Shown: positions 1 to 64,000 of the stretch, piece by piece
How positions within the stretch are numbered: position 1 is the first letter of the stretch
Layout: each line of letters begins with the position of its first letter
From: Thermoanaerobacterales bacterium
Lineage (GTDB): Bacteria; Bacillota; Thermosediminibacteria; Thermosediminibacterales; Tepidanaerobacteraceae
Length of the DNA stretch: 64,000 nucleotides
Assembly: GCA_012840135.1 (NCBI GenBank)
Contig: DUMA01000015.1
Location: forward strand, 1-64,000
Reading direction: 5' to 3'
Translations under genes and position numbers: made by a program
The notes under the pieces: generated by a model
The model's input: the letters and a program-made list of their open reading frames with translations, nothing else
What the model was told of the DNA's origin: nothing
Databases searched by the model: none

Positions 1-67
<67 letters not shown>

Positions 68-258
68 AAAATTATAAAATTCAAAAAATTGAAGAAGGAT
101 TTTGGTAAAATATGTCGAATTATTAATTTACAAACGCAAATTTTCTTGAGGGACTAATTAGCGTGGAGGGAATTTCGGGTGATGGTTTAAATTAATCTCA
201 AATCCGCAACACATCAATGACTGAGAGGTCTTCCAGCACATTAGTGATGGTAGAAGTG

Positions 259-352
259 TATTGTTGCAAAGGGCAAACCCGTCGAAAGGCGGGGACGCAA
301 AGCCACGGGCCTATGTCCATTTTAAGGGATATGGCAGCCGGGCTGCCAGGGG
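259..352 (+). promoter_or_regulatory. Cyclic di-GMP-I (GEMM-I) riboswitch
   Basis: The stretch carries the GEMM-I signature in order: GGGCAAACC at 270-278, a GAAA tetraloop at 283-286, GGGGACGCAAAGCCACGGGC at 290-309 followed by CTA, and a closing GGCAGCCGGGCTGCC block at 333-347. These are the conserved ligand-pocket and tetraloop-receptor elements of the class. It lies about 160 bases upstream of cheW with a hairpin between them, so control is probably transcriptional. Riboswitch identity is from motif recognition; the regulated operon (chemotaxis/HD/MCP) is inference from position. Confidence 0.92.
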
Positions 353-384
353 AGTAAGCTAAATTAAAATTTGTTATGATTCCT

Positions 385-411
385 AACGGCCGCCCTTACA
401 TGGCGGCCGTT
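385..411 (+). terminator. Hairpin downstream of the c-di-GMP riboswitch (expression platform)
   Basis: A perfect 10-bp GC-rich stem (AACGGCCGCC paired with GGCGGCCGTT, 7-base loop) lies between the aptamer and cheW. It is followed by a mixed U-rich stretch rather than a clean U-tract. It is the obvious candidate for the terminator half of the riboswitch expression platform. Confidence 0.6.
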
Positions 412-515
412 CGCGTATATTTAAAAAAGGAGGTGTAAAGCAGGTTTAACTGGCATGCCTGGGCAAATATAGATGCTGCTCCAATTAATTTTATTAAAGA
501 AAAAGGGGGAATTAT

Positions 516-986
516 ATGGCCAGGAAGCTGGTGGTCTTTGAGCTTGCGGATGAACTTTACGGCTTGGATATATTCAATGTCCGGGAAATAGTCAAGGATG
601 CGCCCGTCACAAAAATACCTCGTGCGCCTGATTTCGTCGAAGGGATAGTAAACTTAAGAGGAAAGCTCATACCGGTCGTCGATCTCAAAAAACGCTTTGG
701 TTTTGAGAAAAGGGAAAAGACGCAAGATACCAGGATAATCATTGCAGACATATCGGGGCAGGAAACGGGGTTAGTTGTTGACTCAGTCAAAGAGGTGGCT
801 ACAATCGACGAGGGCTCCATTGAGCCTGCGCCTGCTGTCACGACTATAAACGCTGCATTTGTGGAAGGGTTGGCCAAGAAGGACGAAAAACTGATCATCA
901 TAATCAAACTGGACCTGCTTCTCCAGGTCGAAGAGAAGGAACTGCTTAAGAGTATAAGCCGTGATATCACGGGGCAGGGCAACTGA
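516..986 (+). CDS. cheW: CheW-like chemotaxis coupling protein
   Basis: 156-residue single-domain CheW protein that couples chemoreceptors to the CheA kinase in the cytoplasm. The sequence shows the family pattern: an N-terminal strand with FELADELYGLDIFNVREI, the central region VEGIVNLRGKLIPVVDLKKRF near residues 42-62, and the GLVVDSVKEVATI strand near 84-96. Length is normal. The ATG follows an AAAGGGGGAATT ribosome site. It is the first gene after the c-di-GMP riboswitch and precedes a CBS-HD gene and a chemoreceptor on the same strand, which suggests one signalling unit. No cheA is visible in the window, so it presumably docks with a kinase encoded elsewhere. Confidence 0.93.
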   Translation: MARKLVVFELADELYGLDIFNVREIVKDAPVTKIPRAPDFVEGIVNLRGKLIPVVDLKKRFGFEKREKTQDTRIIIADISGQETGLVVDSVKEVATIDEGSIEPAPAVTTINAAFVEGLAKKDEKLIIIIKLDLLLQVEEKELLKSISRDITGQGN

Positions 987-1098
987 TCATTGTGGTACAG
1001 GGCTCCCCTGAATAAACAGGCAAAAGGGTGACGCCAGTAGGTGTACTATACCTGATAAGAATTTGAAAGTGCACGCTTTTTTGGGGGGTGAAAGCGAG

Positions 1099-2208
1099 AT
1101 GTCTGTAAGGTACAACAAGGTGCCCCACATAAAAGTAAACGCAAGCATTGAAGAAGCCGTAAAGGCTATGATAGTCCGACAAAGCCCTGTTCTGCATGTG
1201 ACAGGTAATAATGGGGAGCCATTAGGCTGGCTTAATAGCCTTGATATTTTGCGGGTCTTTATGGAAGACCCGGGCGCGGCAGAGTTTAAGAAAAGAGACA
1301 TAAGGGGACCTATGCGTACCATCGCCGAGGAGGACTATCTGGACGTGACCGGCAAATTATCCGATATAAGTTCATGGGCCAAAAAGAGAGAATACCGCAC
1401 ACCTTATTTCTCCACAACTGAGGGGACTGCTGGTATCCTGTCGTTACACGGACTCCTGCAAGAGGCTCTGAACAACAGAGACAGGGAGAAAAAATTAAGA
1501 GAAGAAGCCGAAACACGGTTTAGGCAGTTAACTCATACTCTGCAAGAACTTGAAAAGGCGTTAGCTAATCTTTTTGCCGACCCCATGATAGCAGCTAAGC
1601 TTAAATCAACAGTGGAATACCAGGACGAGTACGACCCGGCTACCGGGAAGATAAAGATTACGGGGGTGATAGAGGAAGGGGTTTACCGCCATGTAGTAAA
1701 CATACTACGGCTACTGACGGAACTATGGGAGCAAGGGTTGATGGAACTTGCCGGTATGCACCAGGATACGCTGGTCAAAACCGCCATTTTCCATGACCTG
1801 GGTAAAGTCCAACCCCGCCTGGAGGTTGGGGAGATTGTAGACCCGAAAGAAGCCTTCGAGTCTGGTAAATTTCATGCTTTTCGCAGCGCTTTGCTGGCCC
1901 GCAGAGTTTACCACCTGGGAGAAAACTTAGTTTATCTTATCAGGTATCACCATCACAGAGAAGATGAGCTACCGGCCGATTTTCCCCGAAGTCTTCTGCC
2001 CATGCATAGGCTTTTCAGACTGCTGGATGGGCTTTCGGCGGGGATTTCCCGGCGGGGCTCCAGGGTTAACCTGACGGTCAGGGGTACCGTAGTGCAGGTG
2101 AGGGAGGAGAGCGCCCACCCGACCTACAACCGGTGCCTGGAGCTGGACCTCTACTCTGGGAATGCTAAGTCAAAGCCGCTCGACCGACGGACTGGAGGAA
2201 TTAATTGA
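1099..2208 (+). CDS. CBS-domain plus HD-domain signalling protein
   Basis: About 369 residues if started at the ATG at 1099, which has GGGGGGTGA just upstream; an earlier in-frame ATG at 1063 lacks a good site. The N-terminal ~70 residues look like a CBS-type ligand-binding half. Residues ~115-160 are charged and helical. The C-terminal half holds an HD hydrolase domain: His-Asp at residues 232-233 in AIFHDLGKVQ, a later conserved His in KFHAFRSALLARR, and HHHRED. HD domains of this type often cleave cyclic dinucleotides or phosphoesters, but no GYP motif is seen, so a c-di-GMP phosphodiesterase role is only possible. The end is unusual: a second reading frame overlaps the last 47 bases and continues, see the next entry. 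Confidence 0.7.
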   Translation: MSVRYNKVPHIKVNASIEEAVKAMIVRQSPVLHVTGNNGEPLGWLNSLDILRVFMEDPGAAEFKKRDIRGPMRTIAEEDYLDVTGKLSDISSWAKKREYRTPYFSTTEGTAGILSLHGLLQEALNNRDREKKLREEAETRFRQLTHTLQELEKALANLFADPMIAAKLKSTVEYQDEYDPATGKIKITGVIEEGVYRHVVNILRLLTELWEQGLMELAGMHQDTLVKTAIFHDLGKVQPRLEVGEIVDPKEAFESGKFHAFRSALLARRVYHLGENLVYLIRYHHHREDELPADFPRSLLPMHRLFRLLDGLSAGISRRGSRVNLTVRGTVVQVREESAHPTYNRCLELDLYSGNAKSKPLDRRTGGIN

Positions 2209-2305
2209 AGATCTGCAGGAGTCACTTCGACGTGGCCTAGTGCTCAGGAATATTCAAGCTTTTAAGCAAAGGCTTTTAAATATAAAAATAATCTATTCTA
2301 GATGA
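2162..2305 (+). CDS. Small overlapping ORF or frameshifted tail of the HD protein
   Basis: A 47-codon frame starting at ATG 2162 overlaps the end of the HD gene in the +1 frame and ends at TGA 2303-2305. The peptide is an amphipathic helix-rich stretch (DGLEELIEDLQESLRRGL...) that looks like genuine protein and could equally be the original C-terminus of the HD protein, displaced by a frameshift between about 2162 and 2182. There is no clear ribosome site of its own. I do not know its function. Confidence 0.35.
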   Translation: MLSQSRSTDGLEELIEDLQESLRRGLVLRNIQAFKQRLLNIKIIYSR

Positions 2306-2313
2306 AGTTAGAG

Positions 2314-2363
2314 AAAGGAGGCAAGGTCGTCCCGTAAGCCGGAACTCGGCAAGAAGGGGCGAC
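2314..2363 (+). promoter_or_regulatory. Strong SD sequence separated from the MCP start by a two-helix hairpin
   Basis: A consensus AAAGGAGG (2314-2321) sits 52 bases before the MCP ATG, too far to act directly. Between them is a hairpin: GTCGTCCC (2326-2333) pairs with GGGGCGAC (2356-2363), and inside it GCCG pairs with CGGC. Folding would bring the SD to about 14 bases from the ATG. An in-frame TAA at 2335 and the lack of GTG/TTG codons exclude an upstream start. A weak AGGGA also lies five bases before the ATG. Confidence 0.5.
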
Positions 2364-2373
2364 AGGGAACAAA

Positions 2374-4410
2374 ATGACAGGAAAACTTAATGGAAGCTTG
2401 CGTATGAAAATGACCATACTATTCGGGCTGATCGTCCTGATAGGGTGCCTGGTGTTGTTTTTTGTAAGTGAAAACCAAGCCGGGAGAGCCCTGGAGGCTG
2501 AAGCCAAAGAGGCTATGCTGAAAGTGGCAAAGCAGGTTGCTGCGACTCAGGACAGCCGCAATCAAATGCGCATTTATACGGTTGAATCCCTAGCCAACAG
2601 GAACGTCATCCGGGGTATTCAGGGAGACCGCGAGGCCACTCTGGAGGAAAAGATGAAGGCACTGAGCGATGAAGTAAAAAGAGCAGAGAGCCAGGGGTTC
2701 AAGCGGTTTGGCATTGCCGACAAAAACGGTGAAATAATTTACCACGACGGTAGCAAGGCCAATATTGCCGACAGGGACTACTTCAAGGCGGCCCTGGGAG
2801 GAAAGACATTTGTTTCCACCAGTATTGTCAGCAAAGTCGATAATTCGGTCGTGTTCATTTATGCCACCCCTATTTACCACTATGCAACCAATGAGATAAT
2901 TGGTGTGTTGACTGGCACGGTCGATGGGGCGAAGTTCAGCGAGTTAGTGGGCAGCATTACCTACGCCCGCACGGGCTATGCCTTCGCCGTGGACAGCACG
3001 GGCAAGACCATAGCCCATAAGGACGCAGAAAGGGTGACAGGCCAGGAAAACATCATAGAACTGGCCAAATCCAACCAGTCACTGTCACCTCTGGCCGGGG
3101 TAATTTCTAAAATGGCAAATGGCGAAGAAGGAATAGCGACCTACACTTTCCAGGGTCAGAAGAGGATCATTGCTTATGCTCCCATTATGACTGCTGGATG
3201 GGCCATAGCAGTCACTGCTCCCAGCGCCGAGGTATTGGAGAGGGCTACAGGTCTTAGACAGTCCGTGCTGCTCGTATCCAGCCTGATAATCCTCGTTGCT
3301 CTGGTTCTTACATTCATAATGGCCAAAACCATTACAGCACCCCTTGTGCTAGCCGTCGACCACCTGGGGCTCATAGCCGGCGGTGACTTCACGCGGCCGG
3401 TGCCGGAAGTGTTCCTGCGCCGTAAAGACGAGATAGGCAAACTGGTCCATGCCATTGATAAGCTCCAGGCGAACCTCAGACCGCTGCTTTCGAGCCTTAG
3501 AGAAGATGCAAAAACCCTGTCCGGTAATTCCGAAACCCTAAGCGCGACATCTGAAGAGATTGCCTCATCTTCCGGCGAAGTGGCCAATGCCATCCAACAA
3601 GTAGCCTCGGGAGCTTCCGATCAAGCGGGTCATTTGCAGGAGATACTGGACCTCGTCAAGAACATAACGATAAGTCTGGAAAAAGTCTATACCGAACTTG
3701 GCCGTGTTAAGGCCAACAGCGAGGAGACTTCAAAACTAGCCAACACCGGAAAGAAGGAGCTGGATAGTCTCATCGTATCTATTAAAGGTGCTCGTGAGGC
3801 ATTCAAGGTAGTTGTAGAAAGGCTCGATGTGCTTAAAGGTTCAGTCAGCCAGGTGGGAGAGATCCTTGATGTTATTAACGGGATAGCGGACCAGACGAAT
3901 TTGCTGGCCTTAAACGCTGCCATTGAAGCGGCGCGTGCCGGGGAAGCGGGTCGCGGCTTTGCGGTGGTGGCGGATGAAGTAAGAAAACTTGCAGAACAAT
4001 CCCGCATGTCTTCAGACAAGATAAGAGCACTACTGAACAACATAACTTCAGAGACCGAAGAAGTGGTGGCCACCTCAGAAGAAGTATCCGGGCAAGTAAC
4101 CAGCCAGCTGGAGAATGTAGAGCACACCGTTAAGGCCTTTGACAATATACTCGATTCGGTAACAGCGATAACGCCAATGATTGAAGCGACCTATCGTGAA
4201 GTAGACGGCACAGTAAAGGCAAAAGACGCGGTGCTGGACCGGGTCCAGAGCATAAGCTCAGTGGCTGAGGAGACTTCGGCTTCAGCACAGGAGATATCGG
4301 CCTCTGCGGAAGAGCTTTCCGCATCCACCCAGGAGATAGCCGGTAATGCCCAGCAAATCCTGGAAGTAGCTAAGCAGCTTGAGGAACAGGTGGAGCGCTT
4401 CAAGGTGTAA
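2374..4410 (+). CDS. Methyl-accepting chemotaxis protein, Cache-HAMP-MCP type
   Basis: 678-residue transmembrane chemoreceptor. One membrane helix near residues 10-30, a periplasmic-side Cache sensor (about 35-295, with [15 protein letters not shown] and [18 protein letters not shown] typical of dCache folds), a second helix near 297-318, a HAMP linker, then a long cytoplasmic methyl-accepting coiled coil. The signalling tip is clear at about 505-555: the run from [20 protein letters not shown] through [19 protein letters not shown]. It would pass ligand signals to CheA through CheW, the first gene of the cluster. ATG 2374 is chosen because a stop lies upstream in frame; ATG 2404 is an alternative. 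The sensed ligand cannot be read from sequence. Confidence 0.93.
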
Positions 4411-4442
4411 ATTGCATATTGCAGGGATTTCGATAGACTTTA

Positions 4443-4469
4443 AGGGGAGTTTTTCACTCCCCCTTTTTT
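4443..4469 (+). terminator. Rho-independent terminator after the chemoreceptor
   Basis: GGGGAGT pairs with ACTCCCC across a TTTTC loop and is followed by a run of six T. It closes the chemotaxis unit. Confidence 0.88.
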
Positions 4470-4495
4470 GCTCAATTGTTTATATAACAATTCAA

Positions 4496-5178
4496 TCAAA
4501 GCTCGGCCCGGCCCAACATGAACTTTAGCTCCCGGTGGATTTCCGCTTCGATGGCATTTAAAATTTCCTATTTTTGGGGGTTGTTCAAGAGATGTGCATA
4601 GCGGCCCTGCTTCCCTATATATTCTTCTACTGGGATGGGCTTGATTTTTTCTTGGGCCAGAAGGCTAGTAGGATTATTGAGGGTAACTTTTCCGAATTCC
4701 GCTTCCCATAAAAGCCAGCTTCCGGTCTGGACAGCAAGGCGGCTCATTTTAATGGTGTCGCTTGAGGGAAATTTCCAGCCGGGATAGCATGGATAAAATC
4801 ATCATTCCTCTCGGCAGCGGCGGAAATGTCTTGAAAACCGATATCATAGGTACCGCCATCCCCGGCCCAATTAAATACAGTGGGCTTTTCACCTTTTAAG
4901 CGGCCCTTTTCATAGAGAGCATCCAGGACCATTGTCAGACCCGCCGCAGAAGCGCCGGCAGAGGCAAAGCAGATATTGAGGACGGATATAGTGTAACAGG
5001 ATTTGGGCAGAGGTCCGATACTGGCTACCGCACATGAAGGAGTCATTATCATTATAGCGTTTTCACCCAGCGCTTTGCCTACAATGCGGAGAGCTATAGT
5101 GGAAGGACAGCCGGCACAGGCGGCGGCACCGGGAAATACATATTCCACATCGGGTAAATCCTTTATTGTGACGCTCAT
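4496..5178 (-). pseudogene. 2-oxoacid:ferredoxin oxidoreductase beta subunit remnant
   Basis: On the minus strand the intact N-terminal part runs from 5178 to about 4760. It carries the beta-subunit pattern of PorB-like proteins: CAGCPSTIALR, TPSCAVASIGPLP and the thiamine-diphosphate site WAGDGGTYDIGFQ. After ...HAIPAG the frame breaks, and the typical C-terminus (GWKFPSSDTIKMSRLAVQTG, then KPIPVEEYIGKQGRYAHLL) continues in another frame on 4496-4785 with an internal TAG. A frameshift plus a stop make this a pseudogene. It overlaps the alpha remnant by ATGA, the normal operon arrangement. The intact enzyme would oxidise pyruvate or a related keto acid with ferredoxin. Confidence 0.85.
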
Positions 5179-5664
5179 TTCAACACCTCCATCATTTCGC
5201 AGGCTTTCTGGGCAAGATAATGGGCAGGGAAGTCCTCGCCACCGAGCCCCATTACCTGACCGGTAACTTTGATATCGTCTTTGCGATCGAAGAGGGCGGC
5301 TTTGGCTTCAGAAAGGAGTACGGCGCCTCCGGTACCAAAGGCGTAATTACGGTCGAAAACCAGGAGCTTTGCTCCACTTGGAAGCAAACGGGACAATTCT
5401 TCGGCCGGGAAGGGTCTAAAGACTCTAAGCCTGAGACTGGCGGCAGGAATTCCCTTGTTTCTCATGATATCAACGGCCAATTCCATTTCAGCGGCCATGG
5501 TTCCCGTTGAGAGGAGGAAGAACTTGGCTTTGTCATGGCGGTAAAGGCATCATGGAGTGGGAGAGCAAAAAGCCGTCATAATTCACGATTACAGGGATAT
5601 TGATTTCTTCTGCTACCTTATAGGCCAAGATAACAGTGTCATATATTTCCTGGATGCTGGCGGT
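5175..5664 (-). pseudogene. 2-oxoacid:ferredoxin oxidoreductase alpha subunit remnant
   Basis: The minus-strand frame from 5498 encodes a PorA C-terminus (RVFRPFPAEELSRLLP, VFDRNYAFGTGGAVLLSE, DFPAHYLAQKACEMM). Upstream of it, up to about 5664, further alpha-subunit sequence can be read in pieces: EIYDTVILAYKVAEEINIPV, then IVNYDGFLLSH, then a break before KFFLLSTGTMAAEMELAVD. The gene lacks its N-terminal two thirds and has an internal deletion. It stops abruptly where sorbitol PTS sequence starts on the opposite strand, so the join is a rearrangement breakpoint. Confidence 0.8.
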
Positions 5665-5667
5665 AAA

Positions 5668-6084
5668 ATTATTAAATTGATCGAAGGTCTTGCCCGCATC
5701 ATGGGAAAATTAATATCGATGCTATATGAATCTAGAAAAGAATCTGTTGACGTTGTTCTAAGATCAGTGATTCCTTTCATGGCTTTTGTAAGTGTTATAA
5801 TAACCGTTATTTTATCGAGTGGCATAGGTAAAATAATGGCGAATACACTTTCCCCTTTAGCCGGTTCTTTATGGGGATTATTGATAATTTCGTTCTTATG
5901 CGGGATATCGTTTCTTTCACCACTTTTGGGGCCTGGGGCAGCTATAGCCCAGGTGATAGGAGTGCTTATAGGAGCTGAAATTGGGTTGGGTCATATACCG
6001 CCGCAGTATGCACTCCCGGCATTATTTGCTATAAATGTTCAAGTAGGGGCTGACTTTGTTCCCGTTTTTTTTGGGTATTCATTG
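5668..6084 (+). pseudogene. srlE: Sorbitol/glucitol PTS IIB-type component (SrlE) fragment
   Basis: About 135 residues match the C-terminal membrane part of SrlE-like PTS proteins: RIMGKLISMLYESRKESVDV, an SVIPFMAF helix, FLSPLLGPGAAIAQVIGVLIG and IPPQYALPALFAINVQVGAD. The N-terminal phosphorylation domain is missing and the reading frame ends at 6090, where oxidoreductase sequence begins. An open frame from 5557 exists only because it reads antisense through the PorA remnant. It is broken at both ends, so not functional. Confidence 0.82.
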
Positions 6085-6562
6085 TTATGATATCGCAAGA
6101 TGGTATATGGGATGCTAGGTTAAAGAAATATACGCAAAAGGCCAAAAAGTAGTATTGAAGAATATGGGAATTGATACTTATGACAATGTCCAGGCTTTTT
6201 TAGTTTTTGAAAATGGTTCCATATGGGTAATAGAAAACTCCTGGATCTTTCCGTCGGAATTTCCAAAATCAAATGATGGCAAAACGGTAATAGTAGGAAC
6301 AAATGGAATAATTAGATCAGATTCGCAGGATAGAGGACTTCAAATTTATACAAACAAAAAAGCCGTTACGACAAATTCATATTTTATCAATTATTATAAT
6401 GGCAAACCATTTGGTTTCGGCATAGAGCCCATTTGGGATTTTGTAGAATGTTTATTATACGATAAACCCTTCAGAGCCGATCTGCAAGATGGCCTGGAAG
6501 CAACGAAGATAGCCGAGGCAGTCCACAAGAGCATTGAAGAAGATACAACCATAAAATTTTAG
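6083..6562 (+). pseudogene. Gfo/Idh/MocA-family oxidoreductase, C-terminal fragment
   Basis: From 6083 the frame reads YDIARWYMGC, then TAG at 6116, then VKEIYAKGQKVVLKN and on to the stop at 6562. This is the region after the catalytic His/Asp helix of Gfo/Idh/MocA dehydrogenases, followed by the beta-sheet domain (FENGSIWVIENSWIFPSE) and the C-terminal GLEATKIAEAVHKS helix. The NAD-binding Rossmann domain is absent and there is an in-frame stop. It is a truncated remnant of a sugar or inositol-type dehydrogenase. Confidence 0.8.
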
Positions 6563-6574
6563 AGGGAGAAACTT

Positions 6575-6770
6575 ATGATAAAATACAAAACTGTGGTTAC
6601 ATTTAATTACAGCCGTAGGAGATGTAGCTAATAAGAATCTTAAAGATCTAGGTCATGTAGTATTAAATTTCAATGGGAATACCACTCCCGAATTGCCTGG
6701 TTACATACACCTCACCCCGGATTTGATGAATAAAATTGAAGTAGGAACAAAGCTAGAAATTATTGAATAA
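6575..6770 (+). pseudogene. srlB: Sorbitol/glucitol PTS IIA (SrlB) remnant with internal deletion
   Basis: An N-terminal start (ATG 6575 behind AGGGAGAAA; MIKYKTVVT) is joined out of frame to the SrlB C-terminus read from 6606: ITAVGDVANKNLKDLGHVV, then NTTPELPGYIHLTPD and KIEVGTKLEIIE, ending TAA 6768-6770. Most of the middle, including the phosphoryl-accepting histidine region, is gone. With the SrlE piece it shows that a sorbitol PTS once stood here. Confidence 0.8.
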
Positions 6771-6793
6771 GACCTCTGGCATGAAATAAACCC

Positions 6794-6819
6794 AGCCGCG
6801 CAGAAAAACGCGGCTTTTT
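6794..6819 (+). terminator. Rho-independent terminator after srlB remnant
   Basis: AGCCGCG pairs with CGCGGCT and is followed by TTTTT. It is the preserved terminator of the decayed operon. Confidence 0.88.
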
Positions 6820-6986
6820 AATATCAATCTTACTTATTGCATACAAACGGCACAAATAGTAAAATAAAGACAAGGGAATAAAACCTTATTCAACGTCTCG
6901 ATAAGACTTGCACTGAAGAAACCTTATGAATGTGTGATAGATATCAAGAGAATAAAAGATTGCATGAATAGGGGAGGTTGATATAA

Positions 6987-7382
6987 ATGAGCATGGATGT
7001 TAGGTGGAAACAGAGATATGAAAATTTTAAAAAAGCTGTAATGCAGCTCGCGGAATTTATAGAAAAAAACGAATTAAACAAATTTGAAGTTCAGGGATTA
7101 ATACAATGTTTTGAATATACATTTGAATTGGCATGGAAAACTATGAAAGATTACCTGGAACAAGAGGGCTTTGATGTGAATAGCCCTAGAAGCGCAATAC
7201 AGACAGCCTTTCAGATGCAACTGATTGCAGATGGGCAAACATGGATCGATGCATTGGAAAAAAGGAATCTAATGGCGCACACTTATGATGAAAAAAGAAC
7301 GATGGAAGTCGAAAGGCTAATAAGGGAAAAGTATTATAAAATCATTAAAGAGCTTTATTTTAAGCTGGGAGATTTGTTATGA
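6987..7382 (+). CDS. HEPN-type nucleotidyltransferase partner (HI0074 family; HepT-like toxin)
   Basis: 131 residues, all-helical, matching the HI0074 family of nucleotidyltransferase substrate-binding proteins. Residues 93-98 read RNLMAH, the R-x4-H motif of HEPN ribonucleases, so the active-site pair appears intact. It overlaps the following nucleotidyltransferase gene by ATGA. Such pairs work as type VII toxin-antitoxin modules, in which the MNT enzyme neutralises the HEPN RNase by modifying it. A GGGGAGGT site precedes the ATG. The function is inferred from family and context; the family also contains uncharacterised non-toxic members. Confidence 0.8.
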   Translation: MSMDVRWKQRYENFKKAVMQLAEFIEKNELNKFEVQGLIQCFEYTFELAWKTMKDYLEQEGFDVNSPRSAIQTAFQMQLIADGQTWIDALEKRNLMAHTYDEKRTMEVERLIREKYYKIIKELYFKLGDLL

Positions 7383-7699
7383 AATTTGGATTAAGGGAAT
7401 TTGAAATAGAGTACATCGTTGATGCCATAAAAAAATTTCATGAAATTGAAAAGGCTGTTATATTTGGGTCGAGGGCCAAGGGAAATTACAAACCCGGGTC
7501 AGATGTGGATATAGCTGTTTATGGCGAAGATATCACTTTTGATACTGTATCGGCTCTTCATGCCATGTTGGAGGAAAAAGGGCCGTTGCCGTATTTTTTT
7601 GATATTGTGGATTATACCCACCTCAGCCATAAAGAATTAAAAGGACATATAGATAGAGTTGGGAAAGTTATTTTTGAAAAGCCATCCGCGATGAAATAA
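7379..7699 (+). CDS. MNT-type nucleotidyltransferase (HI0073 family; antitoxin candidate)
   Basis: 106 residues with the minimal nucleotidyltransferase core VIFGSRAKGNYKPGSDVDIAVYG near residues 25-47: the GSRAKG loop and two metal-binding aspartates in DVD. A third acid lies in YFFDIVDY. Partner of the upstream HEPN protein by translational overlap. Length is normal for the stand-alone family. Confidence 0.88.
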   Translation: MKFGLREFEIEYIVDAIKKFHEIEKAVIFGSRAKGNYKPGSDVDIAVYGEDITFDTVSALHAMLEEKGPLPYFFDIVDYTHLSHKELKGHIDRVGKVIFEKPSAMK

Positions 7700-7750
7700 C
7701 CAGAATGAACGGTGCAAGAGAAGAAGGCAAAATATTTTCAAAAAGACTCA

Positions 7751-7777
7751 AGCCGCGAAAGAAAAGAGCGGCTTTTT
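7751..7777 (+). terminator. Terminator after HEPN/MNT pair
   Basis: AGCCGC pairs with GCGGCT, followed by a T run. Confidence 0.85.
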
Positions 7778-7787
7778 GCTTTTTCGG

Positions 7788-7819
7788 CCTCATTTTAATT
7801 TTAATATGAGGTCTTTTTT
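7788..7819 (+). terminator. Second tandem terminator facing the Xre gene
   Basis: CCTCAT pairs with ATGAGG over a 12-base AT loop, followed by TCTTTTTT. It insulates the converging Xre gene from plus-strand read-through. Confidence 0.7.
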
Positions 7820-7850
7820 ATATTCCAAGAAAATTGCTGTGTTTTTATTT

Positions 7851-8168
7851 TCATACATTATCGTTTTCTTCTCTCAGAGCTTTTAAAAATTCGTTGAGGA
7901 TTTTCAATTGCTTTTGCGTAAGAACTTTGGCATTATCTATGAGTTCCATGTATTCAGGGCTTATGGTGTTTTCGCCGGTCGAAAAAAATTCGGCCAAAGT
8001 AACTCCGAGCGCATCGCATATTTTCTTGAGGGTCTCTAATGTGGGAATTTTAATACCACGCTCTATCTCATTTAGATAAACCCTCGAGATGCCTATACTT
8101 TTAGCAAATTGTGTTGCTTTAAATTTTTTGTTCAATCTTAAATTTTTTATACGTTCTCCAACATTCAT
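7851..8168 (-). CDS. Xre/Cro-family HTH transcriptional regulator
   Basis: 105 residues. The HTH_3 domain covers residues 1-60 (ERIKNLRLNKKFKATQFAKS, then GISRVYLNEIERGIKIPTLETL). The tail SPEYMELIDNAKVLTQKQLKILNEFLKAL is helical and may mediate dimerisation. The start is the ATG at 8168 because AGGTGG lies six bases upstream; a GTG three codons earlier is less likely. It converges on the HEPN/MNT pair and has no partner of its own. Its targets are unknown. Confidence 0.85.
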   Translation of the reverse strand: MNVGERIKNLRLNKKFKATQFAKSIGISRVYLNEIERGIKIPTLETLKKICDALGVTLAEFFSTGENTISPEYMELIDNAKVLTQKQLKILNEFLKALREENDNV

Positions 8169-8371
8169 GATAGCCACCTGCGCAAGCTATTAGTTATCGA
8201 ATTGATTTTGATATATAAATACAAGAAAAACTACGAAATAAACAGAAATAACAAATTAAATAAACCTAAACACAAATTGGAAGCAATTATAATCTTTGCT
8301 TTATGTTAACCAATAGCATACAATATGTATTTGAAAGGAGGTTTTAGTGATTTAATATTTTTTATAATAAT

Positions 8372-8632
8372 TTTGATTCCAGTGTAAAAACCCATTGAAG
8401 GTGGTACGTGACGGCTAAAGGCACCATATAGTGAGGTTTAGCCGCTCTTAAGTCCGGAACAAGCGGAGCAGGGGCGGCATGCAAGGATGCATGCCGGCCG
8501 GCACCTGAGGCAGGACGCCGAATTGCCGGTTTACCCTGCGAAGCGTAGGGCCGGACTCTAGAGCGGCTTACCGAACGATCAGGTGCCAGGGCCGTCACTA
8601 CCACCGAGATGACTTTTTACACCAAAATCAAT
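8372..8632. repeat. MITE-like element: very long hairpin with terminal inverted repeats
   Basis: This gene-free stretch folds on itself. Terminal inverted repeats GTGTAAAAA/TTTTTACAC (8382-8390 and 8614-8622), extended outwards imperfectly by GATTYYR, are followed inwards by GGTGGTA/TACCACC, GTGACGGC/GCCGTCAC and GGCACC/GGTGCC. An inner GTCCGG/CCGGAC arm and a CGGCATGCA/TGCATGCCG hairpin lie within. It is much richer in GC than its flanks and encodes no credible protein. A related core, GCCGCTCTTAAGT, recurs at 33205-33382. I infer a small non-autonomous mobile or structured-RNA element. The rest of the interval 8169-8862 holds no gene I can support. Confidence 0.6.
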
Positions 8633-8862
8633 TTTATTCTATAACAGAAAGAAGGGTGGAATTAATAAACAAAAAGCGAATTTAGACGTACAAAATAACT
8701 TTCCTTGTATTAGATAAGGATGGTTAAAATCAAAATTCAATCACTGTCCGCATTAATCATACTATAGGCAGGCTCAAAAATCAAGGAAATACAAAACATT
8801 GGAGTCAAATATTCTCGGTTTCATGTTCGGTTTAATTTTTCATGTTAAGGAGGTTGCTTTAA

Positions 8863-10095
8863 GTGGAGGCTTTTGTCGATTTTGTAAGCAAGTATTTGGT
8901 TCCGCCACTTACCAGGTTCGGGGAAGAGAAGCACATGAAGGGAATCCGCAACGGCATTGTGGTTACCATACCTTTCACCATCGTGGGGAGTATTTTTTTG
9001 ATCCTTGCATTTTTGCCCATACCGGGCTGGAGCAATATCGTGGAACCTTTCAAATCCCGGCTTCTGGTGCCTGTAAGCGTGACATTCGACGTCTTGTCCG
9101 TGATTGCAGTGATAGGCATTGGATATAATCTGGCGAAGGAATACGGCCAGGATGAGGTAATGGGCGCCATCATGTCGCTGGTAAGCTTCTTTATCCTTCA
9201 AGTGACCCCAGACTATACCCTGGATACCGGTTATTTCGGGGCAAAGGGGCTTTTTACCGCGATTATAGTTTCCGTATTCTGCATAGAAGTGCAAAAATTC
9301 TTTGTAAGAAGGAACATTATTATAAAAATGCCGGAAAACGTTCCCCCGGCCATCGCCGCCTCTTTCCAGGGGCTGTTGCCGCTTTCCTTTATTATAGTGG
9401 TGCTTTGGTTTGTCAGAGTGGTGTTGAATTTTAATCTGAATGACTTTATCAATTTGATTTTCAGACCTCTGGTTTTTGCGCTGAATACTCTGCCGGGCAT
9501 CCTCTTTTGCCAGTTTATCAGGGCGTTGCTGTGGTGTGTGGGGATACACGGCGGGGCCGTGCTTTCGCCCGTCATCGATCCCATATTCCTTCAGTTTCTT
9601 GCGGAAAATGCCAAAGCCTTTGTTGCCGGGCAGCCGATCCCATACATCACGGCGACTGGTTTTCTGGATGTGTTTGTTTTTGTCGGGGGAGGCGGCGCCA
9701 CATTGGGCCTCGTATTGTTTATGCTGAAATCCAGGGATAAAGGATTCAGGACTCTGGGGCGGGTTTCGCTGCCGTCGGCCCTGTTTGAAATAAACGAACC
9801 CGTGGTTTTCGGAGTGCCCATTGTTTTGAATCCTCTGATGATGGTGCCGTATATACTGGCAAGCATCATACTCCCGCTGTTTACATATATTCTCATGGCG
9901 CTGAATATCATCGGAAGGCCTGTGGCGGCTGTCCCATGGACAATGCCTCCGGTAATCAATCACTATCTGGTGACCGGCGGGGATTGGAGGGCCGCCGTTT
10001 GGGGGATTGTTGAGATCTTTATTTCCATGGCCATTTATTACCCCTTCTTCAGGACGATGGAAAACCAGCGCCTCAAGGAAGCCGATTATAACTGA
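8863..10095 (+). CDS. PTS lactose/cellobiose-family transporter subunit IIC
   Basis: 410-residue membrane permease of the beta-glucoside/cellobiose PTS, moving the sugar across the membrane while IIB phosphorylates it. About ten hydrophobic helices are visible. Family landmarks include KYLVPPLTRFGEEKHMKGIRN at the start, AIIVSVFCIEVQKFFVRRN, the sugar-binding GIHGGAVLSPVID segment, and the FEINEPVVFGVPIVLNPLMM motif near residue 307. GTG is the start, with AAGGAGG nine bases upstream. It is followed by IIB, IIA and a GH4 hydrolase. No dedicated regulator is adjacent. Confidence 0.93.
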   Translation: MEAFVDFVSKYLVPPLTRFGEEKHMKGIRNGIVVTIPFTIVGSIFLILAFLPIPGWSNIVEPFKSRLLVPVSVTFDVLSVIAVIGIGYNLAKEYGQDEVMGAIMSLVSFFILQVTPDYTLDTGYFGAKGLFTAIIVSVFCIEVQKFFVRRNIIIKMPENVPPAIAASFQGLLPLSFIIVVLWFVRVVLNFNLNDFINLIFRPLVFALNTLPGILFCQFIRALLWCVGIHGGAVLSPVIDPIFLQFLAENAKAFVAGQPIPYITATGFLDVFVFVGGGGATLGLVLFMLKSRDKGFRTLGRVSLPSALFEINEPVVFGVPIVLNPLMMVPYILASIILPLFTYILMALNIIGRPVAAVPWTMPPVINHYLVTGGDWRAAVWGIVEIFISMAIYYPFFRTMENQRLKEADYN

Positions 10096-10107
10096 TGGGG
10101 GTTTTTT

Positions 10108-10140
10108 CCGGGCGGAGATATGATTTTGCTCTCCGCCCGG
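10108..10140 (+). other. Intercistronic hairpin between IIC and IIB
   Basis: A perfect 11-bp stem, CCGGGCGGAGA with TCTCCGCCCGG, without a following U-tract. More likely an mRNA processing or stability element than a terminator. Confidence 0.6.
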
Positions 10141-10171
10141 AGGATGATTTTATATTGAAAGGGGATTCAAG

Positions 10172-10483
10172 ATGAAGGTATTGCTTGCGTGCATCGCCGG
10201 CATGTCTACAAGCCTGCTGGTGGAAAAGATGAAGAAGGAAGTCAAGGCAAGAGGTCTTAATGATATTGAAATAAAGGCTGAGCCCATCGAAAATCTGGAT
10301 AGGGTCGTCGGCAAATACGATGTGATACTGTTGGGCCCGCAGGCGAGGTTCAAGGAAAAAGCCGTATCGGAATTGTGCAGAGCGCATTCAAAGAAATATG
10401 CCATCATTCCGCCTCAAGTTTACGGAACGGTGGATGGGGGCGAAACTTTGGAACTTGCTTTGAGATTGGCTGAGAAGGATTAG
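10172..10483 (+). CDS. PTS lactose/cellobiose-family subunit IIB
   Basis: 103 residues. The phosphorylated cysteine is Cys7 in LLACIAGMSTSLLVEKM, the family active-site loop. DVILLGPQARF near residue 50 and the C-terminal YGTVDGGETLELAL helix fit the class. It transfers phosphate from IIA to the incoming sugar. AAAGGGGATTC precedes the ATG. Confidence 0.93.
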   Translation: MKVLLACIAGMSTSLLVEKMKKEVKARGLNDIEIKAEPIENLDRVVGKYDVILLGPQARFKEKAVSELCRAHSKKYAIIPPQVYGTVDGGETLELALRLAEKD

Positions 10484-10491
10484 GTGATTTC

Positions 10492-10806
10492 ATGGATTAT
10501 GAGCAGATCGTGTTCAATATAATCATCTATGCCGGCAACGCCAGGGCGAAGGCCTACGAGGCATTGAGCGAAGCGAAAAAGGGAGATTTTATAAAGGCCG
10601 AAACTCTGATCAATGAAGCGGGGGATGAGATAATCAAAGCCCATGATATACAGAATGATTTGATAGCCCGAGAAGCGGGGGGCGACGGCATAAATACCAC
10701 TCTCCTGCTTGTCCATGCGGAAGACCATCTCATGAATGCCATCACAAGCAGGGATATCATCAAAGAAGTAATAGATCTGTACAAGAGAATACGGGAGAAT
10801 ATTTGA
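10492..10806 (+). CDS. PTS lactose/cellobiose-family subunit IIA
   Basis: 104 residues, three-helix IIA. The phosphoacceptor histidine is in LLLVHAEDHLMNAI near residue 76, with the trimer-core aspartate two residues further on. INEAGDEIIKAHDIQNDLI matches the helix-2 consensus. It lies nine bases after IIB. Confidence 0.93.
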   Translation: MDYEQIVFNIIIYAGNARAKAYEALSEAKKGDFIKAETLINEAGDEIIKAHDIQNDLIAREAGGDGINTTLLLVHAEDHLMNAITSRDIIKEVIDLYKRIRENI

Positions 10807-10861
10807 AATGGGCCGACATTTTTTCTGGAAAAATCCGATGAATTTATGGGAGGAAAGGGAA

Positions 10862-12136
10862 ATGACCGATTTAAAGATAGCGATTATCGGCGCCGGAAGC
10901 CCGTATACACCCGAACTGATAGAGGGCCTTGCCCGCTTCAAGGATGAACTGCCGGTCCGGGAGATAGCCCTGATGGATGTAGACGAAAGACGCCTGGAGA
11001 TAATGCTTGGGTTCTGCAGGCGCTTTGCGGAGCATCTCGGACTTAAAGTTGTATTCAAGGCCACAACCGATAGAAGGGAAGCCATCTTAGGCGCGGAATT
11101 TATCAACGCCCAGATCCGCGTGGGCGGCAATGCGGCAAGGGTGCTCGATGAAAAAATACCTTTGAAGTACGGCGTGATAGGGCAGGAGACAACGGGCGCC
11201 GGAGGCTTCATGAAAGCGCTCCGCACCATACCGGTAATGCTGGACATTGCAAGAGATGTGGAAAATTACAGTTCCGATGCGTGGATCATCAATTATACGA
11301 ATCCCACCGGCCTCGTTGCCGAAGCGGTGAGCAAATATACAGGGGCAAAAATAGCGGGCCTCTGCGCAGGAGGCATGAGGCCAAGGCTCAGAGTGGCAAA
11401 AGCGCTGGGGGTGGACCCCGAAAAGGTGAGGTACGATTATATCGGCTTGAACCACATGAATTTTGCTTTTAATTTCACGGTGGACGGAAGACCTTTAACT
11501 CAGGAGGAATTCGACAGGGCGGCGGGCGCTGTGGAAACGGTGGATGCAGAGCTTGTCAGAAAGCTGAAACTCATGCCCAGCTCTTATATGCAGTATTATT
11601 TCCACACATCGAGAAAATTAAAGGATTTTCAGCAGTCGCGGCATACCAGGGGAGAACAAGTTTTGATGCTGGAAAAAGAGATTTTCGAGGCTTATTCCGA
11701 TCCGCAGCGGCATACCAAGCCGGAAGCACTGGAAAAGAGGGGAGGAGGGGGTTACTCCGAAGTGGCCCTGGGCGTGATGAGGGCCATCCACAATGACGAA
11801 GACAAATGGATGGTTGTAAACGTGCCGAATAAAGGCGCTTTGAAAATACTGCCCGACGACGCAGTCATAGAAACCGGGTGTTTAATCAACAGATCCGGCA
11901 TAAAGCCTTTGGCGATCGGGGAAGTGCCGCCTGCCGTGTGGGGGCTCATATGCGCGGTGAAAAACTATGAACAGCTCGCCGTGGAGGCGGCCGTTAAGGG
12001 CGATAAAGACCTGGCTCTGTTTGCCCTGATGGCCCATCCCCTGGTGAGGGATTACGACATTGCGAAACCTTTATTGGAGGAACTTCTCGAAGCAAATAAG
12101 AAATACCTTCCGCAGTTTTTTAAGAACGATGCTTGA
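10862..12136 (+). CDS. Glycoside hydrolase family 4 phospho-glycosidase (probable 6-phospho-beta-glucosidase)
   Basis: About 424 residues from ATG 10862, which follows GGGAGGAAAGGGA; an ATG at 10808 has no site. GH4 enzymes use NAD and a divalent metal in a redox-assisted hydrolysis. The sequence shows the NAD loop IAIIGAGSPYTPELIEGL, TTGAGGFMKALRTIPV, WIINYTNPTGLVAEAV, the metal-Cys segment GLCAGGMRPRL and GLNHMNFAF. It sits directly after a cellobiose-type PTS, so the substrate should be a phosphorylated beta-glucoside made by that PTS. Exact sugar specificity is not readable. Confidence 0.9.
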   Translation: MTDLKIAIIGAGSPYTPELIEGLARFKDELPVREIALMDVDERRLEIMLGFCRRFAEHLGLKVVFKATTDRREAILGAEFINAQIRVGGNAARVLDEKIPLKYGVIGQETTGAGGFMKALRTIPVMLDIARDVENYSSDAWIINYTNPTGLVAEAVSKYTGAKIAGLCAGGMRPRLRVAKALGVDPEKVRYDYIGLNHMNFAFNFTVDGRPLTQEEFDRAAGAVETVDAELVRKLKLMPSSYMQYYFHTSRKLKDFQQSRHTRGEQVLMLEKEIFEAYSDPQRHTKPEALEKRGGGGYSEVALGVMRAIHNDEDKWMVVNVPNKGALKILPDDAVIETGCLINRSGIKPLAIGEVPPAVWGLICAVKNYEQLAVEAAVKGDKDLALFALMAHPLVRDYDIAKPLLEELLEANKKYLPQFFKNDA

Positions 12137-12239
12137 TCCTCTCCCGAAAATGCGATGCAGTATTTCCATTGTCTGTTTGTGATACATTTTGCATAATGAA
12201 TGTATAATTGTAAAAATCATAGCCTGGAGGTTTTATGTC

Positions 12240-13325
12240 GTGGCTGGTGATATGTGGGACAACATAATGGCTCAGAAGCCGGTATTAAAGAGTATTTTGG
12301 AAGATAAAGCCGGAATCGTTCAAAGAAGTGTCGGGAATATAGATCTGAACAAAACAAGCCGCATAATATTCACGGGTTCCGGCACCTCGTTCAATGCGGG
12401 CATTGCCGTGAGACATATGTATGAATCCTTATTGAAAAAGGAAATTTTTGTGGAATACCCGTATATGCTAAGAAATTACAGCGGTCTATTGAATGAAGTC
12501 GAGTCGAAAGCCGCTTTAATGATAGCCGTATCGCAGAGCGGAAGAAGTACGGGCACTTTGGAATGTGTGAAGAAAGCAAGAATTATGGGTATTGAAACTG
12601 CTGCCGTGACTGCAGATAAGGATAGCCCGCTAGCCGCAGCGTCAGATCATGTAATCGAGGTAATGTGCGGGGAGGAGCAGGCCGGGCCCAAGACCAAGGG
12701 GTATACAAGCACGATGTTGACTCTTCAATTAATGGCTCTATGTTTGGGCAAAAAGGCAGGTTTTATAGGTGAGAAAGAGTATTGCAATTATCTGGAGCAG
12801 ATATGGCGAATGATAGAAAACATAGACGATGTGATACAAAAAAGCCGGCAGTGGATCGATAAAAATATGGAATGGAAAAACGCAAAAAGCATATGTGTTA
12901 TAGGATATGGGCCCGGTTACGGGACGGCGCTGGAAGGGAGCCTGAAGATCCTTGAAACTTTCAGAAAGCCCGTACTGGCATACGATGTCGAAGAGTATAT
13001 CCATGGACCATACAATACTTTGGACGAAAACAGCTTTATGATATTCATAGACGCAAAACCTGGTGGCAGCCCGGAACTAAACAAACTTATGGATTTTGCA
13101 AAAAACATAACCAAAAATTTTCTGGTGATCGCTGCAGGTGACGGGAATGCTGCAGATATAACGCAAGAGCATATCATACCCATTCCGCCATGCGACGAGC
13201 TTGTATCGCCGCTTATAAGCATCGTGCCGTTCCAGGTCATCGCTTACAGACTTGCGAAATCCCGTGGAATAGAGCCGGAAACGCCAAGATACCCCGAATT
13301 TCATAAAATCATGGGTAGCAAATGA
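12240..13325 (+). CDS. Double SIS-domain protein (aminosugar/ketosamine isomerase or deglycase type)
   Basis: About 361 residues. Two SIS phosphosugar-binding folds are visible: GSGTSFNAGIAVRHMYESLL with SQSGRSTGTLECVKKARIMG in the first, and GYGPGYGTALEGSLKILE with EEYIHGPYNTLD in the second, the arrangement of GlmS C-termini and of AgaS/FrlB-like enzymes. No glutaminase domain is present. GTG 12240 is preferred because GGAGG lies nine bases before it; ATG 12252 is also possible. It follows the PTS/GH4 genes and may process an aminosugar- or amino-acid-conjugated phosphosugar. A separate promoter is possible in the 100-base gap. Confidence 0.82.
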   Translation: MAGDMWDNIMAQKPVLKSILEDKAGIVQRSVGNIDLNKTSRIIFTGSGTSFNAGIAVRHMYESLLKKEIFVEYPYMLRNYSGLLNEVESKAALMIAVSQSGRSTGTLECVKKARIMGIETAAVTADKDSPLAAASDHVIEVMCGEEQAGPKTKGYTSTMLTLQLMALCLGKKAGFIGEKEYCNYLEQIWRMIENIDDVIQKSRQWIDKNMEWKNAKSICVIGYGPGYGTALEGSLKILETFRKPVLAYDVEEYIHGPYNTLDENSFMIFIDAKPGGSPELNKLMDFAKNITKNFLVIAAGDGNAADITQEHIIPIPPCDELVSPLISIVPFQVIAYRLAKSRGIEPETPRYPEFHKIMGSK

Positions 13326-13421
13326 GACAAAATGGAGAGGGATACAAATCATTCATAATATTTAAAAAATAAATTTATTGTGATATCATAATTATTAAGC
13401 ATTGATCCACCTGTTGACATC

Positions 13422-13634
13422 TTGATAGGAGAAAAACTTGAATGTGAAGAAAAGCATTTAAAAGAAACATTATTGCACGTCGATGAAATAAAGCTTGAGT
13501 TTGGTGAAAAGTATAAGATGAATCTTGCGCTGCTGCAGCTTGTACTTGCCGCTCACAGGGATAACAGAATGGTACGTTGTGAAAAAGGCGGAGGCCCTGC
13601 AGTCAAGATGTTAAAGCTGATGGGTGTATTGTAA
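13422..13634 (+). CDS. Small hypothetical protein or gene remnant
   Basis: A 70-codon frame (TTG start) reading GEKLECEEKHLKETLLHVDE... ending GGGPAVKMLKLMGVL. The frame is open upstream to 13386 (SIDPPVDIL), so it may be the C-terminal piece of a decayed gene. There is no clear ribosome site. I do not recognise the family. Confidence 0.35.
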   Translation: MIGEKLECEEKHLKETLLHVDEIKLEFGEKYKMNLALLQLVLAAHRDNRMVRCEKGGGPAVKMLKLMGVL

Positions 13635-13722
13635 GTAATTTTTGCAAGTAAAATGATAAGGAGACACCAACGGCAGGATAAATGAGATGATTCTTGGTCT
13701 CCTGGATTATATGGTTAAAGAA

Positions 13723-13768
13723 AAACCGGGTAAATTGTTGAGAAATCAACAGGTATACCTGGTTTTTT
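13723..13768 (+). terminator. Rho-independent terminator before the germination operon
   Basis: AAACCGGGTA pairs with TACCTGGTTT (one G-U), enclosing a second hairpin TTGTTGA/TCAACAG, and a T run follows. Confidence 0.85.
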
Positions 13769-13822
13769 ATTGGGAAAAAATATTAAAAAAGCGACGCATT
13801 AAAAATTAAAGCTGGTGATAAT

Positions 13823-15454
13823 TTGTATGGTTTTCGCATTTTTAATATATTTAAAAAATCGACAAAGAGTAGAAACAACAAGCGAGAAGACGGTTTGACC
13901 CAATCAACAGGCGGGGTAAGTTCGATGGAGTTATTAGAAAACCAGGTCTTAAAAAAAGACTTGGAAAATAACATAAAGCTGATAAAAATCATATTAGACA
14001 AATGCAGTGATGTAATTTACCGTGAGTTTGTTTTTGCCCAAAATGAACAGATTAAATTAGCGCTTATATATACCGACGGCCTGGCGGACAAAGGGCAGGT
14101 CAGTGACCAGATAATGCGCGCCCTGGCCCTGGAGGTGCCGATGGCCGTGCCGGGCCGTGTGATTACCAAAGCACAGGCTCTGGAATTCATTAAAGAGCGG
14201 GGCCTGTGCATACACCAGATTAAGGAAACGAATAAAGTGGGCGAAGTGGTCCATGCGATCCTGTCGGGAGACACCGTTTTGCTGGTGGACGGCCACGATA
14301 CCGCCATAATCAACGGGGCCAGGGGCTGGGAGTCGCGTCCCATAACCGATCCGGAGGCCGAACCGACAGTGCGGGGGCCCAGGGAGTCTTTTGTGGAATC
14401 TATTCGTGTCAATACTTCGCTCCTGCGGAGGAAAATAAAAAGCCCGAAGCTAAAAATAGAGTCTTTTCGAATTGGGCGGTTATCGGCCACCGACGTTGCA
14501 ATAGCTTATATAGATGGAGTGGCAAATGATCAGGTAGTAAAAGAAGTAAAAAAAAGGCTCGAAAGAATAAAAATTGACGCCATCCTGGAGACGGGTTACA
14601 TAGAAGAATTGATAGAAGATGAACCGTGGAGCCCTTTCCCCACAATCAATCATACCGAAAAGCCGGATCGTGTGGCGGCAATGCTTTTGGAGGGGCGGGT
14701 AGCAATTTTTGTCGACGGGACTCCGTTTGTGCTGACTGTACCAAGTCTTTTAGTGGAGTTTCTCCATGCTTCCGAGGATTACTATGAAAGATTTATCTTC
14801 ACTTCTGCGGTGAGGGTCATTCGGTATCTAGCAGCCTTTGCTTCACTTATACTTCCCTCGCTTTATATCGCCATAGTCAGTTACCATCACGAACTGCTGC
14901 CTACGGCGCTTCTGCTGAGTGTTGCCGCACAGCGCGAAAGAGTGCCTTATCCGGCATTTTTTGAAGTCTTTTCGATGGAGTTAGTATTTGAAGTGCTCCG
15001 CGAAGCCGGTATACGCCTGCCCAGGCCCATTGGCCAGGCCATAAGCATAGTCGGTGCCCTGGTCCTGGGCGATTCTGCCGTAAGGGCCGGTTTTGTGGCG
15101 GAGGCAACAATTATAGTGGTGGCGTTTACTGGAATATCGTCATTTACGTTTCATTACAGCGCCAGCATTTCTTTTCGTCTGCTCCGGTTTTTTCTGATGA
15201 TACTTTCCGGAACTCTGGGACTTTTCGGACTGACCGCGGGCGTTTCCGCTATATGTATTCACCTGTGCGGCCTGCGTTCCTTTGGAGTGCCGTATCTATC
15301 GCCGGTGGTCCCCACGGCATATTCCGACTTAAAAGATGTGGTCCTGAGGGCCCCCTGGTGGGCGATGCTCACAAATCCGCGATCTGTCCTGGGAAACAAT
15401 AAAAAGAGGGAAGCATACGGTCTGAAACCGACGCCGCCGGAAAGCGGGAAATAA
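13823..15454 (+). CDS. Spore germination protein, GerA family (A subunit)
   Basis: 543 residues. A long N-terminal cytosolic domain (residues ~35-310) is followed by about five to six membrane helices in the region 330-500. Landmarks of the GerAA/GerKA family: DGLADKGQVSDQIMRALAL, GDTVLLVDGHDTAIINGARGW, TVRGPRESFVESIRVNTSLL, EGRVAIFVDGTPFVLTVP, RVPYPAFFEVFSMELVFEVLREAG and PRPIGQAISIVGALVLGDSAV. With B and C subunits it forms the inner-membrane nutrient receptor of the dormant spore. The TTG start is uncertain; ATG 13925 gives a shorter protein. Confidence 0.95.
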   Translation: MYGFRIFNIFKKSTKSRNNKREDGLTQSTGGVSSMELLENQVLKKDLENNIKLIKIILDKCSDVIYREFVFAQNEQIKLALIYTDGLADKGQVSDQIMRALALEVPMAVPGRVITKAQALEFIKERGLCIHQIKETNKVGEVVHAILSGDTVLLVDGHDTAIINGARGWESRPITDPEAEPTVRGPRESFVESIRVNTSLLRRKIKSPKLKIESFRIGRLSATDVAIAYIDGVANDQVVKEVKKRLERIKIDAILETGYIEELIEDEPWSPFPTINHTEKPDRVAAMLLEGRVAIFVDGTPFVLTVPSLLVEFLHASEDYYERFIFTSAVRVIRYLAAFASLILPSLYIAIVSYHHELLPTALLLSVAAQRERVPYPAFFEVFSMELVFEVLREAGIRLPRPIGQAISIVGALVLGDSAVRAGFVAEATIIVVAFTGISSFTFHYSASISFRLLRFFLMILSGTLGLFGLTAGVSAICIHLCGLRSFGVPYLSPVVPTAYSDLKDVVLRAPWWAMLTNPRSVLGNNKKREAYGLKPTPPESGK

Positions 15455-15473
15455 TGAGAAAAGGTGGCTTTTT

Positions 15474-16568
15474 ATGCTGGAAAAAGAAATAATTGATGAT
15501 AAACAGGCGGTTTTACTGATAATCAATATGATTCTGCCCACCGCCCTATTAAGCCTGCCGGCGATAACGATAAGTATTGCAAAAAGGGATGCGTGGATTT
15601 CAGCAGTTCTTGCGACGGGTGTAGGCTTGATGTTCGGGCGGCTTGTATCCTCGCTTGTCATGAATTTTCCCGGAAAGACTTTCTTTGAGTTTTCGGAAGA
15701 AATTTTGGGCCGCTTTTTTGGGAAAATTGTGGGGATATTTTTTATATGGTGGCTGATTCATAGCTGCAGTGAAATTGTCAGGGAATACGGAGAGTTTCTT
15801 TCCACCGCCATTATGCCGGATACCCCGATAACGGTCTTTCTTGTGGTGTCCGCAATCATATCAGCATATGCCGTAAAGAGCGGTTTTGAAGTTCTGGCAC
15901 GATTCAATTTGTTATTTGCAGTTTTAATGGGGGTGTTTGTGCTGGTGTTTGCCATCTCTTTTCTGAATGTAAAATTCACCAGATTGCTGCCTATGTTTGA
16001 TACGGCGATGACTGACATATTAAAGGGGACATTGGTGCCCCTGAGCTGGATGGGAGAAGTGGTCGTGTTTTCCGCCTTTTCGCCTGTTCTGAAAAACTGC
16101 CGCAGCGTTGTGCGAATAACAGATATGTCAATATTATTAGTAGGGTTGCATTTTTTTATAGGCATTGTAGGCGTGCTCATGATTTTTGGACCCGAGGTGG
16201 GGTCGGCCATGATGTATCCGGTCTTTAACCAGGTCCGCATGATATCGCTGGCAAGTTTTATCGAAAGGCTCGATTACATCATTTTTATGTCGTGGGTGAT
16301 CGGAGGCTTTATAAAGATTGGGATTTTTTACTTCGCGGCTGTTATAGGGGTTTCCTGGATGTTCGGGCTCTCCGACTACCGGCCCATTGTTTTTCCGGTT
16401 GGAATTATCATAGTTGCTCTATCGGTCCTGATCCATGAAGGAATAGTGAATCAGCTTGATTTTCTAATGAATACCTGGCCTTTCTATTCTATAATTATTT
16501 TCGAAACGGGTATTCCGCTTCTGCTCTGGCTGGTATCGCAGATTAAAAATCGGAGGCATAGCGCTTGA
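15474..16568 (+). CDS. Spore germination protein, GerB family (B subunit)
   Basis: 364-residue polytopic membrane protein of the APC-like GerAB class, with about ten helices. The N-terminus IIDDKQAVLLIINMILPTAL and the DYRPIVFPVGIIIVALSVLIHE segment near residue 305 match the family. GerB subunits bind the germinant. Start ATG 15474, 20 bases after the A subunit. Confidence 0.94.
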   Translation: MLEKEIIDDKQAVLLIINMILPTALLSLPAITISIAKRDAWISAVLATGVGLMFGRLVSSLVMNFPGKTFFEFSEEILGRFFGKIVGIFFIWWLIHSCSEIVREYGEFLSTAIMPDTPITVFLVVSAIISAYAVKSGFEVLARFNLLFAVLMGVFVLVFAISFLNVKFTRLLPMFDTAMTDILKGTLVPLSWMGEVVVFSAFSPVLKNCRSVVRITDMSILLVGLHFFIGIVGVLMIFGPEVGSAMMYPVFNQVRMISLASFIERLDYIIFMSWVIGGFIKIGIFYFAAVIGVSWMFGLSDYRPIVFPVGIIIVALSVLIHEGIVNQLDFLMNTWPFYSIIIFETGIPLLLWLVSQIKNRRHSA

Positions 16569-17755
16569 AAAAAAAGATTGCACCAATAATTTGGATGATA
16601 ATAATAGCGACCATTCTGTCAGGCTGCTGGAGCCGGAAGGAGTTAAACGAGGTGGCCATCGTCCTTGGCACGGGAATAGATTTGAATAAAGAAGGCCACA
16701 TTAGGCTGACCGTTCAGGTGGCGGTGCCGACGGCCTTCGCTACGGGAGAAGAAGGCAAAGGTGGCCAGAAAGAGGCGGCAAGTATGGAAGTTTCCGCTGA
16801 CGGGGCGACAATAGAAGAAGCGGAGCGGCACCTTGCCATGAAAATACCCCGGGAGATATACTGGGGGCACTGTGTCGCTTTGATAATAGGCGAAAATATG
16901 GCCAAAAAGGGAGTTCGAATGATTACGGATTTTTTTGAGCGGGACAGGGAACCGCGGGAGACCATGTGGGTGATGGTGGCGAAAGGAACGGCGGAGGACT
17001 TTTTAAAAACAAGTTCAATACTTGAAAAAACATCTTCCCAGGCTGTGGGGCTTCTTACAAGGATGAAGACCGGTTATTCGGTAAAATTGATGGATTTTAC
17101 CGAAATGCTTGCGGAGGATGGAATTCAACCGGCTGTAACGGGGGTCAGAGTAATTAATGAAAATCATGTGACGGGCGAATCTCAGCACAGCGGCGCAGAA
17201 AATAAAAGGCGCGTGGAAATTTCAGGCACGGCTTTGTTCAGGGAAGACAGGCTTGTGGGCTGGCTGGAGGCCGACGAGACGAGGGGTCTTTTATGGCTGA
17301 AAGGCGAACCGGTAGAAGGAGTGATAACCGTTCCGACTCCTGAAGAGCCGAATAAAATGGTTTCCATAAAGATAAAGCGCGGTAGCACTAAGATATATGC
17401 TGGGCATATAAATGATGCTCCTTATTTTACGGTAAAGATAAGGGTTGAAGGCGACATGATTGAACAGCAGGGCAGGGAAAATCTGGCAACACCTGAAAGG
17501 ATGAACGCCCTGGAAGAGAAGATGGCTTATGAAATAAGAAAAAGGGTGGAATTGGCCCTGTACAGGGCACGAAATATCTATGGAGTCGATGTGTTCGGAT
17601 TTGGACAGGTTTATCACAGAAGATTCAAAAGTGAATGGAGGAATATAAAGGACAGCTGGGACGATATATTCAGACAGGCAAAAGTGGACATCCAGGTGGA
17701 AGCTCATATTAGAGAAATAGGTCTTCTTACAAGAAGGCCGGGGACTGAGAAGTAA
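16565..17755 (+). CDS. Spore germination lipoprotein, GerC family (C subunit)
   Basis: 396 residues. A lipobox, ILSGCWS (Cys near 21), follows a hydrophobic N-terminus and then the hallmark RKELNEVAIVLGTGIDL. GATIEEAERHLAMKIPREIYWGH and the C-terminal segment near GVDVFGFGQVYHRRFKSEWR are typical GerAC sequence. The TTG start overlaps the B-subunit stop and is preceded by CGGAGGC. It anchors on the outer face of the spore inner membrane. Confidence 0.94.
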   Translation: MKKKIAPIIWMIIIATILSGCWSRKELNEVAIVLGTGIDLNKEGHIRLTVQVAVPTAFATGEEGKGGQKEAASMEVSADGATIEEAERHLAMKIPREIYWGHCVALIIGENMAKKGVRMITDFFERDREPRETMWVMVAKGTAEDFLKTSSILEKTSSQAVGLLTRMKTGYSVKLMDFTEMLAEDGIQPAVTGVRVINENHVTGESQHSGAENKRRVEISGTALFREDRLVGWLEADETRGLLWLKGEPVEGVITVPTPEEPNKMVSIKIKRGSTKIYAGHINDAPYFTVKIRVEGDMIEQQGRENLATPERMNALEEKMAYEIRKRVELALYRARNIYGVDVFGFGQVYHRRFKSEWRNIKDSWDDIFRQAKVDIQVEAHIREIGLLTRRPGTEK

Positions 17756-17762
17756 TTTATAA

Positions 17763-17835
17763 TGATTATGGTGTAGAAAATCACTTGCCTGCCGGAGATA
17801 GCCCGGCAGCGGGTTTAGCTCCTAAACCATAATCA
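17763..17835. repeat. Intercistronic inverted repeat in the germination operon
   Basis: TGATTATGGT (17763-17772) pairs with ACCATAATCA (17826-17835) and encloses CTGCCGG/CCGGCAG (17789-17795 and 17803-17809). It fills the gap between the C-subunit gene and the small D-type gene. There is no U-tract; it may be an mRNA stability or attenuation element, or a small dispersed repeat. Confidence 0.6.
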
Positions 17836-17860
17836 ATAATGTGTGGAAGGAGGGTGTGCT

Positions 17861-18076
17861 GTGATATTGTTGCTTTTGCTGTTGTTTGCGGGTGTTATAT
17901 TGATGGAAGTGCCGGGAATGGTGAAAAACAAGATGTGGAGAGAATTGGCGGTATTTTTTATTTTTCTTGTAATAGGGATGGGATTGAGCATTCCCCAGGT
18001 GCTGGGCGTAAAGATACCAAATCCGACTAAAGCTATAGAAGCAATATTTAAGCCGTTATCGGATCTTATAAAATAA
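17861..18076 (+). CDS. Small two-helix membrane protein, putative germinant receptor D subunit
   Basis: 71 residues from GTG 17861, chosen because AAGGAGGG ends six bases before it. Two hydrophobic segments (residues ~2-18, and ~29-47 around AVFFIFLVIGMGLSIPQVL) are followed by a short polar tail ending PLSDLIK. Small two-helix proteins encoded beside gerA-type operons are known as D subunits that modulate receptor response in Bacillus. Size, topology and position match; I cannot confirm homology by search. Confidence 0.65.
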   Translation: MILLLLLLFAGVILMEVPGMVKNKMWRELAVFFIFLVIGMGLSIPQVLGVKIPNPTKAIEAIFKPLSDLIK

Positions 18077-18100
18077 TTTAATGATTTTTCAAAGGATTGG

Positions 18101-19198
18101 ATGCAGGTGAAAGAAGAAGGAAGAGTAAATTCGGAACAAATATTTTTTCTAGTATTAAATTTTCTTCTGGCAAGTGCTTTTATCATGATACCTTCGACAG
18201 TCACCGGAAAGGCAGGAAAAGACGGATGGGCTGCGATATTAATTGCAACCGGCGCCGGCAGTCTATTGTCGATGCTTTATACGGCATTGTGTATCCGTTT
18301 TTCCGGGCGGACAATTATTCAGTTTGCCCAGGAAATAATGGGGAAAATTCCGGGGAAGATTTTAGGTATAATATTTGTGTGGTTTGCCCTTCATCTAGGA
18401 GCCCTTGTATTAAGGAATTTCGGCGACTTTATGGTGATTTCTCTGATGCCCTCCACGCCTTTAATCGTGTTTAATGCCGTTGTCATGCTTATTGCCGTTA
18501 TGGCGGTTTATAGGGGCATAGAGGTTCTGTGCCACTTCAATCTTATGCTGGTACCCGTAATATTGAGCTCTATGGCGGTTATAATTATTTTTTCATTTAC
18601 AATCCATGATTTCGATGCGGCAAACCTTCTGCCGCTTTTTGAAAGCGGATTTTCCCGGGTGTTGAAAACCTCTTTGATACCCCTGACCTTTCCCTTCGGT
18701 GAAAGTGTTCTCTTTTTGATGATATTTCCCTGTATGAGCGTCCCCCGGGACACAAAAAAAATCATGGTTGGGGCGATTCTCGCGGCGGCTCTAATTATGG
18801 CCGTAATAACGGCGGAGACTGTGGCGGTCTTCGGTTCAAATGCAAAAAATCTCATGTACTCCACCCATTCCATGATACGGTGCATAGAACTGGCGCAGAT
18901 TTTTGAGCGCACAGACGCGATTACGATTGTCATCTGGATTCTTTCCGGCGTCATAAAAATATCGGTGTGTTTTTATGCATTTGTAAAAGGGTGCGCCCAG
19001 CTCTTCGCCCTGAAAGACTACAGGCCGATAGTCGTCCCTTCCGGCATCATAATGACTGCGCTATCTATTCTTGTATATGAAAATGTAATTGAGCAAACCG
19101 AATTCGCATCAAAAATATGGCCGCTGTACAGTCTGGTATTTGAATTGCTGTTGCCGTTGATGCTTATCACATTCGATTCTGTAAAGAAAGTTTTTTGA
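18101..19198 (+). CDS. Second spore germination protein of the GerB family
   Basis: 365 residues, about ten membrane helices, clearly paralogous to the B subunit at 15474: NSEQIFFLVLNFLLASAFIMIP at the start and DYRPIVVPSGIIMTALSILVYEN near residue 306. It starts (ATG 18101) 24 bases after the small D-type gene. Two B subunits in one operon may give two germinant specificities on one A/C scaffold. Confidence 0.92.
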   Translation: MQVKEEGRVNSEQIFFLVLNFLLASAFIMIPSTVTGKAGKDGWAAILIATGAGSLLSMLYTALCIRFSGRTIIQFAQEIMGKIPGKILGIIFVWFALHLGALVLRNFGDFMVISLMPSTPLIVFNAVVMLIAVMAVYRGIEVLCHFNLMLVPVILSSMAVIIIFSFTIHDFDAANLLPLFESGFSRVLKTSLIPLTFPFGESVLFLMIFPCMSVPRDTKKIMVGAILAAALIMAVITAETVAVFGSNAKNLMYSTHSMIRCIELAQIFERTDAITIVIWILSGVIKISVCFYAFVKGCAQLFALKDYRPIVVPSGIIMTALSILVYENVIEQTEFASKIWPLYSLVFELLLPLMLITFDSVKKVF

Positions 19199-19232
19199 AC
19201 AAATCTTCGCTGAAACTCGTTTGCAAAGGTTC
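19199..19232. repeat. Dispersed ~33-bp repeat, copy 1
   Basis: ACAAATCTTCGCTGAAACTC and the following GTTTGCAAAGGTT recur at 27422-27455 with only two differences. Copy 1 abuts the stop of the second GerB gene. Both differences would be third-position changes in one minus-strand frame, which hints at a coding origin. I do not recognise the parent element. The gap on to 19323 holds nothing else I can name. Confidence 0.6.
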
Positions 19233-19323
19233 TACTTCAATTATTTTAAAAGTCCGATTTCCGTCGCTTTGCCTTTCGGCCTTCAGTTATTGATAGCCGC
19301 TATAGTCAGGTATTTTCAGGTTC

Positions 19324-19352
19324 TTGACATATGATGATATTTCAATTATTAT
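19324..19352 (+). promoter_or_regulatory. Sigma-A-type promoter of the cobalamin-uptake operon
   Basis: TTGACA (19324-19329), 17-base spacer, TATTAT (19347-19352). It ends about 35 bases before the riboswitch, as expected for a leader transcript. Confidence 0.75.
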
Positions 19353-19387
19353 TAAACAAGGAACTTGTTCTTGAATTAAATATTTCT

Positions 19388-19522
19388 GCAGGCAAAAAGG
19401 GAAGCCGGTGAAATTCCGGCGCGGTCGCGCCACTGTGAAGGGGAGTGACCCCACATGATGCCACTGGGAAACCGGGAAGGCGTGGGGGAACCGTGAACCT
19501 CAGCCAGGATACCTTGGCCTGT
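19388..19522 (+). promoter_or_regulatory. Cobalamin (B12) riboswitch
   Basis: Conserved blocks are present in order: AAAGGGAAGCCGGTGAAATT, CCGGCGCGGTCGCGCCACTG (the invariant GCCACTG core), a second ATGCCACTGGGAAACCGGGA arm, and the B12 box AGCCAGGATACC followed by the closing GCCTG. CAGGC/GCCTG ends form P1. It precedes the transcobalamin-like and ECF transporter genes and should repress them when cobalamin is plentiful. Confidence 0.95.
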
Positions 19523-19543
19523 AAGAGCTATGATGCTCCCTAC

Positions 19544-19575
19544 GCAGGATGGGGAAGCGGTCTACCCTGCTTTTT
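19544..19575 (+). terminator. Candidate riboswitch terminator
   Basis: GCAGG (19544-19548) can pair with CCTGC (19566-19570), followed by five T. A further T7 run lies at 19590-19596. It is a plausible expression platform for the B12 riboswitch. From here to 19782 no gene is supported; a short open frame at 19530-19739 overlaps the riboswitch tail and looks spurious. Confidence 0.45.
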
Positions 19576-19782
19576 GTGGAGAGTGGGGTTTTTTTAATTT
19601 TAAAAAAATGATCTGCCAGAAAATGGCCTTATTCTTGCCCATCCTGAAAAAAATGAGGGAAGGGGGGATGAGGCCGTTTTTATTTAATTCTATGGCAAGG
19701 GCGCTAACGGGGAATCATGGAATTTGGGAAATTACTTGACATGACAGACGTAATTTTAAATTGATGAAAGGATGGGGAAAAT

Positions 19783-22353
19783 ATGTCTTTTAAAGGAAAA
19801 AACCGCATAATTTCAATAATACTTATAACCTTTATCTGCATCAGCACTATTACATATCAATTTTTTCCTCAGTGGAAGTCCTTTGCTCTGGCGGCGGAAA
19901 GCACGTATACTGCAAAAGAACTGGCAGATAGAGCTATACAGTTTATTAATGAAAAGTACAAAGCCGGAGAGAAGATAGACGGTTATACCGCCTATGTTCT
20001 GGAATTAGCCGGAGAAGACCTGTCTTCGGAAAAATGGACACGCGATGGAATTTCCCTTCAACAGGAGGTTTTATCGACTGCAGATAATATAACTGTAAAT
20101 AATGCTGTATACAATACAAAGACCATCGCCCAGACGCTGATGGCTCTGAGCCAATGGCAGGATACCGACAGGATGGAGAAGCTGGCAAACATTTTGAAGG
20201 CCCGGCATTCCGCCAATGGTTTTGAAAACAGCGTCTACAGCGACATGTGGGCGTATATCGCCCTGGGAGAGGCGGGGAAGATAGGCGAAATAAGTGCCGA
20301 TGACGCCAAAAAATACATCCTGTCGAAGCAGAGCAAAGCCCAGGGTACCGCTGGAGCCTGGGGAGAGACATGGGAAGTTACTTTTTATCCGGACTTCATG
20401 TCCACAGCTCAGGCCATAAGGGCCCTGTCTTATCTTCCCGGAGCATCAGGCGATGCACAGATACAGGCTGCGATAAACAGCGGCCTTGCATACATGAAAG
20501 CGCAGCTCCAGCCTGATGGCAGCGTGTACACTACAACGCCCTACCCGGACGACCCCGTGGTGGATACCGCGGAGACTATCGTAACACTTGAAAAACTGGA
20601 TATGGACCCGAAAAGCTGGAAGAGCAGCGATGGGAATACACCCGTAGACTACATGCTGAAAAACGCTCTGAATCCGGACGGAAGTTTCGGGTCAATGAAA
20701 AACACTCTGGATGCTGCGGAAGCCCTCAGCGCATTCCTGTTGCTAGAAGGTGAGTCCGATTCCGGCTCCGGAGGAAGCACCGTGCCGGGTACAGTCCAGA
20801 AAAAAATCGAAGTATATATTGCAGTGGTGGGCAAAAACAATGACCTTTTGTTTGCACCCGATTCGGTAACCCTGTCATCTGATGACAAATGGGGCTTGAC
20901 GGCTCTCGGGGCGCTGGATGCCACGGGGCTTGATTATGTGGACGACGACGGCTTTGTGAAAAGCATAGAAGGTCAGGCAAACAGCGGCATGAACGGCTGG
21001 ATGTACAAGGTAAACAACAGCATACCGACCGTCAAGGCTTCGGAGAAGACTCTCAGTGAAGGCGACAGGGTGATATGGTGGTACAGCACGGATTATAGTT
21101 CGAACGGTCCAACGTGGAGCAGCCTGTCCAGCCTCAGCACGGCGACGGTGGAGACCGCTGCTGTTTCTTCGGATCTGAAGGAGCAGAACAAAAAATTGCC
21201 GGAGATGCTGCAGGCCTCTGAAGAAGCGCTTACCGCCTTAGGAAATATAGAGAAAGCACTGGGGTTAAAACAGGACGACAAAAAGCCGCTGGAGGATTTA
21301 AAAAGTGCAGCAGTGGTTGTCCAGGGAGAGAGAAGTTATATAGATATTAATGATTTAAAAGCTCAGAAGTTAAAACTCGACGGCAACAGAGTGGACATTG
21401 AAGATAACGTTACGGCCGGCAATGGGGCGGTGCTGATGGATGCGGGACATGAAGTGGGATTGGTTATACCGGCAGATGCCCTGAGCAAAGATACAAAAAT
21501 ATCCATTCAAGAAGTTGATAATGAGCCGGCCAATAAGGATGCAGACGAAAGTTTAAAGAAGATGCCTCAGGGGTTCGGGCTGGCATCCGGGATATATGAT
21601 TTTGCTCCGGACGGCACCATTTTTAAAACTCCTGTGACAATAACTTTGAAGGTAATCCTACCTCCCATAGTAAAGCCGGAGAATGCAAGCCTTGCATGCT
21701 ACGACGAAAAAACCGAGCGGTGGGCGGCTGTTCCCGCTGTGCTGGATTTGAGCAAAAGCCTTGTAATCGCACGGGTAAAACATTTTTCCAAATATGCGGT
21801 AATGATAAAAGACGAGAAGAAATCTTTTACAGATATCGGCGAATCCTTCGCCTGGGCGAAAGACTATATTGAAACCCTGGCCGGAGCAGGCATATTGAGC
21901 GGCGTTGACGGTGCCCGATTTGAACCAGGAAGGCCGGTGACCAGGGCGGAGTTTGTGACAATGCTGCAGAAAGCTATGGGCCTTGCAAAGCCTCAGCAGG
22001 AGACCTCATTTGTCGATGTTGAGAAAGGTGCATGGTATTTTGATGCGGTGCTTGCCGCTTCGGCGGCAGGTCTTATCAGTGGGTACAAAGATGGCACCTT
22101 CCGCCCGAATGATACTATAACCCGTGAGGAAATTTCTGTTATTCTTTCAAGGGCTCTGAAGCTATCCGGGCAAGAACAATCCGGTGATTTTAAAGATAAG
22201 GACAATATATCGTCATGGAGTAAATCTGCAGTATTCGCAGCCGTAGAAAAGGGCCTTTTGAAAGGATATGAAGACGGTACCTTCAGGCCCAAAAATGCGG
22301 TAAACCGTGCCGAATGTGCGGTGCTCATTTACAGGATGCTTGATATGAAATGA
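19783..22353 (+). CDS. S-layer-anchored transcobalamin-like B12-binding protein (prenyltransferase-like barrel + DUF4430 + SLH)
   Basis: 856 residues, exported. Signal peptide to about residue 37 (FALA-AES). Residues ~40-325 are an alpha/alpha-barrel of the squalene-cyclase/prenyltransferase type, with repeat motifs such as DTAETIVTLEKLDMDP and TAQAIRALSYLPG. Residues ~340-437 form a DUF4430 (transcobalamin-like C-terminal) domain ending in MNGWMYKVNN...GDRVIWWYSTD. A helical linker (~445-545) and a ZU5-like beta domain (~546-672) follow. Three SLH repeats (~682-856) anchor it to the cell wall. Barrel plus DUF4430 is the domain order of animal intrinsic factor and transcobalamin. The cobalamin riboswitch upstream and the ECF transporter downstream support B12 capture. 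Direct binding is inference. Confidence 0.88.
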   Translation: MSFKGKNRIISIILITFICISTITYQFFPQWKSFALAAESTYTAKELADRAIQFINEKYKAGEKIDGYTAYVLELAGEDLSSEKWTRDGISLQQEVLSTADNITVNNAVYNTKTIAQTLMALSQWQDTDRMEKLANILKARHSANGFENSVYSDMWAYIALGEAGKIGEISADDAKKYILSKQSKAQGTAGAWGETWEVTFYPDFMSTAQAIRALSYLPGASGDAQIQAAINSGLAYMKAQLQPDGSVYTTTPYPDDPVVDTAETIVTLEKLDMDPKSWKSSDGNTPVDYMLKNALNPDGSFGSMKNTLDAAEALSAFLLLEGESDSGSGGSTVPGTVQKKIEVYIAVVGKNNDLLFAPDSVTLSSDDKWGLTALGALDATGLDYVDDDGFVKSIEGQANSGMNGWMYKVNNSIPTVKASEKTLSEGDRVIWWYSTDYSSNGPTWSSLSSLSTATVETAAVSSDLKEQNKKLPEMLQASEEALTALGNIEKALGLKQDDKKPLEDLKSAAVVVQGERSYIDINDLKAQKLKLDGNRVDIEDNVTAGNGAVLMDAGHEVGLVIPADALSKDTKISIQEVDNEPANKDADESLKKMPQGFGLASGIYDFAPDGTIFKTPVTITLKVILPPIVKPENASLACYDEKTERWAAVPAVLDLSKSLVIARVKHFSKYAVMIKDEKKSFTDIGESFAWAKDYIETLAGAGILSGVDGARFEPGRPVTRAEFVTMLQKAMGLAKPQQETSFVDVEKGAWYFDAVLAASAAGLISGYKDGTFRPNDTITREEISVILSRALKLSGQEQSGDFKDKDNISSWSKSAVFAAVEKGLLKGYEDGTFRPKNAVNRAECAVLIYRMLDMK

Positions 22354-23186
22354 AGAAAACAGTTTATATACTGATTTTTGTTGCGATACTGCTGGGTTTA
22401 ATCGGTCCCCTGGCATTATCGGGTATAACTTCCGACAGAAGCCAGAAATCAAGCCTTTTGGAACAGAAGGCAATGCAGGTGGCGGGAAGCCTGGACAATC
22501 CCATGGGAAACCATGTAAAAAAAGGCTCCGGGCAAATTTCTGCCTTCGGCGGTTCGGCTCAGGAGCAAAGTCAAACAAATATTTCCCGGGAAAAGGATAA
22601 CGCCCAGGTTTGTCCTCCATCGGGGGGAATTGGTTTTGATAAAGGCGTGGACGAAACAAATTCCGATTCCCCGAAGGATTCCCCGGACAAAAACGACACT
22701 CAAAAAAATGCCCGGCCAGGCTCTCGAGAAATGGCGGATAAAAATGAGGATGACAATAAAAATACCGCCACGGTTTATGAGAAGAACGAAAGAAAAGATG
22801 GCACTTCCCCGAATGACGGTGCGGCGGAACCGGAAAAAGGCACGGAGGTTAGCCTGGCTATAGTGGGTGCCAGCGGGAAAATAATATTCGGACCCGGCAA
22901 AGTGATTATAAAAGATGACAACAAATGGGGCGCCACGGCACTGGGCGCCCTGGACGCTTCAGGCGTAGAATACAGGATAAGCTCCAGATTCGCCGGATTT
23001 GTGGAAAGTATTGCCGGCGAGTCCAATGAAGGAATGAAGGGCTGGATGTATAAAGTAAATGACCTGGTTCCGATGACCGCAGCGGGCGATATGAAACTTA
23101 CGGCGGGCGACAGGGTGCTGTGGTGGTACAGCGAGGGCCTGGACAAGGCGCCTCCCGAATGGGATGAGCTTGAAAAAACCCCGTAA
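22350..23186 (+). CDS. Membrane-tethered DUF4430 (transcobalamin C-domain-like) protein
   Basis: 278 residues. One N-terminal helix (about 4-24) is followed by a long charged, low-complexity linker (~30-160, rich in D, K, N, P) and one DUF4430 domain (~165-262) closely resembling that of the preceding gene: VSLAIVGASGKIIFGPGKV, KWGATALGALDASG, MKGWMYKVND, GDRVLWWYSEG. The ATG overlaps the previous stop (ATGA). I infer a short-range shuttle that hands cobalamin from the S-layer protein to the transporter below it. Confidence 0.85.
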   Translation: MKKTVYILIFVAILLGLIGPLALSGITSDRSQKSSLLEQKAMQVAGSLDNPMGNHVKKGSGQISAFGGSAQEQSQTNISREKDNAQVCPPSGGIGFDKGVDETNSDSPKDSPDKNDTQKNARPGSREMADKNEDDNKNTATVYEKNERKDGTSPNDGAAEPEKGTEVSLAIVGASGKIIFGPGKVIIKDDNKWGATALGALDASGVEYRISSRFAGFVESIAGESNEGMKGWMYKVNDLVPMTAAGDMKLTAGDRVLWWYSEGLDKAPPEWDELEKTP

Positions 23187-23198
23187 GGCGGAGAGAAT

Positions 23199-24116
23199 AT
23201 GATGGAAGAACTGTTCTACCGCGAAAAAGATTTGTTTTTACAGAAACTTCATCCGACTGCAGCTATGGTCTTTATATGTGTATTGATGGTGCTTTCACTG
23301 ATATTTACAAACCCGCTTTATCTTGCGGGACTTTTTCTCTGCACGGGATTTTTGATAAGGGAACTGCAAGGTTTGAAGTCCTGGGAGTTTTTTTTAAAAG
23401 CCGGTTTGCTGATGACGATCCCGGTCATGATAATAAATCCGCTGGTGTCAAAAGCCGGAGCCACCGTGCTATTGCGGGGCCCACGCCTGCCTGCCTTCGG
23501 AGAAATAGATATATCAATGGAGGCAATTTTTTACGGTGCTGTGATGAGCTTGAGACTTCTGGATGTGATGAGTGTTTTCTGCCTTTACAATATAATGTTG
23601 CATCCGGATAAAACGCTTAATATGCTGGAGAGGTTTGCCTTTAAATCAACTCTTGTGCTGTCTTTAGCCACCAGGATGTTCCCGGCGATGTTGAGGCGCC
23701 TCGAGAATATAAGAGAAATACAGGCAGTCAGGGGAGTGGATTTTGAAAAAGGTACTTTTAAAGAGGTACTGGATAAATATATGAATCTGATATACATACT
23801 TCTCCTGTCTTCCCTGGAAGATTCTATGGAAATAGCTGAAGCCATGCAGGCCAGGGCTTTCGGCAGCGGAAGACGGACGTGCTACATTCGGATTCCCTTC
23901 AAACCCAGAGATTTTATCTGCACTGCAGCAGGTATCGCAGCTCTTTTTGCCGGCATATTCGGTGCCGTGAAAGGATACGGTACCATGGTTTTCTATCCAT
24001 ATCTGGGGCACTTAATTTCCCGGGAGGACATACTTCTGCTGTTGTTTTTGCATATGATGCTTTTGATTCCTGTATTTATGAGCTGGGGGTGGCGCCGTTG
24101 CCGCTATTTCAGGTGA
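23199..24116 (+). CDS. ecfT: ECF transporter T component (CbiQ/EcfT family)
   Basis: 305-residue membrane scaffold of an energy-coupling-factor importer. About five to six helices; the coupling-helix region carries SLATRMFPAMLRRLENIREIQ with RG after it, and EAMQARAFGSGRRT, the two conserved Ala-Arg-Gly-like motifs that contact the ATPases. Start ATG 23199 or the next codon at 23202; GGCGGAGAG lies upstream. Confidence 0.9.
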   Translation: MMEELFYREKDLFLQKLHPTAAMVFICVLMVLSLIFTNPLYLAGLFLCTGFLIRELQGLKSWEFFLKAGLLMTIPVMIINPLVSKAGATVLLRGPRLPAFGEIDISMEAIFYGAVMSLRLLDVMSVFCLYNIMLHPDKTLNMLERFAFKSTLVLSLATRMFPAMLRRLENIREIQAVRGVDFEKGTFKEVLDKYMNLIYILLLSSLEDSMEIAEAMQARAFGSGRRTCYIRIPFKPRDFICTAAGIAALFAGIFGAVKGYGTMVFYPYLGHLISREDILLLLFLHMMLLIPVFMSWGWRRCRYFR

Positions 24117-25852
24117 GAGATCTGCATTATTATTATCCGGAAAGCGAAAAACCGGCGTTGAAAGGGATAAATATTTCGGTTGAAGAAGGGGAATTTGTAC
24201 TGGTGACCGGTGGGTCGGGCTCCGGCAAGTCAACCCTTGCCCGGGCTCTGGCAGGACTTGTGCCGGATTTTTACGGAGGAGTATTCAGGGGGGAGGTCCT
24301 TTTCAGGGGTCGGAATATACGCTGCATGGATCGGAGAAAGCTTTACAGGCATGTGGGCATGGTTTTTCAGGACCCGGAAAAACAACTCGTAAAAACCGAA
24401 GCGGAAGCGGAAATTGCTTTCGGCCTTGAAAACCTTGGCCTTCCGCAGCAGGAAATGTTCCGGCGGGTGGCCGAGGTCATGGATTTTCTTGACCTTAAAG
24501 AGACAAAAGGGAGGTTTGTAGATAAACTTTCGGGAGGCCAGAAACAAAAAATCGCTCTTGCATCGGTTCTGGCCATGCAGCCGGAAGCGATAATTCTTGA
24601 TGAACCCACATCCCAGCTGGATCCGGCCAGTGCGGAAGAACTTTTGAATTTAATAAAGCGCCTCAATGAAGAAATGGGGAAGACTATAGTTCTCGTAGAG
24701 CAGAGGCTGGAAAGATGCTTTCACATGGCCGACAGGGTTGCGATAATGAAAGACGGGGAATTGACGATCGAAGGAACACCCCGGGACGTTGCCGCAAAAA
24801 GCATTGCCTGCGGCATACATTTTATACCTCCGGTGACACGTTTTTTTACAGAAATGGGTTTTTCCCGTATTCCGATTACCGTAAAAGAAGGGCGAAGAAT
24901 TCTGAAGGAAAATATTCCCCAGCAGGATAGCGATGCGGAACCGATCCAGTCGACGGATTTTAGCAAGTCAAAACAAATAGATAACGGCTGCTGTCCAGAT
25001 CCTGCATCGCTGATGCGGCCAGATTTTGACAGGAATGCCGGTGCGATCCTGGAATTAAAAAATGTCTGGTTTTCCTACAAAGATAAGGAAAATGTGCTGC
25101 AGGAGATAAATCTGGAGATTTTTCCGGGAGAATTTTTGGCTATCCTGGGCGCCAACGGCGCCGGCAAGTCCACCCTACTAAAAATAATGTCAGGCCTTTT
25201 GGTTCCGGACAGGGGAAGGGTGCTGTTTTGTGGGAATGAATGCGGTAAAAAAAGGGAAGTTTACAGATGCGGAAAGGTGGCATACCTTTCACAGAACCCA
25301 AACGACTATCTTTTTCAGGACACCGTGGAACAGGAGCTTTGCTTTACGCTGAAAAATTTCGGTATTCCCGACGGAGGAAGAATAGATAGAATTCTGGACA
25401 AGCTGGATTTGAAGCAGCATAAAAACAAAAACCCAAGGGATCTGAGCAGCGGGGAAAGACAGAGGGTGGCGCTGGCTTCTGTTCTGGTGATAGAACCGGT
25501 ACTTGTCCTTCTTGATGAGCCTACACGAGGAATGGACTACGGCCTCAAGGCTGCCCTTGGGACATGTCTTGCAGAGCTTGATGGAAAAAAGTTGAGCATT
25601 GTCATGGTGACCCATGATGTGGAATTTGCCGCAGAACACGCAAAAAGAGTGATAATACTGCATGACGGAAAGATTGCCAGCGACGGACCTGCAGAACATG
25701 TCCTCGGAAATTCCATATATTATTCTACGCAGATGGCCCGCATGTGCAAGGGTTTTGCCAGAAATATCCTTACGGTGGAAGATGCTATAAAAAGGCTGGG
25801 CCCTGTGCTTACGCAAAATCGTCAGGCTTTTACGGAAAGGGGTTCGGGGTGA
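24098..25852 (+). CDS. ecfA: ECF transporter fused dual ATPase (A-A')
   Basis: 584 residues holding two ABC ATPase domains in one chain, replacing the usual EcfA/EcfA' pair. Domain 1: Walker A TGGSGSGKSTLA near 37-47, signature LSGGQKQKIALAS, Walker B AIILDEPTSQLDP. Domain 2: LGANGAGKSTLLK, signature LSSGERQRVALASV, LVLLDEPTRGMDY. The start is TTG 24098, inside the end of ecfT, with GGGGGTGG upstream; an open frame from 23879 is an overlap with ecfT and is rejected. It energises uptake of the vitamin bound by the S component. Confidence 0.92.
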   Translation: MPLFQVRDLHYYYPESEKPALKGINISVEEGEFVLVTGGSGSGKSTLARALAGLVPDFYGGVFRGEVLFRGRNIRCMDRRKLYRHVGMVFQDPEKQLVKTEAEAEIAFGLENLGLPQQEMFRRVAEVMDFLDLKETKGRFVDKLSGGQKQKIALASVLAMQPEAIILDEPTSQLDPASAEELLNLIKRLNEEMGKTIVLVEQRLERCFHMADRVAIMKDGELTIEGTPRDVAAKSIACGIHFIPPVTRFFTEMGFSRIPITVKEGRRILKENIPQQDSDAEPIQSTDFSKSKQIDNGCCPDPASLMRPDFDRNAGAILELKNVWFSYKDKENVLQEINLEIFPGEFLAILGANGAGKSTLLKIMSGLLVPDRGRVLFCGNECGKKREVYRCGKVAYLSQNPNDYLFQDTVEQELCFTLKNFGIPDGGRIDRILDKLDLKQHKNKNPRDLSSGERQRVALASVLVIEPVLVLLDEPTRGMDYGLKAALGTCLAELDGKKLSIVMVTHDVEFAAEHAKRVIILHDGKIASDGPAEHVLGNSIYYSTQMARMCKGFARNILTVEDAIKRLGPVLTQNRQAFTERGSG

Positions 25853-25853
25853 T

Positions 25854-26477
25854 ATGGCATCCACCGCCATTGCAATTTTTTTGCTTGGCATTATGTGGCT
25901 GAGCTTTGAATTCGGCATGACATCTTCTAAAGAATTGGCGATCATTGCCGTAATGTCTGCAGTGGCAGCCATGGGCAGGGTGGTCTTCGCCGCCCTGCCC
26001 AACATTCAGGCCACCACCTTCGTTGTGATAGTTTCGGGTTTTGTAATGGGTTCAAGGAACGGATTTATGGTGGGAGCCGCATCCGCCCTGGTGTCAAATT
26101 TTTTCATGGGCCAGGGACCGTGGACTTTCTGGCAGATGCTATCATGGGGCCTTGCGGGAGCCTCAGCCGGTGTCTTAAAAAAGGTTTTCCCTAACATTGG
26201 CAAAGCAGGCATGACCGTTTTTTGCCTTTTGTGGGGGTATTTTTTTGGGTGGATCATGAATTTCTGGTACTGGTCTGCTTTTATAAAACCACTCAGCTTG
26301 AAGTCCTTTATAACGGTATGCCTTGCAAGCTTCTGGTTCGACAGCCTGCATGCCGCCGGCAATGCAATCCTGTATCTTTTATTTGGCATTACCTTTACAA
26401 AAGTACTGAAGCGTTTCTACCGGAGATTAAAAGTATCAGAGGGTCGATCGGGACTGAAAAAAAGCACTACTTGTTGA
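25854..26477 (+). CDS. ECF transporter S component, probable cobalamin-specific (CbrT-like)
   Basis: 207 residues, about six helices. SSKELAIIAVMSAVAAMGRVVFAALPNIQATTFVVIVSGF is the typical ECF-S opening (alanine-rich helix 1 and the N-Q-T-F site), and GQGPWTFWQMLSWGLAGASAGVL follows. It starts one base after the ATPase stop. Together with the B12 riboswitch and the transcobalamin-like genes this points to a cobalamin S component of the CbrT kind. Substrate assignment rests on regulation and context. Confidence 0.8.
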   Translation: MASTAIAIFLLGIMWLSFEFGMTSSKELAIIAVMSAVAAMGRVVFAALPNIQATTFVVIVSGFVMGSRNGFMVGAASALVSNFFMGQGPWTFWQMLSWGLAGASAGVLKKVFPNIGKAGMTVFCLLWGYFFGWIMNFWYWSAFIKPLSLKSFITVCLASFWFDSLHAAGNAILYLLFGITFTKVLKRFYRRLKVSEGRSGLKKSTTC

Positions 26478-26484
26478 CATAACG

Positions 26485-26513
26485 TTGACAAAGCGGTCAA
26501 GTAATAAGATAAT
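26485..26513 (+). promoter_or_regulatory. Sigma-A promoter of crcB
   Basis: TTGACA (26485-26490), exactly 17 bases, GATAAT (26508-26513). It lies just past the ECF-S stop and about 95 bases before crcB. The leader shows no fluoride riboswitch motif. Confidence 0.8.
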
Positions 26514-26607
26514 TTAATCGAGAGTAAGTTTATTACGGACCTTTGCATAATTTTATAATGACAGGTGGTTAACGTGACACTGGATTAAACTTATTTGGTG
26601 GTGAACA

Positions 26608-26991
26608 TTGTTGATTTCTAGAATAATCGTAGTAGGAATAGGAAGCTTTATAGGAGGCATCCTACGATATCTCATTTCCGGCTGGGCGGCAGAATTGATT
26701 GGAACAGATTTCCCCTACGGAACACTTATAGTAAACACAGTAGGATGTTTTATCATGAGTTTTGTTATAATATTCGGAGCCGAGATGGGCAACATAGATG
26801 TTAATATGAGACTTTTCTTAACTACAGGTGTCATGGGCGCCTTAACGACATTTTCTACATTCTCTTTCGAAACCTTTCAATTTTTACGGGAAGAAAATTT
26901 ATTCCTGGCAGGGACTAATATATTTTTAAATCTTTTCCTCGGGCTCCTGGCCGTATGGTTTGGTCTTATTGTTGCCAGAATGATAGTTTAG
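26608..26991 (+). CDS. crcB: Fluoride channel CrcB/Fluc
   Basis: 127 residues, four helices. Fluc hallmarks are present: GSFIGGILRYLIS, YGTLIVNTVGCFIMSF with the pore asparagine, and TTGVMGALTTFSTFSFE with the conserved phenylalanines. It exports toxic fluoride as a dual-topology dimer. A TTG start (26608, or the next codon) lies behind a weak GGTGGTG. Confidence 0.93.
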   Translation: MLISRIIVVGIGSFIGGILRYLISGWAAELIGTDFPYGTLIVNTVGCFIMSFVIIFGAEMGNIDVNMRLFLTTGVMGALTTFSTFSFETFQFLREENLFLAGTNIFLNLFLGLLAVWFGLIVARMIV

Positions 26992-27002
26992 GGGGAGTTT
27001 TT

Positions 27003-27344
27003 GTGAAAATGCAGGGCAAAGGCAAAATGCTAAAGATTTTCATTGGAGAATCGGACAAATGGCATGGAGAGCCCCTGTTTCATGCTATAGTTAAACTCAT
27101 CAAGAAGGAGGGCATGGCGGGAGTCACGGTCTATCGGGGCATCGAAGGTTTCGGCGCTAACAGCCGCATCCACAGCACCCAGATTCTCCGATTGTCCGAA
27201 GACTTGCCGGTGGTGCTGGAGGTTATAGATATGCCTGAAAGAATTGATTCTCTATTGAACAAGCTCAATGACATAATAAAAGAAGGACTAATGGTAGTCC
27301 TTCAGGATGTGGATATAATAAAATACACTCATTCAACGGAATGA
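27003..27344 (+). CDS. DUF190 (PII-like fold) protein
   Basis: 113 residues from GTG 27003, with GGGGGAG five bases upstream and overlapping the crcB stop. MLKIFIGESDKWHGEPLFHAIVKLIKKEGMAGVTVYRGIEGFG is the DUF190 consensus, a PII-like fold. DUF190 genes commonly sit next to crcB; the role is unknown and may be regulatory. Confidence 0.88.
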   Translation: MKMQGKGKMLKIFIGESDKWHGEPLFHAIVKLIKKEGMAGVTVYRGIEGFGANSRIHSTQILRLSEDLPVVLEVIDMPERIDSLLNKLNDIIKEGLMVVLQDVDIIKYTHSTE

Positions 27345-27421
27345 AGCATTTAATCTTTGTTTTATTAGTTTTTGAATAACTGAAAGACATTTTATTTTAC
27401 TGATTTTCAAATATCCTGTCG

Positions 27422-27455
27422 TACAAATCTTCGCCGAAACTCGTTTGCAGAGGTT
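27422..27455. repeat. Dispersed ~33-bp repeat, copy 2
   Basis: Near-identical to 19199-19232. On the minus strand a short open tail ending GKPLQTSFGEDL...FENQ-stop runs through this copy, so the repeat may come from the 3' end of a lost gene or insertion element. The rest of the 265-base gap 27345-27609 shows no gene. Confidence 0.6.
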
Positions 27456-27609
27456 TTCCTGCTAAGTTCTTCATCGAGCTTGCCGCTTTTCATAGTAGAA
27501 TCTTCTTCTCACTTGTTGTGCGTGTAAAGACCGTTTGCGATGGCGATGTTAGACCTGCCCTGATGTTGAGGAACCTGAACGGTGAGAACTTGATTATAGA
27601 GGTGCGATC

Positions 27610-29505
27610 ATGGCGAGAATTGGAATAATAACACCTTACAGGAAGCTTTATTTTGAAACCTTAAGAGTAAAAGAAGAGCTTAAGGATATAAAAAAGGACA
27701 TAGAAGTTAGAATCGGCCTTTTAAGCAATGCGGTAGACGTGGCAAAAGATCTGATAAATGATGGAGCGGAAGTTCTGATAAGCCGCGGCGGAACTTTAAA
27801 TTACCTGCGGCGGGAATTTCCGGATATACCGCTGGTGGAAATTGAGATAAGCAGCTACGATATAGCCGAGGCGATAATGGAGGCCAAAAAGGTAAGTCCG
27901 CATATAGCTCTTGTGATATTCAACAATATGCTTTATGAGGGAAGGGATCTTGCCAAACTTTTTGGTGTGGATATGAAGGTATTTTTTATTGAAAGGGAAG
28001 AACAGGCCATAGATGCCGTCAGAAGAGCAGTGGACGAGGGCTGCGAAATTATAGTAGGGGGCGGTATTGCCAACAAAGTATCCGCACAGATGGGTCTTCA
28101 CAGCGTGCTCATTTCATCGGGGAAGGATTCCATTTTTCGCTCTATTAGACAGGCACAGAGCATATTGAGATACAGAAGTGATGTATTAAAACAATCGGAA
28201 CTGATAGAGACCGTCATGGAAAATACTCCTCTGGGAATCCTTACAACGGATATGAACGGCAGAATAAAGATGGTAAATTCTCCTGCTCTGGATATCATCA
28301 AGATGCCCAGGGAGCATGTTATGGGTAAAGATATTGAAAATATTTTGCCCGAGTTAAAGGAAGGCAATAAAAGCTTTCTTAAAGAGTTTAATGAGAATAA
28401 AATAATGGTGGATATAAAGCGCGTGGATATTGTTTCCTCCAATATCGGCTACATCGTGACACTGGAAGAAATCAGCGAAATCAGCAAGAAGGAGAAATAT
28501 ATAAGAAGTGCCTATGTTAAAAAGGGCCATGTGGCGCGCTTTTGTTTCGATCATATCATAGGCGAAAGCAAAGCCATAAAAGATTGCAAACAGATTGCCG
28601 AAAGATACGCATCTTTTGATTCTACGGTGCTCATCTTTGGTGAGACCGGTACAGGCAAAGAAATGTTTGCCCAGAGCATCCACAATATGAGCAGGAGAGC
28701 GAAGGGTCCGTTTGTGGCGGTAAATTGTGCAGCCCTTTCGGAAAATTTGATGGAAAGCGAACTTTTCGGATACGTGGAAGGTGCCTTTACCGGAGCATCG
28801 AAAGGCGGTAAAACCGGGCTTTTAGAAATGGCTCACAGAGGCACCATATTTCTGGACGAAATATCGGAAATACCTCCTTCCATTCAGGCAAAACTTTTGA
28901 GGGCCATACAGGAAAAAGCCATCATGCGGCTCGGCGATGACAGAATAATTCCTGTGGATGTGCGCATTATTGCCGCCAGCAATAAAGACCTTTACGATAT
29001 GGTTAAAAAAGGAGAATTCAGGTCCGATTTATATTACAGGTTGAATGTGTTAAACCTAAAAATACCACCTTTGAGGGAAAGGAAAGGGGATGTAATTCTC
29101 CTTTTCGAGCATTTTGTGGATTTGTTCTGTATGAAATTCCACAGGGAGCGGCCCGTTATAGATAAAAAGGGATATGATGCAATAAAAAGTTATGATTGGC
29201 CGGGCAATGTCCGGGAACTGGAAAACTTTACTGAAAGGCTGCTGGCTGCTTTTGATTGTGCATATATTACTGCCGAAAAAATACTGTTTTTACTCGGTAT
29301 GAAAGAGGACAACTTATTCGAAACATGCCAAAATAATGGTATTGTCGTGGAAATGCCCTCAACCGGTGTGGTGGAACTGAATGAAACGGAAATATATCGT
29401 ATTTTGAAGGAAAATAATTTTAATAAATCAAAGACCGCAAGACAACTGGGGATAGGAAGGACCACTCTGTGGAGGATATTGAAAAGGCAGGAAAATGCCC
29501 GCTGA
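27610..29505 (+). CDS. Sigma-54 enhancer-binding activator: PrpR-N + PAS + AAA+ + Fis HTH
   Basis: 631 residues. Residues ~1-190 are a PrpR-N ligand-binding domain ([20 protein letters not shown] is diagnostic). A PAS domain (~200-310) follows. The AAA+ sigma-54 domain (~315-550) has Walker [13 protein letters not shown], the sigma-54-contacting GAFTGAS loop and an arginine-finger region. The C-terminus (~595-631) is a Fis-type helix-turn-helix ([18 protein letters not shown]). PrpR-N activators sense organic acids or their CoA-derived metabolites. A sigma-54 promoter and a palindromic UAS lie directly downstream, so it very likely activates the GH4/Tct operon. Confidence 0.93.
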
Positions 29506-29522
29506 ACTGTTCCGGTGTTCCC

Positions 29523-29562
29523 TGAAACATCATATTGTTTCAATGAAACATCGCGTGAAACA
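29523..29562. promoter_or_regulatory. Upstream activating sequences of the sigma-54 activator
   Basis: TGAAACA (29523-29529) and TGTTTCA (29536-29542) form a perfect 7-bp-arm palindrome with a 6-base centre. Two further half sites TGAAACA (29544-29550) and TGAAACA (29556-29562) follow. The cluster lies 86-105 bases upstream of the -24 box, normal for enhancer binding. Confidence 0.75.
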
Positions 29563-29592
29563 CTTTGCCTGTTCCGGCAGAGTGTTTTTTTT
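29558..29592 (+). terminator. Terminator of the sigma-54 activator gene
   Basis: AAACACT pairs with AGTGTTT and GCC with GGC inside, over a TGTTCC loop, followed by a T8 run. It overlaps the last UAS half site. Confidence 0.8.
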
Positions 29593-29627
29593 CGCTATTG
29601 TCAGGAAAAAAACATTTTCGGGGAACC

Positions 29628-29643
29628 TGGCATAATATTTGCT
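29628..29643 (+). promoter_or_regulatory. Sigma-54 (-24/-12) promoter
   Basis: TGGCATAATATTTGCT matches the TGGCAY-N5-TTGCW consensus with the invariant GG and GC correctly spaced. It lies ~100 bases before the GH4 gene. Confidence 0.87.
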
Positions 29644-29740
29644 AGAATAACATAAGGGAAATGCAGAAAGATATTCTGTACATTTAAAAGTTTTCCTTAA
29701 ACTAACAATACAGCAGGATATTGCAATGGAGGGTGGTACA

Positions 29741-31141
29741 ATGTCTAATGCTACAATTTGTTATATTGGAGGGGGGTCTAAAGCATGGGCTAAAAAGCTC
29801 ATGGGAGATATACTGTGCCAGCAAGATGTTTCAGGGGTTCTCAGACTTTATGACATTGATAAAGAGGCTGCTTTAAGGAATAAAAGATACTTTGAAGTAT
29901 TGATAAAAGATAATCAGGACCTTATAAAGAGCAACTGGACATGTGAAGTCTACGAAAACCTGGACGAAGCACTGACCGGTGCGGATTTTGTTGTAATATC
30001 CATACTCCCAGGAACTTTTGATGAAATGGAGGTAGACGTCCATCTACCCGAGAAGTACGGTATTTATCAGTCGGTGGGAGATACCGTTGGCCCCGGGGGC
30101 TTCAGCAGGGCTCTTAGAGTGATACCTGCGTACAGAGAATTTGCCAGAAAAATACGCGAAAACTGCCCCAATGCATGGGTAATCAACTACACAAATCCGA
30201 TGGCAATATGTGTGGCGACTCTTTATAAAGAATTTCCTGAGATTAAAGCTTTTGGATGCTGCCATGAAGTGTTTAAAGCGCAAATATTGCTCAAGGAAAT
30301 GTATAAACTGATGACGAACGATCAGGATCAAATCGATAGAAGAGCCATAAAAATAAATGTGCAGGGACTAAACCATTTTACATGGGTCACAGAGGCTAAA
30401 TATAAGACCACAGATCTTATGCCGCTGTTTGCAAAATTTGTAGAGCAGAACTGGGAAAACGGTTATGTATTAGAAAAAGATAGGAACAATGCTGTGAGAA
30501 CAAAATACTTCAGCTGCAGGGAAAAAGTTAAATTCGATTTGTTCAGGAGATTTGGGGTAATGGCCGCAGCAGGGGACAGGCATCTTGCGGAATTTATGCC
30601 ATCATCTTATCTCAACTCACCCGATGAAATTACAAAATGGGGATTTAATATTACGCCGGTTTCATACAGGAAAGAGGAAGAAAAGGCAAAGATACAAAAA
30701 ACTTTGATGCAGATAGAAGGGAAAGAAAAGGCTGAACTAGAGTTATCGGGAGAAGAAGGGGTTGACCAGATCCGAGCCATATTGGGGGAACATGTCCTTG
30801 TAACAAATGTCAATCTTCCCAATTATGGACAGCTGCCAGACTTGCCTTTAGGAACCGTTGTAGAAACCAATGCGGTATTTTCCAATGATAGCGTAAGACC
30901 CGTATATTCTGGAAAAATAAATACGAACGTCAAAGCCATTTTGATGCAGCATTCGGTAAATCAACAGAATTTAATCGAAGCATATTTCAGCAAAAACAAA
31001 CAGAAACTGTTCGAAACATTTTATAATGACCCTTCGGTATTGAGGCTAAAAAGAGATGATGCAAAGGCACTATTCAATCAACTGATAGATGGTACTAAAA
31101 AGTATTTGGAGAGCTGGATTGTTGAAGGCAGAATAATATAG
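29741..31141 (+). CDS. Glycoside hydrolase family 4, alpha-glucuronidase/galacturonidase-like
   Basis: 466 residues from ATG 29741, with GGAGGGTGG upstream. GH4 features: NAD-binding ICYIGGGSKAWAKKLMGDIL, DTVGPGGFSRALRVIPAYREFA, WVINYTNPMAICVATL, the metal segment GCCHEVF, and GLNHFTWV. The CHEV tetrad is, as I recall, the form associated with GH4 enzymes acting on uronides, unlike phospho-sugar GH4 enzymes; this is from memory and should be tested. First gene after the sigma-54 promoter, followed by a TTT-type carboxylate transporter, consistent with an acidic substrate. Confidence 0.8.
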   Translation: MSNATICYIGGGSKAWAKKLMGDILCQQDVSGVLRLYDIDKEAALRNKRYFEVLIKDNQDLIKSNWTCEVYENLDEALTGADFVVISILPGTFDEMEVDVHLPEKYGIYQSVGDTVGPGGFSRALRVIPAYREFARKIRENCPNAWVINYTNPMAICVATLYKEFPEIKAFGCCHEVFKAQILLKEMYKLMTNDQDQIDRRAIKINVQGLNHFTWVTEAKYKTTDLMPLFAKFVEQNWENGYVLEKDRNNAVRTKYFSCREKVKFDLFRRFGVMAAAGDRHLAEFMPSSYLNSPDEITKWGFNITPVSYRKEEEKAKIQKTLMQIEGKEKAELELSGEEGVDQIRAILGEHVLVTNVNLPNYGQLPDLPLGTVVETNAVFSNDSVRPVYSGKINTNVKAILMQHSVNQQNLIEAYFSKNKQKLFETFYNDPSVLRLKRDDAKALFNQLIDGTKKYLESWIVEGRII

Positions 31142-31209
31142 CACTTAATATTTACTGGAATTCAACCGGAGAAAGTTGGCATCATGCAAGTTTGGTAGGA
31201 GGTGAAGGC

Positions 31210-31653
31210 ATGTTAGAAAAGGCTGTTTCAGGGGCTCTTGTAATTATTAGCATAGCATACCTGTATATGGCCAAAGGGCTTTCTTTTGGTTCGGCTAGTC
31301 AACCTGGGGTAGGATTCATGCCAACCATTGTGGGCGCTATGGCAGTGGTTCTTTCGATCATAAATTTTATTTCGGTAATGTTGAAAAAAGATAATAAAAA
31401 GGCCAACAAAAAAGACGACGATACAGCACCTAAAATGGATATTATAAAGCTTGTCAAATTTGTAGCCGGTTGTATTGTCTATGTATTTATGTTGGATTAC
31501 ACAGGTTTCCTGATAGCAACGTTTGTCGTAATGGTGTATCTCTTAAAAGTCACGGAAGTCCAGGGATGGGTCTTGCCTGTTATTGTCTCGGCGGGGACAT
31601 CTCTTGGCTTTTACATCGTTTTTGAAAAAATGCTGGGGGTATTGTTACCTTAA
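31210..31653 (+). CDS. tctB: Tripartite tricarboxylate transporter, small membrane subunit TctB
   Basis: 147 residues, four predicted helices, with the pattern AYLYMAKGLSFGS...GVGFMPTIVG and a charged loop before KLVKFVAGCIVYVFMLDYTGF. ATG 31210 follows TAGGAGGTGAAGGC. It partners TctA. Confidence 0.88.
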   Translation: MLEKAVSGALVIISIAYLYMAKGLSFGSASQPGVGFMPTIVGAMAVVLSIINFISVMLKKDNKKANKKDDDTAPKMDIIKLVKFVAGCIVYVFMLDYTGFLIATFVVMVYLLKVTEVQGWVLPVIVSAGTSLGFYIVFEKMLGVLLP

Positions 31654-31668
31654 AAGGAGGTGAGATGA

Positions 31669-33177
31669 TTGTCTACAGTAAGCTCTTTACTAAGCGGTAT
31701 GGCGGCCGTTATGACCCCTACAAATTTTATCGCTTCAATCATTGGTGTGCTGATAGGGACATTAACAGGTGTTTTGCCAGGCTTAGGAATAACAGGGGCT
31801 CTCGCCTTGCTTCTGCCGGCAAGTTATGGATTATCGCCGGCCACAGCAATGATCATGTTCTGTGGCGTATATTATGGCGCAATGTATGGCGGTTCCACTA
31901 CTTCAATCCTGGTTAATATTCCCGGAGAAGGGGCTTCGGTAGTGACATGTATCGAAGGATACGAAATGGCAAAGAAAGGGAGAGCAGGAGCAGCTTTGGC
32001 TGTAGCAGCCATAGGTTCGTTTATTGCAGGCACCATGGGCACCGTTGGCTTAACGTTTTTTGCTCCCATGCTTGCAAAAGCGGCTCTGGCCTTTGGCCCC
32101 CCTGAATATTTTGCCATTGCAATATTGGGTTTGGTTCTATTATTTAACATCTCAGGTAAATCACCTTTAAAATCCGCACTTATGGTCATGATAGGGTTAA
32201 TGGTGGGAACCATAGGGTTTGACCCCATGACTGGTGTGAGCAGATTTACCATGGGGATTATAAATCTTGAAGACGGTATCGAATTTATAATCTTTACCAT
32301 GGGCCTTTATGGTGTCGGTGAGATATTGGCTTCTATTTGCAAACCTGAGGAACAGGGAGAAATGATGAAGTTTAAGTTTAGGGATCTTTATCCAAACCGT
32401 GAAGAACTTAAACGCTCACTGCCAGCAATGTTTCGGGGCGGTATCCTTGGATTTTTGATAGGTCTTATGCCGGGGCCCGGAATGACCATATCTACATTCG
32501 TTTCTTATGCAGTGGAAAAACGATTGAGCAAGCATCCCGAGGAATGGGGCCATGGTGCTATTGAAGGTGTAGCTGGACCTGAATCGGCCAACAATGCTGC
32601 AAATGCTGCCCAGATGGTGCCGCTTTTATCTCTGGGGCTACCTTTTAACTCCAGCGGTGCACTTTTACTGGCAGGTTTCATGATTCATGGCGTAGCCCCG
32701 GGACCTATGTTGATGAGCACCAATCCGGATCTATTTTGGGCAATAATAGCCAGCCTTTATATTGGCAATGTATTATTGCTCATCATTAACCTGCCTTTAG
32801 TAGGTGTATTCGCGTCTTTGCTGAAAATACCGATAAATATACTGTTACCCATTGTAATGGTAATAACTTTTACAGGCGCGTATGCCATAAACAACAGTCT
32901 TTTTGATTTAGGTTTACTTTTGCTTTTCGGTGTATTGGGCTTTATACTGAAACAGGCAAAGTTTGATTTAGCGCCATTGGTCATAGGAATGTTCCTGGGC
33001 TCTACTATAGAGAAAGGCCTGGTACAGGGCATGATTATATCAAATGGCAGCTTTATGACACTGTTATCTCGCCCACTAGCGGGCACAATGCTTAAAATAG
33101 GTCTTGCAGTATTATTGTTTAGTATATTAAGGTCAATATATAGAGCAATGAAGGCACGAAAAGCCGCAGTTGTCTAA
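31669..33177 (+). CDS. tctA: Tripartite tricarboxylate transporter, large membrane subunit TctA
   Basis: 502 residues, about eleven to twelve helices. The family motifs GVLIGTLTGVLPGLGITGALALLLP near residue 25, MYGGSTTSILVNIPGEGASVVTC near 75 and LMPGPGMTISTFVSYAVEKRLSKHPEEWGHGAIEGVAGPESANNAA (quoted here only as landmarks LMPGPGMT and GPESANNAA) are present. TTG start: AAAGGAGG lies eight bases before it. An ATG at 31665 overlaps it in another frame and is not used. Confidence 0.9.
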   Translation: MSTVSSLLSGMAAVMTPTNFIASIIGVLIGTLTGVLPGLGITGALALLLPASYGLSPATAMIMFCGVYYGAMYGGSTTSILVNIPGEGASVVTCIEGYEMAKKGRAGAALAVAAIGSFIAGTMGTVGLTFFAPMLAKAALAFGPPEYFAIAILGLVLLFNISGKSPLKSALMVMIGLMVGTIGFDPMTGVSRFTMGIINLEDGIEFIIFTMGLYGVGEILASICKPEEQGEMMKFKFRDLYPNREELKRSLPAMFRGGILGFLIGLMPGPGMTISTFVSYAVEKRLSKHPEEWGHGAIEGVAGPESANNAANAAQMVPLLSLGLPFNSSGALLLAGFMIHGVAPGPMLMSTNPDLFWAIIASLYIGNVLLLIINLPLVGVFASLLKIPINILLPIVMVITFTGAYAINNSLFDLGLLLLFGVLGFILKQAKFDLAPLVIGMFLGSTIEKGLVQGMIISNGSFMTLLSRPLAGTMLKIGLAVLLFSILRSIYRAMKARKAAVV

Positions 33178-33204
33178 GCTTTTGTATCTAGTATAAAACC
33201 TAAG

Positions 33205-33382
33205 TCCGCTGCCGGAGATGTCCTTAAGTACCGTTTAGCGAAGCCGTTGCCGCTCTTAAGTTTAGAATAACACAAAATTCGCGAATAGCAAATTCTTTCT
33301 ATTCACGACTTCCGACTCATGGCCTCCGATAAGAGCAGCAGGATGAGTGGAGGTGCTAGGACATTTTCAGCAGAGACTTTTA
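33205..33382. repeat. Structured intergenic element related to the one at 8372
   Basis: The gap between tctA and tctC folds: AAGTC/GACTT, GCTG/CAGC and ATGTCCT/AGGACAT at the ends, CTCTTA/TAAGAG inside. It shares GCCGCTCTTAAGT and a 3' AGGTGCYAGG with the 8372-8632 element but is shorter and more diverged. It separates the two membrane subunits from their binding protein. Confidence 0.5.
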
Positions 33383-33448
33383 AAATAATATTTAAATAAA
33401 ATAATATTTAAATAATAAAATACAAAAATTAGGAGGGTAATTTAATTT

Positions 33449-34462
33449 ATGAAAAAGAAAGCGTTTGTTAGTCTAACTGTATTAATGCTAGTTCTGGCGA
33501 TGGCTCTTACGGGTTGTGGCGGAAATTCTAATTCAACAGAGCCCCAGGGCCAAGACAAAAATGAAATCAAATATCCTGAAAGACCTATAACTATGATAAT
33601 TCCCAACAGCCCCGGCGGAAGCACAGACTTGCTTGGCCGAACTGTAGCAAAAGGACTTGAGAAATATCTAGGTCAACCAGTTATAGTACAGAATAAACCC
33701 GGAGGATCTACAACCATTGGTGCAAATGAACTAATGAATTCAAAGCCTGATGGTTATACTATAGGCTCCGTTAACACTGGTATGATTACCAGCTCGGTTT
33801 TCAAGAAATCACCCACTAATTATGCTCAAGAGTTAGAACCTATTGCTTTGGCTGCTATTTCACCTCAGATTTTAGCTGTAAAAAGTGATTCAGAGTGGAA
33901 GACCCTTGACGAATTTATAAAGTATGCAAAAGCAAATCCCGGTAAAATTAAAATCGGCCATACAAGTGTAGGTGGTTCCACACATATGGCTACTGCCCTG
34001 TTTGAGAAAACAACAGGAATAGAAATAGAAGATGTAACCTTCGATGGCGGCTCAAATGCTGTTGCAGCACTTTTGGGTGGCCATATCCAAGCAGCAATGT
34101 TGAGTCCTGTAGACTTTAAACAATTCATGGAATCAAAACAGGTTACAGCTTTAGCTGAAACAGGTGAAGAAAGAATTGATGACCCGGTTTACAAAGATGT
34201 GCCGACTTTTAAAGAGCTAGGTTATGATTTTTCAGAGATATTATGGCAAGGATTTGGCGCTCCTAAAAATATGCCTGAAGAAGTAAAACAGAAACTAGTG
34301 GAAGCCTTTGAGAAAACGGTTAATGACCCAGAAGTAAAACAGGCTATTGTTGATTTAGGTTTAACACCTAAATACAGCACACCGGAAGAGTTTAAAAAGA
34401 TGTGGCTTGAAACTCAAGACAAATATAAAGAAGTATTTACCGAGATTGGGCTAATTAAATAG
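33449..34462 (+). CDS. tctC: TctC-family solute-binding lipoprotein
   Basis: 337 residues. A lipobox ALTGCGG (Cys near 23) follows a hydrophobic signal. The Bug/TctC fold is evident: YPERPITMIIPNSPGGSTDLLGRTVA, VQNKPGGSTTIGANELMNSKPDGYT, and KIGHTSVGGSTHMATALFE. It binds a carboxylate and delivers it to TctAB. Start ATG behind TTAGGAGGGTAA. It is more AT-rich than the genes after 35100. Confidence 0.93.
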   Translation: MKKKAFVSLTVLMLVLAMALTGCGGNSNSTEPQGQDKNEIKYPERPITMIIPNSPGGSTDLLGRTVAKGLEKYLGQPVIVQNKPGGSTTIGANELMNSKPDGYTIGSVNTGMITSSVFKKSPTNYAQELEPIALAAISPQILAVKSDSEWKTLDEFIKYAKANPGKIKIGHTSVGGSTHMATALFEKTTGIEIEDVTFDGGSNAVAALLGGHIQAAMLSPVDFKQFMESKQVTALAETGEERIDDPVYKDVPTFKELGYDFSEILWQGFGAPKNMPEEVKQKLVEAFEKTVNDPEVKQAIVDLGLTPKYSTPEEFKKMWLETQDKYKEVFTEIGLIK

Positions 34463-34503
34463 ATCAAGAGCAGTAAAAAATATAGACATTAAACATTGAT
34501 AAT

Positions 34504-34552
34504 AATGCAAGATAATGTTTGTCTAAGTATTGAGCAAATATTATCTTGCATT
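34504..34552 (+). terminator. Perfect 13-bp-arm hairpin after tctC
   Basis: AATGCAAGATAAT pairs perfectly with ATTATCTTGCATT across 23 bases. Only a weak T stretch follows, so it may be a terminator or a 3' stabiliser. The remaining gap to larA is AT-rich with nothing else supported. Confidence 0.6.
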
Positions 34553-34677
34553 TAACTTTATTAATATATTTAATCCAAAATTAAGAATTGCAATAATAAA
34601 TTATATATATTTGTTAAGGTTTCCTGCCCTCAAATTATAAACGTGGTCATATGGTATAAAAATCGGAGGAGCGATTA

Positions 34678-35931
34678 ATGTTGTCTACTGTTCAGCTGAA
34701 ATATAAGTCATCATATATAAGTGTTGATATAAACGATAAGAATCTATATGCAATATTAAATCCTCAAGACTTGCCAGGAGTAAAAGAACCGTTCAGTGAA
34801 GTAAGAAATGCTATTAATAATCCTGTAAACAGCCCTTCATTAAAAGAATTAGCGAAGGGGAAAAAAAGAGTAGTAATCCTTGCTAGCGACATTTCAAGAC
34901 CTTCACCTTCACATATCCTGGTCCCGCCAATAGTTGAAGAATTAAACAAGGCAGGTGTCAGATACAGTGATATTAAAGTAGTATTTGGATTGGGTTATCA
35001 TAGGAAACATACAGAAGAAGAAAAGAAAAAACTTGTGGGCGAAGATGTTTATAGCAAGGTAAGGTGTATAGACCATGACATAAATGATTGCGTATACCTG
35101 GGCACCACGAAGCGAGGCACCCCGGTAGAAGTTTTCAGGCCTGTAGCCGAGGCCGACCTGCTTATTGCCACCGGCAACCTGGAATTTCACTATAAAGCCG
35201 GTTACAGCGGAGGAGATAAAGCCCTCCTGCCGGGAGTGTGCAGCAAGAAGACCATCGAGACCAACCATGTGATGATGATAAGGCCCGGTACCATGCCCGG
35301 AAAAGCCGACGGGAATCCCATGCGTGAAGATATAGAAGAAGCGGGGCGCATCGCAGGAGTTAAATTCATTGTAAACGCTGTGTTGAACAGCCACAAGGAG
35401 ATAGTGAAAGTAGTGGCAGGGGACCCCGTAAAGGCACACCGCGAGGGGGCAAAGTATATCGATAAGATGTACAAGAGAAATATCGAAGAAAAGGTAGACG
35501 TGGTAATTGCCTCCTGTGGTGGATTCCCGAAGGATATAAACCTGTACCAGGCTCAGAAGGGTCTAGAAAATGCAAGCTTCGCGGTAAGGGATGGAGGCAG
35601 CATTATTCTTCTTGCCGAATGCAGGGAGGGCCTTGGGGAAGCCACCTTTGAGGACTGGATGCTGCGAGCGAAGACTCCCCACGATTGTGTCGAATGGATA
35701 CAGCAGGAATTCAAGCTGGGAGCCCATAAGGCAGCAGTCATATGCATGGTCCTGGAAAGGGCAAAAGTTTATCTGGTTTCAGGCCTTGATGAGAATCTGG
35801 TGAGGGATATATTTTTTATCCCCGCAAAGTCGGTCCAACAAGCCCTGGATAAATCCTTAAAGGAATACGGTGAAAAGGCAAAGGTGCTTGTAATGCCCTA
35901 TGCAAATTCAACTCTTCCCTATGTGGAATAA
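34678..35931 (+). CDS. larA: LarA-family nickel-pincer racemase/epimerase (2-hydroxyacid)
   Basis: 417 residues. LarA enzymes racemise 2-hydroxyacids using a nickel-pincer nucleotide cofactor. The catalytic and cofactor residues appear conserved: His in GLGYHRKHT, His and Lys in EFHYKAGYSGGDKALLPGVCS, and His in ETNHVMM. Homologues act on lactate, malate or other hydroxyacids. It lies ahead of a hydro-lyase and a malic enzyme, so malate is an attractive substrate. Start ATG with TCGGAGGAGCG. The first ~410 bases are AT-rich and the rest GC-rich. Confidence 0.85.
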   Translation: MLSTVQLKYKSSYISVDINDKNLYAILNPQDLPGVKEPFSEVRNAINNPVNSPSLKELAKGKKRVVILASDISRPSPSHILVPPIVEELNKAGVRYSDIKVVFGLGYHRKHTEEEKKKLVGEDVYSKVRCIDHDINDCVYLGTTKRGTPVEVFRPVAEADLLIATGNLEFHYKAGYSGGDKALLPGVCSKKTIETNHVMMIRPGTMPGKADGNPMREDIEEAGRIAGVKFIVNAVLNSHKEIVKVVAGDPVKAHREGAKYIDKMYKRNIEEKVDVVIASCGGFPKDINLYQAQKGLENASFAVRDGGSIILLAECREGLGEATFEDWMLRAKTPHDCVEWIQQEFKLGAHKAAVICMVLERAKVYLVSGLDENLVRDIFFIPAKSVQQALDKSLKEYGEKAKVLVMPYANSTLPYVE

Positions 35932-35965
35932 AACTCAATACAGGTTGAAAAGAGAGGAGATTTGT

Positions 35966-37231
35966 ATGCACGCACTGGAGAAAATTTTAGCAAAACATGC
36001 GGCAAAGGATAAGGTAAAAGCAGGCGAGATTGTAACCTGCCAGGTGGATCTTGCAGAAGTAAATGATTTGTATTTGCATGTAATAGAATCTTTTTATGAG
36101 ATGGGCGGGAAAAAAGTATGGGCTCCTGAAAAGGTGGCATTCGTATTTGACCACTATGCGCCCGCACCTACTATAAAATCCGCCGCCAATCATAAAGTCA
36201 TGAGGGAATTTGTATGGGAGCATGGCATAAAGCATTTGTTTGATATAAATGCCGGGGTATGCCATCAGGTCATGCCCGAGGCAGGGTTAGTTTTCCCGGG
36301 AATGCTGCTGGTGGCCACCGATTCCCACACTACAACCCACGGAGCCTTCGGAGCCTTCGGCACCGGAGTGGGAGCCACGGATCTTGCCTGCATACTTATG
36401 TCAGGGGAGCTCTGGTTCCGGGTGCCCGAGGTTATAAAGATAGAGATAAATGGCAAACTGAAGCCCGGTGTCCTGCCAAAAGATGTCATACTGCACATAC
36501 TGGGCAAGCTGGGCACCGAAGCTGCGGTATACAAGGCTATCGAATTTACCGGAGATACGGTAAAGAATATGGACATTCCAGGCCGTATGGTGCTCTGCAA
36601 CATGTCGGTGGAGATGGGAGCCAAGACATCATATATAAAGCCCGATGAGACAACCCTGAAATACTTGAAATCCCGGGGTGTCGATGTGGAAAAATTGGAA
36701 ATTCCCGAGACTGATCTCGATTATGAATACAGCGAAACGTACAATCTTGATGTATCAGATCTCTCACCCCAGATAGCCATCCCCCACAGCGTGGACAACG
36801 TGGTCCCCGTGGAAGCCGTAAAGGGCACCAGAGTAGATCAGGTTTTTATAGGTTCCTGCACCGGGGGAAGAGTTGAGGATATAGAGTGGGCCTATAAGAT
36901 CCTGAAGGGCAAGAAGATAAATGACAGGACGAGACTTGTAATTATACCCGCATCCCGGGATGTGTATCTTGAAGCCATGAGGCGGGGTTATGTAGAAGCC
37001 CTTATAAATGCTGGAGCCACCTTCAGCGCACCTGGTTGCGGTCCATGCCTGGGAGCCCATCAGGGAGTGATAGCTTCAGGAGAAGTTTGCGTGACCGCCA
37101 CCAACAGAAATTTCCCCGGGCGAATGGGCAGCACCGGAGGGGATATTTATCTTGCATCACCTGCTACGGCGGCAGCTTGTGCTCTTGCAGGAAAAATAGT
37201 AAATCCCGTAGAATATATAGAGGAGGTCTAA
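35966..37231 (+). CDS. LeuC/aconitase-type hydro-lyase, large subunit
   Basis: 421 residues from ATG 35966 (AGAGGAGA upstream). The [4Fe-4S] ligands are visible as Cys in FIGSCTGGRVED and the CxxC of SAPGCGPCLGAH; substrate-site sequence VATDSHTTTHGAFGAFGTGVGATD is present. The family includes isopropylmalate isomerase, homoaconitase, dimethylmalate dehydratase and maleate/citraconate hydratases. No leucine or lysine pathway genes are nearby, whereas a LarA racemase and malic enzyme are, so a catabolic hydratase is more likely. Confidence 0.85.
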   Translation: MHALEKILAKHAAKDKVKAGEIVTCQVDLAEVNDLYLHVIESFYEMGGKKVWAPEKVAFVFDHYAPAPTIKSAANHKVMREFVWEHGIKHLFDINAGVCHQVMPEAGLVFPGMLLVATDSHTTTHGAFGAFGTGVGATDLACILMSGELWFRVPEVIKIEINGKLKPGVLPKDVILHILGKLGTEAAVYKAIEFTGDTVKNMDIPGRMVLCNMSVEMGAKTSYIKPDETTLKYLKSRGVDVEKLEIPETDLDYEYSETYNLDVSDLSPQIAIPHSVDNVVPVEAVKGTRVDQVFIGSCTGGRVEDIEWAYKILKGKKINDRTRLVIIPASRDVYLEAMRRGYVEALINAGATFSAPGCGPCLGAHQGVIASGEVCVTATNRNFPGRMGSTGGDIYLASPATAAACALAGKIVNPVEYIEEV

Positions 37232-37234
37232 CCG

Positions 37235-37735
37235 ATGCAGCTTAAAATTTCCGGCAAGGCTTACATCTTTGGAGACAATATAGATACGGACCAGATTTAT
37301 CCGGGAAGGTATCTGGAACTCACTGCCAAGGCAGACATTGCCTCCCATTGCATGGAAGGCGCCCGGCCCGGATTTGCCACAGAAGTAAAAAAAGGTGATA
37401 TAATAGTAGCCGGGAAAAACTTCGGCTGCGGTTCTTCCCGGGAACATGCGGCAATTACGCTGAAGGAAGCGGGAGTGAGCGCAGTGGTGGCCGAATCCTT
37501 TGCCAGGATCTTTTTTAGAAACGCCATAAACCTGGGCTTACCCGTGATAACCTGCAAAAAGATACATGACAATGTAAAGGAGGGAGAAATACTGGAGATA
37601 GACCTGTCCACCGGCCAGATTAAAAACCAGAATACCGGTGAAACGTATCAAGGAGAAGGACTTTCGGACTTTGTGCTCAGTATTTTGGAAAACGGTGGAA
37701 TAAAGCCGCTGTTTAAGGAGAAGTACGGCAGTTAA
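37235..37735 (+). CDS. LeuD/aconitase-type hydro-lyase, small (swivel) subunit
   Basis: 166 residues. IFGDNIDTDQIYPGRYLELT and NFGCGSSREHAAITLKEAGVSAVVAESFARIFFRN are the swivel-domain signatures; GSSREHA helps form the active site of the heterodimer. It follows the large subunit by three bases. TDQIYPGRY differs from the TDAIIPARF style of leucine-pathway LeuD, in line with another substrate. Confidence 0.87.
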   Translation: MQLKISGKAYIFGDNIDTDQIYPGRYLELTAKADIASHCMEGARPGFATEVKKGDIIVAGKNFGCGSSREHAAITLKEAGVSAVVAESFARIFFRNAINLGLPVITCKKIHDNVKEGEILEIDLSTGQIKNQNTGETYQGEGLSDFVLSILENGGIKPLFKEKYGS

Positions 37736-37754
37736 AAGAAAGTGAGGAAAATCG

Positions 37755-38966
37755 ATGAATCTCACGGAGGAAGCTTTAAGACTTCATGCTGAAAACCGGG
37801 GCAAAATTGAGATTAAAAGCAAGGTATCTTTAAAAGATTCAAAAGACTTAAGTCTTGCCTATACACCGGGTGTGGCAGAGCCCTGCAAGGAGATAAAAGA
37901 GGAACCGGATGCGGTGTATAAATATACCTGCAAGGGCCGCATGGTGGCCGTGGTGACCGACGGTTCGGCGGTGCTGGGCCTCGGCAACATCGGAGCCATG
38001 GCCGGCATGCCCGTCATGGAGGGCAAGGCGCTGCTCTTTAAAAACTTCGGAGGTGTGGACGCATTTCCCATCTGTCTCGGCACCCAGGATGTGGATGAAA
38101 TAGTAAATACTGTAAAACTGATTTCTCTAACCTTTGGAGGCATTAACCTGGAAGATATCTCTGCACCCCGGTGTTTTGAAATCGAAAGCCGATTAAAGCA
38201 GGAACTGGATATTCCCGTATTCCACGATGACCAGCACGGAACTGCGGTGGTGGTGCTGGCAGGCGTAATCAATGCACTGAAAATAGTAAAAAAGGACATA
38301 AAAGATGTAAAGGTGGCTGTCAGCGGTGCCGGGGCAGCAGGAGTTGCCATAACAAAACTGCTCCTGAAAGCCGGGGCAAAAGATGTGATAGTGTGTGACA
38401 GGAAAGGCGCCATTTACAAGGGCCGGGGAGGCCTTGATTTCAGCAAGGAAGAACTTTCCCAAATAACAAATAAGAACGGGATAAGAGGTAGCCTTGCCGA
38501 TGCCATGAAGGGGGCAGACATATTCATCGGCGTTTCGGCTCCGGGTACGGTGACAAAGGACATGGTGAAGGCAATGGCGCCCGATCCTATCATTTTTGCC
38601 ATGGCCAATCCCGTGCCCGAAATCTTCCCCGAAGAGGCAAAAGAAGGCGGCGCGGCTGTGGTGGGTACAGGGCGTTCCGATTTCCCGAACCAGATAAACA
38701 ACGTGCTGGCTTTCCCGGGTATCTTCAGGGGTGCCCTGGAAGTGAGGGCAAAAGATATCAATGAAGAGATGAAGCTCGCGGCCGCTCATGCCATAGCTTC
38801 TCTTATCACCGATGAAGAACTTTCTCCGGATTACTGCATCCCCGGAGCCTTCGACAAAAGGGTGGCCGCCCATGTGGCATCAAGAGTGGCAAGAGCCGCC
38901 ATGGAAACAAAGGTGGCAAGAATCATGATAGATCCGGAAAAACTCAAAGAGGAAATGCTAAAGTAG
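37755..38966 (+). CDS. NAD(P)-dependent malic enzyme
   Basis: 403 residues, the short bacterial form. Converts L-malate to pyruvate and CO2. Visible: SLAYTPGVAEPC with the catalytic Tyr, VTDGSAVLGLGNIGAMAGMPVMEGKALLFKNF with catalytic Lys, PVFHDDQHGTAVV metal site, and the Rossmann loop VSGAGAAGVAI. Last gene of the run, before a terminator; it would supply the exit to pyruvate for the racemase/hydro-lyase genes upstream. Confidence 0.94.
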   Translation: MNLTEEALRLHAENRGKIEIKSKVSLKDSKDLSLAYTPGVAEPCKEIKEEPDAVYKYTCKGRMVAVVTDGSAVLGLGNIGAMAGMPVMEGKALLFKNFGGVDAFPICLGTQDVDEIVNTVKLISLTFGGINLEDISAPRCFEIESRLKQELDIPVFHDDQHGTAVVVLAGVINALKIVKKDIKDVKVAVSGAGAAGVAITKLLLKAGAKDVIVCDRKGAIYKGRGGLDFSKEELSQITNKNGIRGSLADAMKGADIFIGVSAPGTVTKDMVKAMAPDPIIFAMANPVPEIFPEEAKEGGAAVVGTGRSDFPNQINNVLAFPGIFRGALEVRAKDINEEMKLAAAHAIASLITDEELSPDYCIPGAFDKRVAAHVASRVARAAMETKVARIMIDPEKLKEEMLK

Positions 38967-38989
38967 AGAATTGATCGGATAATGATAAA

Positions 38990-39022
38990 ACCCCGGGCTA
39001 AATTGTCCGGGGTGAATTTTTT
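38990..39022 (+). terminator. Terminator after malic enzyme
   Basis: ACCCCGG pairs with CCGGGGT; GAATTTTTT follows. Confidence 0.88.
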
Positions 39023-39030
39023 GTGTCCCC

Positions 39031-39222
39031 CGTGCCCGGCATTAGCCGTAATTTGCCTGCTGCAAAAGTCCGGTGCCGCAGCCCCGGGATGTCATCTGGC
39101 AGCAGGTTGAAGACCCGTTTTTTTGGGACTTACGTCCCGCTCAGGTTATAGGCCCTTACAGTAAAATTTTTCGACTTTTGAATCATGTGCGGATTTGTTT
39201 AAACTGCTATGATTAAAATCAA
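39031..39222 (+). ncRNA. Structured leader of the Tad pilus operon, class unknown
   Basis: The ~230 bases before flp are gene-free and GC-rich in their first half. CCTGCTGC (39056-39063) pairs with GCAGCAGG (39099-39106), enclosing TCCGG/CCGGGA. Then ACCCG-T7-GGGACTTACGTCCC follows, with a GGGAC/GTCCC hairpin at 39125-39138. It does not match the c-di-GMP-I pattern seen at 259, nor another riboswitch I know. It may be a cis-regulatory RNA or attenuator. Confidence 0.45.
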
Positions 39223-39262
39223 ATAAGGGTTGAGAATTAAAAGTAAAAAGGAGGTCGGAAAA

Positions 39263-39448
39263 ATGTTAAAACATTTCAAAAAATTATGGACCGGAGAAGA
39301 AGGACAGGGCATGGCCGAATACGGGCTTATTCTGGCACTGGTGGCCGTAGTGGTGATCGTGGCGCTGAAGGCTCTGGGGCAGGGTATCAATTCTAAATTT
39401 AATGATGTGACAAACGGTTTAAACGGCACAACTCCCTCCACTCCATAA
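39263..39448 (+). CDS. flp: Flp-family type IVb pilin
   Basis: 61 residues from ATG 39263 (AAAAGGAGGT upstream). EEGQGMAEYGLILALVAVVVIVAL shows the prepilin cleavage site after the glycine and the Glu-Tyr pair of Flp pilins, then one hydrophobic helix. Major subunit of the Tad pilus. Confidence 0.95.
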   Translation: MLKHFKKLWTGEEGQGMAEYGLILALVAVVVIVALKALGQGINSKFNDVTNGLNGTTPSTP

Positions 39449-39492
39449 GTCAATAAGATTTAAAAAGAGGCATTTATCGTTGTTATATTGTT

Positions 39493-39514
39493 GGCCCTAC
39501 TTTTCAGTAGGGCC
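39493..39514 (+). other. Hairpin between pilin and prepilin peptidase genes
   Basis: GGCCCTAC pairs with GTAGGGCC and can be extended by TTGTTA/TAACAA outside. No U-tract follows. Likely stabilises the abundant pilin message relative to downstream genes. Confidence 0.65.
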
Positions 39515-39552
39515 GCTTTAACAACAAAACTCTATTGGAAAGAGCTGGTTTT

Positions 39553-40065
39553 ATGGCGATTGCGGATTGTTTCCTTATTTTGTTAATGGCAATTTGCGTT
39601 TACACAGACATAAAATCTAAAAAGATATATAACGTCGTGCTTTTCCCCGCGGCGGCCATAGGTCTTGCGAGCAATTTTTTATCGGGCGGCGCGATCGGAG
39701 GGATTACCGGAATAAAAGGCATGATGCTGGGTGTGGCGCTTCTTTTGATACCCTTCATCCTGGGCGGGATGGGAGCGGGGGACGTCAAGCTTCTGGGAGT
39801 CGTGGGAGCCTTTAAAGGCCCCGGCTTCGTCTGGACAGCGTTTATTTTTACGGCCATCGTCGGAGGCGTTATCTCCGTGATAGTTATGGTAAAAAGCGGA
39901 GAATTTCCAGTACGGTTCAGAGCCGCAATCCTTACCCTATTTTCCGCATTTGGCGTTATTCCTCAAGTCGATTTGCTGGACTCCATTTACGAAGGTTCGG
40001 TTCAGACCTTTCCTTACGCCGTGGCCATTGCTGCGGGCACCGCTCTGGCATATGTGGTGAGGTGA
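39553..40065 (+). CDS. tadV: Prepilin peptidase TadV/CpaA (A24 family)
   Basis: 170 residues from ATG 39553, a short A24 peptidase without the methylase domain. Catalytic aspartates: Asp in CVYTDIKSKKIYN and in GGMGAGDVKLLGVVG. Several helices. It cleaves and thereby matures the Flp pilin and TadE/G pseudopilins. Confidence 0.9.
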   Translation: MAIADCFLILLMAICVYTDIKSKKIYNVVLFPAAAIGLASNFLSGGAIGGITGIKGMMLGVALLLIPFILGGMGAGDVKLLGVVGAFKGPGFVWTAFIFTAIVGGVISVIVMVKSGEFPVRFRAAILTLFSAFGVIPQVDLLDSIYEGSVQTFPYAVAIAAGTALAYVVR

Positions 40066-40071
40066 TTTTTC

Positions 40072-40479
40072 GTGATTGAGGTTTGTAGGCATTTAAAGAG
40101 CCGGAAGGGTCAGTCCATGGTGGAACTTGCCCTGATTCTGCCGGTCATTGTCCTGATACTGTTCGGCGTTCTGGAGTTCGGGCGCATTTTTTATTCATAC
40201 ATCGTTATAACTCATGCGGCAAGGGAAGGGGCCAGGGCCGGAGCAGTCGGCAAGACCGATGCGGAAATTATATCCAGGGTTCGGGATTCCGCTCCCCTGC
40301 CTGAGGCGGACACCAATTTGCATATAACAAGATTGGAGCCGAATGAGACCGCCCGGACACCGGGCGTGCCGTTCACCATAGAAGTAGCTTACGACGTGGA
40401 ACTGGTGACTCCGCTTTTTGACAGCCTGCTGCCTAATCCTGTTACGCTAAAATCTCGGGCTACAATGAGGATAGAATGA
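40072..40479 (+). CDS. tadE: TadE-like pseudopilin
   Basis: 135 residues, GTG start with GAGGTGA upstream. RKGQSMVELALILPVIVLILFGVLEFGRIFY is the TadE N-terminal helix with Glu at +5; HAAREGARAGAVG follows. Minor pseudopilin of the Tad system. Confidence 0.9.
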   Translation: MIEVCRHLKSRKGQSMVELALILPVIVLILFGVLEFGRIFYSYIVITHAAREGARAGAVGKTDAEIISRVRDSAPLPEADTNLHITRLEPNETARTPGVPFTIEVAYDVELVTPLFDSLLPNPVTLKSRATMRIE

Positions 40480-41423
40480 TGAAGAGGCTAAAGAGCTTTT
40501 TCAAAACAATTAGGCGGGACGAAAGAGGGACAGTGCTGGTGCTGGCCGCAGCCGTGATGACCGTACTCCTGGGTTTTGCCGCTCTGGTGACCGATGTGGG
40601 TGCCCTTGTGCTGGAAAAAAATCGTTTACAGAACGCATGCGACGCCGCCGCCCTGGCCGCCGCCCGGGAACTTCCATCCACTGAGGCGGCCAGGCAAAAG
40701 GCCCTGGAATACCTGGGGTATAACGGTGTTGCTCCGGAGGAGGCTATTATAAACTTTGATGCCGGGGGCACAAAGGTGACCGTGGAAGCGTCCCGCCGTG
40801 TAGATTTCACCTTTGCCCGGGTTTTTGGTATAAATAGCGGTAATGTTTCGACAAGGGCATCCGCCGTATTCGGCAGTGTGAAAAGCATAACCGGAGTGGT
40901 TCCCTTCGGTATTCCCGACCAGCCGCTGGTATACGGGCAGGAATACACCTTAAAATCCGGTTCCCACGATGCATACGGTCCGGGCAATTACGGCGCCCTG
41001 GCCCTGGAATTGAGGGGAGCATCCAGCTATGAAAACAATTTGAAATACGGTTACGGCGGCACTGTCAGTGTGGGAGACTGGGTGCTTACGGAACCGGGAA
41101 ACATGTCGGGCCCTACCGAAGAAGGAGTAAATTACCGTTTGAGCCGGTGCCCGCATACACCTGGTTGCAGCATTGATTCTTATCACCCCGATTGCCCAAG
41201 AGTTATGATAGTGCCGATTTTCAACCCCACCGACTTGAGCGGCAGGGACAAAGTCAAGATAGTCGGGTTTGCAGCCTTCCTGTTGAAAGGAGTGGAAGGT
41301 TCAGGAAATAAAAGTAATGTTAAAGGATACTTTTTGCAAATGGTTCCGCCGGAAGGATTGCGTTATACCATAGACCCGAACGGAACCGACTACGGACTGC
41401 ATGCGGCAAAGCTGATGGAATGA
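40476..41423 (+). CDS. tadG: TadG-like pilus assembly protein
   Basis: 315 residues overlapping tadE by ATGA. The Tad N-terminal domain is clear (RRDERGTVLVLAAAVMTVLLG, ATDVGALVLEKNRLQNACDAAALAAARELP-like sequence). The C-terminal part has a Cys-containing segment (RCPHTPGCSIDSYHPDCP), possibly metal- or disulphide-linked. No von Willebrand A domain is obvious. Confidence 0.85.
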   Translation: MMKRLKSFFKTIRRDERGTVLVLAAAVMTVLLGFAALVTDVGALVLEKNRLQNACDAAALAAARELPSTEAARQKALEYLGYNGVAPEEAIINFDAGGTKVTVEASRRVDFTFARVFGINSGNVSTRASAVFGSVKSITGVVPFGIPDQPLVYGQEYTLKSGSHDAYGPGNYGALALELRGASSYENNLKYGYGGTVSVGDWVLTEPGNMSGPTEEGVNYRLSRCPHTPGCSIDSYHPDCPRVMIVPIFNPTDLSGRDKVKIVGFAAFLLKGVEGSGNKSNVKGYFLQMVPPEGLRYTIDPNGTDYGLHAAKLME

Positions 41424-41445
41424 TAATGGCGAGGAGAATTGAACT

Positions 41446-42147
41446 ATGAAAAATAAACTCATCTTTTTACTGGCGATTATTTTTGGCCTTGCGGCTGCTT
41501 TTGGCGCATACAATTATATGGAAGATTTAAAAAGAACCTACAGGACATCCGGGAATTTCACCCGGGTGGCTACGGCGAAACAGAAAATTGCGGCCAGGAC
41601 GGTCATAAGCGGCGATATGCTGGAATTCAAAGAAATGCCCGTGGAATACGTACTGCCGGGTACGGTGGTGGACGTCAAAGATGCGACGGGCAAAATGGCG
41701 CGCGGCGATATTTATCCGGGAGAGGTGATCCTTAGCAACAAACTGGTGGCGAGAACCGATGCCGCTGCGGGTCTTTCGGCGAAAGTGGAAAAGGGCAGGC
41801 GGGCTGTTTCTATTCCGGTCAACAACATAACCGCCATGCACGGGCTCATCAATGCGGGAGATCGTGTGGACGTGCTGGTCACTTTCAACGCGCCGGGTGA
41901 ACAAAAAACTCCAGCCACATCCACCATAATTCAAAATGTGCCGGTTCTGGCCGTCAATGGGAATCTTGCGACAGAAGGAGCATCGAAACAGGAGCCCCAG
42001 ACCATCACCGTTATGGTGGAACCGGAACAAGCTCAACAGATAGCCCTGGCCATCCAGCAGGGAAGCATTCAACTGGCGCTGCGCTCGCCGGACGATTCAG
42101 ATATCGTACAGCTTCGCACGAGCATACCGGAACATTTAATGCGATAG
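41446..42147 (+). CDS. cpaB: Flp pilus assembly protein CpaB/RcpC (SAF domain)
   Basis: 233 residues. One N-terminal helix, then a SAF domain (VATAKQKIAARTVISGDMLEFKEMP, RGDIYPGEVILSNKLVA) and the RcpC-type beta domain (AVSIPVNNITAMHGLINAGDRVDVLVTF). Thought to gate or stabilise the pilus at the outer layer. Confidence 0.92.
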   Translation: MKNKLIFLLAIIFGLAAAFGAYNYMEDLKRTYRTSGNFTRVATAKQKIAARTVISGDMLEFKEMPVEYVLPGTVVDVKDATGKMARGDIYPGEVILSNKLVARTDAAAGLSAKVEKGRRAVSIPVNNITAMHGLINAGDRVDVLVTFNAPGEQKTPATSTIIQNVPVLAVNGNLATEGASKQEPQTITVMVEPEQAQQIALAIQQGSIQLALRSPDDSDIVQLRTSIPEHLMR

Positions 42148-42162
42148 CGGGGAGGTTTTTGT

Positions 42163-43386
42163 ATGGCACCCATCAGGGTTTTAATAGCGGACGACATAGC
42201 TACCACGCGTGAAGACATAAAACGCCTGCTTTATTTTGAGGACGACATAGAGGTGGTGGGCGAGGCCGGCGACGGCCATGAAGCAGTTTCCATGGCTGAG
42301 GAACTGAAACCCGACGTTATATTGATGGATATAAATATGCCCCGCCTGGACGGCATCGGCGCTACGGAGCAGATTTCCGTGAATTTGCCCCAGTGCGCCA
42401 TCATTATAATTTCCATACAGGGGGAGCAGGAATACCTTCGCAAGGCCATGGCTGCCGGAGCCAGGGAATATCTGGTAAAGCCCTTCTCTGCCAATGAACT
42501 GGCAAACGCCATCCGCCGGGTCAACGAATCTCAGAAACGGCGCAACTTGAACCTTGTGCCGCAAACGCCCTCTAATGCCTCGCAGGGCTTCAAGCAAAAG
42601 CGCGGCAAAATAATCGCATTTTTCTGCACCAAGGGGGGTGTGGGCAAGACGACCCTGGCCTGCAACCTGGCCGTAGCTCTGGCGCAGGAGACCGGGAAAA
42701 AAGTGGCTCTGCTGGATCTGGACCTTACTGCGGGCGACGCCGCAGTTATGCTCAACATCAATGCCAGAAACACCATAGCCGATTTGGTACAGGAACAGGA
42801 TGTAATGGATTTTCAACTGGTGGACGTGTTTCTTATTCCGCACCTGTCGGGAGCAAGATTACTCCCGGCGCCGCTTTCTCCGGAGCAGGCGGAATTGATA
42901 CACCCGCCGCATGTGGAACAGCTCTTGAAAATATTAAGGGAGAATTTCGATTATGTCATTGCGGATACCGCACCGCTTTATAGCGATATCAATCTTGAGG
43001 TGCTGGAAGCGTGTGATAGGATAGCGCTTGTTTTGAACCAGGACCTGACCACCCTGAAACACGTCAAAACTACTATTGATATCATGAAAACGCTGAACTG
43101 CGAGTCTAAAGTGAGGATTATTCTGAACCAGCAAAGCAACGAAGGACTGAAGGTCAAGGAACTGGAAAAGACGTTGAATACTGCCATAACGGCTGCGGTG
43201 CCCGACGACGGTAAAACGGTGCAGAGTGCCATCAACAAAGGGGTGCCTTTTGTTATGGGACAGCCTTTTGCTAAAGTGTCGGCCGCAGTGAAAGACATGA
43301 TCGGCCTGCTGGACCTGGCCAAGGTGGATGAGGGCCGGGAAACGGTTGCCAAAAAGTCTTTTGTGACAAGAATGTTCAGTTTTTAG
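42163..43386 (+). CDS. tadZ: TadZ/CpaE: receiver domain fused to ParA-like ATPase
   Basis: 407 residues. An N-terminal receiver domain (1-120) with a complete phosphorylation site: Asp10-Asp11, Asp56 in LMDINMP, and Lys in YLVKPF. The C-terminal ATPase has the deviant Walker A FCTKGGVGKTTLACNLA and switch regions LDLDLTAGD and VIADTAP. It localises the pilus machine. Many TadZ receivers are degenerate; this one looks canonical. Confidence 0.92.
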   Translation: MAPIRVLIADDIATTREDIKRLLYFEDDIEVVGEAGDGHEAVSMAEELKPDVILMDINMPRLDGIGATEQISVNLPQCAIIIISIQGEQEYLRKAMAAGAREYLVKPFSANELANAIRRVNESQKRRNLNLVPQTPSNASQGFKQKRGKIIAFFCTKGGVGKTTLACNLAVALAQETGKKVALLDLDLTAGDAAVMLNINARNTIADLVQEQDVMDFQLVDVFLIPHLSGARLLPAPLSPEQAELIHPPHVEQLLKILRENFDYVIADTAPLYSDINLEVLEACDRIALVLNQDLTTLKHVKTTIDIMKTLNCESKVRIILNQQSNEGLKVKELEKTLNTAITAAVPDDGKTVQSAINKGVPFVMGQPFAKVSAAVKDMIGLLDLAKVDEGRETVAKKSFVTRMFSF

Positions 43387-43406
43387 ATTTGCCTTTTCGG
43401 CAAATC
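43386..43406 (+). other. Intercistronic hairpin before tadA
   Basis: GATTTGCC pairs with GGCAAATC across TTTTC, starting at the tadZ stop. No U-tract. Confidence 0.55.
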
Positions 43407-43457
43407 CGACTTAATCTGACCGCTGAAATCCGAACACTGATTGGGGAGTGACTGAAG

Positions 43458-44816
43458 ATGTCGTTATTGAAGAGGCTTGAAAGCAAAAAGGCGACGGAGG
43501 ATGTAAACCGGGAGGAACGAAAAACTCAAAGTCATTTTGTCCGGGACCCTTATGCCTCGTTGAAGGCCGGCCTGCACAAAAAGTTGGTCGACGAGCTCAA
43601 GGACGTTAAAGAATCCGAAGAAGGGGACAACAGATTCATGGCAAAACGCATAGAGGAACTGGTGGAGCGTTATTTGACTTCCGACGGCGAAAACCGCATT
43701 CCACGGCCAGAAAGGCTCCGGATAGCCGGAGAAATGGTCGACGAAATAATGGGTTACGGACCGATAACCTCTCTCCTTAACGACCCCGAAGTCAGCGAAA
43801 TAATGGTCAACGGCCCCAACCAGGTTTATGTGGAAAGAAACGGTATACTGGAACTTACGGACGTCTTTTTTAGGGACAACGAGCATGTCATGAATATCAT
43901 CGACAGGATAGTGTCACCTCTCGGAAGGCGCATAGACGAAAGCATGCCCATGGTGGATGCCCGACTGCCGGATGGTTCCCGGGTAAATGCCATTATACCT
44001 CCTCTCTCTTTAAACGGTCCTGTCATTACTATTCGAAAATTTTCAAGGGACCCTTTTACTGTGGAAGACCTGATTAATTTCGGCACACTGACACCCCAAA
44101 TGGCGGCCTTTCTCGAAGCCTGCGTCAAGGCGAGACTCAATATCGTCGTATCCGGCGGCACCGGCAGCGGCAAAACCACCACGCTAAACGTGCTGTCTTC
44201 ATTCATCCCACCTTCGGAAAGGATAGTCACCATAGAAGATGCAGCGGAGCTGCAGCTGCGCCAGCCTCATGTGGTTGCACTGGAGAGCCGTCCGCCGAAC
44301 ATCGAGGGCAAAGGAGCCATATCAATTCGAGACCTGGTGCGGAATGCTCTTCGCATGAGGCCAGATCGGATAATAGTGGGAGAGGTACGCAGCGGCGAGG
44401 CACTGGATATGCTGCAGGCAATGAACACTGGCCATGACGGGTCTCTCACCACCGGCCATGCCAATTCGCCTCGAGACATGCTTTCCCGCCTGGAAACCAT
44501 GGTGCTGATGGCCGGGATGGATCTGCCGGTGCGCGCCATCCGGGAACAAATTTCTTCGGCCATCGATTTAATCATACAGCAAAGCCGCTTTAGAGATGGT
44601 TCGCGGCGTATTACACACATTACCGAAGTGCTGGGAATGGAAGGGGAGGTAATTGTATTACAGGATTTATACACCTTCCGTCAGACCGGGATAGATCGCG
44701 ACGGAAAGGTAAAGGGGTATTTTTCCTGTACCGGGATCCGGCCTAAGTTCATGGAAATTCTTGAAGCCTGTGGTATCAAACTGCCTCCGAATGTTTTTGA
44801 ACCTTCGATTTTATAG
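43458..44816 (+). CDS. tadA: Tad pilus ATPase TadA/CpaF
   Basis: 452-residue secretion ATPase of the PilT/VirB11 class. Walker [18 protein letters not shown], an Asp box TIEDAAEL, Walker [28 protein letters not shown] and a His box [13 protein letters not shown] are all present. Drives pilus assembly at the membrane. Confidence 0.95.
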
Positions 44817-44835
44817 ATTTGGGAGGACAGAAGGC

Positions 44836-45792
44836 ATGGAAACCGTAAGCGTACTGGTTTTTCTGGCAAGTTTTTTGACGGTTCTGGGGATAAGCGAAGC
44901 CCTATCCTCGGACCAGAGGCAGGTGATGATGCGAATTAAAAAAATCGCTTCAAGGGACGCCCGGGGAGAAGAGGCTGCCGTCCGGCGTCATGTGGAATTA
45001 TGGCGAAAATTGTTGACCTGGGCGGGTGGCTTATCTTTGACGCGTCGCATAGGACTTCTTGTAGATAGAAAACTTGAAGAAGCCGATATATTGCTCCGGG
45101 GAGGGGAATTTGTGGTTATTGTAATCGCATGTGCCCTCACCTCGTCGTTTGTTTCGTTTACAATAACTCTAAATCCTGCAGGAAGTATTATTCTGGGGCT
45201 TACGGCCGCCTTGATACCGTTTGCGGTTCTCAACGCCGCCAGAAACAAACGACTTTCAAACTTTAACGCCCAGATCTGCGACGCCCTGACCATTATGGCC
45301 AACTCCCTTCGTTCCGGTTTCAGCTTTTTGCAGAGTATGGACATGGTGCGAAAAGAACTGCCGGATCCTATAAAAAAAGAGTTTACAAGGACATTAAAAG
45401 AAATAAACCTGGGGACCCCAACTGAAGAAGCCCTCGAAAACTTGGCAAAACGGGTGAACAGCGAAGACCTGGACCTGGTGATCACGGCGGTCCTTATCCA
45501 GAGACAGGTAGGGGGCAACCTTTCGGAAGTGCTGGACAATATTGCGGAAACCATCCGGGACCGCATACGCATTAAGCGGGAAATCCGGACCCTTACCGCC
45601 CAGGGTCGTATCTCGGGCCTTATCATAGGACTTTTGCCGCTGATCCTCGGGGGCTTTATGATGGTGGTAAAACCTTCATATATAATGCAACTTTTTTCCT
45701 CCAGAGCGGGATTGACTATGATGATGCTGGCCATTGTGGGAGAGTTCACCGGTATGCTGATTATAAAGAAGATCGTGGACATCAAGTTTTAA
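44836..45792 (+). CDS. tadB: Tad pilus inner-membrane platform protein TadB
   Basis: 318 residues from ATG 44836 (GGGAGGA upstream). A T2SF-type domain with QICDALTIMANSLRSGFSFLQSM and ALENLAKRVNSEDLDLVITAVLIQRQVGGNLSEVLDNIAETIRDR (landmarks LRSGFSF and GGNLSEVL). Four helices. Pairs with TadC. Confidence 0.93.
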   Translation: METVSVLVFLASFLTVLGISEALSSDQRQVMMRIKKIASRDARGEEAAVRRHVELWRKLLTWAGGLSLTRRIGLLVDRKLEEADILLRGGEFVVIVIACALTSSFVSFTITLNPAGSIILGLTAALIPFAVLNAARNKRLSNFNAQICDALTIMANSLRSGFSFLQSMDMVRKELPDPIKKEFTRTLKEINLGTPTEEALENLAKRVNSEDLDLVITAVLIQRQVGGNLSEVLDNIAETIRDRIRIKREIRTLTAQGRISGLIIGLLPLILGGFMMVVKPSYIMQLFSSRAGLTMMMLAIVGEFTGMLIIKKIVDIKF

Positions 45793-45808
45793 GGAGGGTA
45801 ATTACACC

Positions 45809-46732
45809 ATGGCATTAATTTTGGTTCTGATCGGAGTCTTTGGCAGTGCGTTCACAATTACGCTGCTTTTATACCGATGGGTCTTCGGAGAAAGCATAAG
45901 AATGAGCAAAAGAGTGACCGAAGTGGTAGGCTCCGCCCCGATTCCAATAAGACAGCAGGAATTATCATTTCCTTTATTCCAGAGATTCATAAAACCCATT
46001 CTGACCGGTATGACCGGAACTCTGGCACGATATATGCCCGCAGCCGGAACGGAGACGCTTGAAAAAAGGCTTTTGGAAGCGGGCAGGCCGTGGAATCTTT
46101 CTCCGCGGGAGCTGCTGGCGGTAAAGTATGTGCTGTCGGGAATGGGTGCCCTTATTTTAATAGAATTAGGGGAACTTTTGGGACAATCGGCGATACAGTC
46201 CGCGGTAATGGCCTTTGCAGGGTGCATTGCCGGGTGGATGTTGACGGATGTGGTAATTAACTACAAAATACGGCAGCGCAAAGGGCAGGTGGAAAAAAAT
46301 CTGCCCGATGTGCTGGATCTTATCACCGTGTGCGTGGAAGCGGGGCTGGGTTTTGACGCTGCACTGGCAAAGGTGGTGGAAAAGTCCGGAGGAGTCCTTG
46401 CTGACGAGCTGTATCAGGTTTTACAGGAAATAAGGATGGGGAAGCCCCGGAGAGAAGCTTTGCGTGAAATGGCCGAGAGAGTTGCCGTTGACGACCTGTC
46501 TAATTTTGTGGGTTCAATCATCATGGCCGAGCAGCTGGGGGTGAGCATAGGGAATGTGCTGCGCCTGCAGTCAAAGGAATCCCGACAGAAGCGCCGTCAG
46601 CATGTGGAAGAGACGGCTATGAAGGCCCCTGTAAAAATGCTCATACCCATGGTAATGTTTATTTTTCCCGCTGTGTTCATCGTCTTACTGGGACCGGCGA
46701 CAATACAGATTATGAGGGTCTTCGGTTTTTAG
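45809..46732 (+). CDS. tadC: Tad pilus inner-membrane platform protein TadC
   Basis: 307 residues. T2SF domain with NLPDVLDLITVCVEAGLGFDAALAKV and MAERVAVDDLSNFVGSIIMAEQLGVSIGNVL; C-terminal helix VMFIFPAVFIVLLGPATIQI. Second platform protein of the Tad pilus. Confidence 0.93.
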   Translation: MALILVLIGVFGSAFTITLLLYRWVFGESIRMSKRVTEVVGSAPIPIRQQELSFPLFQRFIKPILTGMTGTLARYMPAAGTETLEKRLLEAGRPWNLSPRELLAVKYVLSGMGALILIELGELLGQSAIQSAVMAFAGCIAGWMLTDVVINYKIRQRKGQVEKNLPDVLDLITVCVEAGLGFDAALAKVVEKSGGVLADELYQVLQEIRMGKPRREALREMAERVAVDDLSNFVGSIIMAEQLGVSIGNVLRLQSKESRQKRRQHVEETAMKAPVKMLIPMVMFIFPAVFIVLLGPATIQIMRVFGF

Positions 46733-46745
46733 GGGGAGAGAAATT

Positions 46746-47096
46746 TTGAAGGCGATTAATTCAACCAGGAAAACGGTCCTGGCAGAAAAGGTTGAGACCG
46801 CCACGAATTTCACAGGAAGGCTGGTGGGATTAATTTTCACAACAAATTTTAAAACCGGCATGGCTCTGCTTATCGTGCCGTGTTCATCTGTACATACATG
46901 GTTCTTGAGATACGCAATTGATGTGGTTTTTCTGGACCGCGGCAACCGGATCTTAAAGGTGGCACAATCCATACCGCCCTTTCGGATTGGCCCGGTGGTA
47001 AGAGGGGCCGCAAAAGTGCTGGAACTGCCCGCCGGAGTGTGCAGGGCCACAGGCACGGAAATTGGCGATGTGATTGAATTTATTTTGGAGGAATGA
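46746..47096 (+). CDS. DUF192 protein
   Basis: 116 residues from TTG 46746 (GGGGGAGAG upstream). The DUF192 core is visible: GRLVGLIFTTNFKTGMALLIVPCSSVHTWFLRYAIDVVFLDRGNRIL and VLELPAGVCRATGTEIGD. Function unknown; DUF192 genes are often found at the end of Tad operons in Firmicutes, in my recollection. No signal peptide. Confidence 0.88.
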   Translation: MKAINSTRKTVLAEKVETATNFTGRLVGLIFTTNFKTGMALLIVPCSSVHTWFLRYAIDVVFLDRGNRILKVAQSIPPFRIGPVVRGAAKVLELPAGVCRATGTEIGDVIEFILEE

Positions 47097-47101
47097 TAAA
47101 A

Positions 47102-48052
47102 ATGGCAAAAAGCGCATACAGGGGTGGAGGCTTTTCTCTCACCTTCCGGTTGAGTCTTGGTTTTACGCTGCTCATAACTTTTTTGATGGGGGCTGTAGGT
47201 TTTTCCATATATGTGAGAGAACGCAATGTGTTCATAAACGGAGTTGTAGAAAGAGGGTGGGCCACGGTGCGTCTTGTCAATACGGTGGCGTCTGAGGCTA
47301 TGATGTCGGAAAATTATGCCGTGCTTGGCGAGGTGATGAAAGATCTGCACGCCGACGGCTCAATCCTTGAAGCCGCAGTTTTAGACAAAAAAGGCGATAT
47401 AATGGCGTCCTGCGGCTTTGAGAGGGGAGTTTCGGCCGGAGCAAAGGATATGGCAACAGCGGCAGACGTAAGAAAGCTTACGCCGATAAAGGACGGCAAA
47501 GGGAAGGTGACCGCCGTTGCATTTACATCGCCCATCTCAGACAGCGGCGGCAAATCCGTCGGCCATATTTATATTCTGACGGATTTCAGTTTTGTTGAAA
47601 GTTACCTGCGGCAAACGGTCTACAATATTATTTTCAACTTTGTGCTGGCAACTCTGGCGGGGCTCCTACTGGCGCGCCTGATAATCATCAGGGCCGTGGG
47701 CCGTCCGATAAAAGGGCTTTTGCTGGCAACCGAGAGGGTAGCCATCGGCGATTTTTCGTACAAGCTGCCTGTAGCATCCGGGGATGAACTGGGACGGCTG
47801 GCCAGGGCCTTTAATGCCATGAGCGGGGAGCTGGGCGTGCTGTTTAATTCCATAAAAAGCATTGTAGGCGACATGTGCTCAACTTCAAAACTCGTTGCAA
47901 GGCATTCGGAACTTTTCGAAAAAGAGTCCGATAGAATGGATCCCGACAGACAAACGGAATTGATAAAGGAAATTAACTCGTGCGCCAGGCGCCTTGTCCG
48001 TGCCAGCGAAAAGCTCAACTCACTGGCTCTGCAGTTTAAGACGGAAAACTAA
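47102..48052 (+). CDS. HAMP-domain membrane sensor without output domain
   Basis: 316 residues from ATG 47102, ten bases after GGAGG; an ATG at 47093 is too close to that site. Helix 1 near residues 15-37, an extracytoplasmic sensor region (~38-175, with VLDKKGDIMASCG and SVGHIYILTDFS, single-Cache-like), helix 2 near 180-200, a HAMP linker (AVGRPIKGLLLATERVAIGDFSYKLP), then a ~60-residue coiled region. No kinase or cyclase domain follows. It could signal by contact with DegS or CheW-type partners; this is inference from the next genes. Confidence 0.82.
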   Translation: MAKSAYRGGGFSLTFRLSLGFTLLITFLMGAVGFSIYVRERNVFINGVVERGWATVRLVNTVASEAMMSENYAVLGEVMKDLHADGSILEAAVLDKKGDIMASCGFERGVSAGAKDMATAADVRKLTPIKDGKGKVTAVAFTSPISDSGGKSVGHIYILTDFSFVESYLRQTVYNIIFNFVLATLAGLLLARLIIIRAVGRPIKGLLLATERVAIGDFSYKLPVASGDELGRLARAFNAMSGELGVLFNSIKSIVGDMCSTSKLVARHSELFEKESDRMDPDRQTELIKEINSCARRLVRASEKLNSLALQFKTEN

Positions 48053-48181
48053 AAACTAAAAAATGTTCTATTCATATTCTCAAATTTGTATTAAAATTAA
48101 TTTGGAACCATGCACCAAGATATTATCTCTTTAATGTCAAGAAACAAATGAATTGATTTCATTGAAAAAGGATGAAAGGCT

Positions 48182-49381
48182 TTGGTCAACATTGAAAACC
48201 TCGAGAGGATAATACAAAAGACGCGAAGAATTGTGGAAAAGAGCAAAGAGGAACTCTACCGGCTGGGAGAGAGCGCAAGGCTGGAATATGAGAAGACAAA
48301 GCAGGAACTGGAGTCGGTAAAAAAGGAAATAGCGAGTATTATCAAAGAGGTTGACGACCTGGAAAAAAATTACAATCAGTCGAGGATTCGTTTAATGGAA
48401 GTCAGCCGGGATTTTAAGCATTACAGCGAAGAACAGATTAAAGAAGCTTACGAAGAAGCCAATAAAAAACAGATAGAGCTTTTGAGCAAGCGGGAGAAAG
48501 AAAAATTGCTTCGTCTGCAGAGGGACCACCTTGAAAGGAACCTGAAAAACCTGGAGGTTACCATAAAGCGTTCGGAAGAATTGATGGCAAACGTTGGAAT
48601 GGTGTTAAAGATATTGAGCAACGATCTTGAGTCCATCGGCAACAAGATAGGGGAAATGCAGCAAATGCAGGCTCTGGGACTTTCTGTTATCATGGCGCAG
48701 GAGGAAGAGCGCAAGCGGGTGGCCAGGGAGATTCACGACGGGCCCGCCCAGAGCCTGGCAAATATAGTAATGAGGGCGGAGTTCTGTATGAAGCTGATGG
48801 AAGTCAATCCATCGATGCTGAAGGATGAACTGTACGGTTTAATGGATCTTGTGCGCAGGAGCCTCCAGGACGTACGGAAAATAATTTTCGACCTTCGCCC
48901 CATGGCCCTTGACGATCTGGGCCTTGTACCCGCCCTCAAGCGCTATGTTGAACAATATATGAAGGATTATGGTATCTACGTCGAAACAATACTGATGGGC
49001 AGGGAATACGAACTTTCCCAGTCGCTTGTGGTGGCCCTTTTTCGGGTCATCCAGGAATCCATGACAAATATCAGGAAATACGCCAGGGCCACGGAAGTGT
49101 TGATAAAAATCGAATTCTTGAAAAACAGGATAAATGTGGTCGTTCGGGACAACGGCTGCGGTTTTGACGTAGAAAAAGTGCTGGCCGAAAAAAGCGGCAT
49201 GGCCTTTGGGCTTATCGGGATGAGGGAGCGAATTCAGTTGCTAAAAGGCAAGTTTGAAGTAAAATCTTCCCCGGGCCACGGGACGGAAGTGATTTTAAGC
49301 GTGCCGACTGCCCATGAGGAAAATGGTCTGGCCGGAGTTCGGAGAGGTGAGTGCGTTGCAGGAAAACAAAAAACAAATTAA
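48182..49381 (+). CDS. degS: DegS-type cytoplasmic sensor histidine kinase
   Basis: 399 residues, no membrane helix. Residues 1-175 form a long coiled coil, the DegS sensor region. The HisKA_3 dimerisation motif EEERKRVAREIHDGPAQSLANIV has the phosphorylated His near residue 188. The HATPase_c domain shows QESMTNIRKYARATEV, DNGCGFD and GLIGMRERIQLLKGKFEV. Phosphorylates the adjacent DegU-like regulator. TTG start with GATGAAAGG upstream. Confidence 0.92.
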   Translation: MVNIENLERIIQKTRRIVEKSKEELYRLGESARLEYEKTKQELESVKKEIASIIKEVDDLEKNYNQSRIRLMEVSRDFKHYSEEQIKEAYEEANKKQIELLSKREKEKLLRLQRDHLERNLKNLEVTIKRSEELMANVGMVLKILSNDLESIGNKIGEMQQMQALGLSVIMAQEEERKRVAREIHDGPAQSLANIVMRAEFCMKLMEVNPSMLKDELYGLMDLVRRSLQDVRKIIFDLRPMALDDLGLVPALKRYVEQYMKDYGIYVETILMGREYELSQSLVVALFRVIQESMTNIRKYARATEVLIKIEFLKNRINVVVRDNGCGFDVEKVLAEKSGMAFGLIGMRERIQLLKGKFEVKSSPGHGTEVILSVPTAHEENGLAGVRRGECVAGKQKTN

Positions 49382-50024
49382 AGTAATTATTGCCGATGAC
49401 CATGCCCTTCTTCGGGAGGGCATAATAAAAATCCTTTCGCTGGAACCGGATATTGCCGTGGTGGGGGAAGCCGAAGACGGCGATCAGGTGATAGAGCTTG
49501 CAAGAAATACCGAGGTCGACATCATACTGATGGATATAAACATGCCCAATGTTAACGGCATAAAAGCCACGCAAATAATAAAAGCGGAAAAGCCGGAGAT
49601 AAATATAATAGCCCTCACGATACACGACCAGGAAGAGTATTTGTTTGAGCTTATAAGGAGCGGCATTTCCGGCTACGTCTTAAAGGATGTCAGGCCCCAG
49701 GAACTTGTGAAGACCATCCGGTGCGTGGCGGAAGGACAGGCCTTTATTCCTCCTTCACTCACCCCAAAGGTTTTTAAAGAACTCAACCGGCTTTCGAAAA
49801 AAAAGGAAGAAGAATCTCGGCATCATTTTGACTTGACAGAGCGAGAAATGGAGGTGCTGCAGCAGATCTCCATGGGGCTTTCCAACAGGGAGATAGCCGA
49901 AAATCTCTATATAACCGAAAAGACGGTAAAGAACCACCTGACCAACATATTCCAGAAACTTGGGGTCAACGACCGCACCCAGGCCGTGCTGTTTGCAATC
50001 AAGCACAATCTGGTGGAAACTTGA
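49356..50024 (+). CDS. degU: DegU-like NarL-family response regulator
   Basis: 222 residues from TTG 49356 (GGAGAGGTGA five bases upstream), overlapping degS; GTG 49347 is the alternative. Receiver domain with Asp60 in IILMDINMPN and Lys in GYVLKDV. The C-terminal LuxR-type HTH reads LTEREMEVLQQISMGLSNREIAENLYITEKTVKNHLTNIFQKLGVNDRTQA (landmarks SNREIAE and KTVKNHL). Probably controls motility, pilus or exoenzyme genes. Confidence 0.93.
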   Translation: MQENKKQIKVIIADDHALLREGIIKILSLEPDIAVVGEAEDGDQVIELARNTEVDIILMDINMPNVNGIKATQIIKAEKPEINIIALTIHDQEEYLFELIRSGISGYVLKDVRPQELVKTIRCVAEGQAFIPPSLTPKVFKELNRLSKKKEEESRHHFDLTEREMEVLQQISMGLSNREIAENLYITEKTVKNHLTNIFQKLGVNDRTQAVLFAIKHNLVET

Positions 50025-50115
50025 CATAATAGAAAAAAATATTTCAAATTAAGAAAACATATGATAATATTTAGATGACAGCAATTTAAAAACAATTGGG
50101 AGGGAAGCGGTTGTT

Positions 50116-51123
50116 ATGAACATTTCCCGTTCCATCATAGCAGTGGATTCCCACACTATGGGGGAACCCACCAGGGTGGTCATTGGAGGCATTCCGCACA
50201 TACCAGGTAAAAACATGCCCGAGAAAAAGCACTACCTTGAAGAACATATGGACCACCTGCGCAGGGCTCTCATGCTGGAGCCCAGAGGGCATGACGACAT
50301 GTTCGGCTCCATTATAACCTCTCCCACGATGCCTGAAGCCGATCTCGGCATAATATTCATGGACACCGGAGGCTATCTGAACATGTGCGGCCACGGCACC
50401 ATAGGCGCCGCTACGGTGGCTGTGGAGATGGGGCTTGTGGAAGTAAAAGAGCCGGAAACTCATGTGGTGCTGGAAGCTCCGGCAGGGCTGGTAAAAGCCC
50501 GGGTTAAAGTGGAAAATGGAAAGGCTAAAGGCGTCACCTTTCAAAATGTACCTTCTTTTTTGTTTAAAGAAGGGATTGAACTGGAGATACATCCTTACGG
50601 AAAAATTAGAGCCGATATCGCTTTCGGGGGCAGCTTTTTTGCCATTGTAAAGGCCAGGGATCTGGGGATAAAGGTCGCTAAAGAAAATATTCATGAGTTG
50701 ATAGATATAGGCTTGAAAGTCCGGGACGAAGCCAATAAAAAAGTTGAGGTTTACCATCCGGAAAAACCCCACATAAAGACCATAGATTTGGCCGAGATTT
50801 CCGATGCGCCTTCCCATCCCGAAGCCCATGCCAAAAATGTGGTAGTCTTCGGTAAAAAATCCGTAGACCGTTCACCCTGCGGCACCGGCACATGCGCCAA
50901 GATGGCGGATCTTTATTTCAAGGGTGAGCTGGGCCTGCATCAGGATTTTGTCCACGAGAGCATCCTGGGCACTCTCTTTACCGGCCGCCTGGTGGGGAAA
51001 ACCAGAGTGGGCGATTTTGATGCGGTAATTCCAGAAATTACCGGAAGGGCCTTTATCACCGGCGTGAACCACTATATGATAGATGAGGAAGACCCGCTGA
51101 AATATGGATTTTCTTTGAGATAA
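50116..51123 (+). CDS. Proline racemase family protein
   Basis: 335 residues. The two catalytic cysteines are Cys91 in NMCGHGTIGA and Cys255 in RSPCGTGTCAKMADL, so a two-cysteine racemase/epimerase rather than a Thr-substituted dehydratase. GEPTRVVIGGIP opens the fold. Interconverts L- and D-proline or hydroxyproline isomers. ATG behind TGGGAGGGAAGCGG. Near an ornithine cyclodeaminase-family gene and a PrdX-like gene. Confidence 0.92.
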   Translation: MNISRSIIAVDSHTMGEPTRVVIGGIPHIPGKNMPEKKHYLEEHMDHLRRALMLEPRGHDDMFGSIITSPTMPEADLGIIFMDTGGYLNMCGHGTIGAATVAVEMGLVEVKEPETHVVLEAPAGLVKARVKVENGKAKGVTFQNVPSFLFKEGIELEIHPYGKIRADIAFGGSFFAIVKARDLGIKVAKENIHELIDIGLKVRDEANKKVEVYHPEKPHIKTIDLAEISDAPSHPEAHAKNVVVFGKKSVDRSPCGTGTCAKMADLYFKGELGLHQDFVHESILGTLFTGRLVGKTRVGDFDAVIPEITGRAFITGVNHYMIDEEDPLKYGFSLR

Positions 51124-51131
51124 GGGAAAGT

Positions 51132-51524
51132 TCAGTGTTTATAAATCTGATTTTCTTTCAGCATTGGAAAATGTTTTACATTAGCAGTGACAAGTATGCA
51201 TTTATTCAGGTATGCCGTAGCGCCGATTAGAGCATCAAAACCGCTAATGGTAATGCCTTTTTTCCTGTAGTATATAGTCCATTTACCGGCTTGTTCTGCA
51301 ATGGGCGGAGTTAAATTGTAACATGAAAAACCTTCAAAGAAAGCCTTGACGCCTTTCTCTTCCCCTTCCCGCATACCGCTATATACTTCATAAACTGATA
51401 GTATCGAATAATATATATTGTTACCTTCGTCAAGCCAGCGTTCAATGAGTTTTGTTATGCTCTTATTTCCCCGCAGTACTTCAATAATAGCGGTGGTGTC
51501 AAGAAGATAGTTTTTATACAGCAT
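51132..51524 (-). CDS. VapC-like PIN-domain toxin
   Basis: 130 residues. PIN acidic residues are visible: Asp in YLLDTTAIIEVLRG, Glu in LSVYEVYSG, Asp in SGFDALIGATAYL, with a fourth in the C-terminal VTANVKHFP strand region. Likely a metal-dependent ribonuclease. It follows its antitoxin by six bases. Confidence 0.9.
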   Translation of the reverse strand: MLYKNYLLDTTAIIEVLRGNKSITKLIERWLDEGNNIYYSILSVYEVYSGMREGEEKGVKAFFEGFSCYNLTPPIAEQAGKWTIYYRKKGITISGFDALIGATAYLNKCILVTANVKHFPMLKENQIYKH

Positions 51525-51530
51525 AATTAA

Positions 51531-51821
51531 TTATTCTCCTTTGGTATTCCGCAAATAATCATAAGCGGTTCTGTTTTCCGCCACCCATTTGGCAATCGCA
51601 TCGGAGTCCTTTAGGTCGGGGTGGTTTTCATCGCTCCATGTTCCGAAAGATTTTTCCAGTGCCATCTTTGCGTTTATACGCTTTAGCTCGTTTTCAGTAG
51701 CCGAAATGATAAAATCGCTCCTGCAACCATTTTCCACCAGAGCATCTATCTTTTTAAGCAGGGCCAGGGGGAATCTTATCGAGATCAATTTAGTCTTTTT
51801 ATCATCCCGATTTACATACAT
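51531..51821 (-). CDS. VapB-like antitoxin (ribbon-helix-helix type)
   Basis: 96 residues. TKLISIRFPLALLKKIDALVENGCRSDFIISATENEL fits a ribbon-helix-helix DNA-binding N-terminus; the rest (WSDENHPDLKDSDAIAKWVAEN) is an acidic toxin-binding tail. First gene of the minus-strand pair, GGAGGTG upstream. Confidence 0.85.
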   Translation of the reverse strand: MYVNRDDKKTKLISIRFPLALLKKIDALVENGCRSDFIISATENELKRINAKMALEKSFGTWSDENHPDLKDSDAIAKWVAENRTAYDYLRNTKGE

Positions 51822-51841
51822 ATTTCATCAACACCTCCAGT

Positions 51842-51880
51842 TATATATATATTGTAATACATTATTGTATATATATCAAC
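51842..51880. promoter_or_regulatory. AT-rich near-palindromic operator/promoter of the VapBC-like pair
   Basis: An alternating TATATATAT tract on each side of TTGTAATACATTATTGTA lies immediately upstream of the antitoxin gene. Toxin-antitoxin operons are usually autoregulated at such sites. The dyad is imperfect. Confidence 0.45.
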
Positions 51881-52057
51881 TTTTTTTACGCAATCGGAGG
51901 GTTGAACTTAAAAGGAATATACGTTAAAATGTAAAAAGATTATAAAATAGAGACTATCTGAGAAGCCATTCTATTGTTAATTTTTGACACAATTATCCTG
52001 GAAATTACAGGAAATTACATCCAGAGCAATTATTATTTAACCAAAAGGAGTGTTAAA

Positions 52058-53074
52058 TTGGTGCCGGATATTTTATTTTTGAAGCAGGAAGATGTATTGA
52101 ATGCAGGCCTTATGGATATGGATGGGGTACTGGAAATGGTAGAAAAGGCTTATTGTATGTACGCCGAAGGCGAAATCAAGAATCCGCCCAAGACAATGAT
52201 AAGCCTTGATTCCGATGAAGAAGTCTGGAAGAGCAGGTTTATGTCCATGCCTGTATACATAGGCGGCGATATCAACAGAGCCGGTATCAAATGGGCGGCG
52301 GAGTCCACGTTGAATCAAAAAACGGGACTTTTGCCGATGGGGATAGATATGGTTGTTCTGAGCGATCCGGATACTGTGCTGCCGGTGGCAATAATGGACG
52401 GAACGCTGATTACCGCCATGAGGACGGGAGCCTCTACAGCCGTTGCTGCAAAATATCTTGCAAAACCCGATGCAAAAACCGCAGGATGCATAGGTGCCGG
52501 AATAATCGGCAGGACCACCATCTGGGCTTTGAGCAGGGTTTTAACTCAACTGGAAAAGGTTAAATTATTTGACCTGAATGCGGAAAAAACGCATGAACTT
52601 GCGGAAGAATTTAAGGGAAAAGTAAACGTAGAAATTATGGGTAGCGTCGAGGAAGCCGTAAAAGATACCGACATAGTTGTAACCATGACCACAAGCCAGA
52701 AGCCTTTTGTAAAAAAAGAATGGGTGAACAGAGCAAGGTTATTTTTACAGGTGGGTTCCTTTGAAGCCCATGAAGAAATTCCGGCGGGTGCCGACAGGAT
52801 AGTAGTGGACGATTGGGAACCCATAAAACATGATCCCTTTTCCGTATTTCAGCCTCTAATAAAAAGCGGCAAACTGCGCGACGAAGATGTGACCCCGCTA
52901 TACAATATAATAAGTAAGAAATCCCCCGGTAGAGAAGGCGACGAATTTATTTTCTTTAAATCCCGGGGAATGGGCTGCCTTGACATAATGGTGGCGGATT
53001 ATATTTACAAAAGGGCTAAAGACCTTGGAATCGGCAACGTGCTTCATTTGTGGGACAACCCAAAATGGGTTTAA
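52058..53074 (+). CDS. Ornithine cyclodeaminase/mu-crystallin family protein
   Basis: 338 residues from TTG 52058 (AAAAGGAG seven bases upstream). The family pattern is clear: SRFMSMPVYIGGDINRAGIKW, ATMRTGASTAVAAKYLA-type substrate loop (MRTGASTAVAAKYL), Rossmann TAGCIGAGIIGRTTIWALSRV, VVTMTTSQKPF. Members convert ornithine to proline, or reduce imino acids. The neighbours (proline racemase, PrdX-like) suggest proline/ornithine metabolism. Confidence 0.88.
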   Translation: MVPDILFLKQEDVLNAGLMDMDGVLEMVEKAYCMYAEGEIKNPPKTMISLDSDEEVWKSRFMSMPVYIGGDINRAGIKWAAESTLNQKTGLLPMGIDMVVLSDPDTVLPVAIMDGTLITAMRTGASTAVAAKYLAKPDAKTAGCIGAGIIGRTTIWALSRVLTQLEKVKLFDLNAEKTHELAEEFKGKVNVEIMGSVEEAVKDTDIVVTMTTSQKPFVKKEWVNRARLFLQVGSFEAHEEIPAGADRIVVDDWEPIKHDPFSVFQPLIKSGKLRDEDVTPLYNIISKKSPGREGDEFIFFKSRGMGCLDIMVADYIYKRAKDLGIGNVLHLWDNPKWV

Positions 53075-53222
53075 CGATTGCCGGCATTTTTCAAATTAAA
53101 GCGGCATTTGTTGCGACTTGCCGCAGAGCATTGATAAGGTGCAGCTTGAACTTTGCCGGAGATGGCAGCATCTGCCGCAGGAAAATAAGACCGCAAAGTA
53201 TGAAAGAATAATGGAGGTAAAT

Positions 53223-53714
53223 ATGACAACTCCAGAAGAAAAAAGGGTGTTAGATGTTCTTGAAAAATTGAACATTCCATACGCCAGAATCGAGCACATT
53301 CCCGTGTTCACAATAGAAGAATTCGAAAAGCTAGGGAACATGCCCAAATCGGTATGTAAAAACCTTTTTGTGCGCAACCAGAAAGGGGACAGGCATTACC
53401 TTATCATCCTGGAAAATTCCAAAAGGGCAGACCTGGCAAAACTTGCGGAACAGATAGGCAGCGGCAAGCTTAGCTTTGCTTCGGAGAAGAGGCTGGAAAA
53501 ATATCTGGGGCTAAAGCCCGGATCGGTTTCCCCCTTTGGCTTAATCAACGATAGCCAAAAGGAAGTTAGAGTCGTGATCGACAGGGACTTGGAAAGTATG
53601 GGCGAAGTCAGCTTTCACCCGAACATTAACACCGCGACGTTGACAATTTCCTACAGGGATTTTGAGAAATATTTGGCCTGGTGCAAGAATAAAGTAGTAT
53701 ATGTTCGGATTTAG
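53223..53714 (+). CDS. YbaK/ProX-type aminoacyl-tRNA editing domain protein (PrdX-like)
   Basis: 163 residues from ATG 53223 (ATGGAGGTAAAT upstream). Stand-alone prolyl-tRNA synthetase editing fold: IPYARIEHIPVFTIEEFEKL, KNLFVRNQKGDRHYLIIL, GKLSFASEKRLEKYLGLKPGSVSPFGLIND. Hydrolyses Ala-tRNA-Pro or similar. Such PrdX-like proteins occur in D-proline reductase clusters of Clostridia, but prdA/prdB are not in this window. Confidence 0.9.
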   Translation: MTTPEEKRVLDVLEKLNIPYARIEHIPVFTIEEFEKLGNMPKSVCKNLFVRNQKGDRHYLIILENSKRADLAKLAEQIGSGKLSFASEKRLEKYLGLKPGSVSPFGLINDSQKEVRVVIDRDLESMGEVSFHPNINTATLTISYRDFEKYLAWCKNKVVYVRI

Positions 53715-53846
53715 TGCATAAAGTTTTAGATGTTAGAGGAATATTTTTGGGCTGTTCTTCGATGCCATCTACCAACATAGTTTCATGCAGATTTCTAATT
53801 AAGGAGCCTTATTTGAAGGTATATTGGGAAAATAAAACGAATTTTT

Positions 53847-53871
53847 AAACTGCGGGAATCCGCAGTTTTTT
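53847..53871 (+). terminator. Rho-independent terminator
   Basis: AAACTGCGG pairs with CCGCAGTTT over GAAT and runs into six T. Confidence 0.88.
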
Positions 53872-54045
53872 AATGCGCTGCGTGCACAGCAAAGCCCAAT
53901 TTGCTTGACGGTGAAGTCCGGTATCGGTAGCCGCCAAGGTGCTGGAAATTTTCGGGGTTGGCTGTGTCAGAAAAGTTAATAGAAGAAGCCGAAAAAAATC
54001 ATCAGATGAGTTACAATTAGAAAGATAAAAAAATTTATTTTTCAA
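53872..54045 (+). other. Gene-free stretch with a closed fold and a possible PTS IIA scrap
   Basis: CACAGC (53883-53888) can pair with GCTGTG (53960s) closing ~85 bases that include AAAGCCC/GGGGTT-like pairing. Just after it one frame reads EKLIEEAEKNHQMSYN-stop, close to the helix EKLIEEAEKNLLAAHD of the PTS IIA at 63723, so a short relic is possible. The remaining bases of the 392-base gap 53715-54106, apart from the terminator and the operator, show nothing I can name. Confidence 0.35.
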
Positions 54046-54071
54046 GGAGGAATTTTAAAATTTGTGTAGAA

Positions 54072-54096
54072 TTAATTAATAAACTTTATTAATTAA
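54072..54096. promoter_or_regulatory. Perfect palindrome, probable ROK-regulator operator
   Basis: TTAATTAATAAA, one C, then TTTATTAATTAA: twelve-base arms with no mismatch, ending ten bases before the ROK regulator ATG and touching its ribosome site. Position and symmetry suggest autoregulation. Confidence 0.65.
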
Positions 54097-54106
54097 AGGT
54101 GAGCCG

Positions 54107-55258
54107 ATGGTAAAAAAATTAGCGGGTCAGCCACGTTTAATAAAAGAAATAAACAAAGACCTTATTAAACAGGTAATAAAAGATAAGGGTCCCATATCAA
54201 AACCGGAAATAGCCAGAATAACAAAGCTCAGCCTGCCTACTGTAAACAAAATAGTTGACTATCTGGTGGAGACGAACTGTGTAAAAGAAAACGGCCTTGG
54301 GGAAACAGGTAGCGGAAGAAAGCCTGTTTTGTATGAAATTAACAGCAGCGCAGGCAATGTAATAGCCCTCTTTTTTGAGAATGATTACATTCGAGGTGCT
54401 ATAAGCAATATTATTGGTGAAATTCTGGAAACAGAAAGGGTAGAAATTGACCTCGGGTCAAAAGAAGAGGCATTGAACAGCACCTGCAGTATTATCGACC
54501 ATCTAATGCAGGGCAGGGAGAATGTGAAAGCTATCGGCATCGGTGTGCCGGGAGTAGTCAAGCCGCAGGGGACAATATACAGCATCCCGAATATAACAGG
54601 CTGGGAAGGCATCAATTTAAAAAAGATAATACAGGAAAGATACAGGATACCCGTATTTATAGAAAACGATGTTAATCTGATTGCTCTTGGGGTGTATTAC
54701 AGACAGCTTAAGAAAAAATACAGCAACGTGGTTTATGTATATTTCGGAAAAGGCATTGGTTCGGGAATTATTATCGATAAAAAGCTTTACAAGGGTTCTA
54801 CGAATTTTGCCGGTGAAATAAGCTACATGGTTACGCAGGATTTATACCCGGAGCAGCTGTATGAGGCAAGGTTCAAAGGCCTGCTTGAAAAAGAGGTATC
54901 CGATATCATTAAAGATATTTACCGGGCAGAAAGCATAACCAACTATAACGAACTGAAGCATAAAATGGCTGATGAAGAAGCTGCTGGAGAAACTGTCGGG
55001 AAACTCATAAGAAAAGTTGCCTTCACCTTAATAAACATCACATGCGTTTTAAACCCAGAAGCGATAGTAGTAAAAGGCAATTTTATTTATCCAGAGTTCA
55101 TTGAAAAGGTTAAAAAAATCATAGATAACTACCTTCCCAGGGATATCCCGAAAATTTTAATTCTTGAAGATGAAGATGCGGGATTAATAGGTACTATCAA
55201 TATGTGCATATCAAATATAAGTTCAAATTACTTACTTCTAGATAGTACTGGAGAGTGA
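54107..55258 (+). CDS. ROK-family transcriptional regulator (NagC/XylR type)
   Basis: 383 residues. A winged HTH at residues ~10-70 (ISKPEIARITKLSLPTVNKIVDYLVE) precedes a ROK sugar-binding domain (AIGIGVPGVVKPQGTIY, IENDVNLIALGVYY, VYFGKGIGSGIIID). The usual HCGxCxCGxxGC zinc motif is replaced by a divergent segment (VTQDLYPEQLYEARFKGLL), so it may lack the zinc site. Regulates the sugar import genes that follow. Confidence 0.9.
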   Translation: MVKKLAGQPRLIKEINKDLIKQVIKDKGPISKPEIARITKLSLPTVNKIVDYLVETNCVKENGLGETGSGRKPVLYEINSSAGNVIALFFENDYIRGAISNIIGEILETERVEIDLGSKEEALNSTCSIIDHLMQGRENVKAIGIGVPGVVKPQGTIYSIPNITGWEGINLKKIIQERYRIPVFIENDVNLIALGVYYRQLKKKYSNVVYVYFGKGIGSGIIIDKKLYKGSTNFAGEISYMVTQDLYPEQLYEARFKGLLEKEVSDIIKDIYRAESITNYNELKHKMADEEAAGETVGKLIRKVAFTLINITCVLNPEAIVVKGNFIYPEFIEKVKKIIDNYLPRDIPKILILEDEDAGLIGTINMCISNISSNYLLLDSTGE

Positions 55259-56214
55259 AAAAATTGGGTTACATTGTTGCCGTTGATGGAGGGGGAACAA
55301 AAACCTCCTTATGCGTATCGGATTTAAAAGGGCAAAACAGAAAATATGTATATACTGGCTGCACCAACTATAAATCAATAGGCATAAAAAAAACAAAAGA
55401 AAATCTAAAGGAGGTGATTAATAAAGCGCTCAAGATACTTGGCATCTCTATAGCAGACGTCGAATACTTTGTTATGGGACTTTCGGGCAATGACTCGGAA
55501 AAAGACGTTCAAGTTTTAACCGGTATTTTAAAAGACATAGGAATAAACGGTAACTATTATCTTTGCAATGATTCCGAACTGGCTCTTTTTGCAGGAACTG
55601 ATACTCCCGGGATTGTTGTAATTTCTGGAACTGGTTCAATAGTATATGGTGTGAACAATGATGGGAAAAAGGTCCGAATAGGCGGATGGGATTATGATTT
55701 TAACGACCTGGGTTCCGGATACTGGATAGGACGGGAAGCGATAAAACACGTGATCATGCATTGCGATGGGTATTTTCCTAATTCTAATCTTTTTGACAGG
55801 ATAAAAAAGTATTTTAATCTAGAAAAAATAGAAAATTTTACATTTTATATAACCGCAAGCAAGAAAAATTTTACAAAAATCGCTTCCATTGCAAAACTTG
55901 TAGTTGAAGAGGCGAAAAATGGCGATGAACTGTCATGTTCTATTATAGATAAGGCGGTTTATTACCTTGCTGTTCAGGCTAAAGAAGCATATAAAAGGCT
56001 GAAATTCCCTGATGGTAATCAAAAAATTTCTGTAGTACTTGCCGGGGGTGTGTTATCAAGCGATATCGTTAGCGAAAAATTCAAATCAAAATTTATCGAT
56101 ATGGTTGGTCGTATGGATAACATACATTTTATACATCTTCAAGAGCAACCAGTGGAGGGAGGCATAAAAATAGCTTTAAAACATTTACAAAAAATAAGAA
56201 TACTAAAAAATTAA
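55255..56214 (+). CDS. BadF/BadG-type ATPase, N-acetylhexosamine kinase-like
   Basis: 319 residues. ASKHA fold of the N-acetylglucosamine kinase type: VAVDGGGTKTSLCV (phosphate 1), ISGTGSIVYGVN (phosphate 2), GGWDYDFNDLGSGYWIGREAI (substrate loop), and VLAGGVLSSD (adenosine). GTG start overlaps the ROK stop; CTGGAG lies upstream. Presumably phosphorylates the sugar imported by the ABC system below. Confidence 0.88.
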   Translation: MKKLGYIVAVDGGGTKTSLCVSDLKGQNRKYVYTGCTNYKSIGIKKTKENLKEVINKALKILGISIADVEYFVMGLSGNDSEKDVQVLTGILKDIGINGNYYLCNDSELALFAGTDTPGIVVISGTGSIVYGVNNDGKKVRIGGWDYDFNDLGSGYWIGREAIKHVIMHCDGYFPNSNLFDRIKKYFNLEKIENFTFYITASKKNFTKIASIAKLVVEEAKNGDELSCSIIDKAVYYLAVQAKEAYKRLKFPDGNQKISVVLAGGVLSSDIVSEKFKSKFIDMVGRMDNIHFIHLQEQPVEGGIKIALKHLQKIRILKN

Positions 56215-56241
56215 TTTTTAAGAAAGGACGGATTGAACATT

Positions 56242-57396
56242 ATGAATAAGAAAATCTTTTCTGTAATTGCTCTGATGGTGATTGTGGTTTTACTTATCAG
56301 TGCTTGCGGGTCAGGTGGCCAGAACAGCAACTCGAGCCAAACTCAAAATGCACAGAGTACATCACAGACAAAGGATGACATGTCTCGTTTTGACGAAGAA
56401 ATAGCAAAAGGACCTAACGGCGAAACACCAACCCGCTCTTCCGAAATCAACCTTACAGAGGAAGACTACGCAAAGTTGCGGGAAGGCAAGCACAAAGCAG
56501 CTCTTATCTGGGCTGGGAGTGGCGAATGGTACAATGCCCTGACTGAGGGCGCCAAAGAAGAATTCGAAAAGATGGGTGTAAAAATAGTTGCAGTATCAGA
56601 TGCTCAGTTTGACCCGGCAAAACAGGCTACGGATATTGAAACGGCACTTGCCTTAAATCCGGATATTATTCTTTCTCTTCCTGTAGATCCAGTTTCAGGC
56701 ACGCGCGCTTATCAACCTGCGGTTGACAAGGGTGTTACCATTGTTTTCGCTGATAATGGTGTAAATAACTATCGTGCCGGGAAAGAATATGTTTCTATTG
56801 TCACCGGCGACCATTTCGGGATGGGTCGGGCTGCGGCGGAACTTATGAATGAAGCAATTGGAGGAAAAGGTGAAATCGCTTTTATCTACCATGACGCTGA
56901 TTATTTTGTGACAAATAACAGAGACGGGGCTTTTAAGAGGGCTATCCAAAAAAAGTATCCTGATATAAAAATAGTTGCCGAAGCCGGTTTTACTCAGGAA
57001 AATGCTACCGGAGAAGTGGCTTCTACAATACTCACCCAGCATCCCGAGATTAAGGGCATATATGTTGCGTGGGATGTTGCGGCAGAACCGGTGGTCGCAG
57101 AATTGCGAGCAGCGGGCAGGAACGACGTTAAAGTTGTGACCCACGACCTGGGAGCAAATAACGATCTCGATATGGCGCGAGGCGGCAATGTTTGCGGCAA
57201 AGTGGCAGATATGCCTGTAGAAATAGGCCGCACTATGGCGAAATTGGCAGGGTACAAACTGCTTGGCAAAGAAGCTCCGCCTTTTGTTGTTTGCAGTCTG
57301 ATAAAAGTGACCAGAGACAATCTTGAGGAAGCATGGAAAAAGTCGCTTAATAAAGAACTGCCTGAAGACATTCTAAAGGCGCTGGGGAAAAAATAA
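56242..57396 (+). CDS. Sugar ABC transporter substrate-binding lipoprotein (RbsB/XylF-like)
   Basis: 384 residues from ATG 56242; TTG 56233 is closer to the AAAGGA site and would add three residues. Lipobox LISACGSGG (Cys near 23). A Ser/Gln/Asn-rich linker, then a Peripla_BP_4 domain: KIVAVSDAQFDPAKQATDIETAL, LSLPVDPVSGTRAYQPAVDKG, VTGDHFGMGRAAAELM. Binds a sugar or sugar derivative outside the membrane. Confidence 0.9.
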   Translation: MNKKIFSVIALMVIVVLLISACGSGGQNSNSSQTQNAQSTSQTKDDMSRFDEEIAKGPNGETPTRSSEINLTEEDYAKLREGKHKAALIWAGSGEWYNALTEGAKEEFEKMGVKIVAVSDAQFDPAKQATDIETALALNPDIILSLPVDPVSGTRAYQPAVDKGVTIVFADNGVNNYRAGKEYVSIVTGDHFGMGRAAAELMNEAIGGKGEIAFIYHDADYFVTNNRDGAFKRAIQKKYPDIKIVAEAGFTQENATGEVASTILTQHPEIKGIYVAWDVAAEPVVAELRAAGRNDVKVVTHDLGANNDLDMARGGNVCGKVADMPVEIGRTMAKLAGYKLLGKEAPPFVVCSLIKVTRDNLEEAWKKSLNKELPEDILKALGKK

Positions 57397-57413
57397 TTAG
57401 AAAGATTATTAAA

Positions 57414-57447
57414 GCTATGACCTTTGAGTTGCCTTCAAAGGTCATAG
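57414..57447 (+). other. Perfect 14-bp hairpin after the binding-protein gene
   Basis: GCTATGACCTTTGA pairs with TCAAAGGTCATAGC across GTTGCC, with no U-tract. It is placed where binding-protein messages are often stabilised. It overlaps the start of a 42-codon frame. Confidence 0.75.
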
Positions 57448-57545
57448 CAATATATAAAAATGCAGTCAATATTAATTCTATCAACATCGGTATGCCGCAC
57501 AATAAAGAGATTTTGAAATATCTCCATAGTGCCGCTATCGAATAA
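57417..57545 (+). CDS. Possible small protein between binding protein and permease genes
   Basis: 42 codons, ATG 57417 to TAA 57545, reading MTFELPSKVIAIYKNAVN... and ending KEILKYLHSAAIE. It has no strong ribosome site, and its first codons form the perfect hairpin above. It could be a real microprotein, a relic of a lost gene, or chance. Confidence 0.3.
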   Translation: MTFELPSKVIAIYKNAVNINSINIGMPHNKEILKYLHSAAIE

Positions 57546-57559
57546 GTGGAGTGAGGGAT

Positions 57560-58519
57560 ATGGATAATTTTATATCTAAAAAAATTAAAGGTTTTAACTA
57601 TAAAAATTATATAGTATATATAAGCTTTGGGCTGGTTTTATTGTTTTTTTCAATTACGCTTTTTAACAAGGGTTTCTTATCTCCGGAGAACCTCATGAAC
57701 ATTCTGCGACAGACTGCCATGATATCTGTCATGGCGGTAGGCATGACTTTCACAATATCTGCTGCAGAAATTGACCTCTCAATAGGGTCCATAGTCGCTT
57801 TATCCGCCCTGGTTGCAGCATTGGTTTTAAGAAGCGCAGGTATTATTTTGGCCGTGCTGGCAGGATTGAGCGTCGGGGCGGTTACTGGTTTGTTAAATGG
57901 AATTATAGTATCAAAAGTGCGTATACCCTCTTTTCTTGTAACGCTGGGAACATCCAGCATTATAAGCGGCCTGGCGCGGAAGATAACAAATCTTGAAGCT
58001 GTTCCTATAATCGATAAAAGATTTAATTTTATATTCGGCTCCGGCGACATAGGCCCAATTTCCACACTTTTTCTCTGGACGCTCGTTATCATGATTGTAG
58101 GGGATCTGGTTTACAGGAAGACGCCGTTTGGAAGAGCGGTTCTGGCAACGGGCGGCAACAAATCAGCTGCGAGGTTTTCTGGCATACGCACAGATGCGGT
58201 GAAGGTGGCGGTAATGACAATCAGCGCCGTATGTGCGGCTTTTGCAGGAATACTTTACGCCGGCCGGCTCCACGGTGCCCGCTATACACTTGGCGAAGCG
58301 GATGTCATGACTGTGATAGCCGCCGTCGTGATTGGCGGCACCAGCTTTACCGGGGGTCGCGGCACGGTGGTGGGTTCTATTATCGGTTCTATAATAATGG
58401 GAATGCTGAATAACGGGCTTTTGCTTATGGGGCTCAGCGTTTCCGATCAGATGATTGCAAGGGGTATCATAATAATACTTGCGGTATCACTCAGCCTCAG
58501 AGAGGCTAAAAATGATTAA
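57560..58519 (+). CDS. Sugar ABC transporter permease (RbsC-like)
   Basis: 319 residues from ATG 57560 (GGAG upstream). BPD_transp_2 family: NLMNILRQTAMISVMAVGMTFTISAAEIDLSIGSIVALSAL, ATGGNKSAARFSGIRTDAVKVAVMTISAVCAAFAGIL and VIGGTSFTGGRGTVVGSIIGS. About nine helices. Pairs with the ATPase two genes downstream. Confidence 0.92.
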   Translation: MDNFISKKIKGFNYKNYIVYISFGLVLLFFSITLFNKGFLSPENLMNILRQTAMISVMAVGMTFTISAAEIDLSIGSIVALSALVAALVLRSAGIILAVLAGLSVGAVTGLLNGIIVSKVRIPSFLVTLGTSSIISGLARKITNLEAVPIIDKRFNFIFGSGDIGPISTLFLWTLVIMIVGDLVYRKTPFGRAVLATGGNKSAARFSGIRTDAVKVAVMTISAVCAAFAGILYAGRLHGARYTLGEADVMTVIAAVVIGGTSFTGGRGTVVGSIIGSIIMGMLNNGLLLMGLSVSDQMIARGIIIILAVSLSLREAKND

Positions 58520-58548
58520 CATATATTTTTTACTTCAGAGGTGGTTAT

Positions 58549-59745
58549 ATGTTTCTGGATGTTTTGCTCAGAAGAAATAGAAAGTTTGTGGAAACCGCCA
58601 TTGAACTGCATCAAAAAGGAGAAATACCCGCAAACAGTTATGTCATCGACGTTGATACGGTCAGGGATAACGCTGCCGTAATGGCCGAAGCCGGCAAAAA
58701 GTACAATTTTAAAATATTTGCCATGACAAAGCAAATAGGCAGAAATCCGGTTGTTCTGAAAGCTATAAGGGAAGCCGGCATAGACTCCTGTGTGGCGGTG
58801 GATCTTGCCTGCGCCAGAGCCGTGAATGCGGCCGGGCTTAAAGTAGGCCATCTGGGGCACCTTGTCCAGATTCCCAGGGCAGAGACAAAAGCGGCGTTAA
58901 ACCTTAAACCTGATTATTGGACCGTTTTTAGTTATGAGAAAGCCGTTGAAATATCAAACGCTAATACCGAAAACAGGGAACAAAAAGTGCTGGCGAGAAT
59001 TTACGCTGATGGAGACAGATTTTATAAAGGCCACGAGGGCGGGTTTCCGGTTAAGGATATCCTTGAGGTCTCTAAAAAACTTGACAGTTTGAAGGGAATA
59101 AAATTTGCCGGAATAACCACTTTTCCCGCATTGCTATATGACCCCGAAGCCAAAGATGTAATGCCAACCCATAATCTTAAAACCCTGGAGGAAGCAGCGG
59201 CCACCTTAGCTAAAGCGGGAATTGAAAATATCGAAATCAATGCTCCCGGCACTACTTCCAGTGTGGTGTTTGAAAAACTTGCCGATGCCGGTGCTACTCA
59301 GGTGGAACCCGGCCACGGTTTGACCGGTACAACTCCTCTTCATGCAATAAACGACCTGCCTGAAAGGCCGGCGATGCTGTATCTTACAGAAGTTTCGCAT
59401 TTTTACGGCGGCAAGCCCTATTGCTTTGGCGGGGGCCTTTACATTGATCCGGTATTTCCACCGTACCCCGTAAAAGCATGTGTGGGTTCTTCTCCGGAAG
59501 AAGCTATCGAGCAGAAGATAGTATCTGAAATGCCCGATCCCTCGGCAATTGATTATTATGGAATTTTGCAGCCCGAGCATGGGAATAAAGTAAGAGAGGG
59601 AGATACGGTGATATTTGGTTTCAGGGCACAGGTTTTTGTAACAAGAGCCTATGTGGTCCCAATCAGCGGGATAAAAACCGGTAAACCTGAGGTTAAAGGA
59701 ATCTGGTTTTCAGATGGCAGAAGGGTTGGTTGGCCGGAATGGTAA
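58549..59745 (+). CDS. YhfX-like PLP-dependent alanine-racemase-fold protein
   Basis: 398 residues, fold-type III PLP protein of the YhfX kind. SYVIDVDTVRDNAAVMAEAG leads to FAMTKQIGRNP, whose Lys is the expected PLP lysine. NAPGTTSSVVFEKLADAGATQVEPGHGLTGTTP carries the phosphate-binding region. The C-terminal beta domain is present (GDTVIFGFRAQVFVTRAYVVP). It sits between the permease and ATPase genes of a sugar ABC system, so its substrate may be an amino sugar or sugar-linked amino acid. The reaction is unknown. Confidence 0.85.
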   Translation: MFLDVLLRRNRKFVETAIELHQKGEIPANSYVIDVDTVRDNAAVMAEAGKKYNFKIFAMTKQIGRNPVVLKAIREAGIDSCVAVDLACARAVNAAGLKVGHLGHLVQIPRAETKAALNLKPDYWTVFSYEKAVEISNANTENREQKVLARIYADGDRFYKGHEGGFPVKDILEVSKKLDSLKGIKFAGITTFPALLYDPEAKDVMPTHNLKTLEEAAATLAKAGIENIEINAPGTTSSVVFEKLADAGATQVEPGHGLTGTTPLHAINDLPERPAMLYLTEVSHFYGGKPYCFGGGLYIDPVFPPYPVKACVGSSPEEAIEQKIVSEMPDPSAIDYYGILQPEHGNKVREGDTVIFGFRAQVFVTRAYVVPISGIKTGKPEVKGIWFSDGRRVGWPEW

Positions 59746-61268
59746 AAATTGATTTTGAAGAAAATAACACCGGCATATATGCTCTTGAAGCCATTGACAT
59801 CCATAAGGCCTTTTTTAAAAATGAGGTGCTTAAAGGTGTAACAGTTAAAGTTAAAAAAGGAGAAGTACTGGGCCTTGTGGGATCCAACGGGGCTGGCAAG
59901 TCGACACTAATGAAAATAATAAATGGCGTCTATAAAGCAGACAGCGGTATTATAAAAATAAACGGAGAAAAGGTGTATTATAAAGACGTACAGGGAGCAA
60001 GGGCCAGCGGAATAGCTATGGTATACCAGGAATTCAGCCTCGTTCCAACCATGACAGTTGCCCAGAACCTTTTTCTTGCGGAGGAGCCAAAAAAGGGACT
60101 TTTTATTGATGACTCTACCTGCATTAAGAAGGCCCAGGAGGCATTTAAAGATTTCAATGTGGAAATTGACCCGAGAACTTATGTGGAAGACCTTTCTATA
60201 GGAAACCAGCAGATAGTGGAAATAGTAAAGGCCTTGATCCGGAAACCTGCGGTTTTGATACTCGATGAGCCTACCGCATCCCTTACGCAAAAGGAAATAA
60301 ACAGATTGTTCGATTTTATAAAACGATTGAAACAGCAGGGAATAGCCATAATATTTGTTTCTCATCACCTGCGGGAAATAACGGACATTTGCGATAGGGT
60401 TGTGGTGTTGCGGGATGGCAGGGTTTCGCTGGACGATTATGTTAAAAATGTAGAAATACAGCAAATAATACAGGCCATGATCGGGCGAAAGGTAACAACG
60501 TATGAATACATTCCGCCGAAAACAAATATTACAAGAAAACAACCGATTTTGGAGGTCAGAGGGCTGAAGTGGCGTGATAAGATCAATGATGTAAGTTTTT
60601 CGGTATACCCGGGAGATATAGTCGGGATAGCCGGTTTGCTGGGAAGCGGCCGCACGGAAATACTGAAAAATATTTACGGGCTTTACAGACCCGAAAAGGG
60701 TGAAATAATAGTAAATGGCCAGATTTTAAAAATTAATGGTCCATGGGACGGAATAAAGCACGGTTTATTTCTTGTCCCTGAAAACAGGCGTAAAGAAGGA
60801 ATAATAGCGGGTCAATCCATAAGACATAATATACTCCTGCCGGTATGGAGAAGGTTAAAGAAAAGATTGTTTATCGATGACGGGAAAGGTAAAAAAATAG
60901 CTACGGATCTAAGTCAAAAATTAAATATAAAAATGGTTGACACCGAACAATATGTGGAAGTGCTTTCCGGCGGGAATCAACAGAAAGTGGTTTTCGCAAA
61001 AAGTCTTGTCACAGGACCCAAAGTACTGCTGCTTGATGACCCGACCGTCGGTATTGATGTTGAGGCTAAAAATGAAATAGCAAATCTTATCCGCAATATT
61101 GCCGACGAAGGCAATGGTGTATTGCTTGTGTCCTCCGAAATGGAAGAGATGGCTCGACTGGCGGACAGAGTGCTTGTTTTAAGACAAGGTAAAATTATTC
61201 GTGAATTATCTAGATGCAAAGGAGATATTATAACAGAAGAAACCCTGACCGAAGCCATTCAACTATAA
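59739..61268 (+). CDS. Sugar ABC transporter ATPase (RbsA-like, two ABC domains)
   Basis: 509 residues from ATG 59739, overlapping the racemase stop; TTG 59730 is also possible. Domain 1: GLVGSNGAGKSTLMKIING, signature LSIGNQQIVEIVKAL, LILDEPTASLT. Domain 2: GIAGLLGSGRTEILKNIYGL, signature LSGGNQQKVVFAKSL, LLLDDPTVGIDVEAK. The degenerate second Walker A (GSGRTE) is normal for RbsA/MglA proteins. Confidence 0.93.
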   Translation: MVKIDFEENNTGIYALEAIDIHKAFFKNEVLKGVTVKVKKGEVLGLVGSNGAGKSTLMKIINGVYKADSGIIKINGEKVYYKDVQGARASGIAMVYQEFSLVPTMTVAQNLFLAEEPKKGLFIDDSTCIKKAQEAFKDFNVEIDPRTYVEDLSIGNQQIVEIVKALIRKPAVLILDEPTASLTQKEINRLFDFIKRLKQQGIAIIFVSHHLREITDICDRVVVLRDGRVSLDDYVKNVEIQQIIQAMIGRKVTTYEYIPPKTNITRKQPILEVRGLKWRDKINDVSFSVYPGDIVGIAGLLGSGRTEILKNIYGLYRPEKGEIIVNGQILKINGPWDGIKHGLFLVPENRRKEGIIAGQSIRHNILLPVWRRLKKRLFIDDGKGKKIATDLSQKLNIKMVDTEQYVEVLSGGNQQKVVFAKSLVTGPKVLLLDDPTVGIDVEAKNEIANLIRNIADEGNGVLLVSSEMEEMARLADRVLVLRQGKIIRELSRCKGDIITEETLTEAIQL

Positions 61269-61290
61269 ATTATCAGGTGCCAGGCGCACA

Positions 61291-61336
61291 TAAATTCCCC
61301 TTTTAGCCTTGAACTGCTTAAAGGGGAATTTATTTG
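61291..61336 (+). terminator. Terminator of the sugar ABC operon
   Basis: TAAATTCCCCTTT pairs with AAAGGGGAATTTA; TTTGTTTT follows. Just before it GGTGCCAGGCGC resembles the 3' part of the 8372 element by a few bases only. Confidence 0.82.
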
Positions 61337-61407
61337 TTTTAAATTTGCTTTAATTTATCGCTACAGTATGACGAATAAAATATATATATTTTTTTATTAA
61401 AAACATA

Positions 61408-61436
61408 TTTACTTTCGAATGAAAGTATAATATAAT
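61408..61436 (+). promoter_or_regulatory. Sigma-A promoter with DeoR-type operator in the spacer
   Basis: TTTACT (61408-61413), 17 bases, TATAAT (61431-61436). The palindrome ACTTTC-GAAT-GAAAGT (61411-61426) covers the -35 edge and spacer. A similar CGAATGRAAAT-like block recurs downstream of the regulator gene. Confidence 0.65.
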
Positions 61437-61495
61437 ATAAATGAAAATATAAGAAAATAGAGGCACATCTAAATTTATCAAAAGGATGTAGAATA

Positions 61496-62239
61496 ATGAA
61501 CAACCGACAAATGGAAATAATGAATATTATTTCGAAAGAATCTAAAATTAATGTGAATGAACTTGCCAGGAAGTTTAATGTCTCCCAGGTTACCATACGG
61601 CAGGACTTACGGGCTCTTGATAAACAGGGGATGTTAAAAAGGGTCCACGGCGGCGCAGTAGCCATAACCGATGACCGCATATCCAACCGCATGTGCTTGA
61701 ATTACAGGGTGAAGAAAAGGATCGCCCGAGAGGCTTCGAAAATGGTACAAGACGGAGAAACCGTAATGATCGAGTCCGGTTCAACTGCTGCTATCCTTGC
61801 CAGAGAACTGGCGAATAAAAAAGAGGTAACTATAGTTACAAACTCCCTTTTTATAGCAAACCATGTAAAAGAATTAAACAACATTAATGTAATCCTGCTG
61901 GGAGGAATATTGCAGAAAGCCGCTGAAGTCACAGTAGGCCCATTGATCAGGAGTTCCCTGGATAATATTTACGTTGATAAGTTTTTTATCGGGGTGGATG
62001 GGTTTACCGAAGAAACTGGTTTCACTTCGATAGATATGATGAGGGCTGAAACTGTTCGATGTATGGCGAAAAGAGCAAAAAATGTGGTAGTGATAACAGA
62101 TTCAACAAAGTTTGGAGTCAGAGGAGTTACGCATCTTTTGGACACTGAAGCCGTAAGCACTGTTATAACGGATTCGGGCATTGGTAAGGATTATGAGGAT
62201 TTTCTCATAGAAAAGAATGTAAAATTAATAAAAGTATAA
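61496..62239 (+). CDS. DeoR-family transcriptional repressor
   Basis: 247 residues. HTH at residues 6-58 (EIMNIISKESKINVNELARKFNVSQVTIRQDLRALDKQGMLKRVHGGAV region, with VSQVTIRQDL as recognition helix). The DeoRC sensor domain binds a sugar phosphate: IESGSTAAILAREL, VTNSLFIANHV, LLGGILQKAAEVTVGPL, FIGVDGFTEETGFTS. Likely controls the PTS genes that follow. Confidence 0.93.
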   Translation: MNNRQMEIMNIISKESKINVNELARKFNVSQVTIRQDLRALDKQGMLKRVHGGAVAITDDRISNRMCLNYRVKKRIAREASKMVQDGETVMIESGSTAAILARELANKKEVTIVTNSLFIANHVKELNNINVILLGGILQKAAEVTVGPLIRSSLDNIYVDKFFIGVDGFTEETGFTSIDMMRAETVRCMAKRAKNVVVITDSTKFGVRGVTHLLDTEAVSTVITDSGIGKDYEDFLIEKNVKLIKV

Positions 62240-62255
62240 TAAGTATTAAAATTTT

Positions 62256-62274
62256 CCGTTCGAAAAACGAATGG
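62256..62274. promoter_or_regulatory. Candidate second DeoR operator before the PTS genes
   Basis: CCGTTCG/CGAATGG dyad with AAAAA centre, followed by AAAT. Its right half resembles the palindrome in the deoR promoter. The gap to 62370 holds no gene. Confidence 0.4.
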
Positions 62275-62370
62275 AAATACAGCTAGCGGGGAGGTGAATA
62301 TATGACATAGGGGGAATTTAAGAATAAAGAATGAGGTGTAATCGGAATAAAAATGCAAGGAGGTATTATC

Positions 62371-63644
62371 GTGTCGGGATTCATGGATAATTTTGCTCAA
62401 TTTTTGGAAAATAAAGTCCTGCCGCCGCTGATGAAACTTGCGGAACAGCGCCATTTTGCCGCTATCAGGCAGGGGATACAGAGGATAATACCACTTATTA
62501 TCGTGGGCTCCATACCACTGATCATTGCATACCCGCCTGTTCAATCATGGAGCGCTGCTGTAGAACCATATCGTGATATATTGCTTGTGCCATTTTCGAT
62601 GACTTTCGGCTTGATGTCCCTCTTTGTAGCCTTTGGAGTGGCATCAGCCCTGGCGTCAACTTACGACCTTGATTCTACAGCAGCAGGGATAACGTCAATG
62701 CTGGGATTTTTGCTGGCAGCGGCCCCTATGACTAAAAATGCGCTATCGGCCGATTATCTGGGAGGCACCGGCCTGTTTACCGCAATAATAGTGGCAATAT
62801 GCACGGCTGAACTTATGCGGTGGTTTAAAAAATCCGGTTTTACTATCAAAATGCCTGCAGGCGTTCCGCCGGCAATAATGGCGTCCTTTGAATCGATAAC
62901 TACTGTGGGAGTCATTGTTCTCGTCATATGGATAATCAGAACCGTTGGAAACCTCAATATTCCAGAATTTATTATGTCAACCTTCAAACCACTGGTAGTT
63001 GTTGCCGATACTTTGCCTGCCATACTGCTGGCGCAGGTGCTGCACCAGGCTCTATGGGCGGTGGGCATCCACGGCACTTCGGTGGTGGTATGGGGCGTCA
63101 TGGCGCCTTTCCTCACGCAGAATCTTGCTGCTAATGCACAGGCCGCCTTGGCGGGGCAGCCCATACCGTTTTTCTGGACTGAACCCATGCAGATGAGCTA
63201 TGCCCATATGGGCGGTTCGGGAGCCACATTGCCCCTGATATTCTTCTATCTGAGGTCTAGATCCGCCCATTTGAAACAGGTTGGAAGAGTGGCGCTCATA
63301 CCCGGTATATTCAACATTAATGAGCCCATAACCTTTGGTACACCCATAATACTTAATCCCATTATGCTCATTCCATGGTTCTTAAGCCAGCCGATTATAA
63401 TGACGATAGTATATGTCGCAGCAAAACTGAATCTCGTCACAAAGGCGTATGTATTGCCGCCATGGACTACTCCCGTCCCCATCTACCAGTATATTATGAT
63501 ATTATGACGGGCGGCGACTTCAGATCGGTAATACTTGCGGTCATAGTGTTCTGCGTAAGTGCGGCTCTATATTATCCTTTCTTCAGGATATGGGAGAAAC
63601 ATCTTCTGGAACAAGAATCAGGTGCGGCAAGTGACATTTCGTAA
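62371..63644 (+). pseudogene. PTS lactose/cellobiose-family subunit IIC, frameshifted near the C-terminus
   Basis: GTG 62371 follows AAGGAGG by seven bases. The protein runs in frame through the IIC landmarks VGIHGTSVVVWGVMAPFL, FNINEPITFGTPIILNPIML and PPWTTPVPIYQYIM to a premature TGA at 63505-63507. An 8-bp tandem duplication shifts the frame; removing one copy restores MTGGDFRSVILAVIVFCVSA and continues to TAA 63642-63644, about 421 residues in all. The lost tail contains the last membrane helix. Otherwise well conserved, so a recent or reversible lesion. Confidence 0.85.
63491..63506 (+). repeat. 8-bp tandem duplication causing the IIC frameshift
   Basis: ATATTATG occurs twice in direct tandem (63491-63498, 63499-63506). 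The second copy creates the premature stop. Confidence 0.9.
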
Positions 63645-63668
63645 TATATAATTTTCCATATTAATTTT

Positions 63669-63699
63669 ACAGGGCTCGACGGAAACCGTCAAGCCCTGT
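63669..63699 (+). other. Intercistronic hairpin between IIC and IIA
   Basis: ACAGGGCT pairs with AGCCCTGT, with GACGG/CCGTC inside. Only TTTAAT follows, so attenuation or stabilisation rather than full termination is likely. Confidence 0.6.
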
Positions 63700-63722
63700 T
63701 TAATCAAATAGGAGGCAGAGCA

Positions 63723-64000
63723 ATGGACTTAGAGCAGGTTGCATTTCAAATCATAGCAAATTCCGGAGAGGCAAGATCGAAAATTTCCGAGGCCATGGAT
63801 GCGTGTGAAGAGGGTCAGCTGGAAAAAGCGGAAAAGTTGATTGAAGAAGCCGAGAAAAATCTTCTGGCAGCTCATGATACCCACATGAAGGTATGTCAGA
63901 AGGAAGCCTGCGGGGAAAACATCCAGCCCACCCTTCTTCTGATCCACGGCATGGACCTTATGCTTGTTACGGAATCTGAAAGGGATATGGCTAAAAGAAT
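63723..64000 (+). CDS. PTS lactose/cellobiose-family subunit IIA (partial, runs off the window)
   Basis: 92 residues visible from ATG 63723 (AGGAGGCAGAGCA upstream), no stop before 64000. AFQIIANSGEARSKISEAMDAC and KAEKLIEEAEKNLLAAHDTHMKV fit IIA helices 1 and 2. The phosphoacceptor histidine is in LLLIHGMDLMLVTES, keeping the H-x-x-D pair but differing from the usual HAxDHLM of the IIA at 10492. IIB is not within the window. Confidence 0.88.
   Translation, partial: MDLEQVAFQIIANSGEARSKISEAMDACEEGQLEKAEKLIEEAEKNLLAAHDTHMKVCQKEACGENIQPTLLLIHGMDLMLVTESERDMAKR

Follow-up and report, generated by a model that had tools for sequence, protein, structure and literature searches.

In a 64,000-nt stretch of DNA from a Thermoanaerobacterales bacterium (the window), the gene at 19783–22353 on the + strand very probably encodes a wall-anchored, transcobalamin-like protein that captures corrinoids for an ECF-CbrT vitamin B12 uptake operon, a reading to which we assign a probability of about 0.9. 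The open reading frame is complete, running from an ATG at 19783 to a stop codon that ends at 22353, and its product is a single chain of 856 residues, as stated in a preliminary description made from the letters alone. By presenting the gene as a single protein that description nevertheless understated its setting: a cobalamin riboswitch precedes an operon of five genes, of which this is the first. The B12-carrier architecture proposed there is now supported by a fold match, by the riboswitch and by the CbrT-type ECF operon.

To delimit the domains of the protein, we combined Pfam searches, AlphaFold2 models and fold searches, which gave the order toroid–DUF4430–ZU5 followed by three SLH repeats. 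A predicted signal peptide (residues 1–37, 19783–19893), which the preliminary description also named, was read from the sequence by eye as KGKNR, a hydrophobic stretch and ALA|AES near residue 37; residues 8–26 form a helix in the AlphaFold2 model. It is followed by a single alpha/alpha toroid (residues 38 to ~330, 19894–20772), placed by locus comparison, model and fold search, and by a DUF4430, or transcobalamin-type SLBB, beta-grasp domain (residues 341–436, 20803–21090; E = 3.4e-13, 50.3 bits against a cut-off of 23.8). A linker (residues 437–535, 21091–21387) leads to a ZU5-like beta domain (residues 536–676, 21388–21810; E = 3.6e-05, 24.4 bits against a cut-off of 21.0), for which the full-length model matched an ankyrin ZU5 domain in the PDB (E = 6e-06), and then to the SLH repeats with their TRAE, TREE and NRAE motifs (21811–22341; E = 9.9e-42), which in the same model matched the SLH domain of the S-layer protein Sap (3pyw, TMt 0.85). 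The Pfam HMMs thus recovered the DUF4430, ZU5-like and three SLH domains that had been proposed. The prenyltransferase-like barrel of the preliminary description held as a fold: the toroid of the 856-residue protein had no Pfam match at E 0.1, and an alpha/alpha toroid was found by fold search, together with weak family matches among 14 aligned relatives (squalene-hopene cyclase C in six, Prenyltrans in three). A coiled, helical linker of ~100 residues was not borne out, as the model of this region, mostly of moderate to good confidence, contains separate short helices (445–452, 465–470, 480–487, 489–493 and 522–534) and one short strand. The SLH repeats support the predicted S-layer-type display more strongly than the letters alone allowed, and the 26 SLH repeat matches of the genome, which include other SLH proteins, and its one PF04230 (pyruvyl-transferase-family) gene, a candidate CsaB that would pyruvylate the wall polymer, are consistent with SLH anchoring.

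Structure comparison linked the N-terminal head (residues 38–445, modelled with AlphaFold2 from an alignment of 14 sequences; mean pLDDT 89.5, against 83.4 for the full-length model) to the B12 carriers of animals. Transcobalamin, haptocorrin and intrinsic factor accounted for all of the 15 best PDB matches to the head model (E = 2.5e-10 to 2.6e-08), in alignments of 424–452 columns that take in both the toroid and DUF4430, and B12 carriers again came first when the full-length model was used. The isolated human transcobalamin beta domain (5no0 and 5np4) matched the head model with TMt of 0.70 and 0.72. The orientation of toroid to beta domain differs from that of transcobalamin (overall rmsd 8–23 Å, TM 0.4–0.5), in models that are ligand-free and have an interdomain linker of low confidence. 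Neither phmmer with the 856-residue protein nor a head sequence profile run against PDB chains gave a sequence-level link to transcobalamin; a DUF4430 profile run against the same kind of database returned low-complexity matches of the spacer only, and PF01122 (Cobalamin_bind) had zero matches genome-wide at E 10. From the model we infer that the head is a relative of the animal B12 carriers and a predicted corrinoid binder, so that the protein would work like Cobalamin_bind proteins but falls outside PF01122.

Upstream of the gene lies a full-length cobalamin riboswitch aptamer (RF00174, 19348–19536, + strand; 91.8 bits over model positions 1–189), which ends 246 nt before the start codon. 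At the start of the aptamer, on the same strand, a promoter-like site, TTGACA-17-TATTAT (19324–19352), was found by consensus match only, at 11 of 12 positions. After the aptamer, a terminator-like hairpin of 11 pairs followed by a T run (19564–19596, + strand) is a possible expression platform, and its overall fold is unexceptional against shuffled sequences (z = -1.49). Elsewhere in the window, a c-di-GMP-I riboswitch (263–351) stands shortly upstream of a CheW-like gene (516–986) and a chemoreceptor-like gene (2374–4410), both genes being named by eye.

The four remaining genes of the operon, all on the + strand, overlap or nearly touch. They encode a second DUF4430 protein of 278 residues (22350–23186), with an N-terminal hydrophobic anchor, a low-complexity spacer of ~140 residues and the DUF4430 domain at 22929–23132; a CbiQ/EcfT transmembrane component (23199–24116; PF02361, 5.1e-14); a double CbiO/EcfA ATPase in one chain (24110–25852; identified with Pfam, its start codon uncertain in a frame open from 23879); and a CbrT-like ECF S component (25854–26477; PF12822). 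When compared with the PDB, the S component matched 6fnp_A over residues 27–191, most of its length, with E = 2.6e-09, the next hit being at 0.51. We take 6fnp to be the structure entry of the CbrT study on L. delbrueckii, and this B12-type subunit, together with the riboswitch, strongly supports the predicted role of the 856-residue protein in B12 uptake. Just after the operon, a crcB-type fluoride channel gene is followed by a DUF190 gene (26608–27344); no fluoride riboswitch scored above threshold near these two genes, and two were found in the same-genus relative L056.

To assess conservation, relatives were collected by a scan of genome contigs and by a class-wide search, in which 14 of 26 genomes had DUF4430. 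Sixteen loci besides the window had a toroid–DUF4430 gene together with its upstream DNA (L034, L035, L036, L037, L038, L039, L041, L042, L043, L044, L045, L055, L056, L057, L058 and L059); some records carry two labels (L034/G012, L035/G020 and L041/G023), none occurs twice among the sixteen, and the set includes related species, so the samples are not independent. A cobalamin riboswitch preceded the gene in all sixteen, on the same strand and ~140–780 nt upstream, including L038, where the contig breaks off within the aptamer, leaving a score of 28.1 bits (E = 3.8e-05), below the gathering score of 31.5. L046, with a more divergent toroid part, has one as well. Most of the sixteen loci keep the gene order surface protein, second DUF4430 protein, CbiQ, CbiO, CbrT, L043 and L045 having the head gene and the riboswitch with no adjoining transporter genes; in G004 (L050), a DUF4430–SLH protein with no detected toroid lies more than 5 kb from a riboswitch. 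A plasmid search for the head returned zero matches. Two side observations came from the same loci: a tandem pair of cobalamin riboswitches precedes the operon at L036:6427-6934, L037:4388-4960 and L058:283-695, and one relative's contig (L061–L063, G012:C2) has further DUF4430 matches, seven of them listed, some within very long SLH proteins of up to ~1950 residues outside the B12 operon.

Comparison of these loci revealed variation in both ends of the surface protein. Most relatives carry SLH repeats as the wall anchor; the head proteins of L043, L048 and L049 instead end in PF07833, a copper-amine-oxidase N-terminal-type domain whose C-terminal position suggests that it acts as the anchor, and in L048 and L049 a gene between CbiO and CbrT encodes an extra toroid protein that likewise ends in PF07833. 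Many relatives have two tandem toroids, in proteins of ~1140–1250 residues, and one toroid is found in the window protein, in L056 and in L036, L042 and L044. Against the otherwise closest relative, the two-toroid gene L034:1718-5206, window residues 4–109 matched residues 7–112 at 56% and window residues 112–345 matched residues 417–650 at 91%, so that by sequence comparison the window toroid appears to be the start of the first L034 toroid joined to the rest of the second. This jump at residue ~110, together with a head more alike (91%) than the remaining protein and operon (58–81%), suggests recombination in which a toroid was gained or lost. An assembly artefact was considered, and the single toroid is probably real, because a single-contig genome of the same genus also has one. 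A lipoprotein-type cysteine, as read from the sequences, is present in the second DUF4430 protein of L037, L040, L046, L048, L049, L051, L054 and L058, whereas that of the window has a hydrophobic N terminus only.

The rest of the genome fits a cell that takes up corrinoids. Cobalamin riboswitches occur three times: before the operon described here, before a cluster of BtuF, BtuC, CobU, CobD, CbiB, CobS and CobC, and directly before another ECF S component (L066:12569-13126, − strand), possibly an alpha-ribazole (CblT-type) transporter. A family-by-family search of the genome, estimated to be 99% complete, found neither CbiC nor CbiD, the two families on which the absence of ring synthesis rests, and B12-binding-domain proteins were found. 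Given the missing CbiC and CbiD, the cobinamide-salvage genes and the B12-binding proteins, the cell most likely scavenges corrinoids and does not make the ring. BtuFC constitutes a second import system, so the operon may be non-essential.

One rival concerns which corrinoid is captured: the head would prefer cobinamide, or another precursor or degradation product of this class, to complete cobalamin, with the same surface capture and the same ECF import. The genome encodes CbiB, CobU, CobS and CobC and could finish cobinamide, CbrT of L. delbrueckii takes up cobinamide as well as cobalamin (PMC5997447), and haptocorrin, which is among the best fold matches, is described in PMC3360681 as binding various cobalamin analogues. 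Nothing specific speaks against this reading, and the riboswitch, which senses a cobalamin, does not settle the imported form; we regard it as rather unlikely, at about one chance in four. That the operon imports cobalt ion, leaving the surface protein some other role, is suggested by the names of CbiQ and CbiO, which come from the cobalt transporter, and is very improbable: CbiQ scores 33 bits against a cobalt-specific equivalog cut-off of 111.8, the operon has no CbiM or CbiN, the head is transcobalamin-like, and without CbiC and CbiD cobalt could not feed corrin-ring synthesis; we rejected this reading on the strength of the CbrT-like S component and of the corrin genes that are absent. Equally hard to sustain is the proposal that the toroid is a terpene-cyclase/prenyltransferase-type enzyme or a structural S-layer part and that DUF4430 binds something else, for although relatives gave the weak squalene-hopene cyclase and Prenyltrans matches and the head fold search ranked cyclases and prenyltransferases after the B12 carriers (E ~1e-04), the carriers matched several orders of magnitude better and across both domains, and a cobalamin riboswitch precedes the gene in every relative with upstream DNA.

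For the preferred reading, corrinoid capture for ECF-CbrT import, the following sequence of events can be proposed. At low intracellular cobalamin the riboswitch would stand empty and the operon would be expressed, as is general for riboswitches of this class. The 856-residue protein would be secreted, its SLH repeats would hold it on the secondary cell wall polymer, and its toroid and DUF4430 would close on the corrinoid as in transcobalamin, judging from the fold. From there the ligand may go either directly to CbrT or first to the second DUF4430 protein, which is predicted to be tethered to the membrane, and import would be powered by CbiQ and CbiO. Among the PDB matches, 5np4 is the lone human transcobalamin beta domain solved with bound cyanocobalamin, which indicates that a lone beta domain can bind. 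A two-stage Gram-positive surface relay is conceivable, in which the wall-anchored full binder would hand its ligand to the membrane-tethered lone beta-domain protein and this to CbrT, with wall anchor and toroid number as exchangeable modules; we hold this tentatively, at slightly under even odds. If it is true, this would be an ECF importer with dedicated extracellular binding proteins, which ECF systems are generally described as doing without. How Gram-positive cells gather B12, a large and scarce molecule, at the outside of the membrane ahead of ECF import has been little studied, and the operon is a small system open to experiment whose group has relatives in culture (Moorella and Thermosediminibacter). 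It also links bacterial surface proteins to animal B12 carriers and turns the DUF4430 label into a concrete binding hypothesis.

Several known systems resemble the one described here in part. Human transcobalamin, haptocorrin and intrinsic factor likewise have a toroid followed by a beta-grasp domain, in the same order and at 12–15% identity to the bacterial head, and the ZU5-like and SLH domains are extra in the bacterial protein. ECF-CbrT of Lactobacillus delbrueckii (PMC5997447, 6fnp) is an ECF transporter whose S component is related to the one here; its cbrT gene belongs to the cluster nrdJ-cbrS-cbrT-pduO, and other S components use its ECF module too, whereas here the S component shares an operon with surface binders and the operon has its own CbiQ and CbiO. 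The surface-exposed lipoproteins of Bacteroides (PMC6143338; BtuG) work alike in capturing B12 for the cell's own importer; they are Gram-negative lipoproteins, unlike the SLH-anchored protein here, and the likeness is functional. The closest precedent is a prediction: Burroughs et al. 2007 (PMC1796856) proposed toroid–SLBB proteins of Gram-positive bacteria as B12 scavengers, naming a toroid fusion from Desulfotomaculum and an SLBB protein from Moorella. As here, those proteins combine an alpha/alpha toroid with a transcobalamin-type SLBB domain and have a second SLBB protein as well as CbiO and CbiQ genes in the operon; they are described as secreted, a fate predicted for the protein here from its putative signal peptide. 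Their hosts usually lack B12 synthesis, in keeping with the absence of CbiC and CbiD here. The text of that paper, figures and supplements aside, contains neither 'S-layer' or 'SLH' nor 'riboswitch', both of which are found here, and its passages on these proteins do not name the CbrT-type S component. No experimental study of a toroid–SLBB protein was found in the open-access literature, a search that left most subscription papers outside its reach, and the 856-residue protein therefore belongs to a kind predicted in 2007. To that prediction our analysis adds the riboswitch, CbrT, possibly exchangeable wall anchors, and one-toroid as well as two-toroid forms.
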